DNA of 64,000 nucleotides from Nitrogeniibacter mangrovi (GCF_010983895.1 NZ_CP048836.1:4154001-4218000), one strand, 5' to 3'. Counted from the first letter of the stretch, positions 1-64,000 are shown. Numbers and translations are program-made. The notes: generated by a model from the sequence alone, not told the origin.

Positions 1-147
1 ATATCAGCGTTAACTAATACGCCATCCGCCTGACACCGCATTTGACCCAACTCAACCGGACCCATCGCGCCCGCCCCGCCGGCCGCGGCAAACCGTCGCG
101 GGCGAAGTGACTATAATCATCGGCTGTTTTCCGCCAAGGCCCCGCCC

Positions 148-1017
148 GTGTACGACACCCTGTTCGTCCTCTCCCAGTACCTGCTGCCCAAGAAGGCGCT
201 GACACGGCTGACGGGCTGGCTGGCCGGGCGGCGCGCCGGCCAGGCCACCACGTGGACGATCCGCCGCTTCATCGGCCGCTACGGGGTGGACATGAGCGAA
301 GCGGCCAATCCCGATCCGGCCGCCTACCCGAGCTTCAACGATTTCTTCACCCGCGCCCTGCGCGACGACGCCCGGCCGCTGGCCGACGCCGAGCTGCTGT
401 GCCCGGTGGACGGCGCCATCAGCCAGTTCGGTCCGATCAAGCGCGGCCACCTGTTCCAGGCCAAGGGCCATGAGTACAGCGCCACCGCCCTGGTCGGCGG
501 CGATCATCAGCTCGCCGAACGCTTCGCCGACGGCCTGTTCGCCACCCTCTACCTGAGCCCGCGCGACTACCACCGCGTCCACATGCCCTGCGACGGCACC
601 CTGCGCGAGATGATCTACGTGCCCGGCGAACTGTTCTCGGTGAATCCGGTGACGGCGCGCAACATCCCCGGCCTGTTCGCCCGCAACGAGCGCGTGGTGT
701 GCGTGTTCGATGGCGCCGAGGGCCCGTTCGTGATGGTGCTGGTGGGCGCCACCATCGTCGGCAGCATGGCCACCGTGTGGCATGGCGTGGTCAATCCGCC
801 GCGGCGGCCCGAGATCACCAAGTGGCGCTACGACGCGGGCGAGGTGCGCCTCGCGCGCGGCGAGGAGATGGGGCGCTTCCAGCTCGGCTCGACGGTGGTG
901 CTGCTGTTCCCGGCCGGCCGCTTCCACTTCAACCCGGCCTGGCATCCGGCGGCGGCGGTGCGCATGGGCGAAGCCATGAGCGCCGCCCCGGTCGAGGCGC
1001 AGGACTCCGGTCGGTAG
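148..1017 (+). CDS. psd: Phosphatidylserine decarboxylase proenzyme
   Basis: This enzyme decarboxylates phosphatidylserine to phosphatidylethanolamine at the inner membrane. The 289-residue product carries the LGST self-cleavage motif near its C-terminus (FQLGSTVVLLFP), where the Ser becomes the pyruvoyl cofactor of the small alpha chain. It also has the conserved segments LSPRDYHRVHMP and GELFSVNP of the family, and its length matches bacterial class I Psd proteins. The start is a GTG at 148 (VYDTLFVLSQY) because no ATG lies near the conserved N-terminus. The neighbour downstream is convergent, so the gene appears monocistronic here. The first 147 bases of the window show no supported gene. 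Confidence 0.96.
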   Translation: MYDTLFVLSQYLLPKKALTRLTGWLAGRRAGQATTWTIRRFIGRYGVDMSEAANPDPAAYPSFNDFFTRALRDDARPLADAELLCPVDGAISQFGPIKRGHLFQAKGHEYSATALVGGDHQLAERFADGLFATLYLSPRDYHRVHMPCDGTLREMIYVPGELFSVNPVTARNIPGLFARNERVVCVFDGAEGPFVMVLVGATIVGSMATVWHGVVNPPRRPEITKWRYDAGEVRLARGEEMGRFQLGSTVVLLFPAGRFHFNPAWHPAAAVRMGEAMSAAPVEAQDSGR

Positions 1018-1020
1018 CCC

Positions 1021-1710
1021 CTAGACGCCGAGCCAGCGCGGCAGCTCGTCGAGCTGCCGGATCTGGCCGTCCGGCGTGGCTGGCAGACGCTCGGCCGCCT
1101 GGCCGAAGCGGTTGCACCACAGCACCTGAAAGCCGAAGGCCTTGGCCGAGTAGGCGTCCCAGCTGTTGGACGACAGAAAGCAGATGCGCTCGACCGGCAC
1201 CCCGAAGTGCATCCCGGCCAGGCCATAGACCTTCGGGTGGGGCTTGAACACGCCCACCGCCTCGACCGAGAGCACCGCATCGAGCAGCGGCGCCAATCCG
1301 GCGTTGTTCACCGCCGCCTCCAGCATGGCGGGCGAGCCGTTGGAGAGGATCGCGGTCTTCAGCCCGGCGGCGCGCAACGCCCGCAGGGTCGGCACCACCT
1401 CCGCATAGGCGGCGATGCGCAGGTACAGCGCCATGAGCCGGTCGCGCAGGCCGGGCTGCTCGATGCCCAGCGTGGCCAGCGACACGTCGAGCGCATCGCC
1501 GGTCACCTGCCAGAAATCCGCATGATGGCCCGCCAAGCCCCGCAGCCAGGTGTATTGCAGCTGCTTGCTGCGCCACAGCTCCGACAGCGCCGCCCAGCGC
1601 TCGCCCAGTTCGGCCTGCGCGCCGCGCGCCACGCTCGACACATCGAACAGCGTGCCGTACGCGTCGAACACGCACACCTCGATGCCCTGCAGCCTGCCCC
1701 CTTCCGCCAT
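1021..1710 (-). CDS. Haloacid dehalogenase type II (HAD superfamily hydrolase)
   Basis: This is a predicted (S)-2-haloacid dehalogenase-type hydrolase. The nucleophile Asp lies in VCVFDAYGTLFD, motif II in AILSNGSP, and the C-terminal FLSSNSWDA segment is typical of L-2-haloacid dehalogenases. The start at 1710 (MAEGGRLQG, 229 aa) is preceded by GGGAGGA at a good distance; an upstream in-frame start at 1734 has no such site. It converges on psd with only 3 bases between the stop codons. Family members often act as general phosphatases or dehalogenases, so the substrate is unknown. Confidence 0.88.
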   Translation of the reverse strand: MAEGGRLQGIEVCVFDAYGTLFDVSSVARGAQAELGERWAALSELWRSKQLQYTWLRGLAGHHADFWQVTGDALDVSLATLGIEQPGLRDRLMALYLRIAAYAEVVPTLRALRAAGLKTAILSNGSPAMLEAAVNNAGLAPLLDAVLSVEAVGVFKPHPKVYGLAGMHFGVPVERICFLSSNSWDAYSAKAFGFQVLWCNRFGQAAERLPATPDGQIRQLDELPRWLGV

Positions 1711-1788
1711 GGCGTCCTCCCGGTGCTCGTCCACTCATCTGAAGCTTAGACGCTGCACCGGCGCTGCCAACGCGGTATCGTTGCGCCC

Positions 1789-2676
1789 ATGCCCATCCGC
1801 TACGTCGAACCCGTCTATCGTCCGCCCAGCGAGGCGCGCTCGCTGATCCTCCCGGTCACCGACGGCTGCTCGTGGAACCGATGCACCTTCTGCGAGATGT
1901 ACACCGCGCCGCAGAAGGCCTTCCGCGCGCGTGACGAGGACGAGGTGATGGGGGCCATCCGCGACACCGGCGCGCGCCACGGCGCCGCCGTCCAGCGCGT
2001 CTTCCTCGCCGACGGCGACGCCCTGGTGCTGCCCACCCGGCGCCTGCTCGCCATCCTCGAGGCCATCCACACCCATCTGCCCGGGGTGCGTCGCATCTCC
2101 AGCTACTGCCTGCCGCGCAACCTGCGCAAGAAGCCCCAGGCGGAGCTCGACGCGCTCGCCGCGGCCGGCCTGACGCTGGTCTACGTGGGCGCCGAGTCGG
2201 GTGATGACACGGTGCTGGCACGCGTCAGCAAAGGCGAGACCTTCGACACCACCCGCGCGGCCCTCGACAAGCTCGGCACGGCAGGCATCAGCCGCTCGGT
2301 GATGATCCTCAACGGCCTCGGCGGGCGCACCCTCAGCGAGGCCCACGCGGACCACTCCGCCCGGCTCATGAACCTCACCCAGCCGGAGTACCTGTCCACC
2401 CTGGTGGTGAGCTTTCCCCTCGGCGAGGCGCGCTTGCGCGCCGGCTTTCCGGACTGGCAGCCGCTCGACCAGGCCGGCCTGTTCCGCGAAATGGAACACT
2501 TCCTCGACGGGCTCGAGTTGAAGCGCACCGTGTTCCGCTCCGACCATGCGAGCAACTGGCTGGTGCTCAAGGGCACGCTGGGGGCCGACAAGGCCCGCCT
2601 CCTGGCCCAGGTGCGCGCCGCGATCGCCGCGCCCGGAGCGGCGAATCTGCGCCCCGACTGGGCGCGCGGCCTTTGA
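1789..2676 (+). CDS. Radical SAM protein
   Basis: The 295-residue protein has an N-terminal iron-sulfur motif DGCSWNRCTFCEMY (CX4CX2C), the arrangement of a distinct radical SAM subfamily rather than the classical CX3CX2C. Downstream segments YVGAESGDD and MILNGLGG fit a radical SAM TIM barrel. No auxiliary cluster domain is evident. The gene diverges from the dehalogenase with a short gap and precedes the signalling protein at 2762. The reaction is unknown. Confidence 0.85.
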   Translation: MPIRYVEPVYRPPSEARSLILPVTDGCSWNRCTFCEMYTAPQKAFRARDEDEVMGAIRDTGARHGAAVQRVFLADGDALVLPTRRLLAILEAIHTHLPGVRRISSYCLPRNLRKKPQAELDALAAAGLTLVYVGAESGDDTVLARVSKGETFDTTRAALDKLGTAGISRSVMILNGLGGRTLSEAHADHSARLMNLTQPEYLSTLVVSFPLGEARLRAGFPDWQPLDQAGLFREMEHFLDGLELKRTVFRSDHASNWLVLKGTLGADKARLLAQVRAAIAAPGAANLRPDWARGL

Positions 2677-2761
2677 CCGCCGGCACGTTGACACGGCCCG
2701 GCCATTTGGCGAACGTAGTATGTTCGCCGCGCCAGCCCGTCGGCCCACCGTCCCCTCGACC

Positions 2762-5700
2762 ATGACCCTGCCACCCGATCCGTCCGGCCATCACCCCGCC
2801 CCCGAACCGGCCGGGAGCCCCGATGCGCCCGCCCTGTGGGTGGTCGATCTGGCAACGCTTCGGTTCATCGACGTCGACACCGCCGCCGTGGCGCGCTTCG
2901 GCTATCGCCGCGACGATTTCCTGGCGACGACGCTCGAGGCGCTCACCGCTCGCGCCGACATCCCGCTGCTGCAGGCACATCTGGCGCAGCTGGCGGACAC
3001 CGGCGAAGCCTGCGGGCGCTGGCGCGTGCGCACCCATGGCGGCACCGAGCTCGAGGTCGAGTGCCGCGCCCATGTCACCCAGCTGGGCGACGGCGCGGTG
3101 GCGATCTCGACGGTGTGGAACCGGACCGCCCCCCCGCAGGGCAGCCTCGGCGGCGATCCGCAACGCCAGCTCGACGAGCGCCTCGAGAAGACCGCCGCCT
3201 CGGTCCCCGGCCTGATCTGCTCCTTCCGCCTGCATCCCGACGGGCATGCCAGCATGCCCCTGGCCAGCGCCGCCATCGAGGATCTCTACGGCCTGCGTGC
3301 CGAGGAGGTGGCCGAGGACGCCGCGCCCCTGTTCGCGCTCATCCACCCCGACGACCTGCCGCAGGTGAACGCGAGCGTCGCCGAGTCGGCGCGCACCATG
3401 CAGCCCTGGCACGACTGCTTCCGCCTCAGGCACCCACGCAAGGGCGAACGCTGGTTCGAAGGCCACTCGCTGCCCGTGCACGAGCCCGACGGCGGCATCC
3501 TCTGGCACGGCTACATCCAGGACATCACCGAGCGACGCCGGGTGGAGACGGCGCTGCGCGAGTCCGAGGCCTATTGCCGGCTGCTGCTCACCCATGCGCC
3601 GGACGGCATCTTCATCGTCGATGCCGACGGGCGCCACGTGGTCGACGCGAACACCGCCGCCTGCCGCATGCTGGGCCTGAGCCGGGCGGCCCTGCTGACC
3701 CGGACCACGGCGGATCTGGTCGTCGCCGACGACATCCCGCGCATCGGTGCCGAAGTCGAGCGCATCAAGGGCGGCGGGGTGAGCACCAGCCTCTGGCACC
3801 TGCGCCGCGCCGACGGCAGCGTGTTCGAGGGCGAGGCCACCTGCACCATGTTGCCGGACGGGCGCCTGCATGCCGTCCTGCGCGACATCTCGGAACGCCG
3901 TCAGGTGGAGGCGGCGCTGCGCGAGAGCGAGTCGCGCCTGGGCCAGGCGCAGAGCATCGCCCACCTGGGTGACTGGCACCTGGATCTGGCCCGCGACGTG
4001 CTCACCTGGTCGGACGAGGCCTACCGCATCTTCGGCATCGCCCCGGGCACGCCGCTGACGCTCGCGGCGTTCATCGACCGTGTCCACCCCGACGACCGCG
4101 CCCGCCTGCTCGCCGCCTGGGACAATGCGGTGACCCACGGCACCGCCTACGACCTGGCGCATCGCATCGTCGTCGACGGCCGCATCAAATGGGTGCGCGA
4201 ACGGGCCGAAGTGCGCCTCGATGCCGATGGCCGCGCCGAAGTGGGCTTCGGCATCGTCCAGGACATCACCGAAATGAAGCAGGCCGAGGAGCAGCTGCGC
4301 ATCGCCGCGGTCGCCTTCGAGGCCCGCGACGGCATGATGGTCACCGATGCCCGTGGCGTCATCCTGCGGGTCAATCTCGCCTTCACCGAGATCACCGGCT
4401 ACCACGCCGACGAAGCCATCGGGCAGACCCCGGCGATCCTGCATTCGGGGCGCCACGGGGCCGACTTCTACCGCACCCTGTGGGAAGCGATCCGCCACGA
4501 GGGCCACTGGCAGGGCGAGATCTGGAACCGGCGCAAGGACGGCAGCGTGTATCCCGAGTGGCTGGCCATTTCCGCCATCCGCGACGACGCGGGCACCGTC
4601 ACCCACTACCTCGGCATGTTCTCCGACATCAGCGACCCGCGCGAGACCCAGCGCAAGCTCGTCGAGCTGGCCTACTACGACGCGCTCACCGGCCTGCCCA
4701 ACCGGCGCCTGCTCACCGACCGCCTCGAGCGGGTCGTGGCCGGCGCCCGGCCCGACGGCCAGTTCAGCGCCGTGCTGCTGGCGGACCTGGACCAGTTCAA
4801 GACCCTCAACGACACCCGTGGCCACGACCTGGGCGACCAGCTCCTGGTGGAGGTGGCGCAACGGCTGCGCCGTGCGCTGCGCAAGACCGACACCGCCGCC
4901 CGCTTCAGCGGCGACGAGTTCGTGATCCTGTTGCAGGAGCTGGGCAGCGACGAGTTCGTCGCCGCCAGCCGCGCCGAGGCGATGGCGGCGCAGATCCACG
5001 CCGCCATCGCCGAGCCGCTCGCGCTCAACGGCATCGCCTGCCACACCACCCTGAGCGTCGGCATCACCCTGTTTCGCGACCAGGACAACGCGGTGGAGAC
5101 CCTGCTGCGCCAGGCGGACCTGGCGCTGAACCAGGCCAAGGACGCCGGACGCGATACCCACCGCTTCTACAACCCGGCCATGCAGGCCGCCATGGAGCAG
5201 CGCGCCGCGCTCGAGGACGGCCTGCGCCGTGCGCTGGCGCAGGACGAGCTGCGGGTGCACTACCAGCCCCAGGTGGACGAGCACGGCGTGCTGATGGGCG
5301 CCGAGGCGCTGCTGCGCTGGCAGCCGCCGGACCGCCCCATGGTCTCGCCGGGCGCGTTCATCCCGGTGGCCGAGGCGACCGGCCTCATCGTGCCCATCGG
5401 CCACTGGGTGCTCGACACCGTCTGCGCCCGGCTGTCCGAGTGGGCGCGGCACCCGACGCTGGGCCGGCTGCAGGTGGCGGTCAACATCAGCGCCCGCCAG
5501 TTCCGCCAGCCCGATTTCGTCGACCAGGTGCGCGAGACGATCGGGCGCCACGGCATCGACGCCACCCGGCTCAAGTTCGAACTGACCGAAAGCGTGGTGC
5601 TCGACGACGTGGACCAGGTCATCCACACCATGGGCGCGCTCAAGGCGCTCGGGCTGGCCTTCTCCATCGACGACTTCGGCACCGGCTACTCGTCGCTCGC

Positions 5701-5965
5701 CTACCTCAAACGCCTGCCGCTCGACCAGCTCAAGATCGATCAGGGCTTCGTGTTCGGCATCCCCGACGACGCGGACGACTGCGCCATCGCCCGCGCCGTC
5801 ATCGCCCTGGGCCACAGCCTGCGCCTGCAGGTGATCGCCGAGGGGGTGGAAACCCCGGCGCAGCGCGCCTTCCTCGCCCGCCATGGCTGCCTGGCCTACC
5901 AGGGCTACCTGTTCGGCGCCCCCGGCCCGGCAGAGGCCCTCGAAGCGCTCGCGTACGCCGGCTGA
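2762..5965 (+). CDS. Multi-PAS GGDEF-EAL cyclic-di-GMP signalling protein
   Basis: This is a soluble 1067-residue sensor and predicted c-di-GMP turnover enzyme. It has about five PAS-like modules (roughly residues 25-110, 148-260, 270-385, 393-505 and 512-635), a diguanylate cyclase domain (636-800; LTGLPNRRLL) and an EAL phosphodiesterase domain (818-1060). The cyclase signature reads SGDEF instead of GGDEF, and an RxxD inhibitory-site motif (RKTD) precedes it. The EAL motif (GAEALLRW) and DDFGTGYSSL are intact, so phosphodiesterase activity is expected. No membrane segment is seen. The ATG at 2762 was chosen because the PAS start follows closely, but an in-frame ATG at 2720 is also possible and neither has a strong ribosome site. 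Confidence 0.93.
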   Translation: MTLPPDPSGHHPAPEPAGSPDAPALWVVDLATLRFIDVDTAAVARFGYRRDDFLATTLEALTARADIPLLQAHLAQLADTGEACGRWRVRTHGGTELEVECRAHVTQLGDGAVAISTVWNRTAPPQGSLGGDPQRQLDERLEKTAASVPGLICSFRLHPDGHASMPLASAAIEDLYGLRAEEVAEDAAPLFALIHPDDLPQVNASVAESARTMQPWHDCFRLRHPRKGERWFEGHSLPVHEPDGGILWHGYIQDITERRRVETALRESEAYCRLLLTHAPDGIFIVDADGRHVVDANTAACRMLGLSRAALLTRTTADLVVADDIPRIGAEVERIKGGGVSTSLWHLRRADGSVFEGEATCTMLPDGRLHAVLRDISERRQVEAALRESESRLGQAQSIAHLGDWHLDLARDVLTWSDEAYRIFGIAPGTPLTLAAFIDRVHPDDRARLLAAWDNAVTHGTAYDLAHRIVVDGRIKWVRERAEVRLDADGRAEVGFGIVQDITEMKQAEEQLRIAAVAFEARDGMMVTDARGVILRVNLAFTEITGYHADEAIGQTPAILHSGRHGADFYRTLWEAIRHEGHWQGEIWNRRKDGSVYPEWLAISAIRDDAGTVTHYLGMFSDISDPRETQRKLVELAYYDALTGLPNRRLLTDRLERVVAGARPDGQFSAVLLADLDQFKTLNDTRGHDLGDQLLVEVAQRLRRALRKTDTAARFSGDEFVILLQELGSDEFVAASRAEAMAAQIHAAIAEPLALNGIACHTTLSVGITLFRDQDNAVETLLRQADLALNQAKDAGRDTHRFYNPAMQAAMEQRAALEDGLRRALAQDELRVHYQPQVDEHGVLMGAEALLRWQPPDRPMVSPGAFIPVAEATGLIVPIGHWVLDTVCARLSEWARHPTLGRLQVAVNISARQFRQPDFVDQVRETIGRHGIDATRLKFELTESVVLDDVDQVIHTMGALKALGLAFSIDDFGTGYSSLAYLKRLPLDQLKIDQGFVFGIPDDADDCAIARAVIALGHSLRLQVIAEGVETPAQRAFLARHGCLAYQGYLFGAPGPAEALEALAYAG

Positions 5966-6094
5966 ACCGGCGACGGCCGGCCGCGTCTGCGCCGGCGATG
6001 AAACTTTTGTGCGTCGCACGAATCGATCTTGGTGTCGGGCCGCCGACCCGACCCGCGCCCCGCCGATCGCGGGGCACTTCCGGACCCAAGAACA

Positions 6095-8755
6095 ATGAAA
6101 CGCACCGACGCATATGCGGCCCAGGGCGTCACCCAGACCGTAGAAGAACTGCAGGTCAGCCTCGCGCAGGGGCTGGCGGGCGACGAAGCCGCCCGCCGAC
6201 TGGACCGGATCGGTCCGAATGAAATCGCCACCCGGGAAGAGACCCTGCTGCACCGCATCGGGCGGCGCTTCTGGGGGCCGATTCCGTGGATGATCGAGCT
6301 GGCGGCGATCCTCTCCGCCGCGGTGGGCAAGTGGGACGACTTCGGCATCATCCTGGTGATGCTGTTCATCAACGTGTTCCTCGATTTCTTCCAGGAACAC
6401 CGCGCGCTCAACGCCCTCAAGGCGCTGCAGGCGGGGCTGGCCAAGTCGGCGCGGGTGCGCCGCGACGGCGCCTTCAAGAGCCTGCCGGTGCGCGAGCTGG
6501 TGCCGGGCGACATCGTCAAGCTGCGCCTCGGCGAGATCGTGCCCGCCGACATCCAGCTGGCCGAGGGCGACTTCCTCATGGTCGATCAGTCCTCCCTCAC
6601 CGGCGAATCGCTGCCGGTGAGCCGCAAGCACGGCGAGGTGATCTACGCCAACACCATCGTCAAGCAGGGCGAGATGCTCGGGGTGGTGGTCAATACCGGC
6701 ATGAACACCGACTTCTCCGGCGTGGTGGCGCTGGTGGCGCAGGCGCAGCTGGCCTCGCGCAGCCACTTCCAGGAAATGGTGATGCAGATCGGGCGCTTCC
6801 TGATCCTGGTCACCGTGCTGCTGGTGATGCTGATCGTGCTGGTGGCCCTGTTCCGTCACCAGCCCATGCTCGAGATCCTGCGCTTCGCCCTGGTGCTGGC
6901 GGTGGCGGCCATTCCGGTGGCGCTGCCGGCGGTGCTGTCGGTGACCATGGCGGTGGGGGCGGTGAACCTGGCGCGCAAGCGCGCCATCGTCTCGCGCCTG
7001 ACCGCCATCGAGGAGCTGGCCGGGGTGGACGTCTTCTGCTCCGACAAGACCGGCACCCTCACCCGCAACGAGATGACGGTGGTCACTCCGGTGGTGCTCG
7101 ACGGCCATGACGAGCGCGAGCTGTTCGAGGTGGCGGCGCTGGCCTCGCGGCTGGAGAACCAGGACCCGATCGAACTGCCGATCTTCCACTACCTGGACAC
7201 CCACTTCGACGGCGGCGAGCTGACCCGCTACACGAGCGCCGACTTCAAGCCCTTCGACCCCATCGGCAAGCACACCGCGGCCACCGTCGACTGCGACGCG
7301 GGCCGCTTCACCGCGCTCAAGGGCGCTCCCCAGGTGCTCATCGCCATGGCCGCGCTGGACGAGACCGCCGCCCAGGGCCTGAGCGAAACCGTGGACCAGC
7401 TGGCCGCGCGCGGCTACCGCACCCTGGCGGTGGGCCGGCGTGCCGGCGAGGGTGACGGACCGGTCGAGCTGGTCGGCCTGATCCCCCTGCAGGACCCGCC
7501 CCGCGACGATTCGCGCACGGTGATCGACGAGATGCATGAGAACGGCGTGCGGGTGAAGATGATCACCGGCGACAACCTCGCCATCGCGCGCGAGATCGGC
7601 CGCCTGCTCGGGCTCGAGGAGCAGGCGATCCGCTCGGCGCAGCTGTCGGGCGCGGCGGGCAGCGAGCTCATGGACCTGATCGAGGTGCTCGCCGGCGCCA
7701 TCCACCACCGCCTCGATGGCACGGCGGCGCTGGCCGAGAGCCGCGCCTTCGCGAAGGACGTGATCGACGAGGTGCGCAAGCGCTTCGACACCCGGCTCAT
7801 CGAGCGCGAGTTCCTGCACACCCACGAGTCGGCCATCGTCGAGATGATCGAGTCGGTGGACATCTTTGCCGAGGTGGTGCCCGAGGACAAATACCGCATC
7901 GTCGACACCCTGCAGAAGGGCGGCCACATCGTCGCCATGACCGGCGACGGGGTGAACGACGCCCCCGCGCTCAAGAAGGCCGACTGCGGCTTCGCGGTGT
8001 CCAACGCCACCGACGCGGCGCGCGCGGCGGCGGACATCATCCTCACCGCGCCGGGGCTGTCGGTGATCAACGACGCGGTCAAGCAGGCGCGCATCACCTT
8101 CGAGCGCATGAAGAGCTACGCCACCTTCCGCATCGCCGAGACCATGCGCATCATCCTGTTCATGGCGCTGTCGATCCTGGTGTTCGACTTCTATCCGATC
8201 ACGCCGCTGATGATCATCCTGCTGGCGCTGCTCAACGACATCCCCATCCTCACCATCGCTTACGACCACACCCGGGTGCAGGGCTCGCCGGTGCGCTGGA
8301 ACATGAAGGAGCTGCTCACCCTCTCCAGCCTGCTGGGCCTGACCGGGGTGGTGTTCTCCTTCCTGCTGTTCTTCCTGCTCGAGGAATGGGGCGTGCCGCG
8401 CGGCGAGATCCAGACCTGGCTGTTCCTCAAGCTCATCGTCGCCGGCCATTTCACCCTCTACATCACCCGCGCGCCCGGCTGGTTCTGGCAGCGGCCTTAT
8501 CCGGCGCCGATCCTGTTCGCGGCCACCTTCGGCACCGAACTGCTCGGCACCCTGTTCGCCGCCGAGGGCTGGTTCATGGCCCCGATCGGCTGGCAGGGCG
8601 CGGCGCTGGTGTGGGCCTACGCGCTCACCGAGCTGGTGATCAGCGACGTGGTCAAGACCGTCGCGGTGCGCACCCTGCTGCAACCGACACCGCCGACCGG
8701 CAAACGCGGCGCGCAGCCGCGCCCGCTGCAGCCCCAACAGGAGCCTTCCGCATGA
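6095..8755 (+). CDS. P3A-type plasma-membrane proton-efflux ATPase
   Basis: This is a predicted ATP-driven H+ exporter of 886 residues. It has the actuator motif SLTGESLPV, the phosphorylation site SDKTGTLT, the hinge motif MTGDGVNDAP, and the membrane-helix blocks of P-type ATPases, including PVALPAVLSV in the M4 region. It lacks N-terminal heavy-metal domains and aligns by eye with bacterial relatives of fungal and plant plasma-membrane H+-ATPases. The ATG at 6095 begins MKRTDAYAAQG; an upstream in-frame start would add only low-complexity residues. The stop overlaps the start of the next gene (ATGA at 8752), implying translational coupling. Confidence 0.93.
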   Translation: MKRTDAYAAQGVTQTVEELQVSLAQGLAGDEAARRLDRIGPNEIATREETLLHRIGRRFWGPIPWMIELAAILSAAVGKWDDFGIILVMLFINVFLDFFQEHRALNALKALQAGLAKSARVRRDGAFKSLPVRELVPGDIVKLRLGEIVPADIQLAEGDFLMVDQSSLTGESLPVSRKHGEVIYANTIVKQGEMLGVVVNTGMNTDFSGVVALVAQAQLASRSHFQEMVMQIGRFLILVTVLLVMLIVLVALFRHQPMLEILRFALVLAVAAIPVALPAVLSVTMAVGAVNLARKRAIVSRLTAIEELAGVDVFCSDKTGTLTRNEMTVVTPVVLDGHDERELFEVAALASRLENQDPIELPIFHYLDTHFDGGELTRYTSADFKPFDPIGKHTAATVDCDAGRFTALKGAPQVLIAMAALDETAAQGLSETVDQLAARGYRTLAVGRRAGEGDGPVELVGLIPLQDPPRDDSRTVIDEMHENGVRVKMITGDNLAIAREIGRLLGLEEQAIRSAQLSGAAGSELMDLIEVLAGAIHHRLDGTAALAESRAFAKDVIDEVRKRFDTRLIEREFLHTHESAIVEMIESVDIFAEVVPEDKYRIVDTLQKGGHIVAMTGDGVNDAPALKKADCGFAVSNATDAARAAADIILTAPGLSVINDAVKQARITFERMKSYATFRIAETMRIILFMALSILVFDFYPITPLMIILLALLNDIPILTIAYDHTRVQGSPVRWNMKELLTLSSLLGLTGVVFSFLLFFLLEEWGVPRGEIQTWLFLKLIVAGHFTLYITRAPGWFWQRPYPAPILFAATFGTELLGTLFAAEGWFMAPIGWQGAALVWAYALTELVISDVVKTVAVRTLLQPTPPTGKRGAQPRPLQPQQEPSA

Positions 8756-9870
8756 ACACCCCGACCCGCCCGCGCCTGGCGCAACACGAGAACAGCGTCC
8801 CCTTCTTCTGGCCCTTCACCGCCGCCGCGGCGCTGGTGGAGGCCGGCGAGACCCTGGTGGCACGCAACCTCGACTTCGCCCTGGAGGCGGAAAAGATCGA
8901 CTTCGGCCTGCATCCGGGCTTCGCCACCGCCAACCGGGTGCGGCTCGACCTGCACACCCTGCGCCTGCGCGATTTTTCCGCCGCCGACGCCACCGGCATT
9001 CCCACCCTGGTCGACGCCCCCTACGCCGGCCACAGTTCCACCATCGCCGACTATCACAAGGGCCAGAGCCTGGTCGAGACGCTGCTGGCCAACGGCGTGG
9101 AGCGGGTGCTGGTCACCGACTGGAAGAGCGCCACGCCCGACATGAAAGACTATGACATCGACCACTACCTGGCTGAGCTGCTGGTGTGCGTGGACGACCT
9201 GGGCGGGCGGGTCAATCTGGTCGGCCTGTGCCAGGGCGGCTGGATGAGCGCCATGCTCGCGGCGCGCTTCCCCGACAAGGTCAATCGTCTGGTGCTGGCC
9301 GGCTCGCCCATCGACACCGACGCCGGCCACGGCCCCATCCGCGAGTTGGCCCACACCCTGCCGACCTCGTTCTACGAGGAGCTGGTCGACATGGGCGGCG
9401 GACTCATGGAAGGACGCTTCATGCTCCAGGGCTGGAAGGCCATGCACCCGGGCGCCCAGTACGTGCAGAAGTACCTCGACCTCTACGAGCACATGCAGGA
9501 CCCGGCCTATGTCAGCAAGACCGAGGCCTTCGAGGCCTGGTACGAGAACCCGATCGATCTGCCGGGGCGCTGGTATCTGCAGGCCATCACCCAGCTGTTC
9601 AAGGAAAACCGCCTCGCCAAGGGCGAGTTCGTCGGCCTGGGGCGGACGCTGACGCTGGACGACATCACCTGTCCGGCCTATCTGCTCGCCGGCGAGGCGG
9701 ACGACATCACCACCGCCGAGCAGGTGTTCGCCGCCCGCGCACTGCTCGGCACCCCGCAGGACCGGATCGTCAGCACCCTCGCCCCGGGCGGGCACATCGG
9801 CCTGTTCATGGGCGCGCGCACCCTCACCGACACCTGGCCGGGGATCGCGCGCTGGCTGGCCGCGCCCTGA
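8752..9870 (+). CDS. PHA synthase-like alpha/beta hydrolase with Cys nucleophile
   Basis: The 372-residue alpha/beta-hydrolase fold protein has a lipase box with cysteine in place of serine (GLCQGGW), as in class III polyhydroxyalkanoate synthases. A conserved Asp lies in LAGEADDITT and a His in APGGHIGLF, completing a Cys-Asp-His triad. The length resembles PhaC of class III (about 355 aa), but no PhaE partner is adjacent. The gene starts inside the stop codon of the proton ATPase gene (ATGA), so the two are probably co-translated. It could be a PHA synthase-like or depolymerase-like enzyme; the substrate is not shown by sequence. Confidence 0.72.
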   Translation: MNTPTRPRLAQHENSVPFFWPFTAAAALVEAGETLVARNLDFALEAEKIDFGLHPGFATANRVRLDLHTLRLRDFSAADATGIPTLVDAPYAGHSSTIADYHKGQSLVETLLANGVERVLVTDWKSATPDMKDYDIDHYLAELLVCVDDLGGRVNLVGLCQGGWMSAMLAARFPDKVNRLVLAGSPIDTDAGHGPIRELAHTLPTSFYEELVDMGGGLMEGRFMLQGWKAMHPGAQYVQKYLDLYEHMQDPAYVSKTEAFEAWYENPIDLPGRWYLQAITQLFKENRLAKGEFVGLGRTLTLDDITCPAYLLAGEADDITTAEQVFAARALLGTPQDRIVSTLAPGGHIGLFMGARTLTDTWPGIARWLAAP

Positions 9871-9877
9871 ACGGCGT

Positions 9878-10576
9878 TCAGAACGGCACCTCGCGCTCGA
9901 AGCGGCGCGGCGTGCGCCAGCGCGGATGGATGATGTCGAGGCGCGCCGCATGCAGATGCAGGCGCCCGAAACGTGCGGCGCTGTCGGCCGGCGCGTAGAG
10001 CGGATCGCCCAGAATCGGGTGCCCCAGGCTCATCAGATGCACCCGCAGCTGGTGGGTGCGCCCGGTGACCGGCTTGAGCGCCAGGCGCGTCACCGGCGCG
10101 CCCGCCACCTCGAGGCGCTCCAGCACACGGTAGCGGGTCAGGGCGCGCCGCCCGTGCACCGGGTCGACCCGCTGGTAGGGGTTGCGGTCGGGCTCGGGCG
10201 CCAGTGGCAGGTCGATCTCGCCCGCCTCGTCGGTCACATGCCCGTGCACCAGTGCCTGATACTCCTTGCCCACCATGCGTTCGCGGAAGCTGTGGTTCAT
10301 GCGCCGCAGCATCTCGGCGCTGCGCGCGAACAGCACCAGCCCCGAGGTCGCTTCGTCGAGCCGGTGCACGATGCGGGCATCGGCATGGCGGGCGCGGATG
10401 CGGGCCGCGAGGCAGTCCTTGCGCCCCTCGCCCCCGGCCGGGATCGAACGCAGCCCCGCCGGCTTGTCGGCGACGACGAGATCGGCATCGACGAAGACGA
10501 TGGCCGGCGCGAGATCGGAGGAGGGCACAAGGATCACGGCATAGCGCTGGAAACGGGGTCGGCACGGGCCACGCAC
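9878..10576 (-). CDS. RluA-family pseudouridine synthase
   Basis: This enzyme isomerises uridine to pseudouridine in rRNA or tRNA. The catalytic Asp lies in the family motif HRLDEATSG, followed by KPVTGRTHQLRVHL and LGHPILGDPLY. The 232-residue length and the absence of an S4 domain resemble E. coli RluA (dual 23S rRNA/tRNA specificity) rather than RluC or RluD. The N-terminal start is uncertain, since several GTG codons lie close downstream of 10576. It converges on the hydrolase gene with 7 bases between the stops. Confidence 0.88.
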   Translation of the reverse strand: MRGPCRPRFQRYAVILVPSSDLAPAIVFVDADLVVADKPAGLRSIPAGGEGRKDCLAARIRARHADARIVHRLDEATSGLVLFARSAEMLRRMNHSFRERMVGKEYQALVHGHVTDEAGEIDLPLAPEPDRNPYQRVDPVHGRRALTRYRVLERLEVAGAPVTRLALKPVTGRTHQLRVHLMSLGHPILGDPLYAPADSAARFGRLHLHAARLDIIHPRWRTPRRFEREVPF

Positions 10577-10626
10577 GGCCCGCAGGGCGGTCGTGGACTG
10601 CCGACCTTATACACCCGCCGCGCCGA

Positions 10627-11028
10627 TCAGGCGGCGTCGGCGTCTTCGGGCGCTGGCGGCGACACGTTCCGGAGCAGCTCCTCGACCCGGTCCGCGAGCA
10701 GGCCCGGCTTGAACGGCTTGAGCAGATAGCCCTGGATGCCGACCTTGAGCAGACGGTTGACCACCGCCTTGTCGCCATCGGAGGTGAGCATGATCACCGG
10801 GGTACGGTCGCCGCGCCCGCGCAGGGCGGTGAGGAATTCCTCGCCGTTCATGCCCGGCATGGAGATGTCGCAGATGATGACGTCGGCCGGCAGGGTGTCC
10901 TGCATCTCGAGCCCCTGATGGCCGTCCGAAGCCTCGTGCAGGATCACGTCCAGATCCCGCAACGCCGACTTGACGAAACCGCGGATCACCGCCACATCGT
11001 CCACCACCATCACCCGCCTGCTTGCCAT
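10627..11028 (-). CDS. Single-domain response regulator (CheY-like)
   Basis: The 133-residue protein is one receiver domain with no output domain. The acidic pair is in VMVVDDVAV, the phospho-acceptor Asp in IICDISMPGM, the switch Thr/Ser in IMLTSDGD, and the conserved Lys in YLLKPF. The ATG at 11028 follows a GAGG at 6 bases; an upstream ATG at 11052 adds eight mostly basic residues. No kinase gene is adjacent, so the partner is unknown. A Pro/Ala/Asp-rich tail ends the protein. Confidence 0.87.
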   Translation of the reverse strand: MASRRVMVVDDVAVIRGFVKSALRDLDVILHEASDGHQGLEMQDTLPADVIICDISMPGMNGEEFLTALRGRGDRTPVIMLTSDGDKAVVNRLLKVGIQGYLLKPFKPGLLADRVEELLRNVSPPAPEDADAA

Positions 11029-11140
11029 CCGTCGCCTCGCCCGAGGATTCACGCCCAGTCCTCATTATCGGCGCGATTCGGCCGAGCTTGACCGCATCGG
11101 GTCACTTCCTTCCGCGGCCCGCCTGCCGCATCATGCGTCC

Positions 11141-11554
11141 ATGGCTTATCAACACAGCTTCCCTGTTTCCACGCCCGGCCGTGGCACCCAGGACATCACC
11201 GACCGGGTCGCCGCGGTGGTGCGCGACAGCGGCATCGCCACCGGCCTGTGTCATGTGTTCGTGTGCCACACCAGCTGCTCGCTGACCCTCACCGAAAACG
11301 CCGACCCGGACGTGCGCCGCGATCTGGAGACCATCCTCGGCCGCCTCGCCCCCGACGGCGATCCGGCCTACGCCCACGACCTGGAAGGGCCGGACGACAT
11401 GGCCGCGCATGCCCGCAGCGTGCTCACCGACACCGGCCTGACCGTGCCGGTGAGCAATGGGCGCCTGGCCCTGGGCACCTGGCAGGGCCTCTTCCTGTGG
11501 GAACATCGCACCGGCGGCTCGACGCGCCGTATCGTGGTCACGGTGCTGGGCTGA
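11141..11554 (+). CDS. yjbQ: YjbQ family protein (UPF0047, secondary thiamine-phosphate synthase)
   Basis: The 137-residue product matches the YjbQ family in length and motifs: HTSCSLTLTENADPDV, and the C-terminal block GTWQGLFLWEHR. Family members show weak thiamine-phosphate synthase activity, but their main role is unsettled. The ATG at 11141 (MAYQHSFPV) gives the standard family N-terminus. The 3' end overlaps the convergent nsrR gene by 17 bases. Confidence 0.9.
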   Translation: MAYQHSFPVSTPGRGTQDITDRVAAVVRDSGIATGLCHVFVCHTSCSLTLTENADPDVRRDLETILGRLAPDGDPAYAHDLEGPDDMAAHARSVLTDTGLTVPVSNGRLALGTWQGLFLWEHRTGGSTRRIVVTVLG

Positions 11555-11987
11555 ACGCCTCCACCCGCAGCAGCTGACGCACCTTCGCGTCCGGCGCGAT
11601 CAGCTCCGCCAGGGTGACGCCGTCGAGCGAGGCCAGAAAGGCCTGCAGCGCGGCATGCAGCGCGCCCTTGAGGCGGCAGCGGGAGGTCAGCAGGCAGTTC
11701 GACTGGCTGCCGAAGCACTCCACCAGCTCGAAGCCCGGCTCCATGCGGCGCACGATGTCGCCCACCACGATGCGCTCGGGCGGGCGCGCCAGGCGCAGGC
11801 CGCCGCCCTTGCCGCGGGCGCCGTCCACGATGCCGTCCGCCACCAGGCGGTTGACGATCTTCATCAGGTGGCTGCGCGAGATGTCGAAGGCCTCGGCCAC
11901 CTCCTTGATGGTCACCCGCCGCTCCGGGCAGGCGCCCAGGTAGATCAGCAGGCGCAGGGCGTAGTCGGTGTGCTGGGTGATGTTCAT
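11538..11987 (-). CDS. nsrR: NsrR, nitric-oxide-sensing Rrf2-family repressor
   Basis: This is a 149-residue winged-helix regulator that holds an iron-sulfur cluster and loses DNA affinity on reaction with nitric oxide. It begins MNITQHTDYALRLLIYLG and carries cysteines at residues 91, 98 and 104, the NsrR spacing, plus Asp8, the fourth cluster ligand described in this family. The start at 11987 gives the conserved N-terminus; an upstream start at 12032 would add unconserved residues. It diverges from the hemerythrin/ferredoxin/nnrS operon and the shared intergenic region holds two NsrR-type operators, so it probably controls that operon and perhaps itself. Confidence 0.93.
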   Translation of the reverse strand: MNITQHTDYALRLLIYLGACPERRVTIKEVAEAFDISRSHLMKIVNRLVADGIVDGARGKGGGLRLARPPERIVVGDIVRRMEPGFELVECFGSQSNCLLTSRCRLKGALHAALQAFLASLDGVTLAELIAPDAKVRQLLRVEAFSPAP

Positions 11988-12042
11988 GCTCGGGCTCCCT
12001 CGGCCGGGCCGTGACGGCCCGTGCGTGGGCATGGTGCCACAA

Positions 12043-12065
12043 AAGATGCATTTCTGTTGACTCTT
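12043..12065. promoter_or_regulatory. NsrR operator 1 (predicted)
   Basis: The site contains a perfect NsrR half-site AAGATGCATTT at 12043-12053. One base later comes an imperfect inverted half-site at 12055-12065 (about 7 of 11 matches). The 11-1-11 arrangement is the known NsrR consensus layout. It overlaps the predicted -35 element of the hemerythrin operon. Confidence 0.78.
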
Positions 12066-12084
12066 TTAAAGATTCACATAAAAT
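12057..12084 (+). promoter_or_regulatory. Sigma70-type promoter of the hemerythrin-fdxA-nnrS operon (predicted)
   Basis: A -35 box TTGACT (12057-12062) and a -10 box TAAAAT (12079-12084) are separated by 16 bases. Both boxes lie inside or between the two NsrR operators, so bound NsrR would block RNA polymerase. An AGGAG ribosome site at 12107-12111 precedes the first gene. Confidence 0.65.
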
Positions 12085-12091
12085 GCATCTT
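12069..12091. promoter_or_regulatory. NsrR operator 2 (predicted)
   Basis: The half-site AAATGCATCTT (12081-12091) is the exact inverted complement of the perfect half-site in operator 1. It is preceded one base earlier by AAGATTCACAT (12069-12079, 8 of 11 matches). The two dyad centres are 26 bases apart. The site covers the predicted -10 region. Confidence 0.8.
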
Positions 12092-12117
12092 AAAGACCTC
12101 GACCCCAGGAGCCCGCC

Positions 12118-12474
12118 ATGCAACGCGATCCCCGTCTCGTCCCGCTGTCCCGCGAACACCACGCCGCCCTGCGCCTGGGGCGACAGCTGATCAACGGTGG
12201 TGCGAGCATGGCCCTGGGCGCGCAGCGCGCCGAGCTGGCGGCCCACTTCGCCGAGGAGGAGCGCAGCCTCGCGCCCCTGCTCGAGACCCACGGCGAACAC
12301 GCCCTCGCGGCCCGCCTGCGGGCCGAGCACCGGCAGCTCGAGGCCCTGTTCGCGGCCGCCGAGCGCGGCGAGCGCGAGGCCGAGGCCGGCCGCGCCCTGA
12401 TCGACCATGTGCGCTTCGAGGAACGGGAACTGTTCCCGGCGGTCGAGGCCTGCTTCGACGGGGTGCTGACATGA
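12118..12474 (+). CDS. Hemerythrin domain-containing protein
   Basis: The 118-residue all-alpha protein has the metal-ligand pattern of hemerythrin-like domains: an N-terminal [10 protein letters not shown], then [19 protein letters not shown], and the closing [12 protein letters not shown]. Such domains bind a di-iron centre and O2 or NO. Its position as first gene under two NsrR operators, ahead of a ferredoxin and NnrS, suggests a role in nitric-oxide binding or protection of iron-sulfur proteins. The stop overlaps the next start (ATGA at 12471). Confidence 0.88.
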
Positions 12475-12929
12475 CCCATGTGGTGACCGAAGCCTGCATC
12501 CGCTGCAAATACACCGACTGCGTCGACGTCTGCCCGGTCGACGCCTTCCGCGAGGGCACCAACTTCCTCGTCATCGATCCGGACGAATGCATCGACTGCA
12601 CCCTGTGCATCCCCGAGTGCCCGGTGGAGGCCATCGTGCCGGAAGACGAACTGACCGAGCAGCAGCGCGACTACCTCGAGCTCAACGCCGTGCTGGCACG
12701 CCAGTGGCCGCGCATCGTCGCCCGCCACCCCCCCCTGCCCAAGGCCGACACCTGGGCCGCGGTGACCGACAAGCGCGCCTGGCTCGACACCGATCCCCCC
12801 TCGACGACAGCGCCCGCGCCAGACGGGCACACCGCCGAGGTACGCCCCCTGACCCCGACAGAACCCGCCCGGGACACCCCCGAGCCCGACCCCGCCGGCG
12901 AGCCGCCGGACACCCTTGCCGCGGGCTGA
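12471..12929 (+). CDS. fdxA: 7Fe ferredoxin (FdxA type) with C-terminal extension
   Basis: This electron carrier has two cluster motifs. The first, [16 protein letters not shown], lacks one canonical cysteine spacing and fits a [3Fe-4S] plus shared ligand; the second, [15 protein letters not shown], fits [4Fe-4S]. The fold continues through [13 protein letters not shown], as in FdxA. At 152 residues it is about 45 longer than usual, with a Pro/Thr/Ala/Asp-rich, probably disordered tail after residue 107. It starts within the hemerythrin stop codon and ends 21 bases before nnrS, so it belongs to the NsrR-controlled operon. Confidence 0.9.
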
Positions 12930-12950
12930 ACGCCCCGAGGAGCCCATCAC

Positions 12951-14159
12951 ATGGCCATCATGCCCCTGGACGAACCGCGCCCCCGGCTGCCCCCCAACCG
13001 GGCCGACTGGCGCGCCTTCACCGCCATGGCCTTCCGCCCCCTGTACCTGGGCGCGGCCCTGTTCGGCGCCGTCGCCATCCTCGCCTGGGTGCACGGCTTC
13101 GCCGGCACCTCCGCGCTGCCGGGCCTGCTGTGGCACGGCCACGAGATGATCTGGGGCTACGCCGGCGCCATCATCGTCGGCTTCCTGCTCACCGCGGTGG
13201 CCACCTGGACCGGCCAGAAGCCCCTGCGCGGCGCGCCGCTGGCCGCGCTGGCGGCGCTCTGGCTCGGCGCCCGCATCGCCGCGGCGCTGGAGACCGGCAC
13301 CCCCGTGCTCACCGGCCTGCTGTCGGTCGGCTTCCTGCTCGCCTCGGCGGCGGCGCTGGCGGTGCCGGTGGTGCGCACGCGCAACCGCCGCAACCTGCCG
13401 ATCCCGTTCCTGCTGGTCGGCTTCGCGGTGGCCAACAGCGTGTTCCTGCTCGCGGCCGCCGGCCGCCTGGCGATCGACCCGGCGCGCCTGCTGGTGGCCG
13501 GTCTGCTGGTGGTGGCCGGCTTCATCGCCGTGATCGGCCTGCGGGTGATCCCGTTCTTCTCCCACCGGGCCCTGCAGCATCCCCAGGTCGCTCACCCGGC
13601 CTGGGCCGGGCGCGCCGCGATCCTGGCACCGCTGGTGCTCGCCGTGATCGCCGCCAGCGGTCAGGACACGCCGCTGGCGCTGGTGGCCGGGGTCGCCGGC
13701 ATGGGCTTCAACCTCGCCCTGCTGGGCCGCAACCTGCGCGTCGCCGGCACCGGCGTGCTGCGCCATCCGCTGCTGTGGATCCTCTACGCCGGCTACGTGC
13801 TGACGGCGCTCGGCCTGGGCCTGGCCGGCTGGGCGCTGGCCATGGCGCCGGCCTGGCTGTCGGCGGCGGTGCACCTGATCGCCATCGGCGGCATCGGCGT
13901 GCTCACCCTGGGGATGATGACGCGCACCGCCCTGGGCCACACCGGCCGCCCCCTGGCGCTGCCCGCGCCGATGGTGCCGGCCTACGGCCTGATGCTGGTG
14001 GCGGTCGTGGCCCGCCTCGCCGCCGCGTGGCCGGGGATGACGCACGCACCGGCCCTGATCGAGGTGGCCGGCGCCTGCTTCGCCGGCGCGCTGCTGCTGT
14101 TCGTGTGGCGCTATGGCCCGTGGCTGTGGCGCACCCGCGCCGACGGGCTGCCCGGATAG
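12951..14159 (+). CDS. nnrS: NnrS family membrane protein
   Basis: This is a polytopic haem-copper inner-membrane protein of 402 residues with about twelve hydrophobic segments. Known NnrS proteins relieve nitrosative stress and are NO-regulated in denitrifiers. Typical family blocks are visible: AFRPLYLGAALFG, LWHGHEMIWGYAGAII with conserved His residues, VIPFFSHRAL, and GVLTLGMMTRTALGHTG. A GGAG ribosome site precedes the ATG. It is the third gene behind the NsrR operators. Confidence 0.94.
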   Translation: MAIMPLDEPRPRLPPNRADWRAFTAMAFRPLYLGAALFGAVAILAWVHGFAGTSALPGLLWHGHEMIWGYAGAIIVGFLLTAVATWTGQKPLRGAPLAALAALWLGARIAAALETGTPVLTGLLSVGFLLASAAALAVPVVRTRNRRNLPIPFLLVGFAVANSVFLLAAAGRLAIDPARLLVAGLLVVAGFIAVIGLRVIPFFSHRALQHPQVAHPAWAGRAAILAPLVLAVIAASGQDTPLALVAGVAGMGFNLALLGRNLRVAGTGVLRHPLLWILYAGYVLTALGLGLAGWALAMAPAWLSAAVHLIAIGGIGVLTLGMMTRTALGHTGRPLALPAPMVPAYGLMLVAVVARLAAAWPGMTHAPALIEVAGACFAGALLLFVWRYGPWLWRTRADGLPG

Positions 14160-14253
14160 GGCCGGTGGCATCAGGGCAGCCGGCCGTCGACACGCGCGCC
14201 GCGGCGGGGTAGGGTGGGCAACCGTCACCCCCCTTCACCGAGGAGTCCCGCCC

Positions 14254-14847
14254 ATGAAAGCCGCCGTGTCGGATGATGTGCTCCAGCAGGCCTTTCTGGC
14301 CGCCCGCACCTTCAACAGCTTCAGCCCCCGCCCGGTCGATGACGCCACCGTCCTGCGCCTGTACGACCTGCTGCGCTGGGGGCCCACCTCGATGAACTGC
14401 CAGCCGGCGCGCTATGTGTTCGTGCGCAGCACCGAAGCCAAGGCGCGGCTCACCAACACGCTCGCCGCCGGCAATGTGGCCAAGACCATGGCCGCGCCGC
14501 TGACCGTGATCGTGGCCATGGATACGCAGTTCTACGAGCATCTGCCGAGCCAGTTCCCGCACTCGGCCAACGCGCGCGACACCTTCGCCAACAATGCCGA
14601 GCTGGCGCGCAGCACCGCATTTCGCAACAGCACCCTGCAGGGGGCCTACCTGATCATGGCGGCGCGCCTGCTGGGCCTGGACTGCGGCCCCATGAGCGGC
14701 TTCGATGCCGACAAGCTCAACGCCGAGTTCTTCCCCGACGGACGCTACAAGGCCAACTTCCTGGTGAACCTGGGCTACGGCGATCCGGAGGGCAACCATC
14801 CGCGCGGCCCGCGCCTGGCCTTCGACGAGGTCGCCCGGATCCTCTGA
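14254..14847 (+). CDS. rutE: Malonic semialdehyde reductase/nitroreductase (RutE/HadB family)
   Basis: This FMN-dependent oxidoreductase of 197 residues closely matches E. coli RutE in length and motifs: RWGPTSMNCQPARYVFV, KTMAAPLTVIVAMD, TAFRNSTLQGAYLI and DCGPMSGFD. RutE reduces malonic semialdehyde to 3-hydroxypropionate in uracil catabolism. No other rut genes are nearby, so here it may serve as a general aldehyde or nitro-group reductase. AGGAG at 14241 supports the ATG at 14254. Confidence 0.86.
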   Translation: MKAAVSDDVLQQAFLAARTFNSFSPRPVDDATVLRLYDLLRWGPTSMNCQPARYVFVRSTEAKARLTNTLAAGNVAKTMAAPLTVIVAMDTQFYEHLPSQFPHSANARDTFANNAELARSTAFRNSTLQGAYLIMAARLLGLDCGPMSGFDADKLNAEFFPDGRYKANFLVNLGYGDPEGNHPRGPRLAFDEVARIL

Positions 14848-14870
14848 TCCGGGGCGGCGACACGACAAAC

Positions 14871-14893
14871 GAAAACCGGGCCCGCAGGCCCGG
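14871..14893 (-). terminator. Rho-independent terminator of the OmpA-like gene
   Basis: An inverted repeat, CCGGGCC at 14876-14882 and GGCCCGG at 14887-14893, has a 4-base loop. Read on the minus strand the hairpin is followed by TTTTCGTTT. It lies just past the stop of the minus-strand gene at 14917. Confidence 0.75.
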
Positions 14894-14916
14894 CGTTGGT
14901 CGACCCGATCCGCCGC

Positions 14917-15456
14917 TTACTGGACACGCACCTCGACACGGCGTGCCTCGGCCGCGTCGGCGCCGCCCAGGGTCACCTCCGGCCTGCGCAGCTGGATCAT
15001 GTCCGGGGTGACGCCCTCGGCGATCAGCGCGTCGCGCACCGCGAAGGCGCGCCGCTTGGCCACCTCGGCGTTGACATGCGCGGTGCCGGTCTCGTCGTGG
15101 AAGCCGGAGATCAGCACCACCGCCTCGTGGGCGTCGAGCCGGGTGATCAGCTTCGAGAGCGCCGCCAGATTGGCCCGCGCCTCCTTCGACAGATCGGTCT
15201 GGCCGACATCGAAATACACCTTGAGCTGCGGATCGCCGACCGGCGCGATATCGGTGTAATGCACCTCGGGCGCGACCGCGATCGCCGCTTCGTGGGTGAC
15301 CACCGCCGCGACCGGCGTCGGCACGGCCTCGACCACCGGCGCGCCGACGCGGTGATGCACGCGCCAGGTGACCACGCCGATGACCAGCGCGATCACCAGC
15401 GCGACGATGAAGAACACCACCGCCAGCGGAATGCCCAGTTCATCCTGTTCGTCCAT
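14917..15456 (-). CDS. Inner-membrane-anchored OmpA-like protein
   Basis: The 179-residue protein has an N-terminal membrane anchor (about residues 9-31, VVFFIVALVIALVIGVVTW) and a Val/Ala/Pro-rich linker. A C-terminal OmpA-like peptidoglycan-binding domain follows (VYFDVGQTDLS, ISGFHDETGT, AKRRAFAVRDALI). The uncleaved anchor resembles inner-membrane OmpA-domain proteins rather than outer-membrane porins. It is probably monocistronic, with its own terminator. Confidence 0.82.
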   Translation of the reverse strand: MDEQDELGIPLAVVFFIVALVIALVIGVVTWRVHHRVGAPVVEAVPTPVAAVVTHEAAIAVAPEVHYTDIAPVGDPQLKVYFDVGQTDLSKEARANLAALSKLITRLDAHEAVVLISGFHDETGTAHVNAEVAKRRAFAVRDALIAEGVTPDMIQLRRPEVTLGGADAAEARRVEVRVQ

Positions 15457-15537
15457 GTGTCCGCTCCTCGATCGACGGATGCTGTGAATGCCTGCGATTC
15501 TAGCGAATCGTCATGACGCTGTCTGTGCGCATGTGTG

Positions 15538-17151
15538 TCAGGCGGTGGCGATCTTCTGGCCGTGCTCGCGGGTGGCGTGGAAGCCCACGTCGGGCCATTT
15601 TTCCATGGTCACCTGCAGGTTGTAGCGGGTGCTGGCCAGATACACCGGGTTGCCGTCCACGTCGGCGCCCAGGCGCAGCGCCTGTTCCTTCTCGAACTTG
15701 CGCCGGGTGGCCTCGTCGGGGAAGGTGAGCCAGCGCGCGGTGTGGATGTCGGCGGCCTCGAAGATGGCGTCCACCTTGTATTCGTCCTTGAGGCGCTGGG
15801 CGACCACTTCGAACTGCAACTGGCCGACCGCGCCGAGCAGCATCTGCCCGCCCACGGCCTCGAACACCTGGATGGCGCCTTCCTCGCCCAGCTCCTGCAG
15901 GCCCTTCTGCAGCTGCTTGGTCTTGAGCGGATCGCGCAGACGCGCGGCGCGGAACATCTCCGGGGCGAAGTAGGGGATGCCCTTGAAGTGCAGCGCCTCG
16001 CCCTCGGTGAGGGTATCGCCGATCTGCAGCTGGCCGTGGTTGTGGATGCCGATGATGTCGCCGGCGTAGGCGGCATCCATGTGCACCCGCTCGTTGGCCA
16101 TGAAGGTGAGCGCGCTGGCGATCTTGAATTCCCGCGCCAGGCGCAGGTGGCGGGTCTTCATGCCTGGCTCGTACTTGCCCGAGCACACGCGGAAGAAGGC
16201 GATGCGGTCGCGGTGCTTGGGGTCCATGTTGGCCTGGATCTTGAACACGAAGCCGGAGAATTTCGGCTCGGCCGGGGCCACCATGCGTTCGCCCGCGTCG
16301 CGCGCCTGCGGCGGCGGCGCCCAGTCGATGAGCGCCTGCAGGATCTCCTGCACCCCGAAGTTGTTGATCCCGGAGCCGAAGAACACCGGGCTCTGCCGCC
16401 CGCCGAGGAAGTCGTCGAGCGAGAACGGGTTGCTCGCCCCCTCGATGAGCTCCACGTCGTCGCGCACCTGGCCGATCTCGCCCGGGAACAGGATGTCGAG
16501 CTGGGGGTTGTCCAGGTCGGTGATGATCTCGGCCGCGCTCTTGCGTTCCTCCCCCGGGGTGAAGCGCAGGATGCGGTTGTCGAGCAGGTGATAGACGCCG
16601 CGGAAGGCCTTGCCCATGCCCACCGGCCAGGTCACCGGCGCGCACTCGATCTTGAGCACGTCCTCGATCTCCTGGAGCAGCTCGAAGGGCTCGCGCACCT
16701 CGCGGTCGAGCTTGTTCACGAAGGTGATGATCGGGGTGTTGCGCAGCCGGCACACGTCGAGCAGCTTGATGGTCTGCGCCTCCACGCCCTTGGCCGCGTC
16801 GATCACCATCACCGCCGCGTCCACCGCGGTGAGCACCCGGTAGGTGTCTTCGGAGAAGTCCTCGTGGCCCGGGGTGTCGAGCAGGTTGATGGTGTGGTCC
16901 TGGTAGTCGAACTGCATCACCGAGGAGCTCACCGAGATGCCGCGCTGCTTCTCCACCTCCATCCAGTCGGAGGTGGCGTGGCGGGCGCTCTTGCGCGCCT
17001 TCACCGTGCCGGCCAGCTGGATCGCGCCGCCGAACAGCAGCAGCTTCTCGGTCAGCGTGGTCTTGCCCGCGTCGGGGTGGGAGATGATGGCGAAGGTGCG
17101 CCGGCGCTGGGTCTGCTTGACCAGTTCGGGCGGATAGGCGGTGGCGGTCAT
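15538..17151 (-). CDS. prfC: Peptide chain release factor 3
   Basis: This translational GTPase recycles RF1/RF2 from terminated ribosomes. The 537-residue protein has the P-loop [13 protein letters not shown], the RF3-specific block [19 protein letters not shown], switch [18 protein letters not shown], and the NKLD guanine motif. The length and the C-terminal domain ([15 protein letters not shown]) are full. The 195-base region between it and the divergent kinase gene is AT-richer and probably holds promoters for both. Confidence 0.97.
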
Positions 17152-17345
17152 GAGGGGCTCGGTTACGGCCGCGCACGGGGTGCCGCGGCCGAGGAGGACA
17201 AAGCAGGGCTTTTACCGAAACCCGCGCCGGGGAGCAAGCCCGCTCGACTGGTGGTGCCAGTCGGTCGTCATGAAATACTTTCTGTGTCAATCATAGTTAC
17301 GTATTCTTTGCCTTTCCCACCGCACCCGACCCGCGCGCCGATGCC

Positions 17346-22012
<4,667 letters not shown>

Positions 22013-22016
<4 letters not shown>

Positions 22017-23119
22017 GCGAAGAGACTGCCGCCTTCGGCACGGCCACCATCCTCATCGTCGACGACGCGCCGGAGACCATCGAACCGATCGTCAGCTGCC
22101 TGCGCGCCGGCCCCTACCGCACCCGCATCGCCACCTCCGGCGAGCGCGCGCTGGAGCTGGCCCAGGTGGAGCCGCTGCCCGACCTCATCCTCCTCGACGT
22201 GATGATGCCCGGCATCAACGGCTACGACGTATGCCGCCAGCTCAAGGCCAACCCGCGCACCCTGGGCATCCCGGTCATCTTCCTCACCGTGCGCACCGAC
22301 GCCGCCGACGAGCAGCAGGGCTTCGACGTGGGCGCGGTGGACTACATCACCAAGCCGATCTCGCCGCCGATCGTGAAGGCGCGGGTGCGCACCCACCTCA
22401 CCCTCAAGGCCGCCAGCGACTTCCTCACCGACCGCAACGCCTTTCTCGAGAACGAGATCGACCGTCGCATCAACGAGCTCAACGCGGTGCAGGAGGCCAC
22501 CATCGTCGCCCTGGCCTCGCTGGCCGAGACCCGCGACGCCGAGACCGGCAACCACATCCGCCGCACCCAGCTCTACGTGAAGGCGCTGGCCGACCAGCTC
22601 AAGCGCCACCCGCGCTTCGCTGCCGAGCTGACCGACGAGGCCATCTACCTCATGTACAAGTCGGCGCCGCTGCACGACATCGGCAAGGTCGGCATCCCCG
22701 ACAGCATCCTGCTCAAGCCCGGCCCGCTCGACGACGAGGAGTGGGCCATCATGAAGACCCACACCACCCTCGGCCGCGAGGCCCTCGAAGCCGCCGAGGC
22801 GGCCCTGGGCACCGAGGTCAGCTTCCTGCGCTTCGCCAAGGAGATCGCCCAGTCGCACCAGGAGAAGTGGGACGGCTCCGGCTACCCCGAGGGCCTCGCC
22901 GGCGAGCTGATCCCGATCTCGGCGCGGCTCATGGCGGTGGCCGACGTGTACGACGCGCTCATCAGCGAGCGGGTGTACAAGAAGGCCTACTCGCACGAAG
23001 AGGCCGTCTCCACCATCGTGGCCGGCAAGGACGCCCACTTCGACCCCGACGTGGTGGACGCCTTCGTGCACATGGCCGACGTCTTCCGCCAGATCGCGGT
23101 GCGCTTCGCCGACGCCTGA
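22013..23119 (+). CDS. RpfG-like response regulator with HD-GYP c-di-GMP phosphodiesterase
   Basis: The 368-residue protein has an N-terminal receiver (ILIVDDAPE, phospho-Asp in [10 protein letters not shown], Lys in YITKPIS) and a C-terminal HD-GYP domain. The latter shows [38 protein letters not shown] and [13 protein letters not shown] enzymes hydrolyse c-di-GMP. It is translationally coupled to the hybrid kinase and probably receives phosphate from its HPt domain, linking the signal to c-di-GMP breakdown. Confidence 0.95.
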
Positions 23120-23124
23120 TCCCG

Positions 23125-23147
23125 ACCGAACCGAACCGAACCGAACC
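23125..23147 (+). repeat. Short CCGAA tandem repeat
   Basis: About four exact CCGAA pentamers lie in the 39-base gap between the HD-GYP gene and the AAA+ ATPase gene, just upstream of the ribosome site of the latter. A change in copy number would alter the spacing between the genes but not a reading frame. Confidence 0.7.
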
Positions 23148-23158
23148 CAAGGGAACGC

Positions 23159-24718
<1,560 letters not shown>

Positions 24719-24720
24719 GG

Positions 24721-25510
24721 ACCACCCCCACGCTCACTTGCGTTCGCTGCCCCCCGAGGGGGCCGCGCATTCGCTTGGGGCGGCCCGGCGCGAAGGCGGA
24801 CGACCCCCACGCTCACTTGCGTTCGCTGCCCCCCGAGGGGGCCGCGCATTCGCTTGGGGCGGCCCGGCGCGAAGGCGGACGACCCCCACGCTCACTTGCG
24901 TTCGCTGCCCCCCGAGGGGGCCGCGCATTCGCTTGGGGCGGCCCGGCGCGAAGGCGGACGACCCCCACGCTCACTTGCGTTCGCTGCCCCCCGAGGGGGC
25001 CGCGCATTCGCTTGGGGCGGCCCGGCGCGAAGGCGGACGACCCCCACGCTCACTTGCGTTCGCTGCCCCCCGAGGGGGCCGCGCATTCGCTTGGGGCGGC
25101 CCGGCGCGAAGGCGGACCACCCCCACGCTCACTTGCGTTCGCAGCCCCCCAAGGGGGCCGCACATTCGCTTGGGGCGGCCCGGCGCGAAGGCGGACGACC
25201 CCCACGCTCACTTGCGTTCGCTGCCCCCCGAGGGGGCCGCGCATTCGCTTGGGGCGGCCCGGCGCGAAGGCGGACCACCCCCACGCTCACTTGCGTTCGC
25301 AGCCCCCCAAGGGGGCCGCACATTCGCTTGGGGCGGCCCGGCGCGAAGGCGGACGACCCCCACGCTCACTTGCGTTCGCTGCCCCCCGAGGGGGCCGCGC
25401 ATTCGCTTGGGACGGCCCGGCGCGAACGCGGACGACCCCCACGCTCACTTACGTTCGCTGCCTCCCAACGCTCCCGGCATTCGCCTTTGGGCGGTACGTG
25501 CGGGGATTGG
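24721..25510. repeat. 79-bp tandem repeat array (about 10 copies)
   Basis: Unit starts are at 24721, 24800, 24879, 24958, 25037, 25116, 25195, 25274, 25353 and 25432. Each unit contains the hairpin-forming CCCCCCGAGGGGG and a GCTTGGGGCGGCCCGGCG segment. Copies 6 and 8 share the same substitutions (GCAGCCCCCCAAGGGGG, CACATTCG), so a two-unit block was duplicated. Copy 10 is degenerate. Because 79 is not a multiple of three, and no unit contains a plus-strand stop in any frame, a spurious open frame runs through the array. Single copies of similar intergenic elements are, to my knowledge, common in Burkholderiales and Rhodocyclales. Confidence 0.96.
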
Positions 25511-25553
25511 CGCTGCACACGTCACGGCGCATCACCCGGGCGACAATCAGACC

Positions 25554-25574
25554 CCTCCCCCTTCAAGGGGGAGG
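25554..25574. terminator. 21-bp palindromic hairpin upstream of pxpB
   Basis: CCTCCCCCTT and AAGGGGGAGG flank a single C, forming a near-perfect palindrome. It sits between the 79-bp array and the pxp operon and could stop transcripts leaving the repeats or act as an RNA-processing hairpin. No T-run follows, so a classical terminator is not certain. It resembles dispersed intergenic hairpins of GC-rich proteobacteria. Confidence 0.5.
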
Positions 25575-25749
25575 TTGGGAGGGGGATGGGGTGTACCGGG
25601 CACGGCGGTAGACGCTCCCCAAGCGCACCCGGTGCGCTGGCGCCGGGCGACATGCGGCGGCGGCCGGTCAGTGCGGACTCACCGCAGAGCGCCCGAACAA
25701 GCGCGGCTGACGGTGAGCGTCCGGGGTGGGTCCATGCCAGAATCGCCTC

Positions 25750-26481
25750 ATGCGTATCCTCGATCTGGGCGACACCGCCTTCACCATCGAATTCGGCGAC
25801 ACCATCGACCCGGCGCTGCAGGCGCAGGTGGCCGCCCTCGATGCGGCACTGGCCGCGGCGCAGGCCGCCGGGCGCTTGCCGGGCCTGATCGAGACGGTGC
25901 CCACCTTCCGCTCGCTGACGCTCATCTACGACCCATTGCAGACCCGCCGCGCCACCCTTGAGCCTCTGGTGCGCGCCTGCCTCGACAGCACCGCGCCCGC
26001 ACCGGCCGCAAGCGGGCGCCGCTGGCGGCTGCCGGCCTGCTACGGCGGCGCCCACGGGCCGGATCTGGCCGCCGTGGCGGCGCACGCCGGGCTCACGGCC
26101 GAGGCGCTGGTCGACCGCCACACCGGCACCGAGTATGTGGTGTACATGCTCGGCTTCCTGCCCGGCTTTCCCTTCATGGGCGACGTGGCCGAGGCGCTGC
26201 GGCGGCCGCGCCGGGACGAACCGCGGGTGCGGGTGCCCGCCGGCAGCGTCGCCCTCGCCAACGGCCTGACCGCCATCTACCCCTGGGAGAGCCCCGGCGG
26301 CTGGCACCTGATCGGACGCTGCCCGGCGCCGCTGTTCGACCCCTCGCGCGCGGCGCCCGCGTTGCTCGCCGCCGGCGACCGGGTGCGCTTCACACCGGTG
26401 GACGCCGACACCCTCGCCGACCTCGAGGCCGACCTCGCCCACGGCCGCCTCGATCCCGCCGACTGGCAGGTCGGTCCATGA
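25750..26481 (+). CDS. pxpB: 5-oxoprolinase subunit PxpB (KipI family)
   Basis: PxpB is one part of the ATP-dependent PxpABC enzyme that opens 5-oxoproline (pyroglutamate) to glutamate. The 243-residue product has the KipI-domain signature (LGDTAFTIEFGDTID, GTEYVVYMLGFLPGFPFMG, VPAGSVALANGLTAIYP). The ATG at 25750 gives the standard N-terminus. It overlaps pxpC by 4 bases (ATGA at 26478), and the three pxp genes form one tightly coupled operon. Confidence 0.93.
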   Translation: MRILDLGDTAFTIEFGDTIDPALQAQVAALDAALAAAQAAGRLPGLIETVPTFRSLTLIYDPLQTRRATLEPLVRACLDSTAPAPAASGRRWRLPACYGGAHGPDLAAVAAHAGLTAEALVDRHTGTEYVVYMLGFLPGFPFMGDVAEALRRPRRDEPRVRVPAGSVALANGLTAIYPWESPGGWHLIGRCPAPLFDPSRAAPALLAAGDRVRFTPVDADTLADLEADLAHGRLDPADWQVGP

Positions 26482-27536
26482 GCCGCCTGCACGTCCTCGC
26501 CCCCGGTGCGTTCGCCAGCGTGCAGGACGCCGGCCGCCATGGCTGGCGCCGGGCCGGCGTGCCGCGCTCGGGCGCGCTCGACGCCACCCTGCTGCGCATC
26601 GCCAACCGGCTGGTGGGCAATGCCGACACGGCGCCGGCCATCGAATGCCTGGACGGGGGCCTGCGGGTGGCCGCCGAGGGCGGGCCGGTGCGGGTGGCAG
26701 TGGCCGGCGACGCCCGCCTCGAACGGCGCGACGCCGACGGCCGCACCGCCACCGTCGCCCCCTGGCGCAGCGTGTGGCTGGCGCCCGGCGAGCAACTGCG
26801 CCTCATCGACACCGGTCATGGCCGCATCGCCATGCTCGCGGTCGCCGGCCTCGTCTGTACGCCAGTGCTCGGCAGCGCCGCCACCTATGCCCGCGCCCGC
26901 CTGGGCGGAGTCGACGGCCGCCCCCTGCAGGCCGGCGACCGGCTCGATGCCACCGCGCCGGAGGGCCCGGAGCTGCAGCTGACTCACCCCCCCGCGGCCG
27001 ACCACGGCCCCATGCGCGTGGTCCCCGGCCCGCAGCTCGACCACTTCGCCGCCGACGCGCTGGACGCACTCACCGCCCGCGACTGGCGCGTCAGCGCCGA
27101 GGCCGACCGCATGGGCATGCGCCTGCGCGGCACGGCCCTGGCCCATGTGGACGCCGGCCGCCGCGAGATCGTCTCCGACGCCATCGTGCCGGGCGCCATC
27201 CAGGTGCCGGGCAACGGCCAGCCCATCGTGCTGCTGGCCGACAGCCAGACCGCCGGCGGCTACCCCAAGATCGCCACCGTCATCTCCGCCGATCTGGGCC
27301 GCCTCGCCGCGCTGCGTCCCGACGCCCGGCTGCGCTTCACCGCGGTGGACGTGGCCGGCGCCGAAACCATCGCCCGCGAGGCGGCCGCCGCGCTGGCACG
27401 CACGCTGGCCGGCATCGGGCCGGTTCGGGGCGACGCGGCTGTGGACCTGGCGGCGCTCTACGGCAACAATCTGCTCAGCGGCATGGTCAACGCCTTGTCG
27501 CCCCGGATGGACGACGACGCGGAGCGCGGCCCATGA
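26478..27536 (+). CDS. pxpC: 5-oxoprolinase subunit PxpC (KipA, biotin-dependent carboxyltransferase-like)
   Basis: The 352-residue protein carries the KipA/AHS2 domain: VLAPGAFASVQDAGRHGWRRAGVP at the N-terminus, GPQLDHFAADALDAL, and IVPGAIQVPGNGQPIVLLAD. It works with PxpB and PxpA in ATP-driven 5-oxoproline hydrolysis. Its stop overlaps the pxpA start (ATGA at 27533). Confidence 0.93.
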   Translation: MSRLHVLAPGAFASVQDAGRHGWRRAGVPRSGALDATLLRIANRLVGNADTAPAIECLDGGLRVAAEGGPVRVAVAGDARLERRDADGRTATVAPWRSVWLAPGEQLRLIDTGHGRIAMLAVAGLVCTPVLGSAATYARARLGGVDGRPLQAGDRLDATAPEGPELQLTHPPAADHGPMRVVPGPQLDHFAADALDALTARDWRVSAEADRMGMRLRGTALAHVDAGRREIVSDAIVPGAIQVPGNGQPIVLLADSQTAGGYPKIATVISADLGRLAALRPDARLRFTAVDVAGAETIAREAAAALARTLAGIGPVRGDAAVDLAALYGNNLLSGMVNALSPRMDDDAERGP

Positions 27537-28297
27537 AACTGAACCTCAATGCCGACCTGGGCGAATCCTTCGGCGCCTGGCGCATGGGCGACGACGAGGC
27601 CCTGCTGCCCATCGTCGATTCGGCCAACATCGCCTGCGGTTTTCATGCCGGCGACCCGCGCGTGATGCGCCACACCGTGCGCGCCGCCATCGCCGCCCAC
27701 ACCAGCCTCGGCGCCCACCCGGCCTATCCCGACCTGCACGGCTTCGGCCGCCGCCCCATGCAGATGGCGCCGCATGAGCTGGAAGCGGCCATCATCTACC
27801 AGCTCGGCGCGCTGGCCGGCATGGCGCGCGCCGAGGGCGGCACCCTCACCCATGTGAAGCCCCATGGCGCGCTCAACAACCAGGCCTGCGAGGACGCCGC
27901 CCTGGCCGCCTGCGTGGCCCGCGCCATCGTCGCCTTCGACCGCGACCTCATCCTCCTCGCCCCGGCCTGCTCCGCCCTCGTCGCGGCGGGCGAGGCCGCC
28001 GGCCTGCTGGTGGCCAGCGAGATCTTCGCCGACCGCGCCTACACCACCGCCGGCGCGCTGGTGTCGCGCAGCGAGCCCGGCGCGGTGCTCGACAACCCCG
28101 CCGTGTGCATCGACCACGTCCGCCGCATGCTCGACGCCGGCGGCATCGTCGCCGCCAGCGGCACCGTGCTGCCCACCCCCATCCACAGCATCTGCGTCCA
28201 CGGGGACAGCGCCGACGCGGTCGACACCGCCCGCGCCCTGCGCGAAGCGCTGGAGGCCGACGGCCATGTGCTGGCGATCCTCCCCGACGTCGTCTGA
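27533..28297 (+). CDS. pxpA: 5-oxoprolinase subunit PxpA (LamB/YcsF family)
   Basis: The 254-residue subunit begins MKLNLNADLGESFG, the family hallmark, and contains NIACGFHAGDP, GAHPAYPDL, THVKPHGALNN and SICVHGDSADAV. The conserved His and Asp residues are typical of this polysaccharide-deacetylase-like fold. It is the third gene of the pxpBCA operon. Confidence 0.95.
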   Translation: MKLNLNADLGESFGAWRMGDDEALLPIVDSANIACGFHAGDPRVMRHTVRAAIAAHTSLGAHPAYPDLHGFGRRPMQMAPHELEAAIIYQLGALAGMARAEGGTLTHVKPHGALNNQACEDAALAACVARAIVAFDRDLILLAPACSALVAAGEAAGLLVASEIFADRAYTTAGALVSRSEPGAVLDNPAVCIDHVRRMLDAGGIVAASGTVLPTPIHSICVHGDSADAVDTARALREALEADGHVLAILPDVV

Positions 28298-28310
28298 CCG
28301 GAGTGCCCCG

Positions 28311-28517
28311 ATGAAAGCCCTGCTCCCCGTTCTCCTCACCCTCTCCCTCGCCGCCTGCGGCGCCGACACCGCCACCAGCGCCGCCGCCGTGGCGGCCGCG
28401 AAGAAGCAGGAGGTGGAACAGGCCGAGGCCACCAAGGCGCGCGTCCAGCAGCAGCTCGACGAGGCCAACGCGATGATGCAAAAGCGCCTGCAGGAGACGG
28501 ACCAGCAGACGCGCTGA
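28311..28517 (+). CDS. Small lipoprotein with coiled-coil tail
   Basis: The 68-residue product has a lipoprotein signal (MKALLPVLLTLSLAACG, lipobox LAAC, Cys16). The mature part is charged, Ala/Glu/Gln-rich and predicted helical (KKQEVEQAEATKARVQQQL). It starts 13 bases after pxpA with a GGAG ahead, so it is probably in the same transcript. The function is unknown; it looks like a small periplasmic coiled-coil protein. Confidence 0.75.
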   Translation: MKALLPVLLTLSLAACGADTATSAAAVAAAKKQEVEQAEATKARVQQQLDEANAMMQKRLQETDQQTR

Positions 28518-28614
28518 GCCGGCTCGGCGCCACCGGGGTGTCCGCTTGAGCGTCCCCCGGGCTCAGGGCCGTTCGTTCATTCGCCCGCATCCAACCAGAC
28601 GGGGGCGTTGCTCG

Positions 28615-30615
28615 TCAGTGCGGCATCACTTCGTCGGTTGCGCGCAGATACCGGCACTCGGGGTGGTTGGCGTACTTTCGCCGCTCGCACGCCGATTTCA
28701 TGCATCGATAGAGTGAAAACGGCGTGCGCGGGCCACACAGGGTGCGCGGATTGTCCGGCGCCTTTTTGGCCACGACGACCGGCGCCGGCCGTGGCGCTTC
28801 GGCAGCCTCGTCGGCAGCTTCGTCGGCGGGCGCGGCCGCCGGCTCGGTCTGCGGCACCGGGTCTTCAGCGGCTTCGTCACGCGCCATGGCCGATGGCGCG
28901 ACCGGCGCCGATGCCACCGGCGGGTCCGACAGGCTCACCGGATCGCTGGCAGCCTCGGTCGGCGCCGGCGACGCTGCCGCATCCCCGGGGTCGGCGACGG
29001 GCCGGGGCGGCGGCCCCGCCAACGTGGATTGCGATGCCGGCGGCTCGGGTGCAACCGGTGTGGGCGGCTCGTGGACCGCGGGTGCCGGCGGCTCGGCAAG
29101 CGCTATCACCGGCGCGTCCCCAGGATCGGCGGCGGGCGTTTGCGGCGGTGCCGGGGGCGGGGGCGGTTCGGCCATCGCCCGGCCTTGCTCCACCATGTAC
29201 CGCAGGACACCGTCGTCTACATTGAACGACCACATCATGGCGCCCGCCGCTCCGAGGGCCAGGACGGTCACGATCGCGATGCTCGCGACCAGAGGCAGGC
29301 GCCGACCGCCGGCCTTCGGCTCGGTCCATGAGGGCGGAGGCACCTCCCTTTCATCCGGCGCGTGGTGCGGCCCGGCGCGCGGAAACTCGTCGACCGGCGT
29401 CTGCGGCATCTGAGCTGAAGGCCCCGGGACGTCGGACGCATCCGACGCGGGCGGCACGTCGGGTGGTCCCGGCAGGGTGGGCTCCCAGGCCATATCCTCC
29501 CCGGAGCCGCCGCTGGCGGCCCCCGGCGGCGCTGAAGGCAACCCACCGGTCTCCTCCTGGGCGAACAGGAACGCGGGCAACACGTAGTCCGGCCGTGCCT
29601 CTTCTGCAGCGCCCGGCGCCACGACGGATGGCGGCGCCTCGTCGCGGCCATCGAGCAACGCACGCCTGAAGTCGGCCACGCACTGCGGGCGTTCCTGCGG
29701 CCGGATCCGGAGGGCCCGTTCGATGGTCGACACGAAACCCACGCTGTAGCTCAGGTCGGGGAAGCGGCGGCCGAGGCGGTCCACCACCTCGAACAGGGGC
29801 GCCATCCGGTCGTCGACGGCTCGGGCCGTGGACACCACGGGCGCCTCGCCACCAATGCCGTAATAGGCCACCGCAGCCAATGCGTACAGATTCGTCCATG
29901 GCCCCACCGGCAGCTGTGTCGCGTCGGCGTATTGCTCGATCGCCGCGAACGCCGGCTCGGGGATGACCCGGTCGCCGCCGGCATCGCGCGCGCCGCCGTG
30001 ATCGAGCAATACCGGGCGGCCGTCGGGCTGCAGCAGGATACGCTTCGGCGAAATGGGCCAGTGGTAACACTGGGCGCCATGCAACAACGCCAGCGCGTCG
30101 AGCAGCGGCACCAGCAGGTCGCGCAGCCAGGCTTCGTCCGGTGGCTGTGCCATCGACTGGCGCGCCTCGTCGAGGCCGACCCCGTCGTAGAAGGGCATCG
30201 CCCGGTAGACCGTATTGTTGGCCTCCCAGAACTGCAGGACGCGCACCAGGGCCGGGTGGTCGAGGCGGGCCAGCAGTCGGGTCTCGTCGACAAAGGACTC
30301 GAGCCCCCGGGCGAAGGCCTCCGCATGCCCCTCCGAACGCAGGCTCACCGCCATGCCGCGCGTCCGGTACGCCAGGACGGCAGGCAGGTACTCCCGGATC
30401 ACCACCCGGCGCTGCAGTGCATGATCCATGGCCAGATAGAGGATGCCAGCACCCCGTTCGCCCAGCACGGAGAGGATTTCGTACCCGGCCATGACGGTGC
30501 CCGGCGGCAGCGCGTCGCGGCTCAACTCGAGCGGTTGCGCCGACGGATCCACCGCTGGGCCGGAACCGCGGACGGGTCGAGAGTGATCGGATCGGTTCAT
30601 GGAGTGATCGGCCAT
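28615..30615 (-). CDS. Membrane-anchored serine/threonine pseudokinase
   Basis: The protein (666 aa from the start at 30615) has an N-terminal kinase fold and a Pro/Ala-rich cytoplasmic linker. A single membrane helix follows (about 445-467, LVASIAIVTVLALGAAGAMMW), then a long Pro/Ala-rich periplasmic region and a Cys-containing C-terminal domain (LCGPRTPFSLYRCM, HPECRYLR). The glycine loop and the DxG Asp (LLDHGG, D205) remain. However, the ATP-binding Lys is Arg74 (VVIREYLP), and the catalytic loop reads HWPISPKR, losing the HRD Asp and the metal-binding Asn. It is therefore probably inactive as a kinase. The start is uncertain: 30600 and 30717 are alternatives. Confidence 0.85.
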   Translation of the reverse strand: MADHSMNRSDHSRPVRGSGPAVDPSAQPLELSRDALPPGTVMAGYEILSVLGERGAGILYLAMDHALQRRVVIREYLPAVLAYRTRGMAVSLRSEGHAEAFARGLESFVDETRLLARLDHPALVRVLQFWEANNTVYRAMPFYDGVGLDEARQSMAQPPDEAWLRDLLVPLLDALALLHGAQCYHWPISPKRILLQPDGRPVLLDHGGARDAGGDRVIPEPAFAAIEQYADATQLPVGPWTNLYALAAVAYYGIGGEAPVVSTARAVDDRMAPLFEVVDRLGRRFPDLSYSVGFVSTIERALRIRPQERPQCVADFRRALLDGRDEAPPSVVAPGAAEEARPDYVLPAFLFAQEETGGLPSAPPGAASGGSGEDMAWEPTLPGPPDVPPASDASDVPGPSAQMPQTPVDEFPRAGPHHAPDEREVPPPSWTEPKAGGRRLPLVASIAIVTVLALGAAGAMMWSFNVDDGVLRYMVEQGRAMAEPPPPPAPPQTPAADPGDAPVIALAEPPAPAVHEPPTPVAPEPPASQSTLAGPPPRPVADPGDAAASPAPTEAASDPVSLSDPPVASAPVAPSAMARDEAAEDPVPQTEPAAAPADEAADEAAEAPRPAPVVVAKKAPDNPRTLCGPRTPFSLYRCMKSACERRKYANHPECRYLRATDEVMPH

Positions 30616-30848
30616 ACGAAACAGGCCCGCCGGGGATGCGCTTCGACCTCGGGCCGAACCGTCTTGGCAAGAGCCGGTCCGCCGGCGGGCGCCAGGAAAA
30701 TTGACACACTGCGGCAAGGCTACGCCGCTCGCCTGGCGTCCGTGCGGCCTCTTAAGTTTTCTTTCATAAATCCGGCCGATGTAACGACATCGTCATGAGC
30801 CACCGCGCACACGCTCCGCCCGGATCGGTCGGAGGCGATCGGCCTTGC

Positions 30849-30854
30849 TATAAT
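30849..30854 (+). promoter_or_regulatory. Perfect -10 box (TATAAT) upstream of the luciferase-like gene
   Basis: A consensus TATAAT lies 42 bases before the ATG at 30897 in a locally AT-rich stretch. No good -35 box is visible at 16-18 bases upstream, so only the -10 element is claimed. Confidence 0.45.
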
Positions 30855-30896
30855 TCTCGAGATTTTTGCATTCGCCGCACCGAACCAGGACACCCC

Positions 30897-31912
30897 ATGC
30901 CCCAGGCCCTCCAGCTCACCGTGCTCGACCAGAGCCCCATCCACCCCACCGACACCGCCCCCGGCTGCGCCAACGCGGCGCAGATGTCGGTTGCACTGGC
31001 CCGGGCCTGCGACGCGCTCGGCTATGCGCGCTACTGGGTGGCCGAGCATCACAACAGCCCGCAGTTCGCCGGCCCCAGCCCCGAGATCCTCGTCGCCGCC
31101 ATCGCCAGCGTCACCCGCCACATGCGCGTGGGCAGCGGCGGCGTCATGCTCAGCCACTACAGCCCCTACAAGGTGGCCGAGGTGTTCAAGCTGCTCGCCG
31201 CCCTGTTCCCCGGCCGCATCGACCTGGGCATCGGCCGCGCCCCCGGCGGCGACCGGCTCGCCGCCTCGGCCCTGGCCTGGCCCGGTGGCCCGCTGGAGCC
31301 CGAGCACTACCCCGCGCAGGCCGCCACCCTCAAGGGCCTGCTCGACGGCACCCTGCCGGCCGGGCATCCCTGGTCCGGCCTGCACATCAGCCCGGCCATC
31401 GACACCGGGCCGGCACTGTGGATGCTCGGCTCCGGCGGCGGCAGCGCCGCCCTGGCCGGCCAGCTGGGCATGCACCTCGCGCTGGCCCGCTTCATCTCCG
31501 CCGACCACTGCCACCCGGAGATCTTCGACGCCCACACCCGGGCCTGGCACGACGCCGGCCACCCCGGCGAACCGAAGCGCATGCTCGCCATCGCCGCGTT
31601 CTGCGCCGACACCCAGGCCGAAGCCGAACACCTCGCCGGCACCGCCATCTACCGCAAGATGATGATGCAGGCCGGCGGCCAGGACGCCCTGCTCGCCCCC
31701 GACGCCGTACACGACGCACGCAAGGCCTTCTCCCCCTCGCAACAAGCCCAGTACGACCACATCCAGCGCGGCTACACCATCGGCACCCCGAACGCTGCCG
31801 CGAGGACATCGACACCCTCGCCACGGCCTTCGGCACCGACGAGATCGCGGTGGTCACCGTGACCCACGACTTCGCCGCGCGGGAGAAGAGTTACCGTTTG
31901 CTGGCGGGGTGA
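30897..31912 (+). pseudogene. Luciferase-like (LLM class) flavin-dependent oxidoreductase, frameshifted
   Basis: This is a predicted FMN-dependent monooxygenase of the bacterial luciferase-like family. It shows RYWVAEHHNSPQFAGPSPE, FPGRIDLGIGRAPGG and LWMLGSGGGSAALAG. The frame is intact to about 31786, where a run of four Cs should be five. Restoring one base joins GYTIGTP to the expected ERCREDIDTLATAFG tail, which ends at 31912 (about 338 aa). As read, the protein would instead end in an unrelated 16-residue tail at 31862. Codon use on both sides is normal, so this is either a very recent mutation or a homopolymer sequencing error. Confidence 0.85.
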
Positions 31913-31947
31913 GGCGCAGCCGCCGGCACGCTCACCAAAAGCGCGTT

Positions 31948-31979
31948 GCCCGGCTGCAGCGCAGCGGAATCCGGGATCC
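31948..31979. repeat. REP-like imperfect palindrome
   Basis: A CCCGG and CCGGG pair flanks a GCTGCAGCGCAGC core. This resembles dispersed intergenic palindromes of proteobacteria that commonly follow genes. It lies in the 253-base gap between the luciferase-like gene and the J-domain gene, where no other gene is seen. Confidence 0.55.
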
Positions 31980-32165
31980 CCTGTGGATCGACAGAGGCGA
32001 TACGTCAGAAGAAACCCCGGAGCGTCCGAGCGGACATTCCGCCACGCGCCGACCCGGGGCAACGCACCGTTCCCCGCGCCCTCAAATTGGCGCGTCGAAT
32101 GCCGCAATACCACTGAGGACACGCAAACGTAGCCGAACCGCCTGAACAACAACAAGGAACATCCA

Positions 32166-33047
32166 ATGGGGCTCTGGGACACGCTGGCCGACCTGGCCAA
32201 TGCCGTCGGGGACGCACTCGAATCCACGAGCAACACCGTATTCGGCGATCCGAAGGACGACCTGCAGGAACGGATCGACAGCGCCGATGCCGACTTCATG
32301 CAGTCGTTCGTCTGGGACGGCAAGCCGAAGAAGAGCCTGCGCCGCTTCAAGGTCCTCTACCACGCCCCGGTCGTTAACGGACACGATCGCGTCGCGGTGC
32401 TCAAAGGCCCGCAGGATCGCCTGCATCTGCTGTTCGAACGGGTCACGCGCTACCGCCCCGACATCTATACCCAGCCCTACGAATACCGGGTGAGCAGTCG
32501 CGAGCTCATTGAAGCCACCACACCCGAAATCATGGATGTCGTGCAAGCCTGCCCAAACGTCTACGAGCGTGATCTAGCCGCGCTCCAGGCGGCACTCAAA
32601 CCCGTTCAGGATCGACAGCGGGCGCACGAACAAGCACAAGCCGCCGCCCGGGCGGAAGCGGAACGACAGCAGGCGGAGGAAGCCGAAAGACAACGCGCCG
32701 ACGCCGAGCGCCGCGATCACAACGAACGCTACGCCCGGCAGCAACGCACGCACGGCGACCATGATCGACGCCGACGCGACGGACAGAACGCGCACCGGCA
32801 AGACGCCAATCGCCATTCTCGGCATGCGGGCAACGAGCACCGCCCGTTCTCGCCCGACGGCGACATGACCGTCGAAGTGGCACGCGAGATTCTCAATGTT
32901 GCGCCCGACGCCTCGTCCGATGACATCACCCGCGCCTACCGCGTGCTCGCCTCCCGGCTGCACCCGGACCGCCCGGGCGGCTCACCCTGGCTCATGAAAC
33001 GATTGAACGAAGCCAAGGCCGTTTTGCTGGCCGCCGGCCGGACATGA
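32166..33047 (+). CDS. J-domain protein with C-terminal J domain
   Basis: The 293-residue protein has an N-terminal globular region of about 150 residues without a recognised domain (SLRRFKVLYHAPVV, LLFERVTRYRPDIYTQPY). A highly charged Arg/Glu/Gln/His-rich helical stretch follows (about 150-230), then a C-terminal J domain (about 235-290) with the HPD motif (SRLHPDRPGG). The J domain should stimulate a DnaK-type Hsp70. The J domain at the C-terminus and the unknown N-terminus make it an atypical co-chaperone. Its client is unknown. Confidence 0.8.
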   Translation: MGLWDTLADLANAVGDALESTSNTVFGDPKDDLQERIDSADADFMQSFVWDGKPKKSLRRFKVLYHAPVVNGHDRVAVLKGPQDRLHLLFERVTRYRPDIYTQPYEYRVSSRELIEATTPEIMDVVQACPNVYERDLAALQAALKPVQDRQRAHEQAQAAARAEAERQQAEEAERQRADAERRDHNERYARQQRTHGDHDRRRRDGQNAHRQDANRHSRHAGNEHRPFSPDGDMTVEVAREILNVAPDASSDDITRAYRVLASRLHPDRPGGSPWLMKRLNEAKAVLLAAGRT

Positions 33048-33174
33048 GCCGCCCCCGCGATGGGACGGCCGTCACGATGAGCGTCCGATCGCCCGGGTAC
33101 CTGCGTTCCGCGCTCAGGCATCCGGCGCGATGCCCTTCGGCGAGTGCGTCTTACGCGGGCCGCCCCAGTGTCCT

Positions 33175-33831
33175 TTATCCCTTCCCCTGCCGGACGAGCG
33201 CCTCGTACGCCTCCGGGGTGATACAGCCCAGCTCATCGACGGCCTCGCCGTCTCGCGTCGGCAACACGTCACGCAACCCGTCGATCCGCTTCCACTGTGG
33301 CGTCACGGGCCGCTCCGCGTCGCGTTGCGGCGTGTACTTCGACAATCCGATGCGTCGATGCGGGTGGATGTATCGCGGGCAATTCACGAAAATCTCCTCG
33401 ATCGCCACCCGCACCACCAACTCCGCCCCGTGGAACGACGCCGTCAACGGGTCGTCCCGGTCGATGCTCGCGGTACCGTGCACCCGCACCCGGTGCGGCG
33501 TCTCGAAATCGATGAACAGCATGCCGATCCTCGGATTCGCAGTGAGGTTCCCCATCGACAGGAACATGCCATTGCCGTCATAACTCGGGAACGCCAGCGT
33601 CGTCGCATCGACCACCCGGACAAAACCCGGCTCGCCGCCCTTATGGGAACAAGTCGGGAACCCCCGGTGATCCACCGTGGCGAGAAAAAACATCGCCCGG
33701 CTTTCGATGAACGCCTTGTGATCATCCGTGATCTCGGAGACGACAATGAACTCCTTGACCCGGTCGGCCAGCTTGTCGGTCTCGAATGCCCGTTGCAACA
33801 CCCGGTGTTGCTCGCTGTACAGATCGCTCAT
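33175..33831 (-). CDS. Pyridoxamine 5'-phosphate oxidase-family flavoprotein
   Basis: The 218-residue FMN-binding split-barrel protein contains the PPOX-family core (FFLATVDHRGFPTCSHKGG, SYDGNGMFLSMGNL, GMLFIDFETPHRVRVHGTA). The conserved C-terminal block INCPRYIHP-like (VNCPRYIHPH) is typical of a subfamily of probable flavin- or haem-interacting oxidases. GGAGG at 33836-33840 supports ATG 33831. It is the last chromosomal-style gene before the low-GC accessory segment. Confidence 0.87.
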   Translation of the reverse strand: MSDLYSEQHRVLQRAFETDKLADRVKEFIVVSEITDDHKAFIESRAMFFLATVDHRGFPTCSHKGGEPGFVRVVDATTLAFPSYDGNGMFLSMGNLTANPRIGMLFIDFETPHRVRVHGTASIDRDDPLTASFHGAELVVRVAIEEIFVNCPRYIHPHRRIGLSKYTPQRDAERPVTPQWKRIDGLRDVLPTRDGEAVDELGCITPEAYEALVRQGKG

Positions 33832-33833
33832 CA

Positions 33834-33944
33834 CGCCTCCTCGAAGTCGCCACCGACGCGCTCACGCCGGACCCGGACGACCTGATGATGAACCTGGGCC
33901 TCGGATGGGTCAAAGCCAAAGGCGATGCATGCCCCATCGTTTGA
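33834..33944 (+). other. Possible gene remnant
   Basis: A plus-strand frame without a start codon encodes about 36 residues with normal high-GC coding character (VATDALTPDPDDLMMNLGL) and ends at TGA 33942-33944. It could be the 3' end of a deleted gene left at the edge of the accessory segment. I do not recognise the family. Confidence 0.3.
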
Positions 33945-34427
33945 ATTCACCTGGCTTGCGCGGCTCTATACGCAAGATCCGGTGGAATGACGGGTTGGGG
34001 TGACAAGCAGGACCGATTCAGCCGATGGCCCGCGCACTTGTCGAGCGGCGCGGCTACTGGAAAGCGGCGGTGGCCATCGCGGCGAAGAATGCGCGCCTGG
34101 CCTGGGCGGTGCTGCACTACGGCGATCAGTTTCGGCTCACCGGTGCGGAGCACTGAACACGAAGACAGTTTCCGGCAGGACGACACAGCGTTGATGTGAA
34201 GCGGTTTGGACCCGCGTGGGGCGTACCTGATTAGCTTGAGGGGTGAGACACACAGAGCCCGGCTAACGAATGAGGCCCCCACGCGCGTCTTTCATCAGGG
34301 TCCGGGCCATCGATGCCCAACATGACCGGTTGTAGTCACGCAGTCCATCAGCTTCGATGAAGCGCGGTGTCGAATCGAAAACGGAGGAGAAGATGAATTA
34401 AACCGAGGCTTGTATTTCGGGGGGAAG
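33945..34427. other. Non-genic accessory edge
   Basis: Apart from the IS110-type remnant at 34025-34156, this stretch holds no supportable gene. It contains an inverted repeat of CGCGTGGGG and CCCCACGCG about 60 bases apart (34214-34283) and isolated integron-core-like heptamers (GGCTAAC at 34261, GCCCAAC at 34315) without a convincing attC fold. It looks like decayed mobile DNA between the chromosome and the cassette array. Confidence 0.5.
34025..34156 (+). pseudogene. IS110-family transposase, 3' remnant
   Basis: Forty-three codons end in KAAVAIAAKNARLAWAVLHYG, the characteristic C-terminal end of IS110/IS1111 transposases. An in-frame stop at 34001-34003 shows that the rest of the gene is missing. 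No element ends were identified. Some IS1111-group elements are known to insert specifically into integron attC sites, so a remnant directly beside a cassette array fits that biology. Confidence 0.7.
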
Positions 34428-34516
34428 CCCTTTGTCGTAGAGGTGACCGGCGCTGCGCGGCTTCATCGCGCAGCGTCCAGAGAGCGAGGCGAACGGGGTC
34501 GACCGCCGGGTTATGC
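34428..34516 (-). other. Integron attC site 1 (terminal, one core degraded)
   Basis: The right core GTTATGC (34510-34516; GCATAAC on the minus strand) supplies the TAA stop of the adjacent cassette gene. The inner arms GCGCTGCGCG and CGCGCAGCG form a stem around TTCAT-type loop bases, flanked by GGTGACCGG and TCGACCGCC. The left core is not canonical (GCCCTTTGTC instead of GCCCAAC as in site 4). This marks the distal end of the array, possibly truncated. Confidence 0.65.
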
Positions 34517-35131
34517 CTTGATGACAAGACAGGGCTCTGATAGTTGTTGGGCATTCGTAGACCACCCAGCACGCAACATGCTCGCGCCAATGAGCGAGAG
34601 CACGCTTTGTTCTGAGATAGCGTTCGCAAGTTCCGGGTTTGGTAAAGCGGCTTGAAACGTCTGAACTGCAATCTCAGCGTCGTGTGCGTGCCCGCTACCT
34701 TTGGCTTTGCCAGACACAAATGCCTCCCATAGAAAGAGCCCTCCGTCGGAGGCCTCAAATGCTTTCCAGTTGAGAAAGGCCGCTGCAGACTTGGGTGTCT
34801 TGGTTCGAATCTGTTCAAGAAGCCATGTGACCTCGACAAGACCAGTAGCAAGCGCACCACAACCAGCACCTGCGCTCCAACTACGGTTTCCTTCGCCGGT
34901 TCTTGCTTTGGTGAGAAACATCGGATCGTCTCGAAGCGGCACATACAGAGGGCACTCGAATCCGAGTGCGACTTTTGCGCCGCAGGTGATTTTTTCGGCT
35001 ACCGCACTCGCAAGGTCTTCAATGCTGCTGCCTGGCACTGGTCTACCATCCGGGCCAGTACCGAACCAACCAAAGCGACCTGCCTTCACAGATCCAATGT
35101 CAGCGCAGAAGATCCAGAGACGATTAGGCAT
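34511..35131 (-). CDS. Cassette gene: predicted RNase H-like (DUF429-like) protein
   Basis: The 206-residue product has a short beta-type N-terminus with an acidic residue (LWIFCADIGSVKAGRFGWFG), a segment VALGFECPLYVPLRDDP, and a late acidic motif HAHDAEIAVQTF. These resemble the RNase H-like fold of DUF429-type predicted nucleases, but that match is tentative. The ATG lies inside the GTTATGC core of the upstream attC and the TAA inside the GCATAAC core of the downstream attC, so the ORF spans the whole cassette. Base composition is lower in GC than the chromosome. Confidence 0.75.
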   Translation of the reverse strand: MPNRLWIFCADIGSVKAGRFGWFGTGPDGRPVPGSSIEDLASAVAEKITCGAKVALGFECPLYVPLRDDPMFLTKARTGEGNRSWSAGAGCGALATGLVEVTWLLEQIRTKTPKSAAAFLNWKAFEASDGGLFLWEAFVSGKAKGSGHAHDAEIAVQTFQAALPNPELANAISEQSVLSLIGASMLRAGWSTNAQQLSEPCLVIKA

Positions 35132-35205
35132 AACGATTTACATAAGGGGCGCGGCGCGTGGCGCCGCGTCCCAGCCCGAAGGGCGACTTAATGTGATTGT
35201 TAGCC
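35128..35205 (-). other. Integron attC site 2
   Basis: The 78-bp element is bounded by GCATAAC (35128-35134) and GTTAGCC (35199-35205). The inner stem GGGCGCGGCG pairs with CGCCGCGTCC around a 5-base loop. The outer arms ACATAAG and CTTAATGT pair with one extra base, the asymmetry expected of attC. On the minus strand it supplies the stop of the membrane-protein cassette and the start of the next cassette gene. Confidence 0.85.
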
Positions 35206-35583
35206 ATTTATATCGCTCTCTCGAACTGGAGAGCAGAACACCGAAATAAGCCGTTTAAAATGTGTCGCCACCAGCGTTGCTCCGAAGACGGCGCCACCAA
35301 GAAGTCTAGCGCCACTACTGGTGTTGCCCGCCGAAAACTCGACCACGGAACCCACTATAACTACGAAAAAGGCAGCGAAGCCGAACAATAAACCAGCCAA
35401 CAACCAACGCTTCGCGGCCGGGTGCTGTCCCGACGGATCAGTATTGGAAAACGCCAGCGCACAGATTGAAACGCCGCAGAAGGCGAGAATGCCGAGACCA
35501 AAAATGGCCTTTCCATTGCCAAACGCCGCCAATGCTATGGCACCGCCTATAACCAGCAGCGCGATTTGAAGGATGTATGTCAT
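35200..35583 (-). CDS. Cassette gene: small four-helix membrane protein
   Basis: The 127-residue protein has four predicted membrane segments (about 5-23, 27-50, 69-91 and 99-115) and no recognised family. The ATG at 35583 (MTYILQIALL) lies just inside the cassette. A longer reading from 35613 would start within the attC. The TAA falls in the GGCTAAC core of attC site 2. The function is unknown; small membrane proteins are frequent in integron cassettes. Confidence 0.7.
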   Translation of the reverse strand: MTYILQIALLVIGGAIALAAFGNGKAIFGLGILAFCGVSICALAFSNTDPSGQHPAAKRWLLAGLLFGFAAFFVVIVGSVVEFSAGNTSSGARLLGGAVFGATLVATHFKRLISVFCSPVRESDING

Positions 35584-35594
35584 GCCGCGGACAT

Positions 35595-35661
35595 GGCTAA
35601 CGTTCAAAATCACTGGCCTGTGCGGATTTTCGCACAGGTCCGGTACATTGCAGGGTTGGGC
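35595..35661 (-). other. Integron attC site 3
   Basis: The 67-bp element is bounded by GGCTAAC (35595-35601) and GTTGGGC (35655-35661). The inner arms CCTGTGCG and CGCACAGG form an 8-bp stem around GATTTT. It separates the membrane-protein cassette from the Imm8 cassette. Confidence 0.85.
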
Positions 35662-35672
35662 GGCAGATCAGA

Positions 35673-36020
35673 TTAGGACGGTTTGAAATTTTCAAACTCC
35701 CAATTCAACTCGTGGTTGAGTACAGCGGCGACCTCGGCCCACGATTCACGGCGCGACTGCGACAACAAGCGCTCAACAGCACGCTCGACGACTACCCAGG
35801 AAAATGCTTCCACAAGGAGGATGCCTCGGCCCCAGCGGGGAAGGTCTTCGCGCAGCAACCCGCTCGGTGTGGCAACGGTAAAGAAGAAAAGGTCCTCTCC
35901 TCTTTCACCCTTTGGCCCGATAGAGGCTTGCAGCGAAACAACACAATCGTCCGGATTCGGCGGTAGGGCCGGCTTCTCTAGACCGGGGCAGAACAACTCT
36001 TTAAGCACGGGGGTAATCAT
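35673..36020 (-). CDS. Cassette gene: Imm8-family immunity protein
   Basis: The 115-residue soluble protein matches the Immunity protein 8 family: ASIGPKGERGEDLFFFTVATPSGLL, then GRGILLVEAF, and a closing SWAEVAAVLNHELNWEFENF block. The family's usual length is about 110-120 residues. Imm8 proteins neutralise toxins of polymorphic or contact-dependent systems. Here there is no cognate toxin gene adjacent, so it is an orphan immunity gene carried as a cassette. The ATG at 36020 was chosen; a TTG at 36029 lies in the attC core. Confidence 0.85.
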   Translation of the reverse strand: MITPVLKELFCPGLEKPALPPNPDDCVVSLQASIGPKGERGEDLFFFTVATPSGLLREDLPRWGRGILLVEAFSWVVVERAVERLLSQSRRESWAEVAAVLNHELNWEFENFKPS

Positions 36021-36023
36021 GAC

Positions 36024-36092
36024 GCCCAACGTGGAGGTAACCGGCGCTGCGCGGCCTTATTGCGCAGCGTCCGGTTGACCGCCGGGTTGGGG
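36024..36092 (-). other. Integron attC site 4
   Basis: The 69-bp element is bounded by GCCCAAC (36024-36030) and GTTGGGG (36086-36092); the minus-strand recombination core GTTGGGC fits GTTRRRY exactly. The inner arms CGCTGCGC and GCGCAGCG flank a 9-base loop, and the outer arms GGTAACCGG and CCGGTTGACC pair with one unpaired base. The TAA of the HEPN cassette gene lies in the loop. Confidence 0.9.
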
Positions 36093-36827
36093 GGCTTTCG
36101 TAGTCTCAAATGCTTCGAGGAAACCATCAATTACACTTACGAGAACTCGTACCAGTAGTTGCCAAGTGTCGCGGGTATAGTCACCAGCTACAGAGATTCT
36201 TTCGCCTAGGTTACCTCGGGCAAAGGCTCCTGCCTTCTGTTGATATGTTTCGTTCACAACGCCAGAGTTGTGAACCAAGATATCTCTCGTTGCTTTCGCT
36301 TCTGCTATTTGCCCCAAGTCTTGGTCAGGAATGCAGATGTCGGATACAAGCTTCGCTACATAAGCAAACCAATCGGCTACAGGCTTGTACTTCAATTCAT
36401 TTAGCTCGCGGTCGACCAGCACAGAAATGATTTGGTCTTTGTCTGCTGCGGACACAATGACACCATATTCGATATGGCGCTTTGATGGAAGACGGATGGG
36501 TTGCGCAATCAAAACGGTGCGTAGCGTATCGAAGAACATGCTCTCGAAGACGGCCACCTGATGTTGGACTATCAACTGAAGAAAATGATTGTCATAGGCG
36601 CGTGTGAGGTAACCGGCCAATTCGTTGGGTGAAACCGTCTTGTCCTGAAGCCCTAGGCTATGAGCAAACTCAGAATAGGCAATTGTTATTGTTGTTTGGT
36701 GCGGCATTCCTGCCGCGAAGTTAGATGCGAATTGGTAGCCCAGTTGCGTGTATGACTTGAACTCCATTGCTGAACAAAAGTCATTGATAGCCTGAGCTCG
36801 CAAACCCCGGAGAGATTCAATAAGCAT
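36057..36827 (-). CDS. Cassette gene: HEPN-domain protein
   Basis: The 256-residue, mainly helical soluble protein contains the HEPN RNase signature Rx4H in KATRDILVHNSGVVNETY, with the downstream Gly-Val-Tyr pattern usual in such proteins. HEPN domains with this motif are often metal-independent RNases in toxin-antitoxin, abortive-infection and CRISPR-associated systems. No MNT partner gene is adjacent. The stop lies in the loop of attC site 4 and the start is 27 bases from attC site 5, so this is a typical cassette. Base composition is visibly AT-richer than the chromosome. Confidence 0.8.
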   Translation of the reverse strand: MLIESLRGLRAQAINDFCSAMEFKSYTQLGYQFASNFAAGMPHQTTITIAYSEFAHSLGLQDKTVSPNELAGYLTRAYDNHFLQLIVQHQVAVFESMFFDTLRTVLIAQPIRLPSKRHIEYGVIVSAADKDQIISVLVDRELNELKYKPVADWFAYVAKLVSDICIPDQDLGQIAEAKATRDILVHNSGVVNETYQQKAGAFARGNLGERISVAGDYTRDTWQLLVRVLVSVIDGFLEAFETTKAPQPGGQPDAAQ

Positions 36828-36853
36828 GGATTACCTCACAGAGGACACAAGCC

Positions 36854-36940
36854 CCCCAACAGCTTGCGTAACCGACGGCCGAAAGTGGCAGAGCGAAGCG
36901 GCGCCACTTTTGGCCGTCCGAGTTCACGCGTTTGTTAGAT
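36854..36940 (-). other. Integron attC site 5
   Basis: The 87-bp element is bounded by CCCCAAC (36854-36860) and GTTAGAT (36934-36940; ATCTAAC on the minus strand fits RYYYAAC exactly). The arms GGCCGAAAGTGGC and GCCACTTTTGGCC form a 13-bp stem around AGAGCGAAGCGGC-type loop bases. It lies between the glycosylase cassette and the HEPN cassette. Confidence 0.87.
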
Positions 36941-36947
36941 GTGCTTT

Positions 36948-37592
36948 TCACAATTGCTGAAGTTCTTCTCGCAGCAGCCGCTTTGACTCCAGATCCTGAG
37001 TTGGATACTGGGCACGGGATCCGTTTGCGCTTCCCGCTGGGTGAATCATTGGCAAAACGACGGCGTTTCTCCACAGAAACCGTCGGCCCACCAAATCAGG
37101 AACGCGGAGGTCTTGCGGCTTGTGCTTCTCGAACTCACGAAGGCAATAACCTAGCTCTTCTCTCTCCCGCATCGTTACGTATGCTTTCCAAGAAAGTCCA
37201 CCGAGGCAGACGATTAGTTTCGGCTTCAATAGCTCTAGTTGTTTTGCAAGGAAGGGGGAGCAACTGTTCACCTCAGAAGTGCTTGGTACTCGATCAGTAC
37301 TGGCACCCGGGCGGCGCCCCGGAAAGCACTTTGTCACTGACGTTTGATATACGGTGTTGTCGAAGTCCCGTAAGCCGCATGACCGAAATAGAGATTTAAT
37401 AGATGTGCCTGCATCACCTTGGAAAGGTGCATTCCGCTCATACTCTGTTCTTCCTGGCGATTGACCAACAAGGATAACCGGATAGCCAGCGCCACCGCCA
37501 AAGATTGGCCTTGGAACGACGCTGTATTCTGACAATTTCGCAGCACATTTTCGGCACGAGCGCATTTCGTCGGCCAATAGATTCAGCGGCAT
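36948..37592 (-). CDS. Cassette gene: uracil-DNA glycosylase-family protein (4Fe-4S type)
   Basis: The 214-residue protein resembles family 4/5 uracil-DNA glycosylases. It has an N-terminal CRKC pair, the active-site block ILVGQSPGRTEYERNAPF, further cysteines in SVTKCFPGRRP and NSCSPFLAKQ that complete a probable 4Fe-4S site, and the late motif LPMIHPAG. Such enzymes excise uracil from DNA. AAGGAGAAGAG precedes the ATG, and the cassette begins at a core-like GTTAGAA (37614-37620, minus strand). The stop is 8 bases from attC site 5. Family variants with altered specificity exist, and some act in phage defence. Confidence 0.83.
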   Translation of the reverse strand: MPLNLLADEMRSCRKCAAKLSEYSVVPRPIFGGGAGYPVILVGQSPGRTEYERNAPFQGDAGTSIKSLFRSCGLRDFDNTVYQTSVTKCFPGRRPGASTDRVPSTSEVNSCSPFLAKQLELLKPKLIVCLGGLSWKAYVTMREREELGYCLREFEKHKPQDLRVPDLVGRRFLWRNAVVLPMIHPAGSANGSRAQYPTQDLESKRLLREELQQL

Positions 37593-37900
37593 CTCTTCTC
37601 CTTCTTGAGCACTTCTAACTATAAGCAGACGTCCTAAACGACGGAAAACTTCCCGTCACACAGATGAATACGCGCGTCCAATCGCAAAAAAAAAAGCTGC
37701 AATTTCAACGAACTCATCCGATTTAGTCCGTCCTAATTTCAAAACACGGATACGTCGCTTTTCCCGGTGCCACCAACGCATTCCGCAGGGAACGATGCTC
37801 GCCATCGACGACGCCGGTGCGGCGCCTTCGCGTATGCGAACACGTTACCCATGAACACGAGCCAAGGCAATGCGTTGTGGGTAGTGCGTTGCCGGCGATG
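37593..37900. other. AT-rich proximal flank of the cassette array
   Basis: No gene is seen. The minus strand carries a core-like GTTAGAA at 37614-37620 where the first cassette would begin. An A10 run (37686-37695) lies in AT-rich DNA up to about 37760, after which composition returns to chromosomal. This is where an attI site and cassette promoter would sit, but I see no integrase gene or convincing attI on either side. Confidence 0.5.
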
Positions 37901-38881
37901 TCACATCAGCGGTGGTTCGTCCATCAGCGCGATCTGCTCCCTTAGCGCCAGGATGTGGTCCTGCCAGTAGCGGGGGCTGTCGAACCAGCTGAAGGCGTGG
38001 GGGAAGGCGGGGTCGTGCCAGCGCTGGGCGATCCAGGCGGCGTAGTGGATGAGGCGCAGGGTGCGCAGGGCTTCGGCGAGTTGGCGTTCGGCGGGGTTGA
38101 AGTCGGCGAACTGGCGGTAGCCTTCGAAGATGACCTCGAACTGGCGGCGCTGTTCGTCTCCCTGGCCGGTGAGGAGCATCCACAGGTCCTGGATGGCGGG
38201 GCCCATGCGGGCGTCGTCGAAGTCGACGAAGTGGGGGCCGTCGGGGGTCCACAGCACGTTGCCGGCGTGGCAGTCGCCGTGCAGGCGGATGAGGGCGATG
38301 TCGCCGGCGCGCTGGTAGCAGCGCTCGACGCCGTCGAGGGCCTGGTCCACCACGCTGCGCCAGCTGGTTTCGAGCTCCATGGGGATGTAGGGGGTGCGCA
38401 GCAGGGCGTCGCGGGCGTCGATGCCGTAGGTCTGGCGGTCGATGACGGGGCGGTGGGCGAAGGGTTTGGTGGCGCCGACCGCATGGACGCGGGCCATGAA
38501 GCGGCCCATCCAGCGCAGCACGTCTTCGTCCTCCAGCTCGGGGGCACGGCCGCCACGGCGGGGGAACACGGCGATGCGGTAGCCGCCGGCCTGGTGCAGG
38601 GTGCGGCCGTCGAGGGCGAGGGGGGCGACGACGGGAATCTCGCGTTCGGCCAGCTCGTGCAGGAAGGCGTGTTCCTCGCCGATGGCCTCGTCGCTCCAGC
38701 GGCCGGGGCGGTAGAACTTGGCGATCAGGGGCGCGCCGTCGTCCACGCCCACCTGGAAGACGCGGTTCTCGTAGCTGTTGAGGGCGAGCACGCTGCCGTT
38801 CACGGGCAGGCCGATGGCCTCGAGGGCGTCGAGCAGGGCGTCGGGGGTGAGCCGGGCGAAGGGGGCTTCCGTGTCGGTCAT
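37901..38881 (-). CDS. srkA: Stress response kinase A (SrkA/YihE)
   Basis: The 326-residue APH-fold protein kinase matches E. coli SrkA closely: LNSYENRVFQVG, LIAKFYRPGRWSDEAI, the catalytic loop LHGDCHAGNVLW, the metal site VDFDDARMGPAIQDLWMLL, and the end MDEPPLM. SrkA is linked to Cpx-regulated stress survival. Its start overlaps the stop of the TerC gene (ATGA at 38878), so the two are co-transcribed. Confidence 0.94.
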   Translation of the reverse strand: MTDTEAPFARLTPDALLDALEAIGLPVNGSVLALNSYENRVFQVGVDDGAPLIAKFYRPGRWSDEAIGEEHAFLHELAEREIPVVAPLALDGRTLHQAGGYRIAVFPRRGGRAPELEDEDVLRWMGRFMARVHAVGATKPFAHRPVIDRQTYGIDARDALLRTPYIPMELETSWRSVVDQALDGVERCYQRAGDIALIRLHGDCHAGNVLWTPDGPHFVDFDDARMGPAIQDLWMLLTGQGDEQRRQFEVIFEGYRQFADFNPAERQLAEALRTLRLIHYAAWIAQRWHDPAFPHAFSWFDSPRYWQDHILALREQIALMDEPPLM

Positions 38882-39644
38882 GAGGGGGTGTCCGTGGGCG
38901 GTGCGTAGGGTTCGCGCAGGTTGACGGGCGCAGCGACGCGCTTGCGCAGGCGGATGTTGAGCATCTCCACCATGAAGGAAAAGGCCATGGCGAAGTAGAT
39001 GTAGCCCTTGGGCACATGATGGCCGAAGCCGTCGGCGATGAGGACCACGCCGACCACCAGCAGGAAGGACAGGGCCAGCATCTTGACCGTGGGGTGTTCG
39101 GAGACGAACTCGCCGATGGGGCCGGCGAAGGCCATCATCAGCCCCACCGAGGCAACCACGGCGGCGACCATGACACCGAGGTGGCTGACCATGCCGATGG
39201 CGGTGACGATGGAGTCGAGCGAGAACACCAGGTCGATGACGACGATCTGGGCGACGACGGCCGCCAGGGTGCCGGCCACGGCACGCGATTCGGCCCCTCT
39301 TCGCCTTCGAGCAGCTGGTGCACTTCGCGGGTGCTCTTCCACACCAGGAACAGGCCGCCGGCGGCGAGGATGAGATCGCGCCCCGACAGGCCGTGCTCGA
39401 GCACCGGCACGGTGAACAGGGGGGCGGTCATGCCGGCCAGCCAGGAGAGCGCCGCGAGCAGGCCGATGCGCATGAACATGGCGAGGAACAGGCCGAGCCG
39501 GCGGGCAAACTGGCGCTGCGCGCGCGGCAGCTTGTCCACCAGGATGGAGATGAAGATGATGTTGTCGATGCCCAGCACCAGCTCGAGCGCGGTGAGGGTG
39601 AAGAAGGCGACGATCAGTTGCGGATCGCCGAGCAGTGCGACCAT
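38878..39644 (-). pseudogene. TerC-family membrane protein, frameshifted
   Basis: This is a predicted multi-pass metal-ion-transport-type protein of the TerC family. It has the paired acidic motifs FFTLTALELVLGIDNIIF (helix 1) and IVVIDLVFSLDSIVTAIGM, and ends in EMLNIRLRKR. The two halves are in different frames: the first reads from ATG 39644 to EGEEG, and the second continues AESRAVAGTLAAVV. A run of four Cs at 39294-39297 (plus strand) would need one more base to restore one frame of about 255 residues. The rest is undamaged, so this is a recent mutation or a homopolymer read error. Confidence 0.87.
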
Positions 39645-39760
39645 GTCGGGCCCCGGAATCGGCTGACTGCCCGTGGGCAGCGGGCGACCATCATAGCAAG
39701 GTGTCCGGGGGTTCCGTGAGGCGCTACACTGGCCGCGCACCCCGTGATGCCGATCCGCCC

Positions 39761-40552
39761 ATGACCGCCGACCTGCTCCTGCCCGACCGCCTGCTGACCG
39801 CCCTGCGCGAGGCGCGCCACGTGACGGTGTTCACCGGCGCCGGGGTGTCGGCCGAGAGCGGCGTGCCCACCTTTCGCGACGCGCACACCGGCCTGTGGGC
39901 GCGCTTCGATCCGGCCGCGCTGGCCACCCCCGAGGCCTTTGCCGCCGATCCGGCGCTGGTGTGGGGCTGGTACGAATGGCGACGTGCCCGGGTGATGCGC
40001 GCGGCGCCCAACCCGGCGCACCGGGCCATTGCCGCGCTGGCCCGCCATGTGCCGGCCCTGAGCGTGATCACCCAGAACGTGGACGACCTGCACGAGCGCG
40101 CCGGCAGCACCGGCGTGGCCCACCTGCACGGCCGCCTGATGCAGCCGCGCTGCTCGGTATGCGGCCAGCCCTGGCGCTATCCGCCGGGGATGCCGGACGA
40201 GCCGGCGGCGGGCCGCCGGGTCACGCCGCCGGACTGCCCCAGGTGCGCCGGCCCGATCCGGCCCGGCGTGGTGTGGTTCGGCGAGCCCTTGCCGGCGGAC
40301 GAATGGCAGCGCGCCATGGCGGCCACGGCCGGGTGCGACCTGTTCATCACCGTCGGCACCTCGGCGCTGGTGTACCCGGCCGCGCAGCTGCCCCAGGTGG
40401 CGGCGGAGCAGGGCGCGCGCGTCCTTCAGCTCAACCCGCAACCCACAGCGCTGGACACGATCGCCGACTGGAACCTGCTCGGGCCGGCCGGCACGCTCTT
40501 GCCCGCGCTGGTGCACGCGGCCTTCGGCGAGGCGTTTCCGGACACGGCCTGA
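39761..40552 (+). CDS. cobB: NAD-dependent protein deacylase (sirtuin, CobB type)
   Basis: The 263-residue sirtuin removes acyl groups from lysine using NAD. It has GAGVSAESGVPTFRD, TQNVDDLHERAG, the catalytic His in HLHG, four zinc Cys (CSVC and CPRC), VVWFGEPLP and VGTSALVYPAA. The segment WYEWRRARVM carries the Tyr-x-x-Arg pair that marks class III sirtuins favouring succinyl or malonyl lysine. ATG 39761 gives the standard start. Confidence 0.93.
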   Translation: MTADLLLPDRLLTALREARHVTVFTGAGVSAESGVPTFRDAHTGLWARFDPAALATPEAFAADPALVWGWYEWRRARVMRAAPNPAHRAIAALARHVPALSVITQNVDDLHERAGSTGVAHLHGRLMQPRCSVCGQPWRYPPGMPDEPAAGRRVTPPDCPRCAGPIRPGVVWFGEPLPADEWQRAMAATAGCDLFITVGTSALVYPAAQLPQVAAEQGARVLQLNPQPTALDTIADWNLLGPAGTLLPALVHAAFGEAFPDTA

Positions 40553-40762
40553 GGCGGACGCGGCAGCGCGACAGACCTTGTCGCAAAGTCGACAACGCAC
40601 GCGTTCGCCATTGCCAAGGCGTTGATTTCACTGGGCCGATGCGCTGGTATCGGTCTTGCATCCATGCCAGGCAGGGACACGCCTGTCCGGCGCGCCGTCC
40701 GCCTGACGGCCATCCGGGCAGGTCTTTCGCGGCTTCGTCACACCCGGCATTCAAGGTGCACC

Positions 40763-41092
40763 ATGGCTCAACACGGCATTTCACCCAAGTATCGCAGCCT
40801 CACCCGGCTGCTCGACTGTCTGTCCGTGCCGCTAACCGGCGGCCAGATGCGCATCGCCGCGCAGTGGCGCGACGACGAACAGGGGCTCGGCCTGGAGCTG
40901 CCCGAAGAGCCGCGCCTGTGCGCCTTCGTCCACACCTATGGCCAGGCGGCCGGGCGCTACGGGGTCGAGCTGGGTTTTCCGGAAGCGGCGCTGGCCAGCC
41001 TGGCGGGCGTGCCGCTGGTGCAGGAGGACCTGGATCTGGCCCATGTGATCGCCCTGCTCGGCACCCACTTCGACCTGCGCGTGACCGCCTGA
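40763..41092 (+). CDS. Hypothetical protein
   Basis: The 109-residue soluble protein shows coding character (SPKYRSLTRLLDCLSVPL, VPLVQEDLDLAHVIALLG) and no recognised domain or signal. It stands alone after a 210-base gap from the sirtuin gene and converges on the msrB remnant. The function is unknown. Confidence 0.65.
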   Translation: MAQHGISPKYRSLTRLLDCLSVPLTGGQMRIAAQWRDDEQGLGLELPEEPRLCAFVHTYGQAAGRYGVELGFPEAALASLAGVPLVQEDLDLAHVIALLGTHFDLRVTA

Positions 41093-41095
41093 CCC

Positions 41096-41271
41096 TCAGA
41101 CCGGGTGGCGCGCCGGCGGCGGCGAACTCGGCCAGCCGGTCCCCGAGGCGAACTTGGTGGGGTGGGAGAACAGCGGCGTGTGGCAGGTCGCGCACACGAA
41201 GGTGCCGGCGCGCTGCTCACGGTTCAGGGGGCTGGTGCCGACTGGATGGCCGCCGACGGTGTGCGGCGTCT
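41096..41271 (-). pseudogene. Methionine sulfoxide reductase B remnant
   Basis: A minus-strand frame encodes the N-terminal third of an MsrB domain: VGTSPLNREQRAGTFVCATC, then TPLFSHPTKFASGTGWPS, where family members continue into the catalytic half. Here it ends at a stop soon after (PPPARHPV), with the second zinc Cys pair and the catalytic Cys absent. No proper start is visible; upstream it runs into the amidotransferase gene in another frame. It is a decayed fragment. Confidence 0.75.
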
Positions 41272-41978
41272 CAGCGGGTGCGACGCGGCGCCATGGCGTC
41301 GAGCCAGTGGGTGACCACCGAGCGGACCACGGGCACCAGCCGCGGGCCGTGCACCGCCGAGGCGGCCCGCAGCGCGGGGATGTTGATGCCGGCGGCCTTG
41401 AGCTCGCCGGTGTGGCCGACGAGCCACTGTTCGATGCGCGCCGGGTCGGCCTCGAGATGGAACTGCAGGGCGAGGCCATGACGGCCGACGCTGAAGGCCT
41501 GGTGCGGCGTGTCGGGGGTGGAGGCGAGCAGGGTGGCGCCCTTGGGCAGGTCGAAGGTGTCGCCATGCCAGTGCAGCACCGGCAGGTCGCCGATGGCGGC
41601 CAGCGGCGAGGCGCAGCCGGCCTCGGTCAGCTGCAGCGGCGCCCAGCCCAGCTCCTTGCGCGTGCCCGGATAGACGCGGGCGCCCATGGCGGTGGCCATC
41701 AGCTGCGCACCCAGGCAGATACCGAGCGTCGGCCGGTGCCCGGCCAGACGCTGCGCGATGACTCGGATCTCGTCGGCGAGGAAGGGGTAGAGTTCGGTCT
41801 CGTAGGCGCCGATGGGGCCGCCGCAGACCACCAGCAGATCGGCGGCGCGCAGGCGCTCGGGGCGCACGTTGACGCCGGCATCGAGCACTTCGATGCGGTA
41901 GCCGAGGGCGCGCAACGGGGCTTCGAACAGGCCCAGATCTTCAAAGGCCAGATGGCGCAGGACAACGGCGACCGACAT
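41271..41978 (-). CDS. Class I glutamine amidotransferase-like protein
   Basis: The 235-residue protein has the amidotransferase triad: Cys in LGICLGAQLMA and His-x-Glu in LQFHLEADPARIE. It resembles GuaA-type glutaminase domains found alone. Stand-alone members hydrolyse glutamine or gamma-glutamyl compounds; the acceptor is not evident. Its stop region abuts the msrB remnant. Confidence 0.88.
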   Translation of the reverse strand: MSVAVVLRHLAFEDLGLFEAPLRALGYRIEVLDAGVNVRPERLRAADLLVVCGGPIGAYETELYPFLADEIRVIAQRLAGHRPTLGICLGAQLMATAMGARVYPGTRKELGWAPLQLTEAGCASPLAAIGDLPVLHWHGDTFDLPKGATLLASTPDTPHQAFSVGRHGLALQFHLEADPARIEQWLVGHTGELKAAGINIPALRAASAVHGPRLVPVVRSVVTHWLDAMAPRRTR

Positions 41979-41984
41979 GGGACT

Positions 41985-42827
41985 TCAGCTCCGAAAACGC
42001 CTCCAGGCGAACAGACCCAGGAGGCCGGTTAACATCATGACGGCGCTGGCCGGCTCGGGCACAGCGACGACGGGCACACCTCCGTTATAGGTCAACGTGG
42101 CCACCCCCACATCCTGCACCGTCGAATACGCCAGGTCCATGAAGGCCGGCCGGTAGGGCGCACCGTTGCATCCGGGGCCGTTGAATCCGCCGTATTCGCA
42201 GGCCAGTTCGGCGACGATCCGGGTGCCGGTCGGGTCGATCACCTGGTTCTGGACCCCCAGCGTCAGGCCGAGGCCCGTCACCCCCGCCAGATCGTTGCCG
42301 GCAGCGTCGAAGAAATAGCCCGAGGCCAGCGAAGCGCCGACCAGCTGCGCCGCCACCGAGGCCTGGCCGGCCAGCGGATCGATCGCGCCGCCGACCACGT
42401 CGAATTGCGCGATGAGGGTGCCGTTGTCGGCCCCGAAGATACCGTTGGCGGAGCCAAAGTCGAAGCTCGGGTCGGCGTAGAGGCTGATGGCGCCGCCGGT
42501 GAAACCGCTGCCGAGCAGGCCCACGTAGCCTTCGACCGCGTAGGTGGCGGTGATGTCGAACCCGGCGGTGGGGCTGGCGCCGGACGAGGGCATCATGATC
42601 TGGTAGGCGCCGTGTTCTTCGAAGTCGAAGCCCAGGTGCTGGATCGAGACCGACTGGTCGATGAAACCGTAGCCACCGACGTTGAAACCGGAAAATTCGG
42701 TGGCGTTGGCAAAACCGGTGCCGGCGGGGTTGAAGTACCACGAATCCATCGCGTGCGCACTGGCGGCAACGCCGAGCACGAGGGAGGCAGCCATCAACGG
42801 GCGCGAGAGACGGTTGAGGACGGACAT
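41985..42827 (-). CDS. PEP-CTERM sorting domain protein
   Basis: The 280-residue exported protein has a signal peptide (about residues 1-26, AASLVLGVAASAHA), a Gly/Ala/Phe-rich beta-type body, and a C-terminal PEP-CTERM signal: VPEPASAVMMLTGLLGLFAWRRFRS-type, with VPEP, a hydrophobic helix and a basic end. Exosortase (EpsH/XrtA) systems process such proteins for surface display in biofilm-forming betaproteobacteria. No exosortase gene is in the window. Confidence 0.9.
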   Translation of the reverse strand: MSVLNRLSRPLMAASLVLGVAASAHAMDSWYFNPAGTGFANATEFSGFNVGGYGFIDQSVSIQHLGFDFEEHGAYQIMMPSSGASPTAGFDITATYAVEGYVGLLGSGFTGGAISLYADPSFDFGSANGIFGADNGTLIAQFDVVGGAIDPLAGQASVAAQLVGASLASGYFFDAAGNDLAGVTGLGLTLGVQNQVIDPTGTRIVAELACEYGGFNGPGCNGAPYRPAFMDLAYSTVQDVGVATLTYNGGVPVVAVPEPASAVMMLTGLLGLFAWRRFRS

Positions 42828-42939
42828 GCGGGCAACTCCTGTCGAGGCAAGGTGTAACGGGCTTTTTCCTCGATGCTATACGAATTCGAACCCGCCGCAA
42901 TAAAAAATGCTCATGTCGTGAAGCACGCCGTGACCTGCG

Positions 42940-44181
42940 TCACCGGTCGAGCCAGTCGAGCACCCCGCGGGCCGCGACCCGGCCGCTGGCCAGGCAGGCG
43001 GTGAGCAGGTAGCCGCCGGTGGGTGCCTCCCAGTCGAGCATCTCGCCGGCGCAGAACACCCCCGGCCGCGCGCCGAGCATGAGGTGCGCATCGAGCCCGG
43101 AGAAGCTCACCCCGCCGGCGGTGCTGATGGCCTCGTCGATGGGCCGGGTTGCGGTGAGCGTGAGCGGCAGCGCCTTGAGCACGGCGGCCACGCGCGCCGC
43201 GTCGGCCCAGGCGTCGCGCGGCAGGGCGTCGCGCACCAGGTCGGCCTTGATTCCCTTGAGGCCGACGGCCCGTTGCCAGTGCGCCGGCAGCGAGCGCGGC
43301 CCGCGCGCCTGGGCGAGCCGGGCGGCGAGCGCCTCGGCGCTGCGATCGGGCATCAGATCCAGTTCCACGGCCAGCGGCCCGGCCACCAGGGCATCGCGCA
43401 GCTCGGCCGACAAGGCGTAGATCAGCGGCCCCTGCAGGCCGTGCCGGGTCACCAGGCATTCACCGCTGCGGTGGTGGGTGCGACCGGCGGCGTCGACGAA
43501 GCGCAGGCCCACCGCCTTGAGCGGCGCGCCGGCGTGGCGGGCCGCGAACTCGGCCGGCCAGTCGAGCTCGAACCCGCAGTTGGCCGGACGCAGGGGCGCG
43601 ACCGGCACGCCCGCGGCGGCGAGCGGATCGCACCAGGCGCCGTCGGAGCCGAGCCGTGCCCAGCTGCCGCCGCCGAGCGCGAGCACCGCGGCGTCGGCGG
43701 TGACCGTGCGCTCGCCGTCCGGGGTGGAAAAACGCCACCGGCCATCGGCGGTCCATCCCAGCCAGCGGTGGCGCACATGGAGGTGCACCCCGGCCGCCTG
43801 CAGGCGCGCGAGCCAGGCGCGCAGCAGCGGCGCCGCCTTCATGCCCTTGGGGAACACCTTGCCGGAGCTGCCCACGAAGGTCTCGATGCCGAAGCCTTCG
43901 ACCCAGCGGCGCACGGCGGCGCCATCGAAGCCGGCAAGCCAGTCGCCGACGATGGCGGCGCGCTCACGATAGCGGGCGACGAAGGCCGGGGCCGCTTCCC
44001 CATGGGTGATGTTGAGCCCGCCCCGGCCGGCCATGAGGAACTTGCGCCCCATGGTGGGCATGCGCTCGAAAACGTCCACCGCGACGCCGTGCGCACTGAG
44101 GACCTCGGCGGCCATCAGCCCCGCCGGCCCCCCGCCGACGACGATCACCCGCCATGGGCGGGCAGCAGCTTGCGGTGTCAT
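42940..44181 (-). CDS. HI0933-like/TIGR03862-type flavoprotein
   Basis: The protein (413 aa from ATG 44181) has an N-terminal FAD Rossmann motif (VIVVGGGPAGLMAAEVL), GRKFLMAGRGGLNITHG, ALGGGSWARLGSDG, and a C-terminal FAD-binding segment FCAGEMLDWEAPTGGYLL. It is a predicted NAD(P)/FAD-dependent oxidoreductase of the BaiN/HI0933 family. A GTG at 44196 is an alternative start. The substrate is unknown. Confidence 0.88.
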   Translation of the reverse strand: MTPQAAARPWRVIVVGGGPAGLMAAEVLSAHGVAVDVFERMPTMGRKFLMAGRGGLNITHGEAAPAFVARYRERAAIVGDWLAGFDGAAVRRWVEGFGIETFVGSSGKVFPKGMKAAPLLRAWLARLQAAGVHLHVRHRWLGWTADGRWRFSTPDGERTVTADAAVLALGGGSWARLGSDGAWCDPLAAAGVPVAPLRPANCGFELDWPAEFAARHAGAPLKAVGLRFVDAAGRTHHRSGECLVTRHGLQGPLIYALSAELRDALVAGPLAVELDLMPDRSAEALAARLAQARGPRSLPAHWQRAVGLKGIKADLVRDALPRDAWADAARVAAVLKALPLTLTATRPIDEAISTAGGVSFSGLDAHLMLGARPGVFCAGEMLDWEAPTGGYLLTACLASGRVAARGVLDWLDR

Positions 44182-44320
44182 GGGCTCGGCGATCACTCGG
44201 GGGCAAAACCCGGATCATACCGCCGGATCGGCCGCCGTTTTGCAACGTGCTGCATGGCAGCATAGAGTAAACGCGAGCCTTCGCGGGCCACCCCATCCAC
44301 CCCGACCCCCTGGAGACCCC

Positions 44321-45172
44321 ATGCACAACCTTCTCGATTCCGCCGGCGCGTGGCTGATCAACCTGGCCATCGCCCTCGTCATCTTCTTCCTCGGTCGCTA
44401 CGCGGTGAAGCTGATCGTCAGCATCGCCCGGCGCATGCTCGCGCGCTCGAGCATGGACGAGATGCTCGCCAACTTCGTGCTCTCGATCCTCACCGGCGTG
44501 CTCCTGCTGGTGGTGATCATCGCCGCCCTCGACCAGCTGGGTGTGGACACCACCTCCCTGGTGGCCCTGATCGGCGCCGCCGGCCTGGCCATCGGCCTGT
44601 CGCTGCAGGATTCGCTCAAGAACTTCGCCGCCGGCGTCATGCTGATCGTGTTCCGGCCCTTCAAGGCGGGCGATTTCGTCGAGGCCGCCGGCACCCAGGG
44701 CGTGGTCGAGACCATCAGCATCTTCAGCTCCACCTTCCGCACCCCCGACAACCGCACCATCGTCATTCCCAACGGCGCCATCTACTCCGGCGTGATCACC
44801 AACTACTCGGCCCGCGAGACCCGCCGCATCGACCTGATCATCGGCATCAGCTACGACGACGACATCCGCAAGGCGAAGGACGTGGCGGCCGCCGTGCTCG
44901 AGGCCGAGCCGCGCGTGCTGGACGATCCGGCGCCGGTGATCGCGGTGGCCGAGCTGGGCGCGAGCAGCGTGGATCTGCACATCCGCCCGTGGGTGAAGTC
45001 GGCCGACTACTTCGCCACCATGTGCGATCTCAAGGAAGCGATCAAGATCGCCTACGACGACAACGGCATCTCCATCCCCTACCCGCAGACCGACCTGCAT
45101 GTGCACCAGGTGCTGCCCAAGCACGCCGACGCGGCGCCCTTCGCCAAGGCGACCGAGGCGGGCACCGACTGA
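44321..45172 (+). CDS. Small-conductance mechanosensitive channel (MscS family)
   Basis: The 283-residue channel has three membrane helices (about 8-28, 45-70 and 72-100). TM3 has the Gly/Ala packing pattern LVALIGAAGLAIGLSLQDSL that lines the pore, followed by the MscS beta domain (RPFKAGDFVEAAG, FRTPDNRTIVIPNGAIYSG). The length equals E. coli MscS. It opens under hypo-osmotic shock. A terminator follows at 45197. Confidence 0.95.
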   Translation: MHNLLDSAGAWLINLAIALVIFFLGRYAVKLIVSIARRMLARSSMDEMLANFVLSILTGVLLLVVIIAALDQLGVDTTSLVALIGAAGLAIGLSLQDSLKNFAAGVMLIVFRPFKAGDFVEAAGTQGVVETISIFSSTFRTPDNRTIVIPNGAIYSGVITNYSARETRRIDLIIGISYDDDIRKAKDVAAAVLEAEPRVLDDPAPVIAVAELGASSVDLHIRPWVKSADYFATMCDLKEAIKIAYDDNGISIPYPQTDLHVHQVLPKHADAAPFAKATEAGTD

Positions 45173-45196
45173 CACGGCACGTCCCGCACCGGGCGA

Positions 45197-45221
45197 CGGC
45201 CACCTCCGGGTGGCCGTTTTT
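45197..45221 (+). terminator. Rho-independent terminator after the MscS gene
   Basis: An 8-bp stem, CGGCCACC (45197-45204) and GGTGGCCG (45209-45216), with loop TCCG is followed by five T residues. It lies 24 bases past the stop. Confidence 0.88.
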
Positions 45222-45333
45222 GCGTGCGCCGCGTTCAGATCCGTCAAGCCGGGCAAACTTGGGTAAAGATGCTCGCGCGCCCACCCACGTGGCATTACGC
45301 TGGGGGCATGACGAATCACCTGTGCAACGCATC

Positions 45334-45834
45334 ATGAATCTCAAACGCGAATGGGTCACCCCGACGGTGGCCGGTGCCTTCCTCCTGCTGGCGGTGACCG
45401 GCGTGCTGATGTTCTTTCATCTGGACAGCGGCCTGAACAAGCTGGCCCACGAATGGCTGGGCTGGGCGCTGGTCGTCGCGGTCGGGCTGCATCTGACCCT
45501 CAACTTCACCGCGCTCAAGCGGCAGCTGAGCCAGCGCCGGGGGCAGGCGATCGCCGGGCTGTTCGTGCTCCTGCTGGGGCTGAGCTTCGTGCCCACGGGC
45601 AACCGGGGTCCCGGCGGCCGCGAGGCCCTGATGGCGAGCACCCAGGCCCTGGCCGCCGCGCCCCTGCCGGTGCTCGCCCAGGTGGCCGGCATCGACGAGG
45701 CGGAACTGAGCCGACGCCTGAGCGCCGCCGGCCATGCGCCGACGCCGGAGACCGCGTCGGTGAGCGCGCTGGTCGGCACCGATCCGGGCGATCAGGGGAA
45801 GCTCATCGCCACGGTGCTGCGCGACGGCCGCTGA
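45334..45834 (+). CDS. DUF4405-type small membrane protein
   Basis: The 166-residue protein has three hydrophobic segments (about 8-28, 42-60 and 73-90) and starts MNLKREWVTPTVAGAFL. Family-type His residues lie in LMFFHLDSG and AVGLHLTLNF. DUF4405 proteins resemble cytochrome b-like membrane halves that could bind haem. The C-terminal 70 residues are soluble. It ends 1 base from the convergent VOC gene. Confidence 0.78.
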   Translation: MNLKREWVTPTVAGAFLLLAVTGVLMFFHLDSGLNKLAHEWLGWALVVAVGLHLTLNFTALKRQLSQRRGQAIAGLFVLLLGLSFVPTGNRGPGGREALMASTQALAAAPLPVLAQVAGIDEAELSRRLSAAGHAPTPETASVSALVGTDPGDQGKLIATVLRDGR

Positions 45835-45835
45835 C

Positions 45836-46210
45836 TCAGTCCGCCGCCGGGCGCTGGACGATGCGCCACAGCACACCGCTGGGGTCGGTCAGGGTGAACG
45901 CACGAGCGCCGTCCGCGAGGGTGTCGACCGGGCCGAGGCGCACGTCGTGGATGTCGGCGAGGCGGCTGTCGTGCACATGTGACCACCAGGCGTCCACGTC
46001 GCGTACCTCGAGCTGCACACGGGTGTTTTCCGCGACCACGGCCATGTAGTCGTCGCCCAGCAGAAACGCCGTGGCACCGCATTCGAAGCGCGCCTGGGTG
46101 GCATTGGCCCACACGCAGCGAAAACCCAGGTCCAGATAGAAGCGTTGCGAGCGCGCAAAGTTCAGCGCCGGCAGCCGGGGCAGCAGCGCGATGGCGTCGA
46201 GCCGGCTCAT
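45836..46210 (-). CDS. VOC-family (glyoxalase/bleomycin-resistance-like) protein
   Basis: The 124-residue single-domain protein has the VOC pattern: FARSQRFYLDLGFRCVW, RVQLEVRDVDAWW, and TLTDPSGVLWRIVQ. Such folds bind a metal and small ligands, or confer resistance to bleomycin-like compounds. It starts within the stop of the upstream YaiI gene (ATGA at 46207), so the two are co-translated. Confidence 0.85.
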   Translation of the reverse strand: MSRLDAIALLPRLPALNFARSQRFYLDLGFRCVWANATQARFECGATAFLLGDDYMAVVAENTRVQLEVRDVDAWWSHVHDSRLADIHDVRLGPVDTLADGARAFTLTDPSGVLWRIVQRPAAD

Positions 46211-46677
46211 GATGCGCCCTTGCCGGTGGATGCCCGGTGGCGCGCGAGAAAGCGGTCGAGGCCGTTGGCGAAGGCCTGCACGTCGGTCTTCGACAGTGCC
46301 GCCGGACCGCCGGACACCTGCCCGGTGTCGCGCAGCTCCGCCATGAAGTCGCGCATCGCCAGCGCCTCGCGGATGTTTTCGCGGGTATAGAAGGTGCCAC
46401 GCGCCTCGAGCGCCACGGCGCCGGCCTCGACCACCTGGGCGGCCAGGGGAATGTCGCCGGTGACCACCAGATCGCCGGCTTCCACCCGCGCGGCGATGTA
46501 GTCGTCGGCGACGTCGAAGCCCGATTCCACCTGTACCGCCCTGACCCAGCGCGACGGCGGCAGGCGGATGAGCTGGTTGGCCACCAGGGTGGTGTGGACC
46601 TGCACCCGTTCGGCGGCGCGGAACACCACGTTGCGGATCGCCACGGGGCAGGCATCGGCATCGATCCAGATGCGCAT
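46207..46677 (-). CDS. yaiI: UPF0178 family protein YaiI
   Basis: The 156-residue protein begins MRIWIDADACPVAIRNVV and has DLVVTGDIPLAAQVVEAG and LDRFLARHR, diagnostic of the YaiI/YqxD family. The fold is PIN/NYN-like with conserved acidic residues, suggesting a nuclease, but activity is unproven. It is the first gene of a two-gene unit with the VOC protein. Confidence 0.92.
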   Translation of the reverse strand: MRIWIDADACPVAIRNVVFRAAERVQVHTTLVANQLIRLPPSRWVRAVQVESGFDVADDYIAARVEAGDLVVTGDIPLAAQVVEAGAVALEARGTFYTRENIREALAMRDFMAELRDTGQVSGGPAALSKTDVQAFANGLDRFLARHRASTGKGAS

Positions 46678-46902
46678 GAGGCAGTCTCCAGGTGTGAGCG
46701 GAACGGGCTTTGCGGCCCGGCCGGTGGGCGGTTTCGCGGGCCCGCGCCACGGCGCCGGCCAACTGCTTCAGAGTGTGTCAGGAATTTTCGCCTGCCCCTG
46801 CCGGTCACACCGGCGTGGCAAGATGTTTCATGGCGTCGCCCCATCTGAAGTACCGGGCGACCATCGAATTTCCCCCTCAGGATATCGCTAGGAGGTCTCG
46901 TG

Positions 46903-47475
46903 ATGAAGAAGAAGATTGCTTTGCTCGCGCTCGGCGCGGCACTGGTCGCCACCGGCTGCCAGACCACGGAAACCCAGAACAAGACCATCGGTGCCGTCGG
47001 CGGCGCGGTGCTCGGCGGGGTCATCGGCAACCAGGTCGGCGGCACCCGCAGCACCGTGGTCGGCGCGGCGCTGGGTGGCGCCTTCGGTTACCTTGTCGGC
47101 TCCAAGGTGGGCGTCACCGAACAGCCCGACGGCTCGGTCAAGCTGGACATCCCGGGCGCGGTGCTGTTCGAGACCAACAGCGCCCGCCTCAACCCGGACT
47201 TCCAGGGCACGCTCAACCAGATCGCCGGCACCCTCAACGAGCATCCCAACGCCACGGTCACGGTGGTCGGCCACACCGACTCGACCGGCTCGGAGGCTTA
47301 CAACATGAAGCTCTCCCAGGATCGTGCCCAGTCGGTCACCACCTACCTGGCCAGCCGGGGCGTGGCGCCCGCGCGCATGACCGCGACCGGGCAGGGCGAG
47401 TCGATGCCGGTGGCGGACAACGCGACCGCCGAAGGGCGGGCCCAGAACCGCCGGGTGGAGATGTTCGTGCGCTGA
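46903..47475 (+). CDS. OmpA-family outer-membrane lipoprotein (YiaD-like)
   Basis: The 190-residue lipoprotein has a signal ending in the lipobox ATGC (Cys at about 19). A glycine-zipper segment follows (VGGAVLGGVIGNQVGG and VVGAALGGAFGYLVG), then a C-terminal OmpA-like peptidoglycan-binding domain (VLFETNSARLNPDF, VVGHTDSTGSEAYN, LSQDRAQSV, RRVEMFVR). GGAGG at 46891-46895 supports ATG 46903 over the overlapping GTG at 46900. Confidence 0.92.
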   Translation: MKKKIALLALGAALVATGCQTTETQNKTIGAVGGAVLGGVIGNQVGGTRSTVVGAALGGAFGYLVGSKVGVTEQPDGSVKLDIPGAVLFETNSARLNPDFQGTLNQIAGTLNEHPNATVTVVGHTDSTGSEAYNMKLSQDRAQSVTTYLASRGVAPARMTATGQGESMPVADNATAEGRAQNRRVEMFVR

Positions 47476-47638
47476 ACTCCCGGGTGCGCATGTCGGGCAT
47501 CGACACCGCCCGGCATGTGCCCCCCCAACCGGCGGCTGGCGGTCCGGGAGCTTGCCACCCGACCGCCGGCCACTCAAGCCGCCGGGCATGTCGTCGTTGT
47601 TCCTCTATAAACCAAGGATAAGAGGGAGACACACCGAC

Positions 47639-48157
47639 ATGAAACGAGCCATCACGCCGACCACGGTCGAGCGCGTCATGCGCGAGGACGACTTCATCGT
47701 CTCCAAGACCAACCCGAAAGGGATCATCACCTACGGCAATCCGATCTTCGTCGAGTTCTCCGGCTACACCGAGGACGAACTGATCGGCACCCAGCACAAC
47801 ATCATCCGCCATCCGGACATGCCCCGGTCCGCGTTCAAGCTGGTGTGGGACACCATCGCCACCGGCAAGGAATTCTTCGCCTACGTGAAGAACATGTCGA
47901 AGGACGGCGGCTTCTACTGGGTGTTCGCCCACATCACGCCGGACGTCGACCCGAGCGGCCGGATCATCGGCTACTCCTCGGTACGCCGCTGCCCCAAGCG
48001 CAGCGCGATCGACACCATCAGCGCGGTCTATGCGCAGATGCTCGCGGCCGAGAAGGCCGCCGGCGCGCGCGAGGCCATCGCCGCCGGCACCGCGGTGCTG
48101 ACCAACCTGCTCAACGACAAGGAGATGAGCTATGAAGAACTCGTCTTCGCGATTTGA
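47639..48157 (+). CDS. Stand-alone Aer-like PAS protein
   Basis: The 172-residue soluble protein is one PAS domain of the Aer type: [62 protein letters not shown], followed by a C-terminal helix. In Aer this domain binds FAD and senses redox state. Here it lacks a membrane anchor and signalling domain, but overlaps the next gene, a chemoreceptor without a sensor domain, by 26 bases. The pair may be a split Aer receptor. Confidence 0.87.
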
Positions 48158-49418
48158 TCGCCGCCCCTTCGTGCTCGTGCTGATGCTGGCGGGCGCGGGC
48201 GCGGCCTTTTGGCAGGCCGGGGCGGGCGCGGCACTGGTGGCCATCGCGGCGGTGGTCCTGATGTGGCCGTCGCGGGCCGGCGCGGACGAACTGCAGGGCC
48301 TCGACGCCCTGCTCGCCGACGTGGGCCGCGGCCATCTGAACAACCGCCTGCCGCGGGCGTTTTCCGATCCGGTGCTCGAATCCATGCGGGTGAATCTGAA
48401 TTCGGCCCTGGATCAGACCGAAACCGCGTTCCGCGAGATGCTCGGCGCCATGGACGGCAGCGCCAACCAGCGCCCCTGGCGGCGCCTGCAGACCTCCGGC
48501 CTGCACGGCATCTTCCAGCGCGTGCTGGACCAGATGCAGGGCATGCTCGACCACCTGGCCACCGCCCAGGTCTCGATTGCCCGCGAAGCGCTGCTCTCGC
48601 GCATCTTCATGCGTTCGGAAAACGGCCTGTCGATGGCCATCGACCAGGTACGCCGCTCGCTGACCGAGGCCAGCGCCCAGGCGAGCGAATCGGGCGAGCG
48701 CTCCAACACCTTCTCCACCGCGGCCCTGGGCATGTCGGAAGCGGCCGAACGCATGTCCACGGCGCTGGGCAACGCGGAGCGCTCGGCCGGTCAGGGCACC
48801 GATGCACTGGCGGACCTGGCGACCAAGGCGGAGGTCATCCACAAGCTCACCGGCACCATCGACAACATCGCCAAACAGACCAACCTGCTGGCGCTGAACG
48901 CCTCCATCGAAGCGGCCCGCGCCGGCGAATCGGGGCGGGGTTTCGCGGTGGTCGCCGACGAGGTGCGCCAGCTGGCCGACGAATCGCAGCGTTCGGCCGA
49001 GGAGATCGCCCAGGCCATCGGCGCCATGAGCGCCTCCATGGCCTCGGCCATCGCCCAGATCGAACAGCTTAACGGCGCGGTCCGCGGCGCCCGCACCACC
49101 GCCGACGAGTTCGGCCACGAACTGGCCTCATCCGCCGAATCGGCCCGCCAGGTCGGTACCCTGGCGTCGAGCATCGCCCGCAGCGCCCGCAGCATGGAGG
49201 CGTCGATGAACGTGGTGGCCACCGCCCAGAAGGCGCGTTCGGACGCGAACCAGATCATCAACGGCACCCCGGTCGAATCGCTCGAACTGAGTGAGGAAGA
49301 GCGCGAAGCCGCCATGATCGCCGCCGATCGGCGCTGGATCAGCGATGATGGTGACAAGCAACGCCTGATCGAGATCTACGACCGGCTCTTCGCGAGCCTG
49401 GAACAGCAGATGCACTGA
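48132..49418 (+). CDS. Methyl-accepting chemotaxis protein without sensor domain
   Basis: The 428-residue receptor has a membrane hairpin (two segments, about 13-30 and 31-46) with almost no periplasmic loop. A helical region follows and then the cytoplasmic signalling domain, whose CheA/CheW-binding hairpin tip reads [30 protein letters not shown]. It starts 26 bases before the PAS gene ends. A typical ligand-binding domain is lacking, so input probably comes from the PAS partner. It has an acidic C-terminal tail. Confidence 0.92.
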
Positions 49419-49738
49419 CGCGCGAACAGCGCCGCCAGGGCCACGCCGAACGCGTCGGCCAGCCAGTCCGTGACATCGGCCGTCCGGTAGGCGGTCAAGC
49501 CCTGCGCCACCTCGATGAGGGCCCCGTACACGAGCAGTCCGGCAGCTCGCGGCCCGGGGCGGCCAGCCCGGGCGACGGCGCCGAGCAGGCCGAGCGTCGT
49601 GAACGCGAGCGCGTGTTCGACCTTGTCCTGCCAGCGAAACACCATGAGCCCGTCGGGCACCGGCACCAGGGACATGACGAAGATGACGCCCAGCACCACC
49701 GCGAAGCCGAGGCGGGCGGCACGCACCGAGACCGTCAT
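49376..49738 (-). CDS. VanZ-like small membrane protein
   Basis: The 120-residue protein has three to four hydrophobic segments and the VanZ-type motif [15 protein letters not shown] with [23 protein letters not shown]. The function in bacteria outside glycopeptide resistance is unknown. Its last 14 codons overlap the 3' end of the chemoreceptor gene on the other strand (49376-49418), an unusually long convergent overlap. Confidence 0.78.
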
Positions 49739-49743
49739 GGCAC

Positions 49744-50646
49744 TCAGCCGGCTTGCGTCTCGCCGCCCAGCGCCGTGACCACGGCCGGAATCAGGCGTTT
49801 CAGTTCGCCGGTCATGAGGGCGAAATGGGCGTCGAACAGCTCCTGCGCCGATTCACCGCTGCCGTCGGCCGCTTCCTTGACCACGTCGAGAAACTGCAGG
49901 CGCTTGATCTCGCCCTTCTCGGTGAGCACGAAGGAGACGCGGTCGTCGAAGGTGAGCGCCAGCTTGGTGGGCAGCTTGCCCTCGGTCAGATGGGCCTTGA
50001 TCTCGTCGCCGTCGAGCGAGTGGCGCACGTAGCGCACCGCCGCCTTCTCCTCGGTCACCGACTTGAGCTCGCAGTCCATGTCGATGGTGAAGCCGGCCGG
50101 CGCCTCGCCACCGGCGAGCCAGTCGGTCATGGCCGACACCGGGCTGGTCTCGGTACGCAGCAAGGTGAGCGGGAAGGTCTCGAGGCTCTGGCGCAGGGCT
50201 TCGAGCACGTCCTCGGCGCGGGTGACGCTGGGCACGTCGACCGCGAACCAGCCGTCCTTGGGATCGATCCAGGCGTAGACCTTGCGCCGGCGCGTGAACG
50301 CCCGTGGCATGAGTTCGCGGACGACCTCTTCCTTGAGATCCTTCATCTGCTTGCGGCCGGGCTTGAAGCCCTGGGTCAGCTCCAGCTGGGCGGCACGGTC
50401 CTCGGCCTCCTGCTTGACCACGGACGAGGGCAGCAGGCGCTGCTCGATGCACAGGCAGATGAGCCACTGGCCGGCCACGCTGTGCACCAGCGCGCCGTCG
50501 GCGACCGGACTCACCCAGCCGCGCGACTCCGGGTCCTGGCTGCCGCAGGGCTGGAAGCGGCGGCTGGCCAGCTGGTCTTCAAGGTCTTCGATACGCACCG
50601 GCCACGGGGCGGGCAGGCGATACAACTGCAGATTGCGAAACCACAT
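49744..50646 (-). CDS. rdgC: Recombination-associated protein RdgC
   Basis: The 300-residue protein matches RdgC: MWFRNLQLYRLP start, FQPCGSQDPESRGWVSP, DLKEEVVRELMPRAF, SLETFPLTLLRTETSP, LTFDDRVSFVLTEKGEIKRL. RdgC is a ring-shaped DNA-binding protein that modulates RecA. It ends 6 bases after the VanZ-like gene start and may be co-transcribed with it. Confidence 0.95.
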   Translation of the reverse strand: MWFRNLQLYRLPAPWPVRIEDLEDQLASRRFQPCGSQDPESRGWVSPVADGALVHSVAGQWLICLCIEQRLLPSSVVKQEAEDRAAQLELTQGFKPGRKQMKDLKEEVVRELMPRAFTRRRKVYAWIDPKDGWFAVDVPSVTRAEDVLEALRQSLETFPLTLLRTETSPVSAMTDWLAGGEAPAGFTIDMDCELKSVTEEKAAVRYVRHSLDGDEIKAHLTEGKLPTKLALTFDDRVSFVLTEKGEIKRLQFLDVVKEAADGSGESAQELFDAHFALMTGELKRLIPAVVTALGGETQAG

Positions 50647-50667
50647 GATGAGGGGACTTTCTCGGGG

Positions 50668-51141
50668 TTATTCGGTACGGGTGGACTCGGCGATCATGCG
50701 GATGACGCGCACCGTGTCCACGTCCGACTGGTGATAGGCGGAGCGGACGAAGTCCGCATACTTGGCGTCCTCGCCGACGGTCTCGGACAGGCCGGTGCGG
50801 TAGGCGAAACGCAGGAACAGGGCGGGCGTCTCCGGTGCCGGCTGCTCGAGGCTGATGGTCAGCAGCCCGGCCGGATGCTCGTCGTTGGCGCGCGACTCGA
50901 AGCTGATCCACTCGAGCGGTTCCCAACGCACGGTGTCGTGGATGACCACCTGGCCGAAATCGAGCTTGCGGGTCAGCATGGTGTCCTCCCGGGTGAGGAT
51001 CTCGCAGGCCTCCAGCCCGGGCAGGAAGGGGCGCGGATCCTCGGCCCGGCACAACAGCCCGAACCAGACTTCCTCGCGGGTCAGGTCGGGGACGTCGGGA
51101 TTGGCCAGGTCGTTGATCTCGATGAGGTGTTCAAAGTGCAC
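50668..51141 (-). CDS. SRPBCC-fold protein (AtaL-like, DUF1857)
   Basis: The 157-residue protein starts at a GTG (51141, VHFEHLIEINDLANPD) preceded by GGAG. It has the family pattern LTREEVWFGLLCRAEDPRPFLPGL and WEPLEWISFESRA. The SRPBCC fold binds hydrophobic ligands in a cavity. It lies 21 bases upstream of rdgC on the same strand. Confidence 0.8.
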   Translation of the reverse strand: MHFEHLIEINDLANPDVPDLTREEVWFGLLCRAEDPRPFLPGLEACEILTREDTMLTRKLDFGQVVIHDTVRWEPLEWISFESRANDEHPAGLLTISLEQPAPETPALFLRFAYRTGLSETVGEDAKYADFVRSAYHQSDVDTVRVIRMIAESTRTE

Positions 51142-51248
51142 GCGCGCGCTCCGTGGGCATCGGCGAAAACCGTGCCGACTCGTCCGGGAGCGCGCAAGTG
51201 TAGCGCAAAGACCGGACACGTAACGACGCCTTCACGCTTTCGGTTACG

Positions 51249-51977
51249 ATGCCATCCATGCAGATCCATCGAATCCTTCAATCGCAAGGCTTTGGCAGCC
51301 GACGCGAAAGCCGCGCGCTGGTGCGCAGCGGCCTGGTGGCCGTGGACGGCCAGGTCATCGACGATCCGTTCGCCGAGTTCGAGCCCGAGGGCTTCGCATT
51401 CACGGTGGACGGCGAGCCCTGGGAGTATCGCGCCAAGGCCTATCTCATGCTCTACAAGCCGGCCGCGCACGAGTGCACCCGCAAACCGGAATTCTATCCA
51501 TCCATCTTCAGTCTGCTGCCCGAGCAGCTGGCCGAGCGCGGCGTGCAGCCGGTGGGACGACTGGACCAGGACACCACCGGCCTGCTGCTGCTCTCCGACG
51601 ACGGCCAGTTCATCCACACCTGGAGCTCGGGCAAGAAGAAGATTCCCAAGCGCTACCGGGTCGAACTCAAGCATGCGCACACCCCCGAGCTGATCGACGC
51701 CCTGCTCGGCGGGGTGCAGCTGCATGACGAGCCCGCGCCGATCGCCGCGGCCGCGATCGAGGTCATCGACGCCACCCACCTGTGGCTGACCATCACCGAA
51801 GGCAAGTATCACCAGGTCAAACGCATGGTGGCGGCCGCCGGCAACCGGGTCGAAGGCCTGCACCGCCACAGCGTCGGCGGACTCGCCCTGCCCGAGGTTC
51901 TCGAGCCGGGCGACTGGGCGTGGATGACCGACAAGCATTTCGCGGCCCTGGCGGACTACCCGCACGGGGATGACTGA
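51249..51977 (+). CDS. rsuA: 16S rRNA pseudouridine synthase RsuA-like
   Basis: The 242-residue protein has an N-terminal S4-type RNA-binding domain (HRILQSQGFGSRRESRALVRSG) and the catalytic block VGRLDQDTTGLLLLSDDG, with the C-terminal motif TITEGKYHQVKRMVAAAG. RsuA modifies U516 of 16S rRNA in E. coli. A second ATG at 51258 is equally possible. The 3' end overlaps the next gene by 8 bases. Confidence 0.9.
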   Translation: MPSMQIHRILQSQGFGSRRESRALVRSGLVAVDGQVIDDPFAEFEPEGFAFTVDGEPWEYRAKAYLMLYKPAAHECTRKPEFYPSIFSLLPEQLAERGVQPVGRLDQDTTGLLLLSDDGQFIHTWSSGKKKIPKRYRVELKHAHTPELIDALLGGVQLHDEPAPIAAAAIEVIDATHLWLTITEGKYHQVKRMVAAAGNRVEGLHRHSVGGLALPEVLEPGDWAWMTDKHFAALADYPHGDD

Positions 51978-52719
51978 CCCCTTCCTGATCACGATGGCGG
52001 TGCTCGCCGTCATCATCGTCGGGATCTCCAAATCCGGCTTCGGGGCCGCCTTCGGCAACCTCGCCGTCCCCCTGGTGGCGCTGGCCACCGCCCCGGCCCA
52101 TGCCGTAGCCCTGCTGCTCCCTTCCCTGATGGTCATGGACGTGATCGGCCTGGTGGTGTTCCGCCGCCGGGTCGACGTGGCCTTGCTCAAACGCATGATT
52201 CCCGCCGGTCTGGCAGGCATCGCCATCGGCGCACTTACTTTCCGTTCGGTGAGCGTGGCAGGCCTCAAGCTGACGCTGGGGGTGCTGGCCGTCCTCTTCG
52301 TACTGCAACGCTGGAGCGGCATCGCCAATCGCCTGCACGCCGCGGCCAGCGAGCGCACCGACCGCTGGCTCGGCCGTTTCTGGTCGCTGGTGTCCGGCGT
52401 CACCAGCTTCATCGCCCATGCCGGCGGCCCGCCGCTGTCCATGTACCTGATCCCGCGACAGATGGATCGGGTGATGTACGTGGGCACCTCCGCGGTGTTC
52501 TTTGCGGTCATCAATGCCAGCAAGTGGGTGCCCTATGTGTGGCTGGACCTGTTTCCCATGGAAACGCTCAAGGCCGGCCTTGCGCTGGCGCTGGTCTCGC
52601 CTGTGGGTTACTGGCTCGGTCTGCGCTCGCTGAGGTGGTTCGACGGTCCGCGCTTCTACCGGGTCATCGAGCTGGCATTGCTGCTGTCGGGGCTCAAGTT
52701 GATCTGGGACGGATGCTAG
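51970..52719 (+). CDS. TauE/SafE-family membrane transporter
   Basis: The 249-residue protein has about eight hydrophobic segments with the TauE/SafE layout (VGISKSGFGAAFGNLAVPLV near the N-terminus and TSFIAHAGGPPLSMYLIP in the middle). Such proteins export sulfite or sulfonate-type anions. It overlaps rsuA by 8 bases, so expression is coupled, although no functional link is evident. Confidence 0.9.
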   Translation: MTDPFLITMAVLAVIIVGISKSGFGAAFGNLAVPLVALATAPAHAVALLLPSLMVMDVIGLVVFRRRVDVALLKRMIPAGLAGIAIGALTFRSVSVAGLKLTLGVLAVLFVLQRWSGIANRLHAAASERTDRWLGRFWSLVSGVTSFIAHAGGPPLSMYLIPRQMDRVMYVGTSAVFFAVINASKWVPYVWLDLFPMETLKAGLALALVSPVGYWLGLRSLRWFDGPRFYRVIELALLLSGLKLIWDGC

Positions 52720-52797
52720 GCAACCGGCCGGCGCGACTTGTGTACAGGGGTGTTAACTGTTTTTCTTATATAAATAACCATAATGTTTACGCTCGGC

Positions 52798-52822
52798 CAA
52801 AAACGGTGGATAAGCCGTTTTT
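52798..52822. terminator. Hairpin with T-run after the TauE/SafE gene
   Basis: The arms AAAAACGG and CCGTTTTT flank an 8-base loop (TGGATAAG), with T residues at the 3' end and A residues at the 5' end, so it could work in both directions. It lies 79 bases past the stop, within an AT-rich intergenic stretch (52720-53001) that holds no other gene. Confidence 0.75.
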
Positions 52823-53001
52823 GTTCATGTGATTCAAACGCTTGTCGCGTTGAAAAGCCTGGGGAGAACCGCCGGGTCGGACTGTGGATGCATTGTCGAT
52901 GAAAATTGCCGGCACCGTTTTGGCGCGGCTTGTCCACAAAGGCTCCCCGGATTCTCCCTCGAGTTGTCGACAGGCGGTCTCATTCAGTCAAGGATGGTTC
53001 G

Positions 53002-54132
53002 ATGCGGTGGGATGTGTTCTGCCGGGTTGTGGATAACTTTGGGGATATCGGCGTGTGCTGGCGCCTGGCGCGCAGCCTGGCGAACACCCATGGGCGCTGG
53101 GTGCGCCTCTGGGTGGACGACTGGATCGCCTTGCGCCATCTGCTGCCGGCCGTGCCCGAAGTGCCGGCGCCATGCCTGCTCGAGGGGGTGGAGATCCATC
53201 CCTGGGCGCTGGCCGAGCAAGTCACGGAGGCGGCCGGCTGCGTCATCGAGGCGTTCGCCTGTCACCTGCCCGAGGGCTATCTGGCGGCGATGCGATCCCG
53301 CGCGGTGGCGCCGGCGTGGATCAACCTGGAGTATCTGAGTGCCGAAGCCTGGATCGAGGACTGCCATGGCCTGCCGTCGCCGGATCCGGCCACCGGGCTG
53401 AACAAGACCTTCTTCTTTCCCGGGTTCACCGAACGGACCGGCGGGGTGTTGCGCGAACCGGAGCTGTTCGAGCGTCGCGATGCGGCCCAGGGGATCGATG
53501 GGCGCGCCCTGTGGCTGGCGCGGCACGCCGCCCCGGGCGGGTCGGCGGCCTCGCGCTGGATGTCGCTGTTCTGCTACGAGAACGCCGCGCTGGAGCACCT
53601 CCTGGCCGCCTGGCAGGCGGATGCGCAGCCGACCCTGCTGTGGGTGCCGGCGGGGATCGCGCTCAAGCAGGTGGCGGCGCACCTGGACATGGCGCCGGTC
53701 GCCGGTGCCTCGCACCGGGCAGGCGCGCTCACGGTACGCGCGCTGCCTTTCCTGTCGATGCGCGATTACGACGCCTTGCTGGCGATGTGCGATGTGAACT
53801 TCGTGCGTGGGGAGGATTCCTTCGTGCGCGCCCAGTGGGCGGCCCGGCCGCTGGTATGGCAGGCCTACCCGCAGGCGGATGCGACCCATCTGGTGAAGGT
53901 CAACGCGTTCCTGTCGCGGTATTGCGCCGGGCTCGATGTCGCCGACGGTGATTGCCTGCGGGCCTTCTGGAGCGGCTGGAATCAGGGCCACGATCTGCGC
54001 CAGGCCTGGCCGGCGCTGGCACGGCGCCTGCCGCGCCTGGCGCGCCATGCGCGACGCTGGTCCGATGAGCTGGCGGCGCAGAAAGATCTCGCCGAACGGC
54101 TGGTGGAATTCGTTGATCGCATTGTAAAATAA
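53002..54132 (+). CDS. earP: EF-P arginine rhamnosyltransferase EarP
   Basis: EarP transfers rhamnose from dTDP-rhamnose to Arg32 of elongation factor P, which it needs for rescue of polyproline stalls. The 376-residue protein begins MRWDVFCRVVDNFGDIGVCWRL with the catalytic Asp region and has the donor-site block CDVNFVRGEDSFVRAQWA, plus PGFTERTGGVLREP. The length equals known EarPs. It stands 55 bases before efp, as in other EarP-containing betaproteobacteria. The start at 53002 gives the conserved N-terminus. Confidence 0.96.
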   Translation: MRWDVFCRVVDNFGDIGVCWRLARSLANTHGRWVRLWVDDWIALRHLLPAVPEVPAPCLLEGVEIHPWALAEQVTEAAGCVIEAFACHLPEGYLAAMRSRAVAPAWINLEYLSAEAWIEDCHGLPSPDPATGLNKTFFFPGFTERTGGVLREPELFERRDAAQGIDGRALWLARHAAPGGSAASRWMSLFCYENAALEHLLAAWQADAQPTLLWVPAGIALKQVAAHLDMAPVAGASHRAGALTVRALPFLSMRDYDALLAMCDVNFVRGEDSFVRAQWAARPLVWQAYPQADATHLVKVNAFLSRYCAGLDVADGDCLRAFWSGWNQGHDLRQAWPALARRLPRLARHARRWSDELAAQKDLAERLVEFVDRIVK

Positions 54133-54187
54133 TGGGTTTTTAATGTCCGTCGGCCGCGTGGTCGTCTCTTAGGATCTAGGTAACGCA

Positions 54188-54745
54188 ATGAAAACTGCTC
54201 AGGAACTGCGCTCCGGCAACGTGATCATGGTGGGCAGCGACCCGCTGGTGGTGCAGAAGACCGAATACAACAAGTCCGGCCGCAACGCCGCGGTCGTGAA
54301 GATGAAGCTCAAGAACCTGCTGACCGGTTCGGCCACCGAGTCGGTGTACAAGGCGGACGACAAGTTCGAGGTGGTGATCCTCGAGCGCAAGGAAGTGACC
54401 TACTCCTACTTCGCCGACCCGATGTACGTGTTCATGGACGAGGAGTACAACCAGTACGAGGTCGAGGCCGAGAACATGACCGACGCCCTCAAGTACCTGG
54501 AAGACGGCCTGGCCTGCGAAGTGGTGTTCTACAACGGCAAGGCCATCTCCGTGGAACTGCCCAATTCCGTGGTGCGTGAAGTCACCTACACCGAGCCGGC
54601 CGTCAAGGGCGATACCTCGGGCAAGGTGCTCAAGCCGGCCAAGATCGGCACCGGCTTCGAGCTGATGGTGCCGGCCTTCGTCGAGATCGGCGACAAGATC
54701 GAGATCGACACCCGTACCGACGAGTACAAGAACCGCGTCAAGTAA
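54188..54745 (+). CDS. efp: Elongation factor P
   Basis: The 185-residue factor relieves ribosome stalling at consecutive prolines. The tip of the first domain reads [12 protein letters not shown], placing Arg at position 32, the acceptor for EarP, rather than the Lys34-type acceptor of E. coli. Domains 2 and 3 ([31 protein letters not shown]) are complete. A terminator follows. Confidence 0.97.
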
Positions 54746-54767
54746 TCCGGTTCCGCTCGGCAGCCAG

Positions 54768-54788
54768 GGGCGCCTTCGGGCGCCCTTT
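54768..54788. terminator. Terminator between efp and the LysR gene
   Basis: The stem GGGCGCC (54768-54774) and GGCGCCC (54779-54785) around a TTCG tetraloop is followed by TTT. It can serve efp and, being symmetric, perhaps the convergent LysR gene. Confidence 0.8.
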
Positions 54789-54800
54789 GTCTTGGGCGCC

Positions 54801-55700
54801 TCACGCCTGCATGGCCGCGTACACCGGCAGCGCCGCCAGACCGCTCTTGAGGTGATCGATGAGCAGACGCACCTTGGGCGAGAGGTGGCGCTGCTGAGGC
54901 ACCATGGCCCACACCGCGGTGTCCTGGGGTTGATGGCCGGGGAGCAGCGCGCGCAGCCGGCCGTCGCGGATGGGATCGAGCACGTAGTAGTCGGGCAGGT
55001 GGCACAGGCCGAAGCCGCGCAGGGCGGCATCGAGGACCGCGCTGCCGCTGTTGCAGCGCCAGTTGCCGTGCGGCCGGACGGCCACCTCGCGGCCGCCGGC
55101 CTGGAAATGCCACACGTCGGAGGTGCCGATCAGGCAGTTGTGGCGGGTCAGTTCCGAGAGGCTGTGGGGCGCGCCATGGCGGTCCAGATACTCGGGGGCG
55201 GCGCACAGATACATGCGCCGCGGCGCGAGGCGGGTGGCCACCAGGCGCGAGTCGGGCACGCGCCCGAGGCGGATGGCCATGTCGAGGCCTTCATGAAGGA
55301 TGTCCTCGGGGCGGTTGGATAGGTCCATCTCCACCTGCAGCCCCGGGTGGCGGGCCATGAACTCGTTGACCAGGGGGACGATGAAACGCTCCCCGTAGGC
55401 CACCGCGCAGGTCATGCGCAACAGCCCCTTGGGGGTCGTGGCCAGATCCTGGACCACCCGGATCGCCTCGTCGTAACCATCCTGCAGCTGGCGGCAGTGG
55501 AGCAGGAAGGCCTGGCCCGATTCGGTGAGCGAGACCTGCCGTGTGCTGCGATAGAACAGGCGGGTCTGCAACGATTCCTCCAGCCGGGCGATCTGCCGGC
55601 TGATGTGCGAGGTCGACACCCCGAGCTGTTCGGCCGCGCGCGAAAAGTGACCCGCCTGCGCCACCGCGACGAAGGCTTCCATGCCTTCCCATCGATTCAT
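54801..55700 (-). CDS. LysR-family transcriptional regulator
   Basis: The 299-residue regulator has an N-terminal winged helix-turn-helix (MEAFVAVAQAGHFSRAAEQL, VSTSHISRQIARLEESLQT) and a C-terminal LysR substrate domain. It is divergent from the formaldehyde-detoxification genes frmA and fghA across a 115-base AT-rich gap, the classic layout for a LysR regulator and its target. The inducer is unknown; formaldehyde or S-hydroxymethylglutathione is a reasonable guess. Confidence 0.93.
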   Translation of the reverse strand: MNRWEGMEAFVAVAQAGHFSRAAEQLGVSTSHISRQIARLEESLQTRLFYRSTRQVSLTESGQAFLLHCRQLQDGYDEAIRVVQDLATTPKGLLRMTCAVAYGERFIVPLVNEFMARHPGLQVEMDLSNRPEDILHEGLDMAIRLGRVPDSRLVATRLAPRRMYLCAAPEYLDRHGAPHSLSELTRHNCLIGTSDVWHFQAGGREVAVRPHGNWRCNSGSAVLDAALRGFGLCHLPDYYVLDPIRDGRLRALLPGHQPQDTAVWAMVPQQRHLSPKVRLLIDHLKSGLAALPVYAAMQA

Positions 55701-56934
<1,234 letters not shown>

Positions 56935-56940
56935 TCTCCC

Positions 56941-57789
56941 ATGGATGCGAATCTCGAACTGATCGCCAGCAACAAGAGCTTCGGCGGCTGGCACAAGCGT
57001 TACCGACACCGCTCGACCGCCAACGGCTGCGACATGGTGTTCGCCATCTACCTGCCGCCAGCGGCCGAAACCGGGCCGGTGCCGGTGCTCTACTGGCTCT
57101 CGGGGCTCACCTGCACGGATGAGAATTTCATGCAGAAGGCCGGCGCCCAGCGGGTGGCGGCCGAGCTGGGCATCGCCATCGTCGCGCCGGACACCAGTCC
57201 GCGCGGCGAGGACGTGCCCGACGATCCGGAAGGCGCCTACGACTTCGGCCTCGGCGCCGGTTTCTACGTGAATGCCACCCAGGCACCCTACAACCGGCAC
57301 TATCACATGTACGACTATGTGACCAAGGAGCTGCCGGCGCTGGTCGAGGCACACTTCCCGGTCACTGATCGGCGCGCCATCAGCGGTCATTCCATGGGCG
57401 GGCACGGGGCGCTGATCTGTGCCTTCAGGAACCCCGGCCGCTATGTGTCGGTGTCGGCCTTCTCGCCCATCTGCGCCCCCATGGATTGTCCCTGGGGCCA
57501 GAAGGCGCTGGGTCGCTACCTGGGCGACAACCGGGAGGCGTGGGCACAGTGGGACGCCTCGCGGCTCATCGGCGAGGCCGGTGAGCGCCTGCCACTGCTG
57601 GTGGACCAGGGCAGCGAGGACGGATTCCTCGAAGAGCAGCTGCTCACCCACCGCCTCGTCGACGCGGCCAAGGCGGCGGACCACCCGGCGACCATCCGCA
57701 TGCAGGCCGGATACGACCACAGCTACTACTTCATCGCGAGCTTCATCGAAGATCACCTGCGCCATCACGGCGCCGCGCTCCTCGATTGA
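56941..57789 (+). CDS. fghA: S-formylglutathione hydrolase
   Basis: The 282-residue esterase-D-type enzyme hydrolyses S-formylglutathione to formate and glutathione. The nucleophile Ser is in ISGHSMGGHGAL; the Asp and His are in QGSEDGFLEEQLL and QAGYDHSYYFI. It is the second step of glutathione-dependent formaldehyde oxidation and follows frmA by 6 bases. Confidence 0.96.
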   Translation: MDANLELIASNKSFGGWHKRYRHRSTANGCDMVFAIYLPPAAETGPVPVLYWLSGLTCTDENFMQKAGAQRVAAELGIAIVAPDTSPRGEDVPDDPEGAYDFGLGAGFYVNATQAPYNRHYHMYDYVTKELPALVEAHFPVTDRRAISGHSMGGHGALICAFRNPGRYVSVSAFSPICAPMDCPWGQKALGRYLGDNREAWAQWDASRLIGEAGERLPLLVDQGSEDGFLEEQLLTHRLVDAAKAADHPATIRMQAGYDHSYYFIASFIEDHLRHHGAALLD

Positions 57790-57881
57790 GCCTCGCCGAC
57801 GGGTAGACGCTGGACGGCAACGGTAGCGCAGCTGTGGGACAATAGACCCTTTCGATCCATTCCACCCACTTGGAGGCGTCG

Positions 57882-58418
57882 ATGGGCCGGGTGCCCCTGC
57901 TGTTGCTGCTGTTGTCCTGTTCAGTCCTCACGGCCTGCGGGCCCGATGCAGCCGAGGCACCGGCGACCGAGTCGAAAGTGGCCCGGGAAGGTGCCCGCGA
58001 CGCCGGTGATGCCGCCCGCGATGCGGTGAAGAAAGCCGGTGACGCATTGCGCCGGCTGGGGGGCGCACCGACGCCGGAACCGACCCCGGCGCCACCGCCG
58101 GCGCTGCCCGAGCCGACCCCTGAAGTGGTGCTGAAGGCACCGCTGCCGACCACGCCCGCGGCGATCGAACCCATTCCCGACGAGACCCAGCGTATCGAGG
58201 AGGATCCCTCCGTGGCGCGTGACGCGGGTGCGGCGACCCAGGAGGCCACCGAACGCCTGCTCGAGGCCACCCGACGGGCCGCCGAGCGGATGCGCAATGC
58301 GGGCAAGGGCATGGTGGACGCTTTCAGCCATGAAGGTGCGCAGAGCCCGGCCCCCGTCGCCACGACCGAGGCCGCTCCACCCGCGCCGCTCACCGCGCCT
58401 GCGATGCCGAATGAGTGA
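57882..58418 (+). CDS. Hypothetical lipoprotein, Ala/Pro-rich
   Basis: The 178-residue protein has a lipoprotein signal (LLLLLLSCSVLTACG, lipobox LTAC). The mature part alternates Ala/Asp/Arg-rich helical segments (AGDAARDAVKKAGDALRRLG, ATERLLEATRRAAERM) with Pro-rich linkers. GGAGG at 57872 supports ATG 57882. No family is recognised. It overlaps the following AmpG-like gene by 8 bases. Confidence 0.75.
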   Translation: MGRVPLLLLLLSCSVLTACGPDAAEAPATESKVAREGARDAGDAARDAVKKAGDALRRLGGAPTPEPTPAPPPALPEPTPEVVLKAPLPTTPAAIEPIPDETQRIEEDPSVARDAGAATQEATERLLEATRRAAERMRNAGKGMVDAFSHEGAQSPAPVATTEAAPPAPLTAPAMPNE

Positions 58419-59712
58419 TGGCGCGCGCCCGCGGCGCGACTGGCGTGAGGTGGTCCTCAACCAGCGCATGCTGGTGTGCATCTTCACCGGTTTCGCCTCG
58501 GGCCTGCCGCTCTACCTGCTGCTCAACCTGGTGCCGGCGTGGCTGCGCACCGAGGGCCTGTCGCTCAAGACCATCGGCGCCTTCGCGCTGATCCAGTTTC
58601 CCTACACCTGGAAATTCCTGTGGGCGCCCCTGCTCGATCGCTTCGGCATCCTTCCGGCCATGGGTCGGCGGCGCAGCTGGATGCTGGTCACCCAGGTCGT
58701 GTTGCTGGCCGCGGTGGCCTGGCTCGGCCGTCTCCATCCGGCCGAACAGCTGACCCTGGTGATCACGCTCACCGCCGTCATCGCCCTGGCCTCGGCCACC
58801 CTCGACATCGCCCTGGACGCCTTCCGCCGCGAGATCCTGCCCGACGAAGAACTTGGGCTGGGTAACGCGATCCATGTGAACGCCTATCGCATCGCCGGCC
58901 TGGTACCCGGATCGCTGTCGCTGATCCTGGCCGACCACCTGCCCTGGCAGGAGGTGTTCCTGATCACCTCGGCCTTCGTGCTGCCTGGCATGATCATGAC
59001 GTTGCTGGTGCGCGAACCCACCGCCGCCGTGACCCGGCCGCGCACCCTGCGCGATGCGGTGGTCGAGCCCTTCCACGAATTCTTCACCCGCCACGGGGTG
59101 CAGTCCGCCCTGTTGGTGCTGGCCTTCATCTTCCTCTACAAGCTCGGCGACTCCCTGTGCACCGCGCTGGCCACGCCCTTCTACCTCGACATGGGCTACA
59201 GCAAGACGGAGATCGGCATCATCGCCAAGAACGCCGGCCTGTGGCCGATGGTGATCGGCGGCATCCTCGGCGGCCTGTGGATGGTCAAGCTGGGCATCAA
59301 CCGCGCCCTGTGGCTGTTCGGCGTGGTGCAGTTGGTGACCATCCTCGGTTTCGTGTGGCTGGCCTGGCTCGGCCCCGCGCCTGCGGATGCCGGGCGCCTG
59401 GCGGTGCTGGCCACGGTGATCGCGGGCGAGGCGGTCGGCGCCGGCCTGGGGACCACCGCCTTCGTCGCCTTCATGGCGCGCGCCACCCATCCGGCCTACA
59501 CCGCTACCCAGCTGGCCCTGTTCACCAGCCTGATGGCGGTGCCGCGCACCTTCATCAATGCCTCGGCGGGCTGGCTGATCGAATGGCTGGGCGGTTATCT
59601 GCCCTTCTTCATGCTGTGCTTCGTGCTCGCCTTTCCCGGCATGCTGCTCCTGCTCAAGGTCGCGCCCTGGCACGAGCGCCCCGAGGATGCTTCTCCCAGG
59701 ACGGTTTCATGA
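58411..59712 (+). CDS. ampG: AmpG-family muropeptide MFS transporter
   Basis: The 433-residue inner-membrane protein has twelve hydrophobic segments. Its AmpG-type N-terminus is FTGFASGLPLYLLLNLVPAWLR, followed by KFLWAPLLDRF, and ATLDIALDAFRREIL and FYLDMGYSKTEIG inside. AmpG imports anhydro-muropeptides from cell-wall recycling. Codon overlaps join it upstream to the lipoprotein gene and downstream to the glycosylase gene (ATGA at 59709). Confidence 0.92.
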   Translation: MSDGARPRRDWREVVLNQRMLVCIFTGFASGLPLYLLLNLVPAWLRTEGLSLKTIGAFALIQFPYTWKFLWAPLLDRFGILPAMGRRRSWMLVTQVVLLAAVAWLGRLHPAEQLTLVITLTAVIALASATLDIALDAFRREILPDEELGLGNAIHVNAYRIAGLVPGSLSLILADHLPWQEVFLITSAFVLPGMIMTLLVREPTAAVTRPRTLRDAVVEPFHEFFTRHGVQSALLVLAFIFLYKLGDSLCTALATPFYLDMGYSKTEIGIIAKNAGLWPMVIGGILGGLWMVKLGINRALWLFGVVQLVTILGFVWLAWLGPAPADAGRLAVLATVIAGEAVGAGLGTTAFVAFMARATHPAYTATQLALFTSLMAVPRTFINASAGWLIEWLGGYLPFFMLCFVLAFPGMLLLLKVAPWHERPEDASPRTVS

Positions 59713-60428
59713 CCCATGCCCTTGTCGAGGCCGCCGCGCAGCTGCGCGACGCGGTCGATGCGCTGCGTTTTTCCGCGCCGGTCACCCATGTGTACAACCC
59801 GCTCGACTATGCCTGGGCGGTGCACGAGGCCTATCTGGAACGCTATGGCAGCGGCAACAAGCAGGTGGTGCTGGTGGGTATGAACCCGGGGCCCTTCGGC
59901 ATGGTGCAGACCGGCGTGCCCTTCGGCGAGATCGCCATGGTGCGCGACTGGATGGGGCTGGACGGGGTGGTCGGCAAGCCGGCGTACGAGAGCCCGAAGC
60001 GGCCGGTCGAGGGCTTCGCCTGCTCCCGCTCGGAAGTCAGCGGGCGGCGCCTGTGGGGGTTGTTCGCCGAGCGCTTCGGCACCGCAGAGGCCTTCTTTCG
60101 CGATCACTTCGTCGCCAACTATTGCCCCCTGGCCTTCCTCGACGGCGGCCGCAATGTCACGCCCGACAAGCTGCCCGCCGCCGAGACCGCGCCGCTGTTC
60201 GCGGCCTGCGACGCCCATCTGCATGCGCTGGTCAGCGCGCTCGAGCCGGTGTGGGTCATCGGTGTCGGCGCCTGGGCGCAGAAGCGCGCCGAGGGAGTGC
60301 TCGCGGATCTGCCGGTGCGCATCGGCCGCGTCCTCCATCCGAGTCCGGCCAGCCCGGCGGCGAACCGGGGCTGGGCCGAGGCGGCGACCCGGCAGCTGGT
60401 CGAACAGGGGGTGTGGCCCGCCGCCTGA
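59709..60428 (+). CDS. SMUG1-like uracil-DNA glycosylase
   Basis: The 239-residue enzyme resembles SMUG1 (family 3) glycosylases: the active-site block VGMNPGPFGMVQTGVPFG and the late motif HPSPASPAANRGW. SMUG1 removes uracil and oxidised pyrimidines from DNA. It begins within the ampG stop codon. This chromosomal enzyme is of a different family from the cassette-borne glycosylase at 36948. Confidence 0.93.
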   Translation: MTHALVEAAAQLRDAVDALRFSAPVTHVYNPLDYAWAVHEAYLERYGSGNKQVVLVGMNPGPFGMVQTGVPFGEIAMVRDWMGLDGVVGKPAYESPKRPVEGFACSRSEVSGRRLWGLFAERFGTAEAFFRDHFVANYCPLAFLDGGRNVTPDKLPAAETAPLFAACDAHLHALVSALEPVWVIGVGAWAQKRAEGVLADLPVRIGRVLHPSPASPAANRGWAEAATRQLVEQGVWPAA

Positions 60429-60488
60429 GCGGTACTGGCACGTGGATTGCTGCAGTGCAACCCACCCACGTCACACAGAAGCCCTTCG

Positions 60489-60767
60489 ATGCGCTCGCCA
60501 GACCCCCAGCAGATTGCCCGTTTCAAGATCCATCTTCGCCGGGTGACCGGCATCAACCTCAACACCCAGCGTTTCATCGACGACGCAGCCTACGCCACGG
60601 CCATGCTGGATCGGGCCGAGTCGGTGGACGACGAGACCCTGGTCGCGCTGGCGGTGGCAATGCGCCTGGCGGCCGGCGGCGGCACCGCCGCGCCGGCCGA
60701 GGCGGCGATCGAACCGCGCACCAAGGCGGACGGGCGCAAGTACCTGTTTGGTGCGCGCGGCGGGTGA
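60489..60767 (+). CDS. Hypothetical protein
   Basis: The 92-residue soluble protein (MRSPDPQQIARFKIHLRRV start) has no recognised domain. Its C-terminal region is Ala/Gly-rich and basic. The ATG at 60489 was chosen; an ATG at 60447 would add a region with no coding character. It sits between the glycosylase gene and the fructokinase gene. Confidence 0.6.
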   Translation: MRSPDPQQIARFKIHLRRVTGINLNTQRFIDDAAYATAMLDRAESVDDETLVALAVAMRLAAGGGTAAPAEAAIEPRTKADGRKYLFGARGG

Positions 60768-60840
60768 ACGCGGCGGCACGGCTTTTCCCCACCCGCCCCG
60801 CGTGAGACGATAAGGCCTTCGTCACTTCGGGGAACGCGGG

Positions 60841-61737
60841 ATGCGAATCGGCATCGATCTGGGCGGCACCAAGATCGAAGCGATCGCGCTTGACGCACAG
60901 GGCGTCGCGCGCCTGCGCCGTCGCGTACCCACGCCCCAGGGCGACTATCCGGCCACCGTCGCCGCCATCGTCGATCTCGTGCGCGGGCTCGAAGCATCGC
61001 TGGACGCGCGCGCCACTGTCGGCATCGGCACGCCCGGCGCGCCCTCGCGGGTGGACGGGCGCATGAAGAACGCCAATTCCACCTGTCTCATCGGCCAGCC
61101 GCTGCAGGCGGACCTGGAAGCGGCGCTCGGGCGCCCCGTCCGACTCGCCAATGACGCCAACTGCCTCGCCGTGTCCGAAGCCACCGACGGCGCCGCCGCC
61201 GGTGCCGCGGTGGTGTTCGGCGTCATCGTCGGCACCGGCGTGGGGGGCGGCATCGTCGTCGACGGCCGGCCCCTGGTGGGCGCCAACGCCATCGCCGGCG
61301 AGTGGGGCCACAATCCGCTCGCCGACCCGGAACCGGCGCGGCCGTGCTACTGCGGCCGGCTCGGCTGCGTGGAGACCTGGCTGTCGGGGCCGGGGCTGGC
61401 GGCCGATCATGCGCAGCACAGCGGCCAGCGACGCGACGCGCGTCAGATCGTCGACGCCGCGGCCGCGGGCGATGCCGATTGCGAGCGCAGCCTGCAACGC
61501 TACGAGGCGCGCCTGGCCCGGGCGCTGGCCACGGTGATCAACATCCTCGATCCGGAGGTGATCGTGCTCGGCGGCGGGCTCTCCCAGCTCGCCCGCCTGT
61601 ACGAGAACGTGCCGCGCCTGTGGGTGCCGCACGTGTTCTCCGACACCATCGCCACCCGCCTCGTCCCCCCCATGCATGGCGACAGTTCGGGCGTGCGCGG
61701 CGCCGCCTGGCTGTGGCCTCAGGAGGTCCGCACATGA
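60841..61737 (+). CDS. mak: ROK-family fructokinase
   Basis: The 298-residue sugar kinase has IDLGGTKIEAIALD (phosphate site), GTPGAPSR, NANSTCLIG, NDANCLAVSEA, and the ROK zinc/substrate motif EWGHNPL with CYCGRLGCVE. The arrangement is that of Mak (manno(fructo)kinase). Its stop overlaps the MOSC gene start (ATGA at 61734). Confidence 0.9.
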   Translation: MRIGIDLGGTKIEAIALDAQGVARLRRRVPTPQGDYPATVAAIVDLVRGLEASLDARATVGIGTPGAPSRVDGRMKNANSTCLIGQPLQADLEAALGRPVRLANDANCLAVSEATDGAAAGAAVVFGVIVGTGVGGGIVVDGRPLVGANAIAGEWGHNPLADPEPARPCYCGRLGCVETWLSGPGLAADHAQHSGQRRDARQIVDAAAAGDADCERSLQRYEARLARALATVINILDPEVIVLGGGLSQLARLYENVPRLWVPHVFSDTIATRLVPPMHGDSSGVRGAAWLWPQEVRT

Positions 61738-62405
61738 CTCAGGATACCTGGCAGCCGGTCGGCGTCTTCGTCGGCGGCCTGCGCCCCTTGCCTCCCGAAG
61801 GCCAGATGACCGGCATGTACAAGGCGCGCCAGGGAGGGCCGGTGCGTTGCGGCGTCGAAGGCATCGAAGGCGACCGCCAGGGCGACCGCCGCGTGCATGG
61901 GGGGCCCGACAAGGCGGTGCATCTGTATCCGGCGGACCACTACGCCCGGCTCGCCGAGCTGATGCCCGACTGCCCGGTGGCGCTCGGGGCCGGCGTGCTC
62001 GGCGAGAATCTCTCGGTCGCGGGGATCGACGAGGCGCGGGTATGCATCGGCGACGTGTTCGCCCTCGGCGAGGTGCGCCTGCAGGTGAGCCAGCTGCGCC
62101 GCCCGTGCTGGAAGATCAGCCACCGGCTCGGCGTGGACGCGGCCTCGCGCCTGGTGGCGGACCACGGTCTCAATGGCTGGTACTTTCGCGTTGTCGACGG
62201 CGGCCTGATCCCGCCCGAAGGCACGCTGACCCTCGTCGACCGCCCCGCCCCCGCCATGACGCTCGCGCGCCTGTGGGCGGTCGAACAGGCCCATCGCCCC
62301 GCCATCGACGAAGTGCGCGCCCTCGCCGCCACCCCCGGTCTGGCGGCCCAATGGGCCCAGCGGCTCCGCCAGCGCGCCGACTGGCTCGAACGCCACCCCG
62401 GCTGA
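61734..62405 (+). CDS. yiiM: MOSC-domain protein (YiiM-like)
   Basis: The 223-residue protein has a MOSC domain: GDRRVHGGPDKAVHLYPADHY, GVLGENLSVAGIDEARVCIGD, and the conserved Cys in LRRPCWKISHRLG. YiiM of E. coli is a molybdenum-cofactor-linked protein that detoxifies N-hydroxylated bases. Length and motifs match it well. It overlaps the kinase gene by 4 bases. Confidence 0.85.
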   Translation: MTQDTWQPVGVFVGGLRPLPPEGQMTGMYKARQGGPVRCGVEGIEGDRQGDRRVHGGPDKAVHLYPADHYARLAELMPDCPVALGAGVLGENLSVAGIDEARVCIGDVFALGEVRLQVSQLRRPCWKISHRLGVDAASRLVADHGLNGWYFRVVDGGLIPPEGTLTLVDRPAPAMTLARLWAVEQAHRPAIDEVRALAATPGLAAQWAQRLRQRADWLERHPG

Positions 62406-62430
62406 ACATCAAGAACAAGAGGACGCCCCC

Positions 62431-62679
62431 ATGACCATCCACATCAAGCGCCTGTCCGACGGTGGGATGTCCGCCGACGCCGAGCTGCCCCCCGCGCAGC
62501 GCGCGGTCAAGAAGCCCATCCCCCTGGAGGTGCGTCGCATGCCGGAAGCCTTCACCGTGGAGACCCTGGAAGGCACCATGCAGGGCAAGGCGGGGGACTG
62601 GCTGATCACCGGCGTGGATGGCGAGGTGTATCCGTGCGATGCGGACATCTTCGCGCGGACGTACGAGGTGGTCGGGTAG
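62431..62679 (+). CDS. Small hypothetical protein (PGDYIG-type domain)
   Basis: The 82-residue protein has the segment VETLEGTMQGKAGDWLITGVDGEVYPCDADIFARTYE, in which KAGDWLITG resembles the small PGDYIG-type domain found in phage- and plasmid-associated proteins. A ribosome site is not strong. The function is unknown. Confidence 0.72.
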   Translation: MTIHIKRLSDGGMSADAELPPAQRAVKKPIPLEVRRMPEAFTVETLEGTMQGKAGDWLITGVDGEVYPCDADIFARTYEVVG

Positions 62680-62704
62680 CCGGACCGCCTTGCGATGAGC
62701 GGCG

Positions 62705-64000
62705 TTACACGTCCAGTGGATCCACATCCATCCGCCAGCGCACGTCGCGCGCGGTGCCGAGCCGGTAGAGCCGGCGCATCCATTCGCTGAGAAAGCCCTG
62801 CAGCGCGGCCCGCGAGGCCGATTCGACGAGCAGTTGCGCGCGTTCGCGGCGCGCCAGCCGCGTCATGCGCATGGGCACGGGGTCGTAGAGGAAGATGCCG
62901 CCGGGGGCGTCGCTGCGGATGCAGTCGCTGGCGCGGGTGAGGAAGTCGAGGGCGTCGTCGAGCACCGGGGCGTCGGCGCTCAGCATGGCCTGGAAGGTGA
63001 AGGGAGGGAAGTTGGCTTCTTCCCGTTCGGCCAGGGCCATGCGCGCGAAGGCGTCGGTGTCCTGGCGCTGCAGGCACTGGAACAGCGGGTGGTCGGGGAA
63101 TTCGGTCTGGATGAGGACCTCGCCGGCCAGCGCGGCCCGCCCGGCGCGACCGCCGACCTGCATCATCTGCTGGAACAGGCGTTCCGGGGCGCGGAAGTCG
63201 GCGGCATAGAGGGCGCCGTCGGCGCCGATCACGCCGACCAGGGTGAGGCGCGGAAAGTCGTGGCCCTTGGCCATCATCTGGGTGCCGACGAGGATGTCGG
63301 CCTCGCCGGCGTGGATGCGCGCGAGCAGTTCGAGCCAGTGCTTGCGCGAGCGCGCGGCGTCCCGGTCCACGCGCAGAATGCGCGCCTCGGGGAAGCGGGC
63401 GACGAGGCCTTCCTCGAGTTTCTGGGTGCCGCGCCCGAGGGGCTTGAGATCCTGGTTGCCGCACTCCGGGCAGGCATGGGGGATGGACGTGTCGTGGCCG
63501 CAGTGGTGGCAGCGCAGGCGCCGGTCCTTCAGGTGCACCACGCAGTTGGCCGAGCAGTGCGGGCAGGCGCTGATCCAGTCGCAGGCGGGGCAGGAGAGCA
63601 CCGGGGCGTAGCCGCGCCGGTTGAGGAACAGCAGGCTCTGTTCCCGGCGTTCGAGGCGTTCTCCGAGGGCCTTGATCAGGGCCGGCGAGAGGCCGTCCTC
63701 GAGCTTGATGCGGCGGGTGTCGATGAGCCGCACCGTGGGCAGATGCGTGGCGATGGCACGCTGGGTGAGACGCAGCCGGGTGTAACGGCCCTGCTCGGCA
63801 TGGCGCCAGCTCTCCAGCGACGGGGTGGCGGAGCCGAGCACCAGCGGCACCTCGCGCTGGCGCGCGCGCCACACGGCCAGGTCCCGCGCCGAGTAGCGCA
63901 CCCCTTCCTGCTGCTTGTAGGACGGGTCGTGTTCTTCGTCCACCACGATGAGGCCGAGGCGCGGCAGCGGGGTGAAGATGGCCAGCCGGGTGCCGAGCAC
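62705..64000 (-). CDS. priA: Primosomal protein N' (PriA), truncated by window edge
   Basis: This is the C-terminal 431 residues of a replication-restart helicase; the N-terminus lies past the window end. Visible parts include the DEEH helicase motif (VVDEEHDPSYKQQEG), LVLGSATPSLES, the zinc-binding cysteines (CPACDWISACPHC, CHHC, CPEC), QMMAKGHDFPRLTLVGV, and GRAGRAALAGEVLIQT. The gene is complete on its 3' side. Confidence 0.95.
   Translation of the reverse strand: MLGTRLAIFTPLPRLGLIVVDEEHDPSYKQQEGVRYSARDLAVWRARQREVPLVLGSATPSLESWRHAEQGRYTRLRLTQRAIATHLPTVRLIDTRRIKLEDGLSPALIKALGERLERREQSLLFLNRRGYAPVLSCPACDWISACPHCSANCVVHLKDRRLRCHHCGHDTSIPHACPECGNQDLKPLGRGTQKLEEGLVARFPEARILRVDRDAARSRKHWLELLARIHAGEADILVGTQMMAKGHDFPRLTLVGVIGADGALYAADFRAPERLFQQMMQVGGRAGRAALAGEVLIQTEFPDHPLFQCLQRQDTDAFARMALAEREEANFPPFTFQAMLSADAPVLDDALDFLTRASDCIRSDAPGGIFLYDPVPMRMTRLARRERAQLLVESASRAALQGFLSEWMRRLYRLGTARDVRWRMDVDPLDV

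Follow-up and report, generated by a model that had tools for sequence, protein, structure and literature searches.

The window, meaning the whole 64-kb stretch of DNA analysed here (C1:4154001-4218000 of a single-contig genome of 4.24 Mb, G000), carries an array of gene cassettes headed by an attI site, which sits downstream of an srkA-like kinase gene. It was compared with nine other Denitromonas genomes (Betaproteobacteria); G- codes denote genomes and L- codes the stretches fetched from them. From the head of the array to its end, the features are as follows.

37901..38881, minus strand: flanking chromosomal gene, srkA-like kinase (PRK11768, E 1.9e-145)
37617..37736, minus strand: orphan attI, without the intI that normally abuts attI; homologous to the intI-linked attI
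36860..37618, minus strand: cassette 1, with ORF 36948-37592 (214 aa, uracil-DNA glycosylase superfamily) and attC1
36854-36940, minus strand: attC1, recognised by its fold (z -4.6) and the core rule; not found by model R2
36030..36859, minus strand: cassette 2, with ORF 36057-36827 (256 aa, no family found) and attC2
36024-36092, minus strand: attC2 (R2 E 1.3e-4)
35601..36029, minus strand: cassette 3, with ORF 35673-36029 (118 aa, Imm8, Pfam PF15586 E 1.5e-17) and attC3
35595-35661, minus strand: attC3 (R2 E 1.6e-5)
35134..35600, minus strand: cassette 4, with ORF 35200-35613 (137 aa, hydrophobic) and attC4
35128-35205, minus strand: attC4 (fold z -5.3; R2 E 0.26, marginal)
34433..35133, minus strand: cassette 5, with ORF 34511-35131 (206 aa, no family found) and a truncated attC5
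about 34433-34516, minus strand: attC5, truncated, with R'' (34510-34516) kept and R' lost
33999..34432, minus strand: IS1111/IS110-family insertion-sequence remnant interrupting attC5, 86% identical for about 440 bp to one end of a longer element in L074
33932-34000, minus strand: attC6, with an altered R' core (GATGGGG); R2 E 5.6e-4; the remaining site of a cassette that has lost its body

An earlier note on this DNA had described five minus-strand ORFs alternating with hairpin sites, and this is borne out by the window sequence, the ORF coordinates, and the attC model and folds. The model, R2, is a covariance model built from 11 attCs at other loci, with the attCs of the window excluded from training; a first attC model, R1, lacked base pairs and was set aside. 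A covariance-model check run with R2 found attC2, attC3 and the sixth site, found attC4 marginally and missed attC1, and there was no match to R2 elsewhere on either strand of the 64-kb window. The bottom strands of attC1 to attC4 fold with z scores of -3.7 to -6.5 relative to mononucleotide shuffles, and those of attC5 and attC6 are unremarkable by the same measure (z -0.2 and -1.9). The same note's picture of four full attC sites and a degraded terminal one is right in that attC5 is broken, but the cause is the insertion-sequence remnant, and a sixth attC lies beyond it.

Pairing of the leading core of a cassette with its own R'' core is a requirement for circular cassettes. In cassettes 2, 3 and 4 the leading GTTRRRY core is complementary to the cassette's own R'' core at eight of eight bases, and in cassette 5 the lead GTTATGCC pairs with its R'' GGCATAAC (read by eye); the lead of cassette 1 differs from its own R'' at one core position (GTTAGAA versus GTTAGAT). 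Start and stop codons had been said to fall inside the cores. This is true of the stop codons of cassettes 4 and 5, which lie in R'' cores, and of the ATG of cassette 5, which lies in the lead core, but it is not universal.

A confident family could be assigned to two of the five cassette proteins, namely the uracil-DNA glycosylase superfamily member of cassette 1 (Pfam PF03167 E 5e-23; nearest solved structures uracil-DNA glycosylases, 4zbx E 2e-15) and the Imm8 protein of cassette 3. The product of cassette 4 is probably a membrane protein, with weak matches to a B-4DMT transporter (E 4e-4, below that family's cut-off) and to the PADLOC entry 'Effector 2TM' (E 0.006). A homologue of the cassette 5 protein, with 53% identity, is found on a Vibrio plasmid. 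Single-sequence structure predictions for cassettes 2 and 5 reached a mean pLDDT of only 40.7 and 37.2. The sequence RDILVH in cassette 2 fits, by eye, the R-x4-6-H motif of HEPN nucleases; no search supports a HEPN domain there. The array had earlier been called defence-rich, a description that is not supported: the match to 'Effector 2TM' was the single one from PADLOC, and a PHROGs search of the cassettes gave one weak match, of unknown function and none of defence type. The cassette contents do not make a defence array.

The attI at the head of the array consists of a proximal part (37617-37659), which contains the crossover G|TT at 37619, and a distal part (37704-37736). Its local alignment to the attI that adjoins intI in the same genome (L007 19319-19437) scores 64, where the maximum of 300 shuffles is 26; BLAST aligns the two at 86% over 43 nt (E 1.7e-7) and, weakly, at 82% over 33 nt (E 0.049). 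The window attI was also aligned with six other sites, and its conservation is good over part of its length only. Among seven type B sites, five have distal and proximal parts that are more alike than shuffled sequence would give (no more than 15 of 500 shuffles score as high); the halves of the window attI are no more alike than chance (185 of 500), and the same holds for G008_c. Under the pattern CRTCGWTTAGGRNGTCTRYTTAT, this type of attI occurs twice in G000, beside intI and in the window, and in four of 399 genomes of the family, all of them Denitromonas. The pattern found nothing in viral contigs and 12 stretches in genome contigs, two of which are G005 and G009; four of the other ten had no listed BLAST match in the one run made. 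A simple scan of 37550-37920 for a sigma-70-type promoter (Pc) gave no match at attI. A left boundary at a GTT triplet, which would make the region a 'super-cassette' excised by IntI, was set aside; in type B sites a GACG motif, together with some of the distal repeat, is located further upstream (read by eye).

The earlier statement that no intI is visible holds for the window, which has no intI match, but a search of the whole genome finds one complete intI at C1:1838343-1839287, 2.35 Mb from the window (TIGR02249, 477 bits). Its product aligns nearly end to end with Vibrio cholerae IntI4 (IntIA, 2A3V; E 5e-94), and the alignment keeps the catalytic R, K, HxxR, H and Y positions. The gene is followed by attI and then by four cassettes. 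No trace of intI was detected in the 1.2 kb upstream of the window attI (local score 27, shuffle mean 29). The same genome has a third array (C1:111983-114084), next to an attI1-like site and a short piece of an intI1-like gene; these two head the array and fall at about 10150-10660 of L118 (G000:C1:104000-118000). A 315-bp region of this array is about 72% identical to class 1 integrons, with matches in at least 5000 plasmid records.

The operational definition of a CALIN is at least two attC sites without a neighbouring intI. Three sites of the window array have E values below 1e-3 and one an E value of 0.26 under R2, with attC1 recognised by fold and core rule, and the sole complete intI of the genome lies far from a window that begins at 4154001. 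The earlier classification as a CALIN therefore stands by that definition, but the locus is more than a bare cluster of attC sites: there is an attI at its head, and the genome encodes a complete IntI. Judged as a complete integron, it has the attI at the head of the array and lacks an intI adjoining it. An Rfam search gave no match.

Orphan attI sites of three types, each without intI, are present in G000, G001, G005, G006, G008 and G009, and the spot downstream of srkA holds attI-led arrays lacking intI in two other Denitromonas genomes (L090 and L091). The orphan sites outside the window are these.

L074-L076 (G008): type B orphans, three sites
L077 and L078 (G005 and G009): type B orphans downstream of a serA-like gene, one each
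L090 and L091 (G005 and G009): type C orphans downstream of srkA
L124 and L127 (G001 and G006): type A orphans

No intI was detected by tblastn in the stretches fetched around the orphan attI sites, and no clear intI relic was seen upstream of nine orphan sites, over 1.2 kb each. Seven of the nine were within the range of shuffles, and borderline scores were obtained for G006 (48, shuffle maximum 45) and G008_b (42, shuffle maximum 44). Elsewhere in the genus intI is frameshifted or fragmented, in L079, L085, L121, L125, L131, L132 and L118. The match at L079 3890-4842 is the only one in G008 above the cut-off for intI; it lies in two frames (a frameshift), though that genome has several arrays. 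The assemblies of G005 and G009 contain type B orphan attI sites without a cognate type B intI, so that use of these sites in trans would need either cross-recognition or a gene since lost. A palindromic sequence of about 90 bp was noticed downstream of srkA and serA and upstream of the orphan attI (L091 1363-1453 and L077 2877-2968).

Evidence for cassette exchange at such sites comes from three loci, each compared between two species that share the same attI. Upstream of the crossover G|TT, and right up to it, the two species are 94-99% identical at the serA locus, 96-98% at the srkA locus and 91-97% at the locus common to G001 and G006. Just past the crossover the sequences are unrelated, and the cassettes differ. 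In the srkA pair, the segment from 301 to 601 bp downstream can be aligned at 67% with numerous gaps, and an attC lies in that region in both species. The first cassettes at all six sites obey the rule that the lead pairs with R'' (the serA cores having been read by eye). Since neither species has an intI at any of the three loci, the simplest account is that an integrase encoded elsewhere gained or lost cassettes there. In G008, furthermore, one 423-bp cassette (95% identity) is common to the intI-linked array and an orphan array. These results imply that IntI acts in trans to recombine cassettes at orphan attI sites. If a whole array had instead been imported by homologous recombination, the question would shift to the donor. 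For the window locus, at which one strain of the species was available, exchange is supported indirectly, through the sister orphan-attI loci and through the absence of its cassette bodies elsewhere: searches of the nine other Denitromonas genomes (E 1e-6) turned up none of the five, whereas the attC families of these cassettes are present there.

These observations bear on several simpler accounts of the window array. One is that the palindromes are coincidental and lie between unrelated genes; in its favour, loose scans for cores and palindromes fire elsewhere too in this GC-rich window. However, the independently trained model matches only the array, the cores are self-complementary in pairs, and the attC families recur across the genus whereas the cassette bodies do not; the chance of coincidence is negligible, and that account is already contradicted. 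An ordinary CALIN might also arise when IntI inserts cassettes at a genomic site that is not an attI (attG), which is a known route of origin for arrays away from intI (attG is described in PMC12901181 and PMC12444791). This too is very improbable at the window, and is already contradicted by the attI homology: the junction resembles the intI-linked attI in both its proximal and its distal parts, far beyond a short crossover triplet.

A more serious competitor is that the locus is a dead relic, a complete integron that lost its intI and whose attI and cassettes are now a fossil in which no recombination takes place. The terminal attC broken by an insertion-sequence remnant, the mutated core of the sixth attC and the decaying intI copies listed above all fit such a history. 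Against it, attC1 to attC4 are intact, attI has been retained, there is no clear trace of intI, and cassettes changed after the species split at three sister loci that have no local intI. We regard the relic as unlikely. The reading we favour, and consider likely to be correct, is that the locus is an integron platform without an integrase gene of its own, comprising attI and then six attC sites (five intact cassettes) after srkA, and served by IntI in trans. Points that weigh against it are the partial conservation of the window attI and the lack of likeness between its halves, the failure of the promoter scan to find a match there, and the type B orphans of G005 and G009 that have no cognate intI.

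On this platform, IntI made 2.35 Mb away would act in trans on the window array. It would take circular cassettes by their attC sites, folded as hairpins, and recombine them with the window attI at the crossover, and it would also excise cassettes from the array again. We infer that IntI recognises the window attI at present and that the array either is expressed or once was. As to origin, loss of intI from complete integrons remains one route, of which the decaying copies are examples. A second route, in which attI-headed arrays spread without intI, is suggested by the lack of clear relics and by the presence of two attI types at the srkA spot. A broader proposal, which we put forward tentatively and think rather less probable than not, is that the integron in Denitromonas is divided, such that one or a few integrase genes serve several intI-less attI docking sites in trans, with arrays that spread never having carried intI.

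The window array is like the CALINs defined by IntegronFinder in its tandem attC sites (at least two), its co-oriented cassettes and the lack of a neighbouring intI, but differs from a plain CALIN in that it begins with a recognisable attI. IntegronFinder detects no attI outside class 1 (PMC9024848), and arrays like this one would therefore be filed as plain CALINs. A close parallel is the Shewanella prophage M16-3 (PMC9892861), where the one genome holds both an integron and a CALIN, each headed by the same attI type. That is a single case, in a cryptic prophage, with a 28-nt site, whereas the Denitromonas sites are chromosomal, occur at several loci throughout a genus with several types of attI, and come with between-species evidence of exchange. 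Xanthomonas CALINs away from ilvD likewise occupy conserved chromosomal positions distant from a single intI locus; no attI was noticed at them in that report (PMC12444791), whereas an attI heads the array here, and the report already states that CALINs are mobilised in trans. In the Delta-attI-type gene cassettes of class 1 and class 2 integrons (PMC12901181), attI sequence is also found away from its usual place beside intI, but there attI fragments replace the attC downstream of an ORF, and here the attI precedes cassette 1 and occupies a different chromosomal locus. CALINs are thus already known, as are their mobilisation in trans and one CALIN with an attI of its own. Searches of the open-access literature yielded no account of arrays that begin with attI, lack intI and recur throughout a genus, with species pairs that diverge at the crossover, and the genus-wide scale and the natural evidence of exchange in trans look new.

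It is common for arrays to have no local integrase, and they are generally regarded as debris or as products of insertion at chance sites. The species pairs suggest that arrays which retain attI keep exchanging cassettes by means of an integrase encoded elsewhere. Published CALINs may include unrecognised arrays of this attI-led kind, because current software ignores attI outside class 1, and, if the present reading is confirmed, several cassette platforms per genome could be under the control of one integrase.

The remnant at the far end of the array has a traceable source. The L074 element of G008 has the IS110-family domains PF01548 and PF02371 in two adjacent ORFs (broken or split) and sits inside an attC, after which the array core GTTAGCG follows. 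From homology to this transposase-bearing element, attC5 received an insertion of an IS1111/IS110-type element that afterwards became truncated. The L074 element may belong to the IS1111-attC group, which is defined by an IS110/IS1111-family transposase and insertion in attC. The window remnant begins with 94 bp that recur at 100% identity where the intI-linked array of the same genome ends. The idea that this identity marks the end of a mobile unit of attI and cassettes was rejected, the same sequence in L074 being the end of an IS110-family element within an attC. Several copies or pieces of an IS1111/IS110-type element were noted in G008, at L074 7392-8750 and at G008:C1:898266, 2844361, 3672301 and 1787379.
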